Part shown: one piece after another, positions 1 through 47,322 of the stretch
Layout: each line of letters begins with the position of its first letter
Numbering within the stretch: the stretch's first letter is position 1
Assembly: GCA_903870555.1 (NCBI GenBank)
Contig: CAIQDO010000057.1
Location: forward strand, 1-47,322
Direction: 5' to 3'
Source of the DNA: an uncultured Caulobacteraceae bacterium
Lineage (GTDB): Bacteria; Pseudomonadota; Alphaproteobacteria; Caulobacterales; Caulobacteraceae
DNA length: 47,322 bases
Program-made: the position numbers and the translations under genes
Notes under the pieces: generated by a model
Told to the model about the DNA's origin: nothing
What the model saw: the letters and a program-made list of their open reading frames with translations, nothing else
Database searches by the model: none

Positions 1-244
1 CCCAGTCGGAGTGGAAGGTCCCGACGTTGATGAACGCGGCCAGTTCGACGGTGAACCGGGCCGGCCAGCCGCCCCAGACGACCTCGGCGAAGGTAACCCA
101 GCCGAGGGCGCAGGCGACGAAAAGCAGGCCGGTGGTGATGGCCATCGACGGGATGTCGCCGATCTTCTTGCCGAACAGGCCGACGATCAGGGCGCCCAGC
201 AGCGGGGCGAAGACGAGCAGGGTTACGAGGAGTTGGGGGGACAT
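1..244 (-). CDS. nuoL: NADH-quinone oxidoreductase subunit L, N-terminal fragment (truncated at window edge)
   Basis: Reverse translation from ATG at 244: MSPQLLVTLLVFAPLLGALIVGLFGKKIGDIPSMAITTGLLFVACALGWVTFAEVVWGGWPARF...; hydrophobic, directly follows nuoK. Confidence 0.85.
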   Translation of the reverse strand, partial: MSPQLLVTLLVFAPLLGALIVGLFGKKIGDIPSMAITTGLLFVACALGWVTFAEVVWGGWPARFTVELAAFINVGTFHSDW

Positions 245-246
245 CC

Positions 247-555
247 TCAGCCTTTCATGACCGAGACGTCGTCGACGGCGATGTCGCCGCGCCAACGGAA
301 GAAGGTGACCAGGATGGCCAGGCCAACGGCCGCCTCGGCGGCGGCGACGGTGAGGACAAACAGGGCGAAGATCTGCCCGACCACGTCGTGCAGATAGACC
401 GAGAAGCTGACGAGGTTGATGTTGACCGCCAGCAGGATCAGCTCGATCGACATCAGGATGACAATGACGTTCTTGCGGTTCACGAAGATGCCGAGCACGC
501 CGATGGTGAACAGGATCGCCGCGACGACAAGGTAGTGGATCAGGCCGATGGTCAT
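247..555 (-). CDS. nuoK: NADH-quinone oxidoreductase subunit K
   Basis: 102 aa; [49 protein letters not shown] is typical NuoK. Confidence 0.97.
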
Positions 556-1169
556 TCGTCGATCCCTTCGCCGGACTTGATGGAGACGATGCGCATGCCC
601 GAGGCGGTGTTGCGGGCCGTCTGGCGGCCGACGTCCTGGCGCTTGACGCCCTCGCGATGCTTCAGGGTCAGGACGATGGCGCCGATCATGGCCACCAGCA
701 GCACGAGCCCCGCGGTCTGGAAGAAGTAGACATAGTCGGTGTAGAGCACCCGGCCGATCGCCTCGGCGTTGGTCACCGAGGCGACGTTGGCGGCGGGGCC
801 GGTCGAGTTGGCCGCCGCGCCCGAGTTGGCGACGCTTTTGGCGACGAAGATCATCTCCACGGTCAGGACCCCAGCGACGACCGCCCCGATGGGCAGGTAG
901 CGGGCGAAGCCCTGGCGCAGCGCAGTGAAGTCGACGTCGAGCATCATGACGACGAACAGGAACAACACCGCCACAGCGCCGACGTAGACGACGACCAGGA
1001 TCATGGCGAGGAACTCCGCCCCCATCAGGACGAACAGCCCGGCGGCGGAGAAGAAGGCGGTGATCAGGAACAGGACCGAGTGAACGGGGTTCCTGGCCGT
1101 TATCACGGCGAGACCTGACACCACGGTTGTCGCCGCGAGCAGGTAAAAGGCTATCGCCTGTAGGAACAT
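552..1169 (-). CDS. nuoJ: NADH-quinone oxidoreductase subunit J
   Basis: 205 aa; NuoJ-like ([54 protein letters not shown]); overlaps nuoK by 4 bp. Confidence 0.97.
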
Positions 1170-1213
1170 GAGGCCGTCAATACTCCGTCAAGGCGCGGGA
1201 CCCCGCGCCGTTG

Positions 1214-1705
1214 TTACCGATAGGGGGCGTCCAATTCCAGATTCCTGGCGATTTCACGTTCCCAGCGATCGCCGTTTTCGAGCAGTCGCTGTTTGTCGTA
1301 ATAAAGTTCTTCCCGCGTCTCGACGACGAACTCGACGTTCGGCCCCTCGACAATAGCATCCACCGGGCAGGCTTCCTGGCACAGGCCGCAGTAGATGCAC
1401 TTGACCATGTCGATGTCGTAGCGCGTCGTCCGGCGCGACCCGTCTTCACGGGGTTCGGCCTCGATAGTGATGGCCTGGGCGGGGCAGATGGCCTCGCACA
1501 GCTTGCAGGCGATGCAGCGCTCTTCGCCGTTGGGATAGCGGCGCAGGGCGTGCTCGCCCCGGAACCGGGGCGACTGGATGTTGCGCTCGTTGGGGTAGAG
1601 CACCGTCGACTTGGGGCTCACCAGATATTTCAAGCCGAGGCCGAAGGCGCCGACGAAATCCATGAGCGCCGCGCCGCGGATGGCCTGACCTATGCGTTGG
1701 AACAT
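1214..1705 (-). CDS. nuoI: NADH-quinone oxidoreductase subunit I (2x 4Fe-4S)
   Basis: 163 aa; [17 protein letters not shown] and [21 protein letters not shown] motifs. Confidence 0.98.
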
Positions 1706-1710
1706 CGCCG

Positions 1711-1941
1711 CTACCTCGCCCTACCAATCACGCACTCGTAGTCCGACAGATTCTGACCGCCGTACTCCTTCCGCAGGTGGATCTTGCCACCCTTGGCCCC
1801 GCACTGCTCCGTCGAGGCCTTCAGCCGGTCGTAGGTCGCCGGGCCGGTTTCCAGGCCGTAGGACAAATCCGTTACACCCACGCAGCCCGAGGCGGCGAGA
1901 GCCGAGACAATCACCCCAAGGCTGGCGACGCGGACGCTCAT
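1711..1941 (-). CDS. small exported/possible lipoprotein of unknown function inserted in the nuo operon
   Basis: From internal ATG at 1941: [76 protein letters not shown]; signal-like N-terminus with Cys; start overlaps nuoH stop (ATGA). Confidence 0.75.
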
Positions 1942-3005
1942 GCGGCAGGCCCAAACACCCGCCAGGCGCTGATGGCCACGACGGCCACCAGGGAGGTGGG
2001 CAGGAAAACCTTCCACCCCAGACGCATCAGCTGGTCATAGCGGTAGCGGGGCACGATCGCCTTCACCATCGCGAACAGGAAGAAGAAGAAGATGATCTTC
2101 CCGAAGAACCACATGAACCCAAAGAAGCTGGCCGCTGTCGCCGGCCAGGCGGCAAGGAACGGCGTCGGGAACGGCGCCTGCCACCCACCGAAGAACAGCA
2201 CGGTGATCAGCCCGCACATCAGCACGATGTTGGCGTATTCGCCGATCATGAATAGCAGGTAGGGCGTGGAAGAGTATTCCACCTGATAGCCGGCTACCAG
2301 TTCAGATTCCGCCTCGGGAAGGTCGAAGGGCGGCCGGTTGGTCTCGGCCAGGGCCGAGATGAAGAAGATCACCATCATCGGGAACATCACCAGGGCGGCG
2401 GGCAACTGGCGCAGTCCCCCTCCCCCAAGCACGTTCCAGTTCCAGAAACCGCCGGCCTGCTTCTCGACGATGGTCTGAAGATTCAGCGAGCCGCTGAGCA
2501 GGATGACGGTGATGATCACGAAGCCGATCGACACCTCATAGGACACCATCTGGGCCGCCGAGCGGAGGCTGCCCAGGAACGGGTACTTCGAGTTCGAGGC
2601 CCAGCCGCCCATGATGATGCCGTAGACGCCCAGCGACGAAACGGCGAACAGGTAGAGGATGCCGACGTTGATGTTGGCCACCACCCAGCCCGGCGCGAGC
2701 GGCATCACCGCCCAGGCCCCGAACCCGAGGGTGAAGCTGATCAGGGGCGCCAGGATGAAAACCACCTTGTCGGCGCCATCGGGGATGACGATTTCCTTCA
2801 GCACGAACTTCAGGAAATCCGCGAAGGACTGGAACAGGCCGAAGGGGCCGACCACGTTGGGGCCTTTGCGCATCATCACGCCGGCCCAGACCTTGCGGTC
2901 ACCCCACAGCAGGAACGCCAGGGAAATCAAGATCCACACCAGCACAGCCGCGATCTGGCCGACAGTGATAATGGTCCAGCCGAGGGGAGACGCCCAATCG
3001 ATCAT
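1938..3005 (-). CDS. nuoH: NADH-quinone oxidoreductase subunit H
   Basis: 355 aa; NuoH motifs ([56 protein letters not shown]). Confidence 0.98.
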
Positions 3006-3012
3006 GATGGCC

Positions 3013-5070
3013 CTACTCCGCCGCTAACTTCAGGCCCGTCGACAGGGCCGCGCATTCGGCCATGGTCACGCTGGCCCTGGCGATGGGATTGGTGAGATGG
3101 AAAGCCCCGACGGAGCTGGCGAACGGCGCATCCGACAGGGCGCCGGCGACGCCGAGAGCGGCGAGATCGAGCGCGGTCGGGGTCGAACCCGGCGCGTAGT
3201 CGAGCTGACCGAAGGTCGGATGCTCGGCGAAGAGCTTCGCGCGCAGCTGCTCGAGCGTGTCGTAAGGCAGCCGATGGCCGAGCAGGTCGGACAGGGCGCG
3301 GAAGATCGACCAGTCCTCCTTGGCCTCGCCCTTGGGAAACACCGCCCGTTCGCCGCGCTGAACCCGGCCCTCGGTGTTGGCGTAGAGGCCGTTCTTCTCG
3401 GTGTAGGCGGCGCCGGGCAGGATGACGTCGGCGCGGTGGGCCCCGGCGTCGCCGTGGGTGCCAAGATAGATGACAAAGGCGTCCGTCTGACTCAGGTCCA
3501 GTTCGTCGGCGCCGAGAAGCACCAGCACGTCGAGCGCGCCCTTGGCGGTCATCTCGGTCGCGGACTTGCCGCCGGGGGCCGGGGTGAAGCCAAGATCCAG
3601 GCCGCCGACACGGGCGGCGGCGGTATGCAGCACGTTCCAGCCGTTCCAGCCTTCGCGCACCACGCCGACAGCGGCGCCGAGGGAGGCCACGGCCGCAAGG
3701 ACCGCCTGGCTGTCGGACCGGGTCAGGGCGCCCTGGCCAACGATGATGGCCGGGCGCTTGGCGCCCTTGAGAGCGTCCGCGAACGACGAACCGCCGGCGG
3801 CGAGTTCCGCGATCGCTGACGGACCGGCGCCGAGATGGTCGTAGCGGTAGGTCAGGTCCGCCGCTTCGCCGATCACGCCGACGCGGGCCTTGCCGGCCAT
3901 CCACAGCTTGCGGATTCGGGCATTGAGGACCGGCGCCTCAAGGCGGGGATTGGTCCCGACCAGCAGGATGACGTCGGCCTGTTCGAGGCCTTCGATGGTG
4001 CTGTTGAACAGCCAGCTTTCCCGCGGGCCCGAACCGAGGACCAGACCGTCCTGGCGGCAGTCGAGGGACGCGACGCCGAGCGCCGCGAACAGGTCCTTGG
4101 CGGCCTTCATCGATTCGATGTCCTGCAGGTCGCCGGCGATGACGCCAATGCGGTCGGCCGCGGTCGCCTCCAGGCGCGCAGTGACGGCAGCGAAGGCTTC
4201 ACCCCAGCTCGCCGGCTTCAGGCGGCCGTCCCGGCGAACCATCGGCCGATCAAGTCGCTGGCGGGCGAGGCCGTCGCAGGCGTAGCGGGTCTTGTCGCTG
4301 ATCCACTCTTCGTTGACCGCGTCGTTGACGCGCGGAAGGACGCGCAGCACGGCCGGGCCGCGGGCGTCGACCCGGATGGCGCTGCCGAGGGCGTCCATGA
4401 CATCGACGGTCTCGGTCTTGGTCAGTTCCCAGGGACGGGCGTTGTAGGCGTAGGGCCGAGAGGTCAAGGCGCCGACCGGGCACAGGTCGATGACATTGGC
4501 GGACAGTTCGCTGGCTACCGCCTTGTCGAGGTAGGTGGTGATTTCGACGTCCTCGCCGCGCGAGATCAGACCGATGTCCGGAACCCCGGCGATCTCGGTG
4601 ATGAAGCGGACGCAGCGCGTGCATTGGATGCAGCGGGTCATCGCCGTCTTGATCAGCGGACCCATGTGCTTTTCTTCGACGGCGCGCTTGTTCTCGGCGT
4701 AGCGCGTCTCGTCCCGGCCATAGCCGACCGACTGGTCCTGCAGGTCGCACTCGCCGCCCTGGTCGCAGATCGGGCAATCGAGGGGGTGGTTGATCAGCAG
4801 GAATTCCATCACGCCCTTGCGGGCCTTCTGGACCATCGGCGAGTCAGTGATGATCTCCTGGCCGTCGGCGGCCGGCAGGGCGCAGGACGCCTGGGGCTTC
4901 GGCGGGCCGGGCTTCACCTCGACCAGGCACATCCGGCAGTTGCCGGCGATCGACAGGCGCTCGTGGTAGCAGAACCGCGGGATCTCCTGGCCGGCCAATT
5001 CGGCGACCTGGAGAACCGTCATGCCGTTCTCGAACTCGACCTCGACACCGTTTACCTTGGCTTTGGGCAT
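3013..5070 (-). CDS. nuoG: NADH-quinone oxidoreductase subunit G
   Basis: 685 aa; N-terminal 2Fe-2S ([19 protein letters not shown]), [20 protein letters not shown], molybdopterin-like domain. Confidence 0.98.
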
Positions 5071-5081
5071 GGGTTTGGACC

Positions 5082-5291
5082 TCAGATCGACTGATCGACC
5101 AGATCGAGTCGCTTCTCGATCCGGTCCAAACGCGCTTCCACCCGATCGATCCGCCGGTTCACGCCGGCCAAACTTTCTTCAACATGGGTCATACGCACTT
5201 TCAAATCCTGGACATCGTCGACCACGCGATCGAGCTTGATGTCGATGCGCCGAAGCAATTGGAGAACGAGGTTGTCGGGTTCGTCGGCCAT
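5082..5291 (-). CDS. small predicted coiled-coil protein between nuoG and nuoF
   Basis: 69 aa; heptad-like LLRRIDIKLDRVVDDVQDLKVRMTHVEESLAGVNRRIDRVEARLDRIEKRLDLVDQ. Confidence 0.75.
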   Translation of the reverse strand: MADEPDNLVLQLLRRIDIKLDRVVDDVQDLKVRMTHVEESLAGVNRRIDRVEARLDRIEKRLDLVDQSI

Positions 5292-5312
5292 GGCGAGGGG
5301 GGCGATACGCCC

Positions 5313-6629
5313 CTACTCCGCCGCGATCAAGGTCGCGCCGGGCACATTGGCCCGGCGGCTGCGGTAGTTCGCAATTCGCTGTTCGATCTCCGGCCGGAAG
5401 TGACGGAACAGGCCCTGGATCGGCCAGGCCGCCGCGTCGCCGAGGCCGCAGATGGTGTGGCCTTCAACCTGGCTTGCGACATCCAGCAGCATGTCGATTT
5501 CCTTCGGATCGGCCTCGCCCGTGACCATCCGCTCCATGATCCGCCACATCCAGCCGGTGCCCTCGCGGCAAGGCGTGCATTGGCCGCAGCTCTCATGTTT
5601 GTAGAAGTAGGACAGACGGGCGATGGCGGCGACGATGTCGCAGTCTTTGTCCATCACGATCATGGCGGCGGTGCCAAGACCGGATTTGCGCGCGCCGAGA
5701 TCGTCGAAGTCCATCAGAGCCACCTCGGCCTCCTCGGCCGGGATCATCCGCACAGACGAGCCGCCGGGTATCACGGCCTTGAGGTTTCCCCAGCCGCCAC
5801 GGACGCCGCCGAAGTGGTCGTCGATCAGCTGGCGTAGCGGGATCGACATCGCCTCCTCGACCACGCCCGGCTTGTTGATGTGTCCGGACGCGCTCATCAG
5901 CTTGGTGCCGGAATTCTTCGGCCGGCCGAAGCCGAGGAACCACTCCGCGCCCCGGCGCAGGATCTCGGGGGTGACCGCGATCGATTCAACGTTGTTGACG
6001 GTGGTGGGGCAGCCGTAGACGCCTGCGCCCGCCGGGAAGGGCGGCTTCAGCCGCGGCTGACCCTTCTTGCCCTCCAGGCTCTCCAGCAGCGCCATTTCGT
6101 CGCCGCAGATATAGGCCCCGCCGCCATGGGTGACGCGGATGTTGCAGTCCCAGCCGTGGATGTTGTCCTTCCCGATCAGCCGGGCCTGGGCCGCCTCGAT
6201 CAGCGCCGCTTCCAGCCGCTCCCGTTCATGAACATATTCGCCGCGGATGTAGATGAAGCAGTCGTGGGCGCGGATGGCGTAGGACGCCACCAGGCAACCC
6301 TCGATCAGGCGGTGGGGATCATTGCGCATGATCTCCCGGTCCTTGCAGGTGCCCGGCTCCGACTCGTCGGCGTTGACGACCAGATAGTGAGGCCGATCGC
6401 CGATCGCCTTGGGCATGAAGGTCCACTTCAACCCGGTCGGGAATCCCGCGCCTCCACGGCCGCGAAGGCTCGACGCCTTGATCTGATCGCAGATCCATTC
6501 CGGCGTCTGGGACAGCATGTCGGCGGTCCCGTTCCAGACGCCCCGCGCCCGGGCTCCTTCAAGCCGCCAGTCGTACCGACCATAGAGGTTGGTGAAGATG
6601 CGGTCCTTGTCTTCCAGAATGCCGACCAT
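5313..6629 (-). CDS. nuoF: NADH-quinone oxidoreductase subunit F
   Basis: 438 aa; [28 protein letters not shown] motifs. Confidence 0.98.
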
Positions 6630-6631
6630 GA

Positions 6632-6856
6632 TTAACTCTTCACCTCGCCAGCGTTGATCCGGGCGCGGGCGTCGGCCGCGCGCCGGATCATCGACAGAAG
6701 AAACAGGCCCCAGCCGAACACGATGGTTGAGACCCCGACATAGACCAGCCAGGCCGGCGCACCGGCCGCGTAGCGGCCGGAAATCATCACCAGCGCCCCA
6801 ACGAGGCAGGCGATGAAACCCGCGTTGCGGGTCGCGAGATGACCGTCGCCGCTCAT
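6632..6856 (-). CDS. small membrane protein between nuoF and nuoE, unknown function
   Basis: 74 aa with two predicted TM stretches ([37 protein letters not shown]); overlaps nuoE stop by 4 bp. Confidence 0.75.
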
Positions 6857-7518
6857 TCCGCGGTTGCCGGCGCGGGCAGATTGGGCAGGCTGAGGGGCTT
6901 CGCGCGCGACCCGTCGTAGAGGGACGGATCGGTCAGGGTGAGCGGATCTCCGACCGGCGCCGATCCCTGCCGCCCGATCGCGGAGCCCGGCGCGGGCGCA
7001 TCGCCCGCGGCGAAACGGTCGACGATCCCGGCCAGCGACTCCGGAGTCAGGTCTTCATGGTAATAGTCGTTAATGGCGGCCATTGGCGCATTGGCGCAGG
7101 CCCCCAGGCACTCGACCTCCTCCCAGGAGAACTTCCCGTCTGCCGAGCAATGATCCTTCGGCCCGATCTTATCGGACAGCACGGCCTTCAGGGCGTTGGC
7201 CCCGCGCAGCATGCAGGGCGTGGTGCCGCACAGCTGGACGTGCGCCACCGTTCCGACCGGCGTGAGCTGGAACATGGTGTAGAAGGTGGCGATCTCCAGC
7301 ACCCGGATCACTGGCATCGACAGAAGGCCGGCGACGACGCGAAGGGCGGGCTCGCATACCCAGCCCTCCTGCTTCTGAACCAGCCAAAGCAGCGGGATGA
7401 CCGCGGACTGTTGACGTCCGGCCGGGAACTTGGCGATCCACCAGTCGGCCTTCTCGCGCGCCTCCTGGCTGAAGGCGAAGCTGGCGGGCTGGTTCTTGGC
7501 GAGACGGCGAACACTCAA
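6853..7518 (-). CDS. nuoE: NADH-quinone oxidoreductase subunit E
   Basis: 221 aa; thioredoxin-like 2Fe-2S fold: [14 protein letters not shown] ... [11 protein letters not shown]. Confidence 0.97.
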
Positions 7519-8747
7519 CGGTCGATCTCCCCGAACACGATATCCAGCGACCCGAGAACGGCGCTGACGTCGGCCAACATGTGGCCTCGGTTCATCCAGT
7601 CCATCGCCGAAAGGTGGGCGAAGCTCGGCGCGCGGATCTTGCAGCGGTAGGGTTTGTTGGTCCCATCAGCGACCAGATAGACGCCGAACTCACCCTTCGG
7701 CGCTTCGACCGCGGCATAGACCTCGCCGGCCGGAACGTGGAAGCCCTCGCTGTAGAGCTTGAAGTGGTGGATCAGGGCTTCCATCGAACGCTTCATCTCG
7801 CCGCGGCGGGGCGGCGAGACCTTGTGGTCGTCCGACAGCACCAGGCCGGGCGTCTTTCGCAGCCGTTCGATACATTGGCGCATGATGCGCACCGACTGGC
7901 GCATCTCTTCCATCCGGCAAAGGTAGCGATCGTAACAGTCGCTGTTCAGGCCGAGCGGAATGTCGAATTCCAGCTCGTCATAACATTCGTAGGGCTGGTT
8001 GCGTCGCAGGTCCCACGCCACGCCTGCGCCCCGCAGCATCACGCCGGTGAACCCCCAGGCCAGAGCCTCGTCCTTGCTGACGACCCCGATGTCGACGTTC
8101 CGCTGCTTGAAGATACGGTTGCCCGTGATCAGCGTCTCGATATCGTCAAGCAGTTTCGGGAACGTGCCGCACCACCGTTCGATGTCATCGACCAGGGCGT
8201 CCGGCAGATCCTGGCGCACGCCGCCGGGGCGGAAATAGTTGGCGTGCATCCGGGCGCCCGAGGCGCGCTCGTAGAACACCATCAGCTTCTCGCGTTCCTC
8301 GAATCCCCAGCAGATCGGGGTGAGCGCGCCGACATCCATCGCCTGGGTGGTGATGTTCAGCAGATGATTCAAAATCCGCCCGATCTCGCAGTAGAGCACC
8401 CGGATCAGCTGGCCCCTGATGGGTACCTCAAGGCCGATCATCCGCTCGATGGCGATGACAAAGGCATGCTCCTGATTCATCGGCGCCACATAGTCGAGCC
8501 GATCGAAATAGGGCGTGTTCTGCGTATAGGGCCGCGCCTCAATCAGCTTCTCGGTGCCGCGGTGGAGAAGGCCGATATGGGGATCGACCCGCTCGACCAG
8601 TTCGCCGTCAAGTTCGAGAATCAAGCGGAGCACGCCATGGGCGGCGGGATGCTGAGGGCCGAAGTTCAGGCTGAACTTGCGGACCGGCGTTTCCTCGGTG
8701 TGAGCCACGGTGTCAGAGGCAGGGACCAGATCGTGGGCGAGGGTCAT
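7515..8747 (-). CDS. nuoD: NADH-quinone oxidoreductase subunit D
   Basis: 410 aa; [22 protein letters not shown] ... [14 protein letters not shown]. Confidence 0.98.
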
Positions 8748-9364
8748 TTGGCCGTCTCCGCTTTCTCGTCGCCAGGAAGGGCGTAGTCCGCGCCTTCCCA
8801 GGGCGACAGGAAGTCCCAGTTGCGGAATTCCACGGCCTTCACTGGCTCGTAGACAACTCGTTTGAGTTCGTCGTCATAGCGAACCTCCACATAGCCGCTC
8901 ATCGGGAAGTCCTTGCGCAGCGGATAGCCGTGGAAACCGTAGTCCGTCAGCAGACGCCGCAGATCGGGATGGCCCGAGAAAAACACCCCAAACATGTCGA
9001 AGGTCTCGCGCTCGAACCACTCGGCGCCGGGATGCACGCCAACAACGGAGGCGACGGGGGTATCCTCGTCGGTCTGAATCTTCACCCGGATGCGGTGGTT
9101 CTTCACCATCGACAGCAGATGATAGACCACATCGAACCGCTGCGGTCGCTGAGGATAGTCGACGCCGCAGATATCGATCAGCTGGTGAAAGCGCAGAGCC
9201 GGATCGTCGCGCAGATAAGTCAGCACCTCGACGATCACGCCGACGCGAGCCGTCACCGTCAGTTCGCCAAAGGCGACCGAGAAACCGTCGATCAGGCCAG
9301 CCGAACCGGCCACCACAGTCTGTCCCAGAGTCTCAAGGGCCTCATCGGACATTCGCCAGGTCAT
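8744..9364 (-). CDS. nuoC: NADH-quinone oxidoreductase subunit C
   Basis: Real start likely [14 protein letters not shown] at 9364, not the long ORF start at 9535 that overlaps nuo[38 protein letters not shown]. Confidence 0.95.
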
Positions 9365-9374
9365 TTGGGACTCC

Positions 9375-9947
9375 TCACCGCTCGATGGTGCCGGTGCGGC
9401 GAATTTTCTTCTGCAGCTGCAGGAGGCCGTAGACCAGCGCTTCGGCCGTCGGCGGGCAACCCGGCACATAGATGTCGACCGGGACAATGCGGTCGCAACC
9501 ACGGACCACCGAATAGCTGAAATAGTAGTAGCCACCGCCGTTGGCGCAGCTGCCCATGGAAATAACGTAACGGGGCTCCGGCATCTGGTCGTAGACCTTG
9601 CGCATGGCCGGGGCCATCTTGTTGGTCAGGGTGCCGGCGACGATCATCAAATCCGACTGACGGGGACTGCCACGCGGGGCGGTGCCGAACCGCTCAATGT
9701 CGAAGCGCGGGTTGGCCGCCTGCATCATCTCGATCGCGCAACAGGCGAGGCCGAAGCTCATGAACATCAGCGAACCCGTGCGGGCCCAGGTGATCAGATC
9801 GTCCGCAGCGGCCAGGACGAAGCCCTTGTCGGCGAGTTGGCCGGTGATGCCGTCGAAATAGGGGTCGTGCAGTTTCGGATCATAGCCCTGAACGCTGGAA
9901 CGCGCTCCGGCCAGGGCGGGAGGACCGCCAGGAACGACTACTCCCAT
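9375..9947 (-). CDS. nuoB: NADH-quinone oxidoreductase subunit B
   Basis: Internal start [14 protein letters not shown] at 9947; [12 protein letters not shown] ... [10 protein letters not shown] ... [19 protein letters not shown]. Confidence 0.96.
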
Positions 9948-10315
9948 TCCAGGGCTCCCTTTTTCCACTCGTAGATGAAGCCGACGGTCAGCACGCCCAG
10001 GAAGCTCATCATGCTCCAGAATGCGAACTGGCCGGCGGCGTGCGGCAGCTTCATCAGGGCGACAGCCCAGGGGAAGAGGAACGCCACTTCCAGGTCGAAA
10101 ATGATGAACAGGATCGACACCAGATAGAAGCGCACGTCGAACTTCATGCGGGCGTCGTCGAAGGCGTTGAAGCCGCATTCGTAAGAGGAAAGCTTTTCGG
10201 GGTCGGGCGCCTTCGGCGCCACGATCGCCGCGGCGACAATGAAGGCGACCCCCAGGACGGCGGCGATGCCGAGGAAAATCACGATGGGCAGATACTGCAA
10301 CAGGAACGCGTTCAT
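9938..10315 (-). CDS. nuoA: NADH-quinone oxidoreductase subunit A
   Basis: 125 aa; [42 protein letters not shown]. Confidence 0.98.
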
Positions 10316-10487
10316 TGGCCGCCTTTGGGGTGGATGCGCGCGCTTCTAGCGCAAGGGCGCCCGCGGTTCAAACCATGTCGCGTGCGCGATGTGTCGCTAT
10401 TCGCGTGAACGCGGCGGTTGACTGAATCGGGCCCGGGCCCTATCAGGCTGCCTCTCGCTTCCACCGGCCCCTCGGGCCAAGGAATAT

Positions 10488-10564
<77 letters not shown>

Positions 10565-10621
10565 TTTCACGAATTCCTCGCCCGACGAGGCGTCCTGTGA
10601 GGCGCCGATAGCTCCCCTCGC

Positions 10622-11536
10622 CTAATTGGCGGGCGTTCGTCGGACCGGCAGCGGCACATTGCACACATCGATGCGGCCCGCGGGGACCTTGTACCAGTCG
10701 TCCCGACGGAATCGCCGGTTCTGAACCACGGCGGCGAAAGTGGCGCTGTCGGTGCGCAGAACCTGAAATCCGGGCCTTTCACCGGGAGGAAGGTCGGAGG
10801 CGAGCTTTACGGCGGCGATGGTGATTCGCTCTGGGGGCGTCTGATAAAAGCCCATTTCCCCGTGACCGCGTGGCAGGGACGAGAGGATCTCCATCCCGTC
10901 GATCACCCGCCCAAGCAGGGTGACGTTACGGTCGAGCTGTCGTGGCGACTGACCGATCACGGCGTAGAGTTCAGCGCCGCCCCCCGAGTCGGGATCGATG
11001 GCCCTGCCCGCGCCGACCATGCCGTAGCAATGGGTGAGCCAGGTCAGTCCCGTCTTCGGATCCCGGGCGGCCGGGAAGTCGCCGGCAAACCCTGTCTTGG
11101 CGGCATAGGTGTCGGGATCCGGGAGGGCGACAAACGGTTCGCCCGCCGCGTAACGCCGGTCGAACTCGGCCTTCAGGCGAAGCCTGCCCTCGCCAGTGGA
11201 ATGAGAGGAATCGGCATCGCCCCACTGGGCCACATAGTCGTCCTGCGCCCGCACCACCGACAGTCCGTCGAAAAAGCCCGCCCTGGCGAGTCGCTTGACA
11301 TTCATCACGTGGTTTGGCGCGAATTGCGGGGCCAGTTCGATAACCACCCGACCTTTTGGCAGGGTCATCACCAGGAGTTCCGCCGGATCGACGGCCCGCC
11401 AATCACCCGGCGGCGAAGAATCGAGAATCTGAGCCAGGCTGGGCGCGCCCGCGCTTGCGGCGGATCCGAACGCCAGAACGATCATGTTGGCGGCTAACGC
11501 CATACCCCGTCCAACTCGCGTGGTCACAGTTCGCAT
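10622..11536 (-). CDS. cyclophilin-type peptidyl-prolyl cis-trans isomerase, exported
   Basis: [51 protein letters not shown]; likely start [29 protein letters not shown] at 11536. Confidence 0.85.
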
Positions 11537-11612
11537 GCGCGTCCCCCATCGGCTGTTGCTAGAGTGGGTCAAAGGCGGGGCCTCGTCCACCGCCCGAAAG
11601 GAGGAATGACCC

Positions 11613-11978
11613 GTGATCAAACTGACCTTCGCCCTGGTGCGGCGCCCCGAGCTAACCCTTGAGGCCTTCCAGGCCTATTGGTTCGAGACCCATGCGCCGC
11701 TGGTGGCCAGCGTGCGGGACGTCCTGCGCATTCGCCGCTATGTCCAACTTCACAGCGCCTCGCCCGAGATCTCCGCCGACATCCGCCGCTCGCGCAACGC
11801 GCCGGAGCCTTTTGACGGGGTGGCGCAGCTATGGTTCGACAGCTTCGAGGATCTGGCCGCCAGCGCAACCGACCCGGAGGCGGCCAAGGCGGGCCGGATG
11901 TTGCTGGAAGACGAACGCAAGTTCATCGATCTGGAAAAATCACCGTTGTGGTGGGGCGAGGAGAAGGTCATTTTCTGA
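11613..11978 (+). CDS. EthD-domain-like protein
   Basis: 121 aa; GTG start; MIKLTFALVRRPELTLEAFQAYWFETHAPLVASV, typical EthD dimeric alpha-beta barrel opening. Confidence 0.8.
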   Translation: MIKLTFALVRRPELTLEAFQAYWFETHAPLVASVRDVLRIRRYVQLHSASPEISADIRRSRNAPEPFDGVAQLWFDSFEDLAASATDPEAAKAGRMLLEDERKFIDLEKSPLWWGEEKVIF

Positions 11979-12013
11979 CGACCCGGGCGCCAAACCGGGC
12001 GGGAGACCAACCG

Positions 12014-12910
12014 ATGACCTTTCGAGGCGCTGCTCTAAGCCTGCTGACGATTGCGGCCGCGAGCCTGGCTCCTGCCGGCGCCCTCACTGCGGGACCGATC
12101 GCCGCCCCACCTGCCGCAGAAGCCTTCAGGCTCGGCGGGCTGAAACTGTTCACCCTGCGTGACGCCCGCTATGAGGCGGCCAACGACGGCAGAACCTTTG
12201 GCGTCGACGCCGGACCAGCGGCCGTGGCCGCGTTGCTGTCGAAGTCGGGCCTCCCCACCGATCACATCGACCTGTCCGTGGACGCCCTGTTGGTGATCGT
12301 TCCCGGGCATGTGGCGCTGATCGACACGGGGCTTGGGCCGAAGGCCCATGGCGGACTGATCGCCAGCCTTAAGGCCGCGGGGTTCGTTCCGGCGGAGGTT
12401 ACCGACCTTCTGATCACCCACAGCCACGGCGACCACATCGGCGGTCTGCTCGACACCGCGGGCGCGGCGGCCTTCCCGAAGGCGACGGTACGGCTATCCG
12501 CCAAGGAGTGGGCCTGGATACAGACCCAGGCCAGTTCGGCAGGGCTCGTCGCGGCCATCGGTCCGAAGGTGAAAACCTTCGAGCCGGGCGTACCGATTCT
12601 GCCCGGGATTACGCCGGTGGCGCTCGGCGGGCATACGCCTGGACACGTCGGCTATGAGATCGTCTCCAACGGCGCCCGACTTCTCGACATTGGCGACAGC
12701 GCCCACAGTTCGATCGTCTCCCTGGCAAGACCGGAATGGACCATGGGCTTCGACAATGACCCTGTCGCAGGAAAATCCAGCCGACGGGACACCCTGGCCA
12801 TGCTGGCCAAGACACACGAATTGGTGTTCGCGCCGCACTTTCCTTTCCCCGGGGTGGGACGGATCGAGGCGTCCGGCGAAGGGTACGCCTGGAAAGCTGG
12901 CTTAAAGTAG
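12014..12910 (+). CDS. MBL-fold metallo-hydrolase, exported
   Basis: Signal-like MTFRGAALSLLTIAAASLAPAGALTAG and THSHGDHIGG (HxHxDH); start at 12014. Confidence 0.9.
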   Translation: MTFRGAALSLLTIAAASLAPAGALTAGPIAAPPAAEAFRLGGLKLFTLRDARYEAANDGRTFGVDAGPAAVAALLSKSGLPTDHIDLSVDALLVIVPGHVALIDTGLGPKAHGGLIASLKAAGFVPAEVTDLLITHSHGDHIGGLLDTAGAAAFPKATVRLSAKEWAWIQTQASSAGLVAAIGPKVKTFEPGVPILPGITPVALGGHTPGHVGYEIVSNGARLLDIGDSAHSSIVSLARPEWTMGFDNDPVAGKSSRRDTLAMLAKTHELVFAPHFPFPGVGRIEASGEGYAWKAGLK

Positions 12911-13016
12911 CTCTCGAGCCGGATCGGGTTGCCGCCCTCCTTCGCGCTTCGGCGGGCATCCTGCTTCGCCCCGGAATTCAGGTTTTTTCCTGCGAAGCCC
13001 ATCGGGTGAAGCGGGA

Positions 13017-13093
13017 TGGTGGGCGGCGAGGGGTTCGAACCCCCGACCTTCTCGGTGTAAACGAGACGCTCTAACCAGCTGAGCTAGCCGCCC
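13017..13093 (-). tRNA. tRNA-Val (anticodon TAC)
   Basis: Reverse complement GGGCGGCTAGCTCAGCTGGTTAGAGCGTCTCGTTTACACCGAGAAGGTCGGGGGTTCGAACCCCTCGCCGCCCACCA; anticodon loop TTTACAC. Confidence 0.97.
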
Positions 13094-13145
13094 TCTTGAT
13101 CGCCATTTGGCCTTATCCCGCGTGTGCGGGCGGCGTCAAACGACC

Positions 13146-13173
13146 GAGCGGCGCGGATCGCTCCGCGCCGCTC
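13146..13173 (-). terminator. perfect 12-bp GC-rich hairpin downstream of lon (possible terminator)
   Basis: GAGCGGCGCGGA-TCGC-TCCGCGCCGCTC; weak T tract (GTCGTTTGA) on the minus strand. Confidence 0.5.
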
Positions 13174-13197
13174 CAGCCTGTTGCCGGCCTTCGCCCC

Positions 13198-15609
13198 TCA
13201 GTGGGTGACGAGGCCACCGACGCTGTCTTCTGAAGGCGGAGTCGGCGCCCGCGGGGCTTCGTCCTCCTCCGACCATTCGATCGCGGTGATCGGTCCAGTC
13301 AGGGCAATCGCCAGCACCTGATCGACGGTCGACACCGGGATGATCTCCAGTCCGGCCTTCACGTTCTCGGGCACGTCGGCCAGATCCTTGGCGTTCTCCT
13401 GCGGGATCAGCACCGTCTTTATGCCCGACCGTAGCGCCGCCAGCAGTTTCTCCTTCAGGCCGCCGATGGGCAGAACCCGGCCACGCAGGGTGATCTCACC
13501 GGTCATAGCAAGGTCCTTGCGGATCGGATTGTTGGTGAGCACCGAGATGATCGCCACGGCCATGGCCACGCCCGCCGATGGACCGTCCTTCGGCGTCGCC
13601 CCTTCTGGGACGTGCAGATGGACGTCGGTCTTGTCGAACGAACTGGGCTTGATGCCATAGGTGGTGGCGCGCGAGCGGACGTAGGAGGCGGCGGCGGCGA
13701 TGGACTCCTTCATCACCTCCTTGAGGTTGCCGGTGATCGACATCCGTCCCTTGCCCGGCATCTTGACCGCCTCGATGGTCAGGATGTCGCCGCCGAATTC
13801 GGTCCAGGCCAGACCGGTGACGATGCCGACCTGATCCTCTTCGTCCGTCGCGCCATAATGGAAGCGGCGCACGCCGGCGTATTTGTCGAGCCGCGCCTGA
13901 TCGATTTCAACCGACACCAAATGCTCGCGGGCCATGTCCCGGACCGACTTGCGAGCCAGGTTGCCCAGTTCCCGCTCCAGCGATCGCACGCCGGCTTCCC
14001 GGGTGTAGTAGCGGATCAGGTCCCGGATCCGATCGTCCGGCACGACCCACTCGCCCGCCTTCAGGCCGTGGTCCTTGGCCAGCTTGGGCAACAGGTGGCG
14101 CTTGGCGATCTCCACCTTCTCGTCCTCGGTGTAGCCAGGGATGCGGATGATCTCCATGCGATCCAGCAACGGCTGGGGCATGTTCAGCGAGTTGGCGGTG
14201 GTGACGAACATCACGTTCGACAGGTCGTAGTCCACCTCAAGGTAATGGTCGTTGAACGTCGAGTTTTGTTCCGGATCGAGCACCTCAAGCAGAGCGCTGG
14301 ACGGATCACCGCGCCAATCGGCGCCCATCTTCTCGATCTCGTCGAGCAAGAAGAAGGTGTTGGTGGTCTTGGCCTTCTTCATCGACTGGATGATCTTGCC
14401 AGGCATGGAGCCGATGTAGGTGCGGCGGTGACCGCGAATCTCGGCCTCATCACGCACACCACCCAGACTGAGACGCACGAACTCGCGCGACGTGGCCTTG
14501 GCGATCGAGCGGCCGAGGGAGGTCTTGCCGACGCCGGGAGGGCCGACGAGGCATAGAATCGGCCCCTTCAGCGTGCCTGTGCGGGCCTGGACGGCCAGGT
14601 ACTCCAGGATTCGTTCCTTGACCTTCTCGAGACCATAGTGGTCCTCTTCAAGGATGCGCTCGGCCCGCTCGATGTCGATCGGCTTGGATTTGGACTTGCC
14701 CCACGGGATCGACAGAATCCAGTCGAGGTAGTTGCGCACGACCGTGGATTCGGCCGACATCGGACTCATGTTGCGCAGCTTCTTCAGCTCGCTCTCGGCC
14801 TTGACGCGGGCTTCCTTCGACAACCTGGTCTTCTTGATACGTTTTTCAAGCTCGATCAATTCGTCGCGCGCGTCGTCCTGTTCACCCAGTTCGCGTTGGA
14901 TCGCCTTCATCTGCTCGTTCAGATAGTACTCGCGCTGGGTCTTCTCCATCTGACGCTTAACGCGACCGCGGATCTTCTTCTCGACCTGCAGGACGCTGAT
15001 CTCGCCTTCCATCAGGGCGAACACGCGCTCAAGGCGCTTTGAAACATTGAAGATTTCAAGAAGTTGCTGGCGATCGGCGATCTTCACTGCGAGGTGCGCG
15101 GCGATGGTGTCGGCCAGTTTGCCAGGCTCGGTGATCTGAGGGATCGCCGCCGTGGCTTCTGGCGGGATTTTCTTGTTGAGCTTCACATAGTGGTCGAACT
15201 GCTCGACCACCGCGCGAGAGAGGGCTTCGGCCTCGTGGGCGTCGCCATTCTGCTCCTCGATGGCCGCGACCTCGGCCTCGTAATAGGCTTCCCGATCGGT
15301 GAACTTCAGCACGGCGGCACGGCCGCGGCCTTCGACCAGCACCTTGACGGTGCCATCGGGCAGCTTGAGGAGTTGCAGGACGGTGGCAAGGACACCGACT
15401 TCATAGATGTCGGAGGGGGCGGGATCGTCCTGGTCGCGGTCCTTCTGGGTCACCAGCAGGATCTGCTTGTCGGTCTTCATCACCTCCTCGAGGGCGTGAA
15501 CGGATTTCTCACGGCCGACGAACAGCGGCACCACCATGTGCGGGAACACGACGATGTCGCGCAGGGGCAGCACCGGTAGGACGGTAAGGGTTGGCATGGT
15601 TCTGTTCAC
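13198..15609 (-). CDS. lon: ATP-dependent protease La
   Basis: 803 aa; [55 protein letters not shown] catalytic Ser region. Confidence 0.98.
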
Positions 15610-15741
15610 TCCTGGCCGGCGCGGTCACTCATCATACGCGCCAGGCGATCTGGTGGATTTCGGGAGGATGATCAACGTTGGGCAGGTCATCCTGCCCCGA
15701 GTCGCGTCATACACCGGCCATCCGGACGGTCTCGTTCTTCA

Positions 15742-15772
15742 CCTATGTGGCGTGTGACGCGCGGGTTTCAAG
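15742..15772 (-). promoter_or_regulatory. candidate sigma-32-like heat-shock promoter for lon
   Basis: Minus strand: CTTGAAA (15772-15766), 15-nt spacer, CCACATAGG (15750-15742); resembles CTTGAAA-N12-15-CCCATNT but the -10 match is imperfect. Confidence 0.4.
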
Positions 15773-15812
15773 CGAGGGCGGCCTGCAAGGCCGACACGGC
15801 CGGCGACGGCGG

Positions 15813-17315
15813 TCAATCGAACAGAACGCGAAGCTGTTCGCGAAGTTGCGCCTTCTGCACCTTGCCCATCGCATTGCGTGGCAGGTCGGTGACGAACACC
15901 ACCCGCTTTGGCCGCTTGAAGCTGGCGAGTCTGGAAACGAGCGGGTCCAGGATATCCGCTTCGGTGATATCGCCATCGGCGCCCACCGCCACGACCGCGG
16001 TCACCGCCTCGCCAAAATCGGCGTGTGGGAGGCCGATCACGGCGGACTCCACCACCCCCGGCAGAGTGTCGATCTCCGTCTCGACCTCCTTGGGATAAAC
16101 ATTCAGGCCGCCGGTAATGATCAGGTCCTTGCCTCGACCGACGATCGAGACGTAGCCGGCGGAATCACGCACGCCGAGGTCCCCGGTAATGAAGAACCCA
16201 TCCGGCCGGAAGGCCTCTGCCGTCTTCTCCGCGTTGCGCCAATAGCCGGCGCAGACATTGGGCCCCTTGACCTCGATCACCCCGATCTCGCCGTCGACGA
16301 CTGGCGCCCCGGTGGTTTCATCGACGATGCGCAGAGCGACGTCCGGCAGCGGAAAACCGACCGTACCAGGCATGCGCTCCTGGTCGTAGGGGTTGGAGGT
16401 GTTCATACCGGTCTCGGTCATGCCGTAGCGTTCCAGGATTGGCTTGCCTGTGCGGGCCGTCCAATCGCGATGGGTCTGGGCCAGCAGCGGAGCCGAACCG
16501 CTGATAAACAGCCGCATCGGCGCGGCGGCTTCGCGGGTCAGGCCGGGCTGGGCGAGAAGCCGTGTGTAAAAGGTTGGAATGCCCATCAGGCATGTCGCCC
16601 TTCCCATCGCGGACAACACCGAGACCGCATCGAACCGCGATTGGAAGATCATGGACGCGCCCGCCATCAGGGCGACGTTGGTGGCTACGAACAAGCCGTG
16701 CACGTGATAGATGGGCAGCGCATGAATCAGCACGTCGCGGTTGGTGAAACGCCAGAGCTCCACCAGCGTCTCGGCGTTCGCGGCGAGCGCCCGGTGGGTG
16801 AGCATCGCCCCCTTTGACCGGCCGGTCGTGCCGGAGGTGTAGCAGATCGCCGCAAGGTCATCGGGGCCTCGCGGAACGGTCGGGAACGTGTCTGACCCGT
16901 TCGCGGCGAGGTCCGCCAGGCCCCCGGTTCCGGAGGCGTCCAGGGTGACGATGCTCGCGCCACCGGCGATCGCAGCCAGTCCGTCGGACGCAGCCGGATC
17001 GCAGACGATCAAAGCGGGCTCGGCATCGCCAAGGAAATAGGCCAGCTCCGCCAAGGTGTAGGCGGTGTTGAGTGGCAGGAAGACGCCCCCGACGCGCACC
17101 GTCGCCAGATACAGCAACAGATTGGTCGCGGATTTCTCCACCTGGGCCGCCACACGGTCCCCCGGCTTCACGCCAAGCTCAACCAGGGCGCCGGCCAGGC
17201 GGGCCGTCTCCCCCATCAGATCGGCGTAGCTGTAGCGGCGACCTCCAGCCTCGAGGGCCAAGGCGGCTGGAACGCCCGCCCGCATCAGCCGGTCGAAAAG
17301 CAGGTTGCTGGTCAT
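15813..17315 (-). CDS. malonyl-CoA synthetase-like AMP-dependent acyl-CoA synthetase
   Basis: 500 aa; AICYTSGTTGRSKGAMLTHRAL, ERYGMTETGM, GRGKDLIITGGLNVYPKEVE; overall resemblance to MatB. Confidence 0.85.
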   Translation of the reverse strand: MTSNLLFDRLMRAGVPAALALEAGGRRYSYADLMGETARLAGALVELGVKPGDRVAAQVEKSATNLLLYLATVRVGGVFLPLNTAYTLAELAYFLGDAEPALIVCDPAASDGLAAIAGGASIVTLDASGTGGLADLAANGSDTFPTVPRGPDDLAAICYTSGTTGRSKGAMLTHRALAANAETLVELWRFTNRDVLIHALPIYHVHGLFVATNVALMAGASMIFQSRFDAVSVLSAMGRATCLMGIPTFYTRLLAQPGLTREAAAPMRLFISGSAPLLAQTHRDWTARTGKPILERYGMTETGMNTSNPYDQERMPGTVGFPLPDVALRIVDETTGAPVVDGEIGVIEVKGPNVCAGYWRNAEKTAEAFRPDGFFITGDLGVRDSAGYVSIVGRGKDLIITGGLNVYPKEVETEIDTLPGVVESAVIGLPHADFGEAVTAVVAVGADGDITEADILDPLVSRLASFKRPKRVVFVTDLPRNAMGKVQKAQLREQLRVLFD

Positions 17316-17413
17316 GGCTCGGAACGCCTTTGTTGATCTTGCTTATGGCGATAGAAATCCCAGCCATAGCCCGAGGCGCCTGTACCGGGCCAGCCCGAAC
17401 ACGGAGCCCTCTC

Positions 17414-17887
17414 GTGGCCAAGACCACACCCGCCACGATCGCCCTCGCCCGCGCGGGATCGACGTTCACTCTCCACAGCTATGACTATGATCCTGACGCG
17501 GCGAGAGTCGGCCTCCAGGCGGCGGACGCCCTGGGAGAGGATCCCGGCCGGGTGCTGAAGACACTCATGGTTCTTGTCGACGACAGGCCGGTCTGCGTGG
17601 TCCTACCGTCAGACCGGGAACTCAGCATGAAGGCTGTCGCGCGGACCTTCGGGGGCAAGGCGGCCCGAATGATGCCGCCGGCCGACGCCGAGCGGATGAC
17701 CGGCTACAAGGTCGGCGGGATCAGCCCATTCGGCCAGAAACGCAATGTGCCGACCGCCGTGGAGGCGTCGATCACGGGGTTCGACCTCGTCTATGTCAAC
17801 GGCGGCCAGCGCGGACTACAAGTCCGCTTGGCCCCGAGCGACCTTACCGCTGGCCTGGGGGCGACCATCGCGGACCTGCTTGCGTGA
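17414..17887 (+). CDS. ybaK: YbaK/EbsC-family Cys-tRNA(Pro) deacylase-like protein
   Basis: GTG start at 17414; MAKTTPATIALARAGSTFTLHSYDYDP...KAARMMPPADAERMTGYKVGGISPFGQKR. Confidence 0.87.
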   Translation: MAKTTPATIALARAGSTFTLHSYDYDPDAARVGLQAADALGEDPGRVLKTLMVLVDDRPVCVVLPSDRELSMKAVARTFGGKAARMMPPADAERMTGYKVGGISPFGQKRNVPTAVEASITGFDLVYVNGGQRGLQVRLAPSDLTAGLGATIADLLA

Positions 17888-17897
17888 TCGACCGAAA

Positions 17898-19160
<1,263 letters not shown>

Positions 19161-19371
19161 CGTCTGCTCTCACTTTCCGAGACCTTCAGCCTGGGTTCGA
19201 TAAAACCCGCTGTCGGCCTTACTGGACGCCCAGGCCCGCGTTCCGGGCGTCTCAACACGACTTTCCCCGATCCGGGGCCGAACCACAAGCCTGGGATGCC
19301 CAGTTGTCTTGCTTAAGGACCGGGCGTGTCGCATTTGGGGCGGCGCAAAGGCGGGTCTGGGAGAGATAGGG

Positions 19372-20016
19372 ATGTCGGGCGACTTTCGCCAGCCGGAAGT
19401 TTCGATCCCCGCCGAAGGCCTGCCCGTCGTGGCTTTCGATTTCGACGGCACGCTCACCTGCAGCGACAGCTTCGTCGCGTTTTTCCGCTGGCGAGCCGGT
19501 CTGTTGGGGTTCGCCGTTGGTGTCGGCGGCCTTGCGCCGGACATCGCCGCCCACATGCTCAAGCCCGATCGCGGAAAGCTGAAGGCCGCGATGGCGCGCC
19601 GATTTCTGGGCCCCATCCGACGCCGCGATCTGGACGCCGAAACAGCTCGTTTCGCCCAATCCCGCGCGGCGGACCTGTTCCGTCCAGACGCCGTCGCCTG
19701 CTGGCATGACTGGCGCCGGCGCGGCGCGAGGCTGCTGATCGTCACCGCCTCACCCGAAGTCTTCGTTGCGCCCTTCGCGGCGCTGCTGGGGGCGGACGGA
19801 TTGATCGGCACGCGACTGGCCTTCGATGGAGAGGATCGATTCGCCGGCGTGCTTGAGGGGTTGAATTGCCGAGGTCCCGAAAAGGTCGTCCGGCTGCGGG
19901 CCGCCTTGGGAGACGATCTCCAGCTCGAAGCCGCCTATGGCGATAGCGACGGTGATACAGAGATGCTGGCGTTCGCCCGAACGGCGGGCCTGAAAGTGTT
20001 CACGGCGCGGCCATGA
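19372..20016 (+). CDS. HAD-superfamily (HAD-IB, SerB-like) hydrolase
   Basis: VVAFDFDGTLTCSDSFVAFFRWRAG; LLIVTASPE; YGDSDGDTEML. Confidence 0.87.
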   Translation: MSGDFRQPEVSIPAEGLPVVAFDFDGTLTCSDSFVAFFRWRAGLLGFAVGVGGLAPDIAAHMLKPDRGKLKAAMARRFLGPIRRRDLDAETARFAQSRAADLFRPDAVACWHDWRRRGARLLIVTASPEVFVAPFAALLGADGLIGTRLAFDGEDRFAGVLEGLNCRGPEKVVRLRAALGDDLQLEAAYGDSDGDTEMLAFARTAGLKVFTARP

Positions 20017-20273
20017 AACACGCCGGACCTCTGGCGCTCGATCGCCTTGAGTCGCTGCTGCTGCAGGTGCGGACCATCCCGGGGCTTAAGGAAAAACGAC
20101 GCGGGGTATTCTACTGTCGGTCGCGAGCCTGCTTACACTTCCATGAGCACGGGAGCGGACTCTGGGCGGACTTGCGAAATCCGGCGGAGTCGGAGTTCAC
20201 GCGTCTGTCGGCGGACGGAATAGCGGCCCAGGCCGCCATTCTCGCCCGCCTCAGGGCGATATCAGCCGTCTGA
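20013..20273 (+). CDS. 86-aa conserved-looking hypothetical protein, coupled to the HAD hydrolase
   Basis: 4-bp ATGA overlap with upstream CDS; LKEKRRGVFYCRSRACLHFHEHGSGLWADLR. Confidence 0.75.
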   Translation: MKHAGPLALDRLESLLLQVRTIPGLKEKRRGVFYCRSRACLHFHEHGSGLWADLRNPAESEFTRLSADGIAAQAAILARLRAISAV

Positions 20274-20276
20274 ACG

Positions 20277-20909
20277 TCAGGCCTGCGCGGCCTCAGACGC
20301 AGCGCGGCTTTCATAGACGTTGTCGATGATCCCCCAGGTCTTGGCTTCCTGGGCATCCATGAAGTGATCACGATCGAGGGTGTGCTCGACCTCATCGTAG
20401 GTCCGCCCGCAATGCTTGGCGTAGAGCTCGTTGAGGCGGCGCTTTGTCTTAAGGATATCCTCGGCGTGACGCTCGATATCGGAGGCCTTGCCGGAGAAGC
20501 CGCCGGACGGCTGGTGCAGCATGATGCGGGCATTGGGCAGGGCGACGCGAAGGCCGGGTTCGCCGGCCATGAGCAGAAAAGACCCCATAGAGGCGGCCAT
20601 GCCCATGCAGGTGGTGGCCACCGGGCAGCGAATATACTGCATCGTGTCGTAGATCGCGAGACCGGACGACACCACGCCCCCGGGGGAGTTGATGTACATG
20701 TCGATCTGTTTCTTCGGATACTCGGATTCGAGATAGAGCAGCTGGGCGCAGATAAGCGCCGACATGCCGTCCTCGACCGGGCCGTTGAGGAAGATCACCC
20801 GTTCGCGCAGCAGGCGCGAAAAGATGTCGAAGGCCCGCTCGCCTCGGCTGGACTGCTCCACAACCATGGGAACGAGGTTGAGGGAGGTCGTATGGGGATC
20901 GGTGTTCAT
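20277..20909 (-). CDS. clpP: ATP-dependent Clp protease proteolytic subunit
   Basis: [69 protein letters not shown]; start at 20909. Confidence 0.97.
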
Positions 20910-20976
20910 CGATTCTGCGCCTTTCGTTGGTGTCCAGGATATCGGCCCGCGCCCAGCCCGGCGCAAGGCGTCATCC

Positions 20977-22560
20977 CTATTCCGCCTTGGGCTTGGCCTT
21001 GCGGGGCTTGGCGGCCTTCGGCGCGGCCTCGGCCATGGAATCGGCAACCGGTTCGGCGGCGTCGACGATTTCCAAAGGCGTCGTTTCGCTTTCATCGCTT
21101 GCCGCCTTGGCCTTCGCGGGCTTGCGCTTCTTGGGAGCCGGGGCCTCGGCCTCGTCGGCGGCTTCCGGAGTCGCCTCAACGACGTCCTCGGAGGCTGTCG
21201 GCACGGCGCCGCCATAGCCCTCGGGCATGTCGTCCTCGCGCAACAGTTCCGCCTTGGAAACCGCCCGGTCGGTGACGGTGGCGCGTCCGACGATCAGGTC
21301 GACAACCTTTTCCTCGTAGAGGGGCGCGCGCATCTGCGCCTGGATATCCGGGTTACGTCGCAGCAGGTCGAAGATCTCCTGGGCCTGGGCGCCGTAACGC
21401 ATGGCCTCCGCCCGCATCGCATCGCCAAGCTCCGCCTCGGTGACGGTGACGTTTTCGCGCCGGCCGATTTCTGCCAGCACCAAGCCCAGGCGCACGCGGC
21501 GTTCGGCGATCTGGCGGTATTCCGCGCGAAGTTCATCCTCGGATTTTTCGGCGTCCTCGGGCGAGGACTGACCGTCGGCCTGGTCCTTCAGGACCTGGGC
21601 CCAGATGCCGTCGAACTCGGCCTGAACCATCCGCGGCGGCAGCGGAATGTCATGTTTGGCGTCCAGGACATCGAGAAGCGCCCGCTTCAGCTTGAAGCGC
21701 GAGGCCGAGATGAACTCGCGGTCGAGGTTCGCACGAAGCGCGGTCTTGAGCGCCTCCAGGTCCGCCAGACCCAGCTGCACCGCCAGGGCGTCGTCGGCGG
21801 CCGACTCCTTGGGCGCGCGCACGGCCTTGACCGCGACCTCGAAGACCGCCGCTTTTCCCTTGAGGGTCTCGACCTGGTAGTCGTCGGGGAACGTCACCGA
21901 CACGTCGACCTGATCGCCGACCTTGGCGCCGACGAGTTGGCTTTCGAAGCCCGGAATGAACTGGCCGGACCCAAGCACCAGCTCGGCGTCCGTCGCCGAA
22001 CCACCGTCGAAGGCTTCACCGTCGATGCGGCCGACGAAATCGATCGCCACCTGATCCCCGTCCAGAGCCGCTTCGCCGTCTTCGCGCGCCTCGAAGGTGC
22101 GGTTCTGGGCCACGACCTCGGCCAACGCCGATTCCAGCTCCTCGTCCGATGAGGTGTAGACAATGCGTTCCAACGAAAGGGTGGAGACGTCGACCGGCTC
22201 AAAGTCGGGCATGACCTCGACGTCGATTTCGTAGGACAGGTCCACTTGACCAGCGAGCACCTGATCCATGTCGGACACCGGCCGCAAGTCCGGACGAGAG
22301 GCCACACGAAGCTGGTTGTCGGCGAGCACCTGCTGCGATGTGTCGCTGAGCGTCTTCTCGATAACCTCGCTCATGAGCGCCTTGCCATACAGGCGGCGCA
22401 CGTGCGCCTGAGGCACCTTGCCAGGTCGGAAGCCCTTCAGCTTCAAGGTGGGGAGAATTTCAGCGATCCTGGCGTCGAGGGCGGCGCCGAGTTCGGCCGC
22501 CGGAACGATCACGCCATAGCTACGGCTAAGACCTTCGCCGGGCTTTTCAACAACTTGCAT
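20977..22560 (-). CDS. tig: trigger factor with charged Ala/Lys-rich C-terminal tail
   Basis: [24 protein letters not shown] ... [32 protein letters not shown]-like domain; start at 22560. Confidence 0.95.
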
Positions 22561-22602
22561 CAACGTGTCCCGAAGTTGGGGCGCAGGCTCAGCCAATCGC
22601 CC

Positions 22603-22641
22603 AATAAAAAGCCGCCGCCAAGATCCGTCCTGGCAGGCGGC
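22603..22641 (-). terminator. Rho-independent terminator of tRNA-Leu transcript
   Basis: Minus strand: GCCGCC-T-GCCA ggacggatct TGGC-GGCGGC followed by TTTTTATT. Confidence 0.8.
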
Positions 22642-22754
22642 GTGAAACGAACGCCCTTATGTCATGCCCCCTTCGGGGTCTCAAGGGGCGCCGAACGCGG
22701 CGGCGCGGCGGGCGCCGGGAGGCTGTCCCGCCAAGCCCGCTGGGCTAAGCCGGT

Positions 22755-22839
22755 TGGTGCGGATGAGAGGACTCGAACCTCCACGCCTTGCGGCGCTGGA
22801 ACCTAAATCCAGTGCGTCTACCAATTCCGCCACACCCGC
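22755..22839 (-). tRNA. tRNA-Leu (anticodon TAG)
   Basis: Reverse complement GCGGGTGTGGCGGAATTGGTAGACGCACTGGATTTAGGTTCCAGCGCCGCAAGGCGTGGAGGTTCGAGTCCTCTCATCCGCACCA; long variable arm. Confidence 0.97.
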
Positions 22840-22988
22840 GCGGTCCCGCTCTACACCATCGCGCCGGAGCTGACACCCCTCGGACGCCATGGGGAACCCT
22901 GGTGACCGCGGCTCTTTCGGCTGCCGCCAAAGAGGCCTAAGGCTGATCGGTCGAATGAGCGCGCGGGCCAGCGAGGCCATGGGGCGCG

Positions 22989-25154
22989 GTGGTCAGGGAT
23001 TGCGTGATGGTCGGTGTCGGCGCCAATTCGACGACGGATCCCGGCGCAATCAGCTTCGCGTTCATTCTGCAGCTGCTCGGCCTCCCGGCCAATCCCGCCG
23101 AAATCCTCCACCAGAGCGGCCTTGTCGCGTTGGACGAGGATGCGCTCCTGCGCGCCGCCAAGCGTTTCCCGCTCAAGGCGCGGGCGATAGACACCACCTA
23201 CGCCCGACTCGAATCGACTCCCCTGCCCGCATTGGCGGCGCTGAAGGACGGCGGCTGGATGGTCGTCGGCAAGGTGACGGATGGCCGGATCCTGGTGCAG
23301 GATCCGCGAAGGCCGACGCCTGAAATGCTGTCTCAGGACGAGCTCGCCGCGCGGTGGACCGGGCGGATGATCCTGTTGACCCGCCGCGCCACGTTGAGCG
23401 ACCCCTATCGACGGTTCGGCGTCAGTTGGTTCGTCGATGCGGTTAAGAAGTACCGGCAGCCGCTGATCGACGTGCTGATCGCCTCTTTTTTCCTGCAGGT
23501 GTTTGGCCTGTTGGCGCCCCTGTTCTTTCAGGTGATCATCGACAAGGTTTTCGCGCACCGGGGCCTGTCGACTCTTGAGGTGCTGGCCTTCGGCCTGGGG
23601 GTTTTGTCGATCTTCGAGGTCGTGCTGGGGGGGCTGCGAACCTATCTGTTCGCCCACACCTCGAACCGCATCGACGTCGAGTTGGGCGCAAGACTGTTTC
23701 GCCACCTGTTCGCCCTGCCGATGGCCTACTTCCAGACTCGTCGGGTCGGCGACACCGTCGCCCGGGTGCGCGAACTCGACACCATCCGCCAGTTCCTGAC
23801 ATCCTCGGCCATCACCCTGGCGCTGGACCTGGTCTTCGCCATCGTCTTCCTCGTGGTCCTCTATATCTACAGCCCGATGTTGACGGTCGTGGTGGCGGGC
23901 GCCCTGCCCCTCTATGTCCTTCTCAGCCTAGGCCTGACGCCGATCTTCCGCGAGCGACTGAACGAGCGTTTCAAGCGCGGCGCCGACAACCAGGCCTTTC
24001 TCGTCGAGGCGGTCTCCGGGGTCGAGACGGTCAAGTCGATGGCGCTGGAGCCGGTGATGCAGCGTCGCTGGGAGGAACAGCTGGCCGGCTATGTCACCGC
24101 GGCTTTCCGGGTCGTTGGCGTCGGCAACCTGGCCACCCAGACCACCACCCTGATCAACAAGATCACCATGGTGCTGATCCTGTTCCTCGGCGCCGGGCTG
24201 GTCGTGAACAACAAGCTCACCGTCGGCGAACTGGTCGCCTTCAACATGATCTCCTCGCAGCTGTCGGCGCCGGTGCTGCGGCTGGCGCAGCTCTGGCAGG
24301 ATTTCCAGCAGGTGCGCATCTCGATCGACCGTCTGGGAGATATCCTCAACACCACCCCGGAACCCGGTCAGAGCGCCCAGGCGAGCCTGCCGCCGATCCG
24401 CGGAGATGTTCGGCTGGAGACCGTCGGCTTCCGCTACCGGATTGACAGCCAGCCGGTGCTGACCGACGTGTCCCTGGAAGCGCCCGCCGGCACGGTCCTG
24501 GGGATCGTCGGCTCGTCCGGCTCGGGCAAGAGCACCTTGGCCAAGCTTATCCAGCGTCTCTATGTGCCGGAGACAGGCCGGGTATTGATCGACGGCGTCG
24601 ACCTGTCGATGGTCGACCCGGCCTGGCTGCGACGGCAGATAGGCGTGGTCCTTCAGGAGAACGTCCTGTTCAACCGCAGCGTGCGGGAGAACATCGCCCT
24701 GGCGGATCCAGGCATGGCCATGGACCGGGTGATCGCGGCCGCCGAGCTCGCCGGCGCCCACCAGTTCATCCTGGCGCTGCCCGAAGGATACGAAACCATG
24801 ATCGGCGAACGCGGGGCGTCGCTATCCGGCGGCCAGCGGCAGCGAATCGCCATAGCCCGCGCCCTTGTCGGCAACCCGCGCATCCTGATCTTCGATGAAG
24901 CCACCTCCGCGCTGGACTATGAGAGCGAGGCGGCGATCCAGGCCAATATGCGCCGCATCACCCACGATCGCACCGTGATCATCATCGCTCACAGGCTGTC
25001 GACCCTGCGGATGGCGGACAGCATCATCACCGTCGAGGGAGGCCGGGTGATCGAGCGCGGCACGCATGACAGCCTGCTCGCGGCGGGAGGCCGCTACGCC
25101 GAACTCTGGCGCCTGCAGTCCGGCGGACACAAGGACAAGGAGGAAACGACGTGA
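22989..25154 (+). CDS. type I secretion ABC transporter, HlyB/RTX type, with Cys-less C39-like domain
   Basis: 721 aa; strong HlyB resemblance (GLRTYLFAHTSNRIDVELGARLFRHLFALPMAYFQTRRVGDTVARVRELDTIRQFLT), Walker A GSSGSGKST, LSGGQRQRIAIARAL. Confidence 0.95.
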   Translation: MVRDCVMVGVGANSTTDPGAISFAFILQLLGLPANPAEILHQSGLVALDEDALLRAAKRFPLKARAIDTTYARLESTPLPALAALKDGGWMVVGKVTDGRILVQDPRRPTPEMLSQDELAARWTGRMILLTRRATLSDPYRRFGVSWFVDAVKKYRQPLIDVLIASFFLQVFGLLAPLFFQVIIDKVFAHRGLSTLEVLAFGLGVLSIFEVVLGGLRTYLFAHTSNRIDVELGARLFRHLFALPMAYFQTRRVGDTVARVRELDTIRQFLTSSAITLALDLVFAIVFLVVLYIYSPMLTVVVAGALPLYVLLSLGLTPIFRERLNERFKRGADNQAFLVEAVSGVETVKSMALEPVMQRRWEEQLAGYVTAAFRVVGVGNLATQTTTLINKITMVLILFLGAGLVVNNKLTVGELVAFNMISSQLSAPVLRLAQLWQDFQQVRISIDRLGDILNTTPEPGQSAQASLPPIRGDVRLETVGFRYRIDSQPVLTDVSLEAPAGTVLGIVGSSGSGKSTLAKLIQRLYVPETGRVLIDGVDLSMVDPAWLRRQIGVVLQENVLFNRSVRENIALADPGMAMDRVIAAAELAGAHQFILALPEGYETMIGERGASLSGGQRQRIAIARALVGNPRILIFDEATSALDYESEAAIQANMRRITHDRTVIIIAHRLSTLRMADSIITVEGGRVIERGTHDSLLAAGGRYAELWRLQSGGHKDKEETT

Positions 25155-26584
25155 GCGGCCAAACGAGCGGCGGCCTGTTCACCCGTCTACTGCGCCGCCT
25201 CGTCGAGCGCTTCGAGCGCCAGGACGAACGCGAGTTCCTGCCAGCGGCGCTGGAGGTGCTGGAAACGCCGCCGTCGCCCACCGGCCGGTTGTTGGCGATG
25301 GTGATCGGCGGCTTTTTCACGCTGGCGGTGGCCTGGGCTTTCCTAGGCAAGGTCGATGTGATCGCCGTCGCGCCGGGTCGGTTGCTGCCAAGCGGCAAGA
25401 CGAAGACGATCCAGCCCCTCGATCCCGGCGTGGTCAAGACCATCGCCGTTCAGGACGGCGACCGTGTTCGCGCCGGGCAGTTGTTGATCGCCCTGGATCC
25501 GACCGCCGTCGGCGCCGATCGCGACCGCCTCTCGCGTGACCTGATTCAGGCGCGCCTCGACGTCGCGCGCCTGTCCGCTCTCAAGCCGGTGGCGGAAGGT
25601 CGCGGCGGCGTGAGCGCCCTGGCCTCCGTGGACGGCGCCAGCGCCGACGACTTGGCCCAGACCCGCGCCGCGCTTCACGCCCAGATCGACGCGCAGGCCG
25701 CGAAAGTGTCCGGCGTCGAGCAACAGATCAGCGAAAAACGCGCCGAGGCGGGGGAGGTTCAGGCTCAGATCGCCAAGACCAACGCCAGCCTGCCACTGCT
25801 GACTGAAAAATCACGTTTGCACGAAAAACTGCGGGAACAGGGATACGGCACAAGCTTCGCGTCGCTCGACGCCCAGCAGCAACTCGGCGACGCCCGCCGC
25901 GACCTTGAGGTTCTGGCGGCGCGACTGGCTCAGGCGCGCGCCTCTGTCGCGGCGCTGCAACATCAGCGCGCGCTGTCGGTGTCGGAGTTCGCCGCGGGCG
26001 TGCTGGGAGAGTTGGAAAAGGCGCGGGAGAAGGAGAACGCCCTTGCCCAGGATCTGATCAAGGCGCGGCAGAAGTCGGTCGCCTCGGAACTTCGCGCGCC
26101 GATCGACGGGGTGGTCGAGGAACTGGCCGTTCACACCGTCGGAGGCGTCGTCACGCCCGCTCAGCGGTTGATGATCATTGTGCCCGACAACCAGCGCCTG
26201 ACCGTTGAAGCGCAACTGGCCAACCGAGACGTGGGCTTCGTGCATCCCGGCCAGGATGTCGCCGTCAAGGTCGAGACCTTCACCTTTACCCGCTATGGTC
26301 TGGTTCACGGCAAGGTGATCGATGTCAGTCGCGACGCGGTCGCCCAGGCGACGCGCCAGACCGAGGACCCGACCACCGCCCAAGCTCCGGCCGCCCCGGC
26401 CTCGCCGACCTATTTGGCGCGCATTGCCGTTGACCAGACCAGCATGATCGTTGACGGGCGGCGGGAGGCCCTGATGCCAGGCATGGCGGTCACCGCCGAG
26501 GTGAAGACGGGGCGGCGTGCGATCATCGACTATCTGTTGTCACCCCTGGCGCGAAAGACCTCCGAGGCGATGCACGAGCGGTAA
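25151..26584 (+). CDS. HlyD-family type I secretion periplasmic adaptor
   Basis: 477 aa; single N-terminal TM, LPSGKTKTIQPLDPGVVKTIAVQDGDRVRAGQLLIALDPT; 4-bp overlap with hlyB-like gene. Confidence 0.95.
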   Translation: MSGQTSGGLFTRLLRRLVERFERQDEREFLPAALEVLETPPSPTGRLLAMVIGGFFTLAVAWAFLGKVDVIAVAPGRLLPSGKTKTIQPLDPGVVKTIAVQDGDRVRAGQLLIALDPTAVGADRDRLSRDLIQARLDVARLSALKPVAEGRGGVSALASVDGASADDLAQTRAALHAQIDAQAAKVSGVEQQISEKRAEAGEVQAQIAKTNASLPLLTEKSRLHEKLREQGYGTSFASLDAQQQLGDARRDLEVLAARLAQARASVAALQHQRALSVSEFAAGVLGELEKAREKENALAQDLIKARQKSVASELRAPIDGVVEELAVHTVGGVVTPAQRLMIIVPDNQRLTVEAQLANRDVGFVHPGQDVAVKVETFTFTRYGLVHGKVIDVSRDAVAQATRQTEDPTTAQAPAAPASPTYLARIAVDQTSMIVDGRREALMPGMAVTAEVKTGRRAIIDYLLSPLARKTSEAMHER

Positions 26585-26593
26585 ACCGGCCTC

Positions 26594-27604
26594 TCAAACC
26601 TCGCCGTAATAGTGTCGGCGCCAATCGCAGAACGCGGTCACGCCCTCGTCGAGCGGTGTGCCGGGCCGAAAACCTGTCAGGGCCTCAAGGAGGTCTGCAT
26701 TGGCGAAGGTGACGCGGCTTTCTCCAGGCTGAATCGGCTGAAGGTCTTGCGTCGCGGCCTGACCCAGGGCCCGCTCTATGGCGGCGACGAAATCGCCCAG
26801 CCTTATGGGATGACCCGGCCCGATATTGACCACCCGCCATGGCGCCGTCGGGCTGAGGGAGTCGCCCACACCCTCCAATGGCCGCCCGAGCTCCGGCGGC
26901 GCGGCGAGCAGACGGACCAGGGCTTCGACCAGGTCGTCGACATAGGTGAAATCGCGCTCCATGTCGCCGTGCCCGTAGACGGTGATCGGCCGGCCCCTGA
27001 GGATCGCGTCGACAAACAACGATAGCGCCATGTCCGGACGGCCCCAGGGGCCATAGACCGTGAAGAATCGCGCGACCGTCGTCGGCAGGGCCCACAGGTG
27101 ACTATAGGCGTGCGTCAACTCCTCGCCCGCCTTTTTGGTCGCCGCGTAGATCGACAGCGGGTGATCCGCGCGGGCCGTCTCACGGAACGGCGTATCCTTG
27201 CCGCCGCCATAGACGGAGCTGCTGGACGCCACCAGCAGGTGGCCGACACGCTGATCGCGCGCCGCTTCCATGACGTTGAAGGTCCCAACCACATTGGCAT
27301 CCAGATAGGCGCGGGGGTCATTGAGGCTGTGGCGCACCCCGGCCTGGGCGGCGAGGTGCGCGATCGCGTCCGGCGCGGCCGCGCGGGCGATCGCCATTAC
27401 GGCGTCGCCGTCCTCGAGCCTGACGACGTGGTCGCTGAACGCCGGGTGCGCGAGAAGGCGGTCCCGACGGGCGCGCTTGAGATCGACGTCATAGTAGTCG
27501 GTGAGGGCGTCGATCCCCACCACCTCATGGCCGTCGGCAAGCAACCGTCTGGCCAGGTGAAAACCGATGAACCCAGCGGTTCCTGTGACGAGTACGCGCA
27601 TCAA
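26594..27604 (-). CDS. NAD-dependent epimerase, UDP-glucuronate 4-epimerase-like
   Basis: 336 aa; VTGTAGFIGFHLARRLLADGHEVVGIDALTDYYDVDLKRAR; SIYAATKKAGE (YxxxK). Confidence 0.9.
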   Translation of the reverse strand: MMRVLVTGTAGFIGFHLARRLLADGHEVVGIDALTDYYDVDLKRARRDRLLAHPAFSDHVVRLEDGDAVMAIARAAAPDAIAHLAAQAGVRHSLNDPRAYLDANVVGTFNVMEAARDQRVGHLLVASSSSVYGGGKDTPFRETARADHPLSIYAATKKAGEELTHAYSHLWALPTTVARFFTVYGPWGRPDMALSLFVDAILRGRPITVYGHGDMERDFTYVDDLVEALVRLLAAPPELGRPLEGVGDSLSPTAPWRVVNIGPGHPIRLGDFVAAIERALGQAATQDLQPIQPGESRVTFANADLLEALTGFRPGTPLDEGVTAFCDWRRHYYGEV

Positions 27605-27686
27605 TGGCCGCCTGAGTCGCTCGATGACGATTGCCCGTCAGAAGCGGCTCATAGCACGGCCGATAGCCGGCGGCGCCCGTCGCGAT

Positions 27687-27842
27687 TCAGAGCGGCCCAT
27701 CGTCCTCATGGTCATTGAGAATCCGGGCGGCGTCGCCTTGAGGGTCTTCATACTGGTTGTTCTTCACCGTCCACCAGAAGGCGGCAAGCCCGAGCAGGCC
27801 GAGAATGATCGACGTTGGGGCGAGAAACATCAGGATTGTCAT
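27687..27842 (-). CDS. ccoS: cbb3-type cytochrome oxidase assembly protein CcoS (51 aa; absent from supplied ORF track)
   Basis: Reverse translation MTILMFLAPTSIILGLLGLAAFWWTVKNNQYEDPQGDAARILNDHEDDGPL; ATGA overlap with the ccoI stop; single TM plus QYxDPxGxAxRIL signature. Confidence 0.95.
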   Translation of the reverse strand: MTILMFLAPTSIILGLLGLAAFWWTVKNNQYEDPQGDAARILNDHEDDGPL

Positions 27843-30037
27843 GAAACGTCTTCCGGATGGCGCGCCACGAGGTTCATCCGCAAGGCGTTGAGGGTGACGA
27901 TCAGGGACGAGGATGACATGGCGATGGCCGCGACAAAGGGATTGATCAACCCGAAAACCGCCGCCGGCGCGGCGATGGCGTTATAGAGCGCCGAAAACGC
28001 GAAATTCTCCAGAGCCCGACGTTGCGCCGCGCGAGCGGTGCGAATCGCCAGCACAACCGCCCCAAGGCCTTCGCCGCCAAAAATCAGGTCGGCGGCGTTC
28101 TGGCTGGCGTCGACGGCCGCCCCGGGCGCCATCGACGCGTGGGCGCCGGCGAGCGCCGCCGCATCATTCAGGCCATCCCCCACCATCAGCACATGATACC
28201 CCGCTTCCCGGAGTCGACGGACCGCCTCCGCCTTCTCGAGCGGCGTCACGCCGGCGCGCCAACGATCGACCCCCACGGCTGCCGCGACTTCGCCCACGGC
28301 GGCGGCCACATCGCCCGACAAGATCTCGACGCCCAGGCCAAGCGCCCGCAAGCGGGAAACGGTCGCGGCCGCATCGGGTCGTAAGCTGTCGGCAAAACGA
28401 AAAACACAGGCCGGCTCGCCGTCACGAGCGAACCACAATTCCGTCTCCCGCGCCGTCGCCTCCGGTACGCCGAGGAAGCTCGCCCGACCCAGTCGGGCCG
28501 GCCGGCCGTCGATCACGCCTGTGAGGCCCTGCCCGGCCGTTTCGGTCACCGCATCGGCCACGGCGCCCGGCCCCGCGGCGCGCGCGAGGCCGCGCGCGAG
28601 CGGATGCCGCGACGCCCGAGCCAGCCGCGCCGCGTCGGCGAGTCGGTCCATGTCGCCGGCGATCAGCCTCGGCCGTCCCTCGGTGAGAACCCCGGTCTTG
28701 TCGAACACCACATAGTCGACAGCGGCCAGACGTTCGAGCGCGGCGCCCGACTTCACCAGCACGCCCGCCCGGAACAACCGGCCACTGGCGGTGACCTGGA
28801 CCGCGGGCACCGCCAGCCCGAGCGCGCAGGGACAGGTGATGATCAGCACCGCCGCGGCCCGCATCAGCGCCTCATGCGCGCCCAGTCCGAGCAGCCAGCC
28901 CAGAACGAAGGTTCCCGCCGCCACGGTGTGGACCGTCGGAACATAGAGGGCCGCGGCGCGATCGGCCAAACGAACATAGGCGGATTTCGACTGGGCGCCC
29001 GCCTCCATCAGTCGGGCGATCTCCGCAAGCGCTGAATCCTGGGCCTGAGCCCGGGCGCGGAGCAACAGCCGTCCGGACAGGTTGAGAGCCCCTGCATGAA
29101 CCGCCGAACCCGAGGCGACCGCCACAGACGCTGTCTCGCCGGTGATCAAGGCGTTGTCGATCTCCGAGGCGCCACCTTCGATCAGGCCATCGACCGGAAT
29201 GCGATCGCCAGGCGCCACCGCCAGCAGATCGCCGACCTGGACCTGGGCGATAGGAACGCCTTGTTCGAGACCGTCGGCGTCGACGCGCACCGCCACGGAA
29301 GTCTGCAGGGCCAACAGATCCCGCGCGGCGCCACGGGCGCGGGCCTTGAGCTTGTGTTCGAGATAGCGGCCGATCAGCAGCAGGAAGATCAGGGTAATCG
29401 CGGCGTCGAAATAGGCGTGCCGGCCGCCCCGGAAGGTCTCGTAGTAGCTGATCGCCAAGGTCAGGAGCACGCCGATGGTGATCGGCACGTCCATGTTGGC
29501 CTTGCCACGGCGCAGCGACGCCCAGGCTGACGTGAAGAACGGCATGCCAGCGTAAAGCGCGCAGGGTGTCGCGACCAGGGCCGCGAACCAGTACATCACC
29601 GTGCGCGTGGTCGCGCTCAGTTCCTGGCCGAACAGTCCCGCCCACACCGGGACCGTGAACATCATTACGTTCAGGGTGCCGAACGCGGCCACTCCCAACG
29701 CAAGGGTCAATCGGCGGCCGTCCTTGTCGTATTCGGCCTCCACCGCCGCCGGATCGTAGAGCCGGGCGACGTAACCCAGATCCTCCACGGCATCTATCAC
29801 CCGGGCGGGATCGGCGCCGGACCCGATGAAAATCACCAGCAGCTTGCCGGTCGAAAGGTTCAGACGCGCCCGGGCCACCGACGGAAGCGCGGCGACGCCT
29901 CGCTCGATCTTGTTCATGCAGCCGGCGCAGCGCGCGCCGGTGACCATCAACTCCAGGCGGCTTTCGCCGTCCGTCCCGGTCGGCCGCAGGAAGCCGGAGA
30001 GATCGGCCGCCGGCGACGCGACGCTGGCCGCGGTCAC
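27839..30037 (-). CDS. ccoI: cbb3 oxidase-associated Cu-translocating P-type ATPase
   Basis: 732 aa; GARCAGCMNKIERG metal-binding domain, ITCPCALGLAVP, VVFDKTGVLTEG. Confidence 0.96.
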   Translation of the reverse strand: MTAASVASPAADLSGFLRPTGTDGESRLELMVTGARCAGCMNKIERGVAALPSVARARLNLSTGKLLVIFIGSGADPARVIDAVEDLGYVARLYDPAAVEAEYDKDGRRLTLALGVAAFGTLNVMMFTVPVWAGLFGQELSATTRTVMYWFAALVATPCALYAGMPFFTSAWASLRRGKANMDVPITIGVLLTLAISYYETFRGGRHAYFDAAITLIFLLLIGRYLEHKLKARARGAARDLLALQTSVAVRVDADGLEQGVPIAQVQVGDLLAVAPGDRIPVDGLIEGGASEIDNALITGETASVAVASGSAVHAGALNLSGRLLLRARAQAQDSALAEIARLMEAGAQSKSAYVRLADRAAALYVPTVHTVAAGTFVLGWLLGLGAHEALMRAAAVLIITCPCALGLAVPAVQVTASGRLFRAGVLVKSGAALERLAAVDYVVFDKTGVLTEGRPRLIAGDMDRLADAARLARASRHPLARGLARAAGPGAVADAVTETAGQGLTGVIDGRPARLGRASFLGVPEATARETELWFARDGEPACVFRFADSLRPDAAATVSRLRALGLGVEILSGDVAAAVGEVAAAVGVDRWRAGVTPLEKAEAVRRLREAGYHVLMVGDGLNDAAALAGAHASMAPGAAVDASQNAADLIFGGEGLGAVVLAIRTARAAQRRALENFAFSALYNAIAAPAAVFGLINPFVAAIAMSSSSLIVTLNALRMNLVARHPEDVS

Positions 30038-30540
30038 GGTTGCAACACTCGCCGATCCGCCTTGGCGACATGCCCGCGCCCGTCATCGGCGGTGACCGTG
30101 AGGTCCCAGGCGCCGCGCGGCATAGCCGTCTCGCCCCGGTAGACGCCAGGTTCGGCCTCGCGCAAGGCCACGTCGCTCTGGCCATACTCGGTCGCCGGGC
30201 GTTCCAGATGAACGGAGACCTTCAGTCCACGCACCGGCGCGCCGGTCCTGTCGGCGGCGTCGACCCGTAACCGTCCCGGACCTTCCGGACCCGCGGACAG
30301 CCGCCATCCGAGCGACGCCTGAGCGCGTTTCTGGGCCAGAGCGGCGTTGTAGGCGAGCCCATCCTCGTAGGGCGTCTTGGAGATTTCGCCTGGGAAAGTG
30401 CCGTAGGCCTTCACCATGAAGACCGTGTTGATGGCGATATCGACGCCGAAGAACAGGACAAGCATGGCCAGCACATGCCAGCCCTTGAGGACGAATTGCC
30501 GCGTCGCGGTGATAGGGGGCGTCGTGATCGGGGTCGTCAT
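30034..30540 (-). CDS. ccoH: FixH/CcoH family protein
   Basis: 168 aa; N-terminal TM, VKAYGTFPGEISKTPYEDGLAYNAALAQ typical of FixH. Confidence 0.93.
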   Translation of the reverse strand: MTTPITTPPITATRQFVLKGWHVLAMLVLFFGVDIAINTVFMVKAYGTFPGEISKTPYEDGLAYNAALAQKRAQASLGWRLSAGPEGPGRLRVDAADRTGAPVRGLKVSVHLERPATEYGQSDVALREAEPGVYRGETAMPRGAWDLTVTADDGRGHVAKADRRVLQP

Positions 30541-32045
30541 AGGGTGTTTGCCTCTCCAGCCAGGAAGACAGAAAGTTTGGCCGCCGAGACGGTCGCCGAA
30601 CGGATGCGGAACGTAACCGGCATGGCCGTGCCCGACACGGCCGCCGCCGGCGCCGACAAGAGCACCCTTAGGGAGCCGACCTGGTCAGCCGGCACGATCA
30701 GCGTCAGAGCCGTCGCCGAAGAGGGAAAGCCCGGTGTCTTGAGACTGTATCCGGAAAGGCCGTCGACGGTGACCGTGAACACCTGCCGGTCGAACGTGCG
30801 GTTGGCCACTTTCAAAGTGTAGCCGTCCCGAATGGAACCGTCGTGAAGCCGAACGAAGGTCGGGTTGCGATCGCGCAGGACGTCGAACACGACCGGGCTG
30901 CGGGTCAGCAGGCCCCACATCATCGCCCCCGCCACGATGGTCAGGGCGGCGCCATAGTAGATCGTCCGCGGCCTGATGAACTCATATTTCGCATGGCGGC
31001 CGGCCAGGCGATCGGCGACCGCGGACTCGGTGTCGTATCCGATCAGGCCTTTCGGCCGGTCGATGCGGGTCATCATTTCGTCGCAGGCGTCGACGCACAG
31101 GCCGCAATTGATACATTCGATCTGGGCGCCGTCGCGGATGTCTATCCCCATCGGACAGACCACCACGCATTGCAGACAGTCGACGCAATCGCCGCGCCCT
31201 TCCCACGACTGTCCTTTCTTGTGCGGTCCGCGGGGTTCTCCGCGATCATGCAGATAGATCACCTGCAGAGAGTGCTCGTCGAGCATGGCGCCCTGAATAC
31301 GGGGCCACGGACACAGGAAGGTGCAGACCTGCTCCCGCATGGTGCCAGCGAGAGAATAGGTGGTGAAGGTGAGGATGGCGGCGGAAACATAGGCCGTAAG
31401 GGGACCTTGCCCTATCCACAGGCTTTTCCACAGGGTGGGGGCGTCATGAAAATAGAAGACCCAGGCGCCGCCGGTGGCCAGGGCAATGGCCAGCCATGTG
31501 GCGTGTTTACCGCCCTTGCGCCAAGCCTTGTTGAGGCTCAGCGGCGCCGCGTCCAGCTTCATGCGAGCGTTGCGATCACCCTCGAAGAACCGTTCGACGG
31601 CGATGAACAGGTCGGTCCACACCGTCTGCGGACAGGCGTAACCGCACCACAGACGACCGTACAGGGCTGTCGTGACGAACAAAGCCAGGGCGGCAATGAT
31701 CAACAGCCCGGTGAAGAAATAGACTTCTTGGGGCCACAACTGAATGAAAAAGAAGTAGAAGCGTGGACCTGTGAAATCCACCAGCACCGCTTGCTGCGGC
31801 AGGCCTTCCGGCCGGTGCCAGCGGATCCATGGCGTGATCCAGTATATCGCCAGAGTCACGACCAGCAGCGCCCACTTGATCGTCCGCCACTGGCCGTGAA
31901 CGAGCTTGGGATAGATTTGCGTGCGTTTTTTGTAGAGGCCCGGCGCACCGCCGACGACCTTCGACCGGACCGTGGCGGCGACGGAGACCGAAGCCTCCGC
32001 CGCCTTCTCCGCGTCCGCTTTCTTACGCTCGATTACGGTTACCAC
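30537..32045 (-). CDS. ccoG: cytochrome c oxidase accessory protein CcoG (FixG/RdxA), polyferredoxin
   Basis: 502 aa; CVDCLQCVVVCPMGIDIRDGAQIECINCGLCVDACDEMM. Confidence 0.96.
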   Translation of the reverse strand: MVTVIERKKADAEKAAEASVSVAATVRSKVVGGAPGLYKKRTQIYPKLVHGQWRTIKWALLVVTLAIYWITPWIRWHRPEGLPQQAVLVDFTGPRFYFFFIQLWPQEVYFFTGLLIIAALALFVTTALYGRLWCGYACPQTVWTDLFIAVERFFEGDRNARMKLDAAPLSLNKAWRKGGKHATWLAIALATGGAWVFYFHDAPTLWKSLWIGQGPLTAYVSAAILTFTTYSLAGTMREQVCTFLCPWPRIQGAMLDEHSLQVIYLHDRGEPRGPHKKGQSWEGRGDCVDCLQCVVVCPMGIDIRDGAQIECINCGLCVDACDEMMTRIDRPKGLIGYDTESAVADRLAGRHAKYEFIRPRTIYYGAALTIVAGAMMWGLLTRSPVVFDVLRDRNPTFVRLHDGSIRDGYTLKVANRTFDRQVFTVTVDGLSGYSLKTPGFPSSATALTLIVPADQVGSLRVLLSAPAAAVSGTAMPVTFRIRSATVSAAKLSVFLAGEANTL

Positions 32046-32067
32046 CTAGATGCTCCGATCCGTCTGA

Positions 32068-32937
32068 TCAGGATCCGCCAGCGCTGGCGTGGATATAGAC
32101 CGTCAGCGCCTTGATGGTGTTGGCGTCAAGACGCTTGCCCCAGTTGGGCATCACGCCACCGCGACCGTTCCAGATCTGGCCGTGAATCGACGCACGGTCC
32201 GAACCATAGAGCCAGTCCTTGTCGGTCAGGTTCGGCGCGCCGAACATCTGGTTGCCCTTGCCTTCCGGACCGTGACAGACGGCGCAGTTGTTGGCGAACA
32301 GGGGCGTCGCCCGGGCGACCGCGGCCGCATTGGCCCGCCGCCCGGACAGATTGACCACATACTCCGTCAAATCGTTGATTTCGCCGGGCTTGAGCAGCCC
32401 GTCGACACCGAAGGACGGCATCTTGGATGAGCGGGTTTCCGGATCCTCGGCGCGAATGCCGTGGGTGATGGTCTGCTGGATATCCTCCAACTTGCCACCC
32501 CATAGCCACACGTCGTCACGAAGGTTGGGATATCCCTTCGAGCCGGTGCCGCCGGTGCCATGGCACGAGATGCAATTGGCATTGAAGGTCAATTGACCGA
32601 CCTGCATGGCGTAGGCCTGCAGCTTGGGGTCCTTTTCGATATCCTGAAGCGACGCGTTGGTCAGGGCGTGGCCCTGGATGTCGCGATGCGCTTTCAGGGC
32701 GGCCAGGTCCACTTCGACCTGGGCGCGCTGAGAATTATGCAGGATGCCCGGGGTATAGCCGCCGGGGTAGGGCCACGAGGGCATCAGCACCCAGTAGCCG
32801 ATGGCGAAGGCGATGCAGCCGTACCAGATCCACAACCACCAGCGCGGCAGTGGCGTATCCAGTTCGGTAATACCGTCCCACTCATGGCCGGTCGTTTCGG
32901 TCCCGCTGTGCGGGTCTGTCGGTCTGTGGCCGCTCAT
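32068..32937 (-). CDS. ccoP: cbb3-type cytochrome c oxidase subunit III (diheme)
   Basis: 289 aa; two CxxCH motifs (CISCH, CAVCH); WDGITELDTPLPRWWLWIWYGCIAFAIGYWVLMPSWP. Confidence 0.97.
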   Translation of the reverse strand: MSGHRPTDPHSGTETTGHEWDGITELDTPLPRWWLWIWYGCIAFAIGYWVLMPSWPYPGGYTPGILHNSQRAQVEVDLAALKAHRDIQGHALTNASLQDIEKDPKLQAYAMQVGQLTFNANCISCHGTGGTGSKGYPNLRDDVWLWGGKLEDIQQTITHGIRAEDPETRSSKMPSFGVDGLLKPGEINDLTEYVVNLSGRRANAAAVARATPLFANNCAVCHGPEGKGNQMFGAPNLTDKDWLYGSDRASIHGQIWNGRGGVMPNWGKRLDANTIKALTVYIHASAGGS

Positions 32938-33098
32938 AGTGAAGAATCCTCATCCAGGGGCAGGCGTGCGGCGTGATCGAACTCGGCCTGTTTGCGGGGC
33001 CAGAAGGCGTAGACGCAGCCGCCCAGGAAAATCAGGAAGAAGTAGACGGACCCGCCCTGCTGGGCGAACCTGGCGATGGTTTCATAGGTGATGGACAT
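32934..33098 (-). CDS. ccoQ: cbb3-type cytochrome c oxidase subunit CcoQ (54 aa; absent from supplied ORF track)
   Basis: Reverse translation MSITYETIARFAQQGGSVYFFLIFLGGCVYAFWPRKQAEFDHAARLPLDEDSSL; between ccoO and ccoP, ATGA overlap with ccoP start. Confidence 0.94.
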   Translation of the reverse strand: MSITYETIARFAQQGGSVYFFLIFLGGCVYAFWPRKQAEFDHAARLPLDEDSSL

Positions 33099-33101
33099 CA
33101 A

Positions 33102-33848
33102 TCACCGCCTGTTCGCCGGAGCATCGGCCTTGTAGGTGGTGAAATCGACCAGGGTGCCCTGCATCTGCAGGTAGGCGATAAGAGCATCCATTTCGGTGAT
33201 GCGGTCGGAACCGCCGCCGAAGTCACGGATGTTTAGCTTGTCGCCATAGTGGGCCTTCAGCTTGGTTGGACTTTCATTCGGGTTGGCCTGGGCTTTGAGG
33301 TCTTCGGTCGCCGAGTCGATTTCCGCCTGGGTATAGGGCACCCCGACGATTTTCAGCGCCTTCAGCTTGTCCTTGATGTCCCGATAGTCGAGATCCTTCT
33401 CGGCCAGGAACCTGTAGGGAGGCATGATCGACTCCGGCACCAGCGACCGGGGATTGATCAGGTGATCGCGGTGCCAGGCGTCGGAATACTTGCCGCCGAC
33501 CCGCGCCAGATCCGGGCCCGTGCGCTTGGAGCCCCACTGGAACGGGTGATCGTACATGCTCTCGGCCGCCAGGCTGTAGTGGCCGTAGCGTTCCACCTCG
33601 TCGCGCAGCGGACGGATCATCGCCGAGTGGCAGAGATAGCAGCCCTCGCGGATGTAGATATCCCGTCCAGCCACCTCGAGGGGGGTGTAGGGACGCATCC
33701 CGTCCACCTTCTCAATCGTGCTCTCCAGGAAAAACAGGGGCGTGATCTCCACCAGCCCCCCGACGGAGACGACAAGGATGATGAACAGCAGGAGCAGCAT
33801 GGAATGCCGCTCGAGCTTGCCGTGGTTTTTGAAAACGAAGTTGGCCAT
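33102..33848 (-). CDS. ccoO: cbb3-type cytochrome c oxidase subunit II (monoheme)
   Basis: 248 aa; [28 protein letters not shown]. Confidence 0.97.
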
Positions 33849-33853
33849 GGTTC

Positions 33854-35569
33854 CTACTCCCCGGCGATCGCGAGGCCCGCGGGAACCGCGTCGGCCGGGT
33901 GGTTGACACTCACGGAGCTGGGCATGCCCACCGTCCGGATGACATTGTAGATCATGATGAGAGCGCCGCTCAGGTACATCAGGCCGCCCAGCGTCCGGAC
34001 CATGTATTCAATATGCTTGGCCGCCACCGTTTCGATGAAGCTGTAGGCCAGGAAGCCGTCGGGCGTATAGGCGCGCCACATCAGGCCTTCCATGATCCCG
34101 GAAACCCACATCGCGGTGATGTAAAGCAGGATGCCGGTCGTCGCGATCCAGAAGTGCCACTCGATCAGACGGTCCGAATACATCCGGTCCTTCTTCCACA
34201 GCCACGGAACCATGCAGTAGATCGAGCCGAAGCTGACGAAGCCGACCCAGCCGAGCGCGCCGGAGTGGACGTGGCCGATACCCCAATCAGTGTAGTGGCT
34301 GAGGGCGTTGACGGTGCGGATCGACATCACCGGACCTTCGAAGGTCGACATGCCGTAGAACGCCAGGGAGACCACGAACATCCGGATCACCGGGTCGGTG
34401 CGCAGCTTGTCCCAGGCGCCCGATAGCGTCATCAGGCCGTTGATCATGCCGCCCCAGGACGGCATCCACAGCATGATCGAGAAGGTCATGCCCAGGGTCT
34501 GGGTCCATTGCGGCAGGGCCGTGTAATGCAAATGGTGTGGGCCCGCCCAGATGTAGATGAAGATCAGCGCCCAGAAATGCACGATCGACAGGCGATAGCT
34601 GTAGACCGGACGTTCCGCGCGCTTGGGAATGAAGTAGTACATCATGCCCAGGAAGCCGGCGGTAAGCAGGAAGCCGACGGCGTTGTGGCCGTACCACCAC
34701 TGCACCATGGCGCTTTGCACGCCCGACCACAGTTCATAGCTCTTGTGATTCAGGAAGCTGACCGGCATGGCCAGGTTATTGAAGATATGGAGGATGGCGA
34801 TGGTGATGATGAAAGAGAGGTAGAACCAGTTGGCCACATAGATATGCGGCTCCTTGCGCTTCCAGATCGTGCCGAGGAACACCAGCAGGTAGCAGACCCA
34901 GACGATCGTCAGCCACAGGTCGGTCAGCCACTCGGGCTCGGCGTATTCCTGACCCTGGGTGATGCCCACCAGATAGCCCAGGCCGGCGAGCAGGATGAAC
35001 AGCTGATAGCCCCAGAACACGAACCAGGGCAGCATGCCGCCGAACAGCTTGGCCTTGCAGGTCCGCTGAACGACCCAGAACGACGTGGCGATCAGGGCGT
35101 TGCCGCCGAAGGCGAAAATCACCGCCGAGGTGTGCAGCGGCCGAAGACGGCCGAAGTTCAGGAAGCCGAATTCCGGAAAATAGAAAATCCTTGGCCAGGT
35201 CAGCTGCGACGCGATGATCACCCCGACCAGCATGCCCGCGGCGCCCCAGAACAGGGTGGCGATCACGCCCGCCTTGATCACGTTGTCGGAATACCGCGAA
35301 CTGTCCTGCTTGAAGCCCCCCGAGGCGAGCCCTCCGACCAGGATCGCCGCCGCCGCGACGAACCCGATGATGAAAATGGCGCCCTGAAACTGGAACAGCG
35401 GATCCTGAGACAGGACGGTGGCGACGGTGGCGAGCAACGCGCCCAACACCGAAACGAGCAGGAGGACTGGCGCGCCCCCTGTCCCGACGGCGGCTGGCGC
35501 TCTCCCCGTGGAAGGCGTGGTTGACAAGGATTTCCCCAATTTGACGCACGACTCCTGAGGCGGAGCCAT
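33854..35569 (-). CDS. ccoN: cbb3-type cytochrome c oxidase subunit I
   Basis: Heme-copper oxidase fold; [65 protein letters not shown]. Start set at internal ATG 35569 because the longest-ORF ATG (35605) overlaps the FNR-type box; TTG at 35539 is an alternative. Confidence 0.96.
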
Positions 35570-35604
35570 GCGGCACTCCCTCGCCCGCATGCAACCGAGG
35601 AGCA

Positions 35605-35618
35605 TTGACGTGGATCAA
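35605..35618. promoter_or_regulatory. FNR/FixK-type binding site (anaerobox) in the ccoN divergent promoter region
   Basis: TTGAC-GTGG-ATCAA, near-perfect match to TTGAT-N4-ATCAA; centre ~42 bp upstream of ccoN start. Confidence 0.85.
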
Positions 35619-35697
35619 GGAGGGCCCGGGTGTGATCGCCGTAGAGAGTTTTTCGCGGGGCGGCCTTCGTCTTCGCAAATTTGAGATCCGAGAAGTC

Positions 35698-35955
35698 ATG
35701 TCCCGCGAAACTCGTTCCGATCCGGTACCCTTGGCGCTGCTCGGCGCCGCAGCGTCGCTCACCACCATCGGCGGGGTCTGGTACGCAGCCCTGATGCGGG
35801 GAATCTGGGCGGCGGAAGCGCTCGGACCGATATGCCGTCACGGCGGCCCACTCGCCCTTCACTGTCCGGCCTGCTACGCGGCTCTGGCGATGATCCTCGC
35901 GGGTGTCGGCCTCGCCGGCGCCGCCGGACAACGAGCCCCGGCGCCTATCGGCTGA
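35698..35955 (+). CDS. small membrane protein with CxxC-type motif, divergent from ccoN
   Basis: MSRETRSDPVPLALLGAAASLTTIGGVWYAALMRGIWAAEALGPICRHGGPLALHCPACYAALAMILAGVGLAGAAGQRAPAPIG; GAGAAG-like RBS; two TM segments. Confidence 0.7.
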   Translation: MSRETRSDPVPLALLGAAASLTTIGGVWYAALMRGIWAAEALGPICRHGGPLALHCPACYAALAMILAGVGLAGAAGQRAPAPIG

Positions 35956-36142
35956 CGCGACCTGCCAAGCCCCAGCTCCGGCGGATCAGACGGTCGCTTG
36001 CCGGCGTCCGGCCGACGATGAAGCCATGCCCGTCCGCATTGGGCTCAAGGGGATGAACGCGCCCAAAATCATCCGACCCCAGGCGTCATTGAACCGAGAG
36101 ATTTCGCTCCACGGCGCGGTTGAATGAGCTTTTCCCCGAACT

Positions 36143-36156
36143 TTGAGCCAAATCAA
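36143..36156. promoter_or_regulatory. second FNR/FixK-type binding site, upstream of ferredoxin/di-iron oxygenase genes
   Basis: TTGAG-CCAA-ATCAA; one deviation from TTGAT-N4-ATCAA; ~120 bp upstream of the ferredoxin GTG. Confidence 0.72.
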
Positions 36157-36271
36157 AGTTGACGGTCCCGTCACCTTTAGGGTCTGGGGACCGACCCGAA
36201 CAACGGCGCGAGCTGGGTCTTTGCCGAAGGCGAAGCATAAGGTCGACGGCGTTGGGCGGGGAAGGAGTCGC

Positions 36272-36592
36272 GTGGTCAAGGTCAGATATATCGAGCCAGG
36301 CGGGGCCGAACATTGCGTGGATGTCGCGGCGGGGCGTTCCATCATGGACGGCGCCAAGCGCTACACGGTTCCGGGAATTGATGGAGACTGCGGCGGCGCC
36401 TGCGCCTGCGCCACCTGCCACGTCTACGTAGAGTCGCCCTGGTTCGAACGATTGCCGGCGATGGAGGAACTCGAGCATGAGATGCTCGACTTCGCGTTCG
36501 ACGTCACCCCAAACAGCCGGCTCGGGTGTCAGGTCAAGCTCGACGATAGTCTAGAGGGTTTGACCGTACGTATCCCATCTCGTCAATACTGA
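36272..36592 (+). CDS. 2Fe-2S ferredoxin, adrenodoxin-like
   Basis: GTG start at 36272 preceded by AAGGAG; VKVRYIEPGGAEHCVDVAAGRSIMDGA...GDCGGACACATCHVYVESPW...SRLGCQVKL (CX5CX2C...C). Confidence 0.92.
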   Translation: MVKVRYIEPGGAEHCVDVAAGRSIMDGAKRYTVPGIDGDCGGACACATCHVYVESPWFERLPAMEELEHEMLDFAFDVTPNSRLGCQVKLDDSLEGLTVRIPSRQY

Positions 36593-36615
36593 AAACCAGC
36601 ACAGGGAGAGATAAA

Positions 36616-37704
36616 ATGGCTACCGTAGAACAAAGCCAAACCGCCGCACCCACCTGGAAGGTGGACATGAATCCAGACGATTTTTACAAAAACCCGATGA
36701 ACATCGCTTGGTCGTTCAAATACATCATGTCGGGCGATAAGGTCGAGGATCTGTACAAACGCGCCAAGCAAAACCAGTGGGACTCCGACGAAATCCTGCC
36801 TTGGGATACCGTCGTTGATCCCTCCAAGCCGCTGATCAACGATCGGTCAGACGTCTATCACCGCATGCCGTTTTTCGCGAAATTGAACAAGTCTCAACGT
36901 GAAACCTTCACCGCTCATTCCACCGCGCAGTTGCTGTCGCAGTTCCTGCATGGGGAACAGGGGGCGCTGATGACAGCCGCCTGCGTCACTCACTCCGTGC
37001 CCGATGCGACCGCCAAGCTCTACGCCGCCACACAGACCATGGACGAGGCGCGGCACGTGGAAGTGTACGCCCGCTACTGTGAAAAGATCGCCATCGTCTA
37101 TCCGATGTCGCTTTGGCTGAAGGCCCTGATCGACGCGACCCTGAAATCGGATCGCTACGAAAAGGTGATGATCGGCATGAACATGATCGTCGAGGGCCTG
37201 GCGCTCGGCGCCTTCAACAACATGTACCGCACGACCCAATGCGAACTGCTCAAGAAGCTGACCTTCAACGTCATGCGGGACGAATCCCGCCACGTGTCGT
37301 TCGGACACGCCTACCTCGGTCCCGTGATCGGACGCCTGCCCGAGGATGAGGTCGAGGATCTGGCCGATTTCGCCTTCCAGGCCGTCAACATCCTGGTTCA
37401 CGGCGGCACCGGCGGCACCCTGGCCAGCCGCGTCGACCCCGGCTTCCTGCAGGTGCTCGACAACAGCGGCATCGACCATGAGGATTTCTTCAAGGGCATT
37501 GAAGAGGCGGAAGCGGCCGGCATCACCCAGGAACTGCCGCCCGGACAGATCCACTCGCTGAAGGACCTGATGATGCCGGCGCTCGCCCGGGTCGGCCTGC
37601 TGACACCCACGGCCCAGAAGAAGTACCAGGACGCCGGTATTCCGATCTTTGACGATCCGAGGGTTCTGGAGGCGATGGAAGGCGGGCATCCCGTCACCGC
37701 CTGA
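36616..37704 (+). CDS. ferritin-like di-iron carboxylate protein (putative oxygenase, R2/AurF-like fold)
   Basis: 362 aa; two E...ExxH ligand sets: GEQGALM...MDEARHVEVYARY and VEGLALGAFNNMYRTTQ...RDESRHVSFG; 23 bp after ferredoxin. Confidence 0.85.
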   Translation: MATVEQSQTAAPTWKVDMNPDDFYKNPMNIAWSFKYIMSGDKVEDLYKRAKQNQWDSDEILPWDTVVDPSKPLINDRSDVYHRMPFFAKLNKSQRETFTAHSTAQLLSQFLHGEQGALMTAACVTHSVPDATAKLYAATQTMDEARHVEVYARYCEKIAIVYPMSLWLKALIDATLKSDRYEKVMIGMNMIVEGLALGAFNNMYRTTQCELLKKLTFNVMRDESRHVSFGHAYLGPVIGRLPEDEVEDLADFAFQAVNILVHGGTGGTLASRVDPGFLQVLDNSGIDHEDFFKGIEEAEAAGITQELPPGQIHSLKDLMMPALARVGLLTPTAQKKYQDAGIPIFDDPRVLEAMEGGHPVTA

Positions 37705-37764
37705 ACCGATGACCGGCCCGTTCGCGCGCAACCCGCGCGGACGGGCGCCAAGGACACCGACCGC

Positions 37765-38937
37765 ATGACCAACACCCTCCCCTCCGGCTTGGCGGCCCTT
37801 GAAGGCTTTGGCGCCGCCGTGCTCGACGCCCTGCCCGAGGCGGTGATCGTGACGGCCACGGATGGCCGCATCGTTTTCGTCAACGCGGCCACAACCCGGC
37901 TCCTGGGCTACAGCGCCGACGAGGCGGTGGGCCAGCCGATCACGCTGCTGACCCCTCGCCAGCTCGACCGACGCGCCGATCCGGTGAAGTGGCTGGCCCG
38001 TTGGGCGGCGGAGCCGGATTTCGAGCAATCGCGGTTCCTCGACCTGACCGCCCGCCGCAAGGATGGGCGGCAGCTGACCGTCGAGGTGCGGGTCCGCGAA
38101 AGCGTCATCGACGGCGAGCCACGCTACCTGATCACTGTCCGAGACAATACTGCAAGGCGTCAGGAACAGGCGGCGCTCAAGGATGCCAACCTGCGAGCGT
38201 CGCGTATCCTGATGGTCGCCGAGGACGCCATAGTGTCGATCGACGCCCATGAGACGATCCAGGACTTTAACCTCGCCGCCGAGACCATGTTTGGCTGGCG
38301 GGCCGAGGAGGTTTTTGGCGAACCCTTGTCGATCCTGATACCGCCCTGGGCGCAGGCGACCCATGTCGGACACGTGGCCGAGTTCGCCCGATCGAAGCAG
38401 CCGTCGCGGATGATGGCCGAGCGCAAACCGGTGATCGGTCGCCGCCGCTCAGGCGAAACCTTCACCCTTGAGGCCACCATCACCAAGGTGATCGTCGGCG
38501 GCGCCCTGACCTTCACGGCCCACCTGCGGGACGTGACCGAACGCAATCACGCGCGCGACCGACTGAAGGAGGCCGAGCGACGCACGCGGGCGGTATTCGA
38601 CCACGCCCATACCGCCATCGCCTTGCTCGCGCCCGATGGCCGGGTGCTGGAGATCAACCGCGCGGCGGCCGCCCTGACCGCCGACGCGGACCCGCGGGTC
38701 GGAGCGCCCCTTTGGGAATTGCCCTGGCTCGGCGTGGACATCGACGCCGGCGCCGCGGACGGCGAGCGCCTGCGCTCGGCGATCGCCGCCGCCGCCCTGG
38801 GCCGGGCCAGCCGGCTGTCGGTGACGCTGGTCCGCGACGCCCTGCCGGTCACCGTCGATGTCCGGCTCACGCCGATCTTCGACGATGCCGCGATCGCCTA
38901 TGTACTGGCCGAAGGCCGGATCGAAAGCCGCTTCTAG
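37765..38937 (+). CDS. multi-PAS protein with no recognisable output domain
   Basis: 390 aa; PAS-like repeats LDALPEAVIVTATDGRIVFVNAATTRLLGYSADEAVGQPI; ILMVAEDAIVSIDAHETIQDFNLAAETMFGWRAEEVFGEPL; VFDHAHTAIALLAPDGRVLEINRAAAALT; ends after third PAS. Confidence 0.88.
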   Translation: MTNTLPSGLAALEGFGAAVLDALPEAVIVTATDGRIVFVNAATTRLLGYSADEAVGQPITLLTPRQLDRRADPVKWLARWAAEPDFEQSRFLDLTARRKDGRQLTVEVRVRESVIDGEPRYLITVRDNTARRQEQAALKDANLRASRILMVAEDAIVSIDAHETIQDFNLAAETMFGWRAEEVFGEPLSILIPPWAQATHVGHVAEFARSKQPSRMMAERKPVIGRRRSGETFTLEATITKVIVGGALTFTAHLRDVTERNHARDRLKEAERRTRAVFDHAHTAIALLAPDGRVLEINRAAAALTADADPRVGAPLWELPWLGVDIDAGAADGERLRSAIAAAALGRASRLSVTLVRDALPVTVDVRLTPIFDDAAIAYVLAEGRIESRF

Positions 38938-38949
38938 GGCGTCAAGGCC

Positions 38950-40365
<1,416 letters not shown>

Positions 40366-40394
40366 CGTTCCCTAACGCCCCACCCGGCGACCGG

Positions 40395-40961
40395 TTGCCT
40401 GATCTACAAACCCCGCAAGGTCGCCTTTCCGACCCCGTGCGTTTGCGCTACCGTCGACCCACCAGCAAAGGGGATGCGGCCCTGGCCTACAAACTGAACG
40501 TCGACGGCAAGATTCGCGAGGCGGACGTAGAGGCCGATACGCCGCTCCTTTGGGTGTTGCGCGACACTCTGGGCGTACTGGGCCCGAAGTACGGCTGCGG
40601 CGTCGGCGCTTGCGGCGCCTGCACCGTGCATCTCGACGGCGTCCCGGTGAGATCCTGCCTGACGTCGGTGGACAGCGTAGGCGCGGCCAGGGTGGTCACC
40701 ATCGAGGGCGTCGGCGCCACGGACGCTGGCAGGCGCGTCCAGGCGGCCTGGTCGGCTCTGGACGTGGCGCAGTGCGGCTACTGTCAGCCCGGCCAGATCA
40801 TGTCGGCGACCGCGCTGATCGCCCGCAAGCCAAAGCCGACCGACGCCGACATCGACGCCGCCATGAGCGGCAACGTCTGCCGTTGCGCCACCTACACGCG
40901 GATTCGCGCCGCCATCAAGCACGCCGCCAACCAGCCACGGGAGGCGTCAGACCGTCTGTGA
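40395..40961 (+). CDS. iorA: isoquinoline 1-oxidoreductase alpha-like 2x[2Fe-2S] subunit (start unresolved)
   Basis: [51 protein letters not shown] ... [12 protein letters not shown] ... [18 protein letters not shown]; no in-frame ATG near the conserved N-terminus. Confidence 0.9.
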
Positions 40962-43132
40962 CAACCTCCATCGCCTCCCGGCGCGACTTTCTGAAATCCG
41001 GCGCCGCGGCGGGCGGCCTGCTGCTGTCGTTCAGCATCGCCGCCAAGGCCGAGGCGGCCGAGGCCGGCGTTCGGCCCTTGAACGCCTTTGTCCTGATCGC
41101 ACCGACAGGCCTGGTGACCATCACGGCCAAGAACCCGGAGATCGGTCAGGGCATCAAGACCATGTTGCCGATGCTGATCGCCGAGGAGCTGGACGTCGAT
41201 TGGGCCAAGGTCCGCATCGATCAGGCCGACAGCGATCCCAAGCTCTACGGCCGCCAGTTCGCCGGCGGCAGCATGGCCACGCCGCTCCACTGGGACGAGT
41301 TGCGCCGGGTCGGCGCCGCGGGCCGGGCGATGTTGATCGCCGCCGCCGCCCGGGACTGGGGCGTCCCGGCGACGGAATGCGCGACCCGGCCGGGCGTCGT
41401 CTTTCACCCCTCCGGGAAGTCCGCAACCTACGGCGAGCTCGCCGCCAAGGCGGCCGCCCTGCCCATCCCCGATCCGGCAAGCCTGAGCCTTAAGGACCCC
41501 AAGGCCTATCGCATCATCGGTAAGGCGACGCCCCAATACGACACCGCCAGGATTGTCACCGGCGCGCCCCTGTTCGGCATCGATGTGCGACGGCCCGGAA
41601 TGCTCTATGCGACCTTTGAGAAGTCGCCAGTGTTCGGCGCGAAGGTCGCCAGCGCCGACCTCGCCGCCGCCCAGGCCGTCAAGGGCGTCCGCAAGGCCTT
41701 CATCGTCGAGGGCGGCGCGGTGCTTTCCGGGCTGCTGCCCGGGGTGGCCGTGGTGGCCGACAGCTGGTGGGCGGCGCGCAAGGGTCGCGACCGGCTGAAC
41801 ACCCGATGGGCGGAGCATCCTACCTCCGGCCAGTCCACCGCCGGCTTCGCCAGACAGGCGGCCGAACTGGCCGCCGCCCCGCCGGCCCGCACCCTGCGCA
41901 ACGACGGCGACGTCGACGCGGCCCTCAGGGCCGGCGCCCATACCGTCGAGGCCGCCTACGCCTATCCGTTTCTGGCCCACGCCTCACTGGAGCCGCAGAA
42001 CTGCACCGCGGACTTCAAGGCGGGCAAACTGGAGATCTGGGCGCCGACCCAGAATCCGGAACCCGGTCGTCAGTTGGTCGCCCGCACCCTGGGGATCGCC
42101 GCCGACGACATCGTCATCCACATGACGCGATGTGGCGGCGGGTTCGGACGTCGACTGTCCAATGACTACATGGTCGAAGCCGCCTGGATCGCCCGGGAGG
42201 CCGGCGCGCCGGTGCAGCTGCTGTGGACGCGCGAGGACGACATCCGCCACGACTTCTACCGCCCGGCGGGCTTCCATTTTTTCACGGGTGGGGTGAGCGC
42301 GACGGGGGATCTGGTCGCCTGGCGCGACCACTTCATCACTCTGGGCGCAAGCCCCGATCAACTTGCCTCAAGCGCCGGCATGGCCGCCACGGAGTTCCCG
42401 GCGCGGTTTCTCCCCAATTTTCGACTGGACCTGTCGACCATGCCGTCGGGCGTGCCCACCGGTCCGCTGCGCGCGCCTGGGTCGAACGGCCTGGCCTTCG
42501 TGGTTCAATCGTTTATCGACGAACTGGCCCACGCCGCCGGAGCCGACCCCGTGGCCTTCCGGCTGAAGCTGTTGGGTGACCACAAGATGGTCGGCGATGG
42601 ACCCGGCGCCTACAACGCCGAGCGCATGCGCGGCGTGTTGCTGGCGGTCGCAGCGCAATCCGGCTGGGGAACCAGGCTTTTGCCCAAGCGATCCGGGATG
42701 GGCGTCGCCTTCCACTACAGTCACCTGGGCTATTTCGCCGAGGTCGCCCTGGTGCGGGTCGCCGCCGACGGCGCCGTCAGGGTCGAGAACGTCTGGGTCG
42801 CCGCCGACGTCGGCCGCCAGATCATCAATCCGTCAGGCGCCCTCAACCAGGTCCAGGGCGCGGTGATCGATGGCGTCTCGGTGGCTCTGTTCCAGAAGAT
42901 CACCATTGAGGGCGGCCAGACGGTGGAGAGCAATTTTGCCGACTACCCGCTGCTGCGCATCGCCGACGCGCCCAAGGTGGAGGTCCAGTTCGTGAACACC
43001 GACTATCCGCCGACCGGCCTGGGCGAGCCGGCCCTTCCCCCCGCCCTTCCCGCGGTCTGCAACGCCATCTTCGCGGCCACCGGCAAGCGCGTTCGGTCCC
43101 TTCCGATCGATCCCGCCTATCTTCGGGCGTGA
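40958..43132 (+). CDS. iorB: isoquinoline 1-oxidoreductase beta-like molybdopterin subunit, Tat-exported
   Basis: GTG start overlapping iorA stop; [23 protein letters not shown] Tat-like signal; [51 protein letters not shown]. Confidence 0.93.
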
Positions 43133-43141
43133 ACGGACGAG

Positions 43142-44482
43142 TCAACCTTTCGTGTCAGTCTCTGGCGTCGCATGCGCCTCGAAGATCGGAAAGAACAGGC
43201 GATCGGACTTGAACAGGTGCTTAGCGATGACCCCGTCGCCCAGAAACTCGACCAGATCGCCCAGTGCGGCCTCGCCGTCGGCCACCGCCGCACTCAGCTC
43301 CACCGCCCGCGAGATCAGCCGCGCATGGCCCAGTCGATGGGCTTCAAGATCGTCGAAGCCGTGCTCGGCGAGAATTCTCTCCTCGTCGGCGAAGTGCCTG
43401 ACGAGATGCGCCAGCACCGCGTCGAGAGCCCCGTTTAGGGTCCCGGCGCCATCCCGCTCCGCGACCGCGTCGAACAGGCTGTTGCCGAGATCGAACAGCT
43501 GCCGGTGCTGGCTATCGATCGTCGCCTCGCCGCACTGATAGGCTTCTCGCCAGACCAGCCGCACGGCCGATGGCCCGCCATCGGCGGCCCAAACGTCCGA
43601 GGCGCCGCGCTCATCGACCGCGATTCGTCCGCGGCCTCCGTACTTGGCCCGATAGAGCGCGGCGTCGGCCCTGGCGACCCACACGTCGGCGCTCTCGTCG
43701 GCGGAATATTCCGCGACGCCGAGGCTCAGACCGACCGACCCGACCGTGGTGAAATCCTGGCCGGCGACGATGCCCGCGATCTTCCCCGCCAACGCCCCGG
43801 CCTGCCGACGGCCGGTCTGCGGCGCCAGAATGAGGAATTCGTCGCCGCCCCACCGGAACACCAGATCGCTCGACCGAACCGCCGACTCGATCGCGCGAAC
43901 GAGGTCGCGCAACACCGCGTCGCCGGCGGGATGCCCGAAAATGTCGTTGATGGTCTTGAAATGATCCACATCCACGAAGATCAATGACAGCGGTTGGCGG
44001 AACCTGCGGCTCCGGTCCATTTCCGAGACGATCACCCGTTCGAAGTGGGAGCGGTTCCAGGCCCCCGTCAGGGCGTCAACGGCGACCAGTCGCCGGAGCG
44101 CGACCACTTGGGTGAAAAGGTCTTCGATGCGTCGGATGAGGTCCTGCTTGGCGCCGTCGTCGAACATCAGGATATGCGCATTGTCGACGGCCACGACTTT
44201 CGCCAGCACCGCCGCTTCGTCGCCTTGGCCCTCCGGCGCACGGACCTTGGTCCAGGCGTCGTGCGGAGCATCAAGGAGATCGACGACCGTGGGCCATCGA
44301 AGGGTATCCAGGCCGAAGCGCGCCATGAACGCCCGGCTCAGAACGAGCGGGTCGCCATCTTCGTTCAACACCGCCATCGGGATCGGCAACGCCTCGACAA
44401 AACGCCGAAAAGCCGCGCGACCAATCCCTTCAAGGTCATCTGTCATGACAAAACGCGCATCCAAGGCCGGCTGAAAACACAC
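43142..44482 (-). CDS. GGDEF diguanylate cyclase with C-terminal bacteriohemerythrin domain
   Basis: 446 aa; RSSDLVFRWGGDEF (RxxD I-site plus GGDEF); hemerythrin ligands SQH, HFADE (HxxxE), HRLGH (HxxxH), HLFKSD (HxxxxD). Confidence 0.93.
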   Translation of the reverse strand: MCFQPALDARFVMTDDLEGIGRAAFRRFVEALPIPMAVLNEDGDPLVLSRAFMARFGLDTLRWPTVVDLLDAPHDAWTKVRAPEGQGDEAAVLAKVVAVDNAHILMFDDGAKQDLIRRIEDLFTQVVALRRLVAVDALTGAWNRSHFERVIVSEMDRSRRFRQPLSLIFVDVDHFKTINDIFGHPAGDAVLRDLVRAIESAVRSSDLVFRWGGDEFLILAPQTGRRQAGALAGKIAGIVAGQDFTTVGSVGLSLGVAEYSADESADVWVARADAALYRAKYGGRGRIAVDERGASDVWAADGGPSAVRLVWREAYQCGEATIDSQHRQLFDLGNSLFDAVAERDGAGTLNGALDAVLAHLVRHFADEERILAEHGFDDLEAHRLGHARLISRAVELSAAVADGEAALGDLVEFLGDGVIAKHLFKSDRLFFPIFEAHATPETDTKG

Positions 44483-44543
44483 GCCAACTCTACCATGGGC
44501 GTCGCTGAGGTTGAGGCCGCAAGACCCAAAATGGGGAATTTGG

Positions 44544-46709
44544 TCACATCACGCTCGCCTGGGCCGCCGTCGTTCGCACGACCGTCAGCGAGTAGGGCGG
44601 GAGCAGGATACGGTCGCCGGCCTGACTGAAGGCTCGCGGCGGGTCGTTGCGGGTTGGCCGCCCTGCCGCGCCATCCGGTCGCCAGACATATTGGTCCGCT
44701 CCGTATTGCAGGACCTCGAACGGACCGCGAAGGCCCCGCGCCAGCCGATCGCCGCCGCGGGTCAGGGCGAATTGGACGGACTGGGGACGAGCCGGATCTC
44801 TGTTGATCAAGAGGATCGCCCAACGTCCATCGGCGCGGGCGAGCGGGTAGGCGGCGACGGCGACCCCGGACGGGCCGTCGACGGCGGCCTTGTAAAGAGC
44901 GTGGCGCAGCCCTCCCGACTGAACCCACGCTGTCGTCATCATCCGCGCGCCCCAATAGGCGGGGGTGGGCCACTGAGCCTGCCCGTCTGGGTCGCCGCCG
45001 AACAGCATCAACTCACCATAGCCGGCGCAGGGCGTCTCGGGTTCGAACAGTCGGCTGGGGCCGTATCCGAGCAGATAGGTGGCCCGGCCGCCAAGACTGA
45101 GGAAATGGGCGATCATGTCGGCGTTGAACAGCGCGCCCGGCAACTCGACCTCGCCCTGCGCCGAAAAGGCTGAAAAGCCGTATTCGGTGATGACCAGGGG
45201 CACGGCCGCCGGCACGCCGTCGGCGCGAAGCCGGGCAATACCGGCGCCCAGACGTGCGTCCTCAGCCATCAACGCCTTATCCAGGGGGCCGCACAAGGCG
45301 TCGACCGGGTAGTATTCGAAAGCGAAGAACCCCAGATCCTTCGCCCGGCCCCGGGCGGTCAGGGCGACCAGGAAGCGTCGGGTCCAGGAGTGGTCGAAAT
45401 CGGCGTCCAGCCAGGTGTCCGACACTGCGTCCTGCAGGCTCGGGCCGCCGAGGCTCAAGGTTGCCGTGCCGGCCGGTCCATCGGCGGCGCGTACTGCCGC
45501 GGCGAACTGAACATAGAGCGCGGCGAAATCTTCGGGCGAAACCTTCTGGCCGTCCGGCTCCATGCCCACCTCGACCTGACGCAGGGGATAGCCCCGGCGC
45601 TTGAGAAACCGGACCTCGGCGGCGGCGTTTTCAGGCGTGTCGTAGAGCGCCCCCACCGGGATCATCACCGGCAGGCCATGGGTCAGACCGCTGGCGAACA
45701 CCCGGTCGAACCCCGGCTGTTCGGTGTCCGGGTCGCGATCCGACGCCCTGTGCCAAGGGTCGGTCGAGGAGACCGTGATCGCCGTCTGATCGGCCCCGCT
45801 TGGCGTGTGGCGGACGGCGTCCAGGAACCGCCCGGCGTCGTCGACGACGCCAAATCCGACCTCGCTTATGGCGAAACCCATGGCGTCGCGCGGGTCTACG
45901 GAGCCTTTTGGCGCCGTGTTCGACGACACCTCCAGCAGGATCCTCAAATAGCGCGCTGTCAGCGGGGTTGCGACTAGGGTTAGGACGCCATGGCCGCCCC
46001 GGCCGTTGGTGATCGACCCGCCTGGAAAATCCACCCAACCGCCCTGTCGGTCGAAAGGATCGACCCCGCTCCAGTGTTGCACGCGAAAACGGCGGGCGAA
46101 GGGTCGCGCCCAGCGGATGCGCGCCGCCGATATGGCCCGCGGGCTATCGAAGGCGACAACCACCCATTGCGGGCGGGCCGGCGCATGGGTGTAGCTCTGG
46201 TCGAGATAGGGATTGGACTTCCAGAACGTCGAAGCGGAGCCGTCGTCGAGCCGCGAATAACCGTCGTCATTGGCCTGATCGACGCTGTCACCGCGCCGGG
46301 GCAGGCCATAGCCCCAGCCGGTGAGGACCGGACGGCGGGGATGGTCGCTGGAGATCCAGTAGCCCTGGCGATGGACGGCGTCGCTCCAGCGTCCCTCCTG
46401 GCCCCAATGCCAGGCCTCAATGGCCAGTTCCGTGCGCAGGCTGTAGCTGAGGGGACGGAGACTCACGCCGCCAAGGGCGCGAACATTGTGCGCCGTGAAC
46501 AGCCGGTCGACCTCACCCGCGGCCAGGCCGTCGACGGCGGCCCCAAGCGCCTCATCCGGCGTGAACACATTCACCGGCCCGGACGCCACGTCGATAACGA
46601 CCATCGCCGATGGCGGCCTCGGCGACAGCCCGCAGGAGGCCAGCATCAGCCAAAGGGGAAGCCACGGGAACACACGCCACGGACCAGGTCCCAGTCCGAA
46701 TGTCATCAT
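44544..46709 (-). CDS. large lipoprotein with discoidin-like (F5/8 C) region and clan-A glycoside-hydrolase-like region
   Basis: 721 aa; lipobox-like LMLASCG; DDGSASTFWKSNPYLDQSYTHAPARPQWVVVAFDSPRAISAARIRWA; EVGMEPDGQ and PLVITEYGFSAFS candidate Glu sites. Confidence 0.7.
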   Translation of the reverse strand: MMTFGLGPGPWRVFPWLPLWLMLASCGLSPRPPSAMVVIDVASGPVNVFTPDEALGAAVDGLAAGEVDRLFTAHNVRALGGVSLRPLSYSLRTELAIEAWHWGQEGRWSDAVHRQGYWISSDHPRRPVLTGWGYGLPRRGDSVDQANDDGYSRLDDGSASTFWKSNPYLDQSYTHAPARPQWVVVAFDSPRAISAARIRWARPFARRFRVQHWSGVDPFDRQGGWVDFPGGSITNGRGGHGVLTLVATPLTARYLRILLEVSSNTAPKGSVDPRDAMGFAISEVGFGVVDDAGRFLDAVRHTPSGADQTAITVSSTDPWHRASDRDPDTEQPGFDRVFASGLTHGLPVMIPVGALYDTPENAAAEVRFLKRRGYPLRQVEVGMEPDGQKVSPEDFAALYVQFAAAVRAADGPAGTATLSLGGPSLQDAVSDTWLDADFDHSWTRRFLVALTARGRAKDLGFFAFEYYPVDALCGPLDKALMAEDARLGAGIARLRADGVPAAVPLVITEYGFSAFSAQGEVELPGALFNADMIAHFLSLGGRATYLLGYGPSRLFEPETPCAGYGELMLFGGDPDGQAQWPTPAYWGARMMTTAWVQSGGLRHALYKAAVDGPSGVAVAAYPLARADGRWAILLINRDPARPQSVQFALTRGGDRLARGLRGPFEVLQYGADQYVWRPDGAAGRPTRNDPPRAFSQAGDRILLPPYSLTVVRTTAAQASVM

Positions 46710-46773
46710 CGCGCGGTAACGCTTCGCGCGACGCCGGGTTCCGGAGCGTTAGGAAACCAGGGTCAGAGTATCG

Positions 46774-47322
46774 CTACTCCGCGACCAGCCCGTCCAGCCG
46801 TTCCACCGCCTCAACGAACTCCACCTTGAAGTCCTGCACCACCTGCCCCGCCGAGCGGACGCTGTCGATCAGACCCACACCCTGGCCGACGAAATAGGTG
46901 ACCATCTCCCGCGCCTTGGCGTTGCCGGCCGCCGCGGCCTTGTCCACCGCGTGCAGCGCGCTCTCGCTGACCAGGGTCTGTAACGGCATCGGCAGGGGGC
47001 CAGGGCTGGTGGGGTCCCGCTCCCACGCCTCGGTCCAGGCTGACCGGAGCTGGCGCGCCGGCTTGCCGGTTCGGCTGCGCGAGCGCACCGCGTCGCGCGA
47101 GCCGGCCTCGATCATCTTCTCGCGGAAGATCTCGCTGGTCTCCGACTCCGTCGTCGCCAGCCACACCGAGCCGGTCCACACCCCCGCCGCGCCCATGGCC
47201 ATGCAGGCCGCCATCTGGCCGCCGTTCATGATTCCGCCAGCGGCCAGCACAGGCACGTCGCGGATTGGCCGGATCGCCTTGATCACCTCCGGGACCAGCA
47301 CCATCGTGCTGACCTCGCCGCA
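46774..47322 (-). CDS. nitronate monooxygenase / 2-nitropropane dioxygenase family protein, truncated at right edge
   Basis: CGEVSTMVLVPEVIKAIRPIRDVPVLAAGGIMNGGQMAACMAMGAAGVWTGSVWLATTESE; frame stays open to the window end. Confidence 0.88.
   Translation of the reverse strand, partial: CGEVSTMVLVPEVIKAIRPIRDVPVLAAGGIMNGGQMAACMAMGAAGVWTGSVWLATTESETSEIFREKMIEAGSRDAVRSRSRTGKPARQLRSAWTEAWERDPTSPGPLPMPLQTLVSESALHAVDKAAAAGNAKAREMVTYFVGQGVGLIDSVRSAGQVVQDFKVEFVEAVERLDGLVAE

Follow-up and report, generated by a model that had tools for sequence, protein, structure and literature searches.

Sequence comparisons give good support to a conserved unit of three genes, encoding a 2Fe-2S ferredoxin, a ferritin-like diiron protein, and a protein made up only of PAS domains, that is apparently switched by a low-oxygen regulator. 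The unit lies within a 47,322-nucleotide stretch of DNA from an uncultured Caulobacteraceae bacterium (contig CAIQDO010000057.1; hereafter, the window). Our preferred reading, held tentatively and at somewhat less than an even chance, is that it encodes a three-component, low-O2 oxygenase under FixK/FNR control, in which the ferredoxin feeds the diiron enzyme and a heme-PAS O2 sensor gates the supply of electrons. Many low-oxygen programs replace O2-using enzymes with O2-free ones, such as HemF with HemN and NrdAB with NrdD. The module seems to do the opposite, placing what is probably an O2-using enzyme under low-oxygen control and pairing it with an apparent output-less heme O2 sensor. If true, this would indicate that some O2-dependent step has to continue at low O2 and would reveal a new form of oxygenase control, exerted through contact with an O2 sensor rather than through transcription or phosphorylation, and it would supply a likely job for one group of PAS-only proteins. 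The triad looks like a real, undescribed part of the use of scarce oxygen by some bacteria.

TABLE 1 Features of the module and its immediate context (positions in the window)
Feature	Position	Strand	Details
FNR/FixK box TTGAGCCAAATCAA	36143..36156	+	Center ~122 bases upstream of the ferredoxin start
Adrenodoxin/putidaredoxin-type 2Fe-2S ferredoxin, 106 aa, GTG start	36272..36592	+	Fer2; homologue length; GGAAGGAG
Ferritin-like diiron protein, 362 aa, 2-His/4-carboxylate site	36616..37704	+	Ligands E114, E144, H147, E193, E223, H226
PAS-only protein: PAS1, FixL-type heme PAS2, PAS3	37765..38937	+	H200, M217, R220 invariant
Second FNR/FixK box TTGACGTGGATCAA, between divergent ccoN and module	35605..35618	.	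Counterpart box in L120, L121
ccoN of the adjoining cbb3 oxidase cluster (context, outside the module)	33854..35605	-	TIGR00780, 746 bits

The ferredoxin and diiron genes are separated by 23 bases and the diiron and PAS genes by 60 bases, and the ccoN gene of the adjoining cco cluster diverges from the module, an arrangement kept in two congeners (loci L120 and L121). This layout agrees with a first-pass annotation of the window, which had placed an FNR-type box ahead of three same-strand genes with short gaps, next to a cco cluster. The ferredoxin start assigned there, a TTG at position 36143, falls inside the box and has to be moved: homologues are 106 amino acids in length and align from a GTG at 36272 that has GGAAGGAG in front of it, and we take this GTG as the start, which therefore sets the distance between box and gene given in Table 1.

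Among 80 related loci taken from species-level genomes, the triad is conserved across the Alphaproteobacteria and recurs in the Gammaproteobacteria in the order diiron-PAS-ferredoxin; in several of the gammaproteobacterial loci, the PAS and ferredoxin genes overlap or lie within a few bases of each other. The expectation that the ferredoxin and diiron genes would be conserved as neighbors is borne out: among the 48 rows that form the proteobacterial clade of the diiron tree, a ferredoxin gene adjoins in all but four, one of which is cut by a contig end. The PAS gene is present in 33 of the 48 rows and is absent from about a third of the proteobacterial loci. That the genes have stayed adjacent despite being reordered points to selection for their joint expression. 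The distribution of the module is patchy (8 of 385 genomes spread over the class and 2 of 398 of the order), and across 16 congeners, the PAS gene never occurs without the diiron gene. More distant diiron relatives in the Myxococcota (about 48 to 56% identical) have no adjoining ferredoxin or PAS gene and no boxes, and the diiron enzyme can therefore work without them. A gene for a TetR-type regulator lies immediately upstream of the diiron gene in two Myxococcota (L062, 9363 to 9977; L065, 9318 to 9977), suggesting that the same enzyme is regulated in another way there. The conserved neighbors in Parvibaculum, which we named by eye as a large upstream protein and quinone-oxidoreductase-like and helicase-like genes, look like plain synteny.

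The box ahead of the ferredoxin gene, TTGAGCCAAATCAA, is beyond chance expectation, because its pattern has 28 matches on the two strands of the genome as opposed to 1 for a reversed control pattern and because boxes also occur at orthologous loci, at a rate far exceeding the background. When scored as an exact TTGA-N6-TCAA within 300 bases of the first gene, boxes occur in 23 of 42 testable proteobacterial loci, compared to 3.1% of random windows from the same loci (P = 6e-24, a value that treats the loci as independent although they are related). A second set of loci, with a few genomes common to the first, has a box in 20 of 28; there are none in the 17 Myxococcota loci. The inner bases of the orthologous boxes vary. 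The box precedes the ferredoxin gene in alphaproteobacterial loci and the diiron gene in gammaproteobacterial loci, thus tracking the head of the operon, whichever gene that is. All six copies in the window's genus have a box, and FNR/FixK-type control, as originally proposed from the box ahead of the three genes, is supported by these orthologous boxes. Parvibaculum-type loci (L015 to L024, from Parvibaculum and relatives) contain the module with no FNR/FixK box within 300 bases, so regulation there must differ. In two Rhodospirillaceae MAGs (L035 and L038), the diiron gene stands by itself, with an FNR/FixK box of its own and no adjoining ferredoxin or PAS gene.

The genome that contains the window also encodes a Crp/Fnr protein with a box ~130 bases upstream of its gene. 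This regulator is FixK-like rather than FNR because it has no cysteine cluster, as expected in Caulobacterales (PMC4999443, PMC2908626), in which FixLJ-FixK is in use (PMC4999443).

Membership of the module in a low-oxygen gene set, also put forward in the first pass, is further strengthened by its surroundings. About a dozen loci have cco, hemN, ompW, or nrdD in the vicinity of the module; counted by locus, the neighbors include hemN (7), OmpW (3), NrdD (2), and Crp/Fnr regulators (3), and cco adjoins the module in 4 loci, in the window, and in two congeners. When gene content with and without the module was compared for chosen families, HemN was present in all 6 genomes of the genus that have the diiron gene and in 2 of the 10 that lack it (P = 0.007, Fisher test). 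A ccoN gene occurs in 5 of the 6, and the 10 genomes lacking the diiron gene include two with partial ccoN copies and a third with a weak match. PADLOC returned no matches, and there is therefore no sign of a defense system. A literature search found no description of AurF-like or ferritin-like proteins that belong to FNR/FixK regulons or are associated with PAS and ferredoxin proteins, and a diiron-PAS operon is not mentioned, within the passages or terms searched, in two alphaproteobacterial FnrN/FixK/FnrL regulon papers (PMC4999443, PMC2908626).

The ferredoxin belongs to Pfam family Fer2 and, among proteins of known structure, is most closely related to a bacterial ferredoxin, ferredoxin VI, and putidaredoxin (matches to 3hui, E = 1e-33, and ferredoxin VI, E = 5e-29). 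By these relationships, it is of the adrenodoxin/putidaredoxin type, as the initial reading had it, a type that feeds oxygenases. No conserved reductase, substrate, or product gene was found adjoining the module.

Both ligand sets of the diiron protein, previously called intact from the window alone, are preserved throughout: E114/E144/H147 and E193/E223/H226 are invariant in 63 of 63 relatives. The alignment and an AlphaFold2 model (pLDDT 85, pTM 0.84) place these two E...ExxH sets in a four-helix ferritin-like bundle. Among the Foldseek matches listed for this model, R2lox has the best E value and AurF (2jcd) has the best query-normalized TM score (0.59/0.67). The proposed check against known diiron families came out divided, in that the protein passes the Pfam AurF cutoff (43.6 bits versus 29.6) and misses those for R2lox, but lacks the third His of the N-oxygenase subfamily. 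With the AurF/CmlI N-oxygenases (PF11583), it shares this score, the four-helix ferritin-like fold, and two E(x~30)DExxH sets. In contrast to these enzymes, the position of the third His in HxxDExxH is occupied by V219 in 48 of 50 close relatives and by Val in 13 of 13 paralogues, there is no biosynthetic cluster, and the module has a dedicated ferredoxin, a heme-PAS partner, and FixK/FNR control. The 3-His/4-carboxylate set has been described as largely unique to AurF-type N-oxygenases, and most diiron hydroxylases use 2-His/4-carboxylate sites (PMC12101540); DnfA also carries the AurF-type ligand set (PMC9478400).

The protein resembles R2lox in its Foldseek E values and in its 2-His/4-carboxylate site, but the scores for the two NCBIfam R2lox models are far below their cutoffs (31.4 versus 194 and 22.5 versus 274). 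Additionally, A117 and M188 are invariant at positions that correspond, by the known R2lox numbering, to the Val and Tyr joined in the ether cross-link. The aldehyde-deformylating oxygenase model TIGR04059 is also missed (22.7 versus 222.65), and the Phenol_Hydrox profile scores 25.5 bits versus 24.4, covering only part of the profile. Ferredoxin-fed hydroxylases and desaturases (bacterial multicomponent monooxygenases, stearoyl-ACP desaturase, and AcsF) likewise combine a 2-His/4-carboxylate diiron protein with a 2Fe-2S carrier and have DExRH-type motifs. Unlike these systems, the diiron protein of the module lacks the catalytic Thr of the helix that follows the third Glu (by comparison with MmoX and the desaturase, its place is taken by A196, which is invariant, and L197), and the operon contains a heme-PAS protein instead of a B-type regulatory protein or reductase. 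Because the third His is Val and the R2lox and aldehyde oxygenase cutoffs are missed widely, the protein belongs to a branch of the ferritin-like oxygenases that is uncharacterized and whose metal site is of the hydroxylase type. The same branch holds paralogues, 33 to 41% identical, in many genomes. One paralogous diiron family (L119, L109, and L114), 35 to 41% identical over the core and with the N-terminal sequence ITKDxxYDAVAPxDF, occurs in many genomes of the order. The paralogue from the window's own genome (L119, 3571 to 4689; C673) has no Pfam match at 1e-5, and paralogue neighborhoods gave no clue to a substrate. A plasmid search returned only relatives that are 29 to 39% identical, the annotated ones being labeled ferritin-like. 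An R2-type radical Tyr at Y151 was considered and dropped, as this residue is Phe in 10 of 50 relatives and there is no linked R1 gene.

The PAS protein is the most distinctive part of the module because it carries, on well-supported sequence and structural similarity, a FixL/DosP-type heme signature that the first-pass annotation had missed. It was correctly described there as a multi-PAS, PAS-only protein: profile searches found three PAS domains and no output domain, including histidine kinase. PAS2 matches the FixL heme domain in both structure (TM score of 0.90) and sequence (E = 1e-18), the tandem PAS1-PAS2 matches the FixL sensor half (TM score of 0.75), and a profile of the PAS orthologues retrieves FixL first and then DosP. 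The FixL heme ligand has H200 as its counterpart in the alignment, and H200, M217, and R220 are each invariant (30 of 30). The 20-residue spacing between H200 and R220 is also that of FixL (H200-R220) and DosP (H77-R97), but the phmmer alignment puts FixL R220 opposite K221, an offset of one residue. The invariant Met of PAS2 is at H+17, whereas that of DosP is at H+18. Aside from this Met and the one-residue offset after the PAS2 Arg, the protein differs from FixL and DosP in having no kinase, cyclase, or phosphodiesterase output and in having a putative oxygenase as its operon partner. PAS3 is dispensable, since it is absent in the Parvibaculum-type orthologues, most of which are of a short, two-PAS form.

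In alphaproteobacterial loci without the PAS gene, the ferredoxin has diverged about twice as far, with the diiron protein about as conserved as elsewhere. The ratio of ferredoxin to diiron distances ranges from 0.93 to 1.76 (median, 1.19) in 41 alphaproteobacterial loci with PAS and from 1.50 to 3.03 (median, 2.17) in 16 without it, a few genomes being counted twice due to their presence in two collections. In seven gammaproteobacterial loci, all with PAS, it ranges from 0.96 to 1.42. Ferredoxin residues F76, V78, and R104 are retained mainly where PAS is present. The pattern suggests one of two things: a constraint placed on the ferredoxin by the PAS protein, of the kind expected from a docking partner, or a takeover by a different ferredoxin once PAS had been lost. 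The tree contains about three independent PAS losses, all in the same direction or level (sign test, not significant), and with so few losses, the coupling is a lead rather than a test.

Under the oxygenase reading that we favor, FixK/FNR would turn on the triad for life at low O2, the module ferredoxin would deliver electrons to the diiron protein, and the 2-His/4-carboxylate site would activate O2 and oxidize C-H bonds, by hydroxylation or desaturation, in some small or lipid-like molecule. The output-less tandem-PAS protein would bind heme in PAS2, sense O2 as FixL does, and act by protein contact on the ferredoxin/diiron pair, most likely by gating electron transfer between the two according to O2. 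Against this reading stand the absence of an adjoining conserved substrate, reductase, or product gene, the Myxococcota enzymes without partners, the third or so of proteobacterial loci without PAS, the Parvibaculum loci without a box, the PAS2 Arg that lies one residue off FixL R220, and a coupling that derives from about three losses. It is somewhat unlikely that the module constitutes a multicomponent diiron oxygenase of a new kind, with the output-less FixL-type heme-PAS protein as a working subunit that contacts the ferredoxin, senses O2 to gate the passage of electrons to the diiron site, and in this way meters the O2-consuming reaction directly at the protein level under O2 scarcity.

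The ferredoxin and diiron protein could instead scavenge O2 or H2O2 to water and shield the O2-sensitive HemN and NrdD, with the heme-PAS protein as a sensor or regulator. Scavenging would account for the co-location with hemN and nrdD, the co-occurrence with HemN, the small ferredoxin as the only donor, and the lack of substrate genes nearby. But the fold is that of substrate-oxidizing enzymes (AurF, R2lox), the protein, at 362 amino acids, extends far past the four-helix core at both termini, in contrast to rubrerythrin, and the cbb3 oxidase already removes O2 in most module-bearing congeners; we regard this function as unlikely. A mainly signaling PAS protein, one that tunes the FixLJ-FixK cascade by forming heterodimers with FixL or some other PAS protein while the oxygenase is a separate, co-regulated function, is distinctly improbable: PAS1-PAS2 is indeed closest to the FixL sensor half, and the cascade is in use in Caulobacterales (PMC4999443), but among the 16 congeners the PAS gene never occurs without the diiron gene, the linkage is kept in gammaproteobacteria, and ferredoxins diverge more slowly where PAS is present. 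It is highly improbable that the diiron protein is an N-oxygenase of the AurF type, with a nitro or nitroso compound or a related natural product as its output, since the Val at the third His position, in a ligand set described as largely unique to N-oxygenases (PMC12101540), the missing biosynthetic cluster, and the low-oxygen context all oppose what the Pfam AurF score and the AurF TM score, best among the matches listed, would suggest. The flanks of the module vary, and PAS or ferredoxin is sometimes missing, as might be expected if three unrelated genes had come to lie next to a cco cluster by accident, but the genes stay adjacent in two classes and have been rearranged together, which already refutes such a chance grouping and leaves it a negligible probability.

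Two further features of the window are recorded here. Downstream of the module, at 40395 to 43132 on the + strand, is a molybdopterin hydroxylase pair, consisting of a 2Fe-2S small subunit (Fer2, Fer2_2) and a large subunit (MoCoBD_1/2), the predicted ORFs of which overlap. Between ccoN and the module lies a small ORF (35698 to 35955, + strand; ~85 amino acids) without a Pfam family, which has two hydrophobic stretches and the motif ICRHGGxLALHCPxC and keeps the same position in two congeners (L120 and L121).
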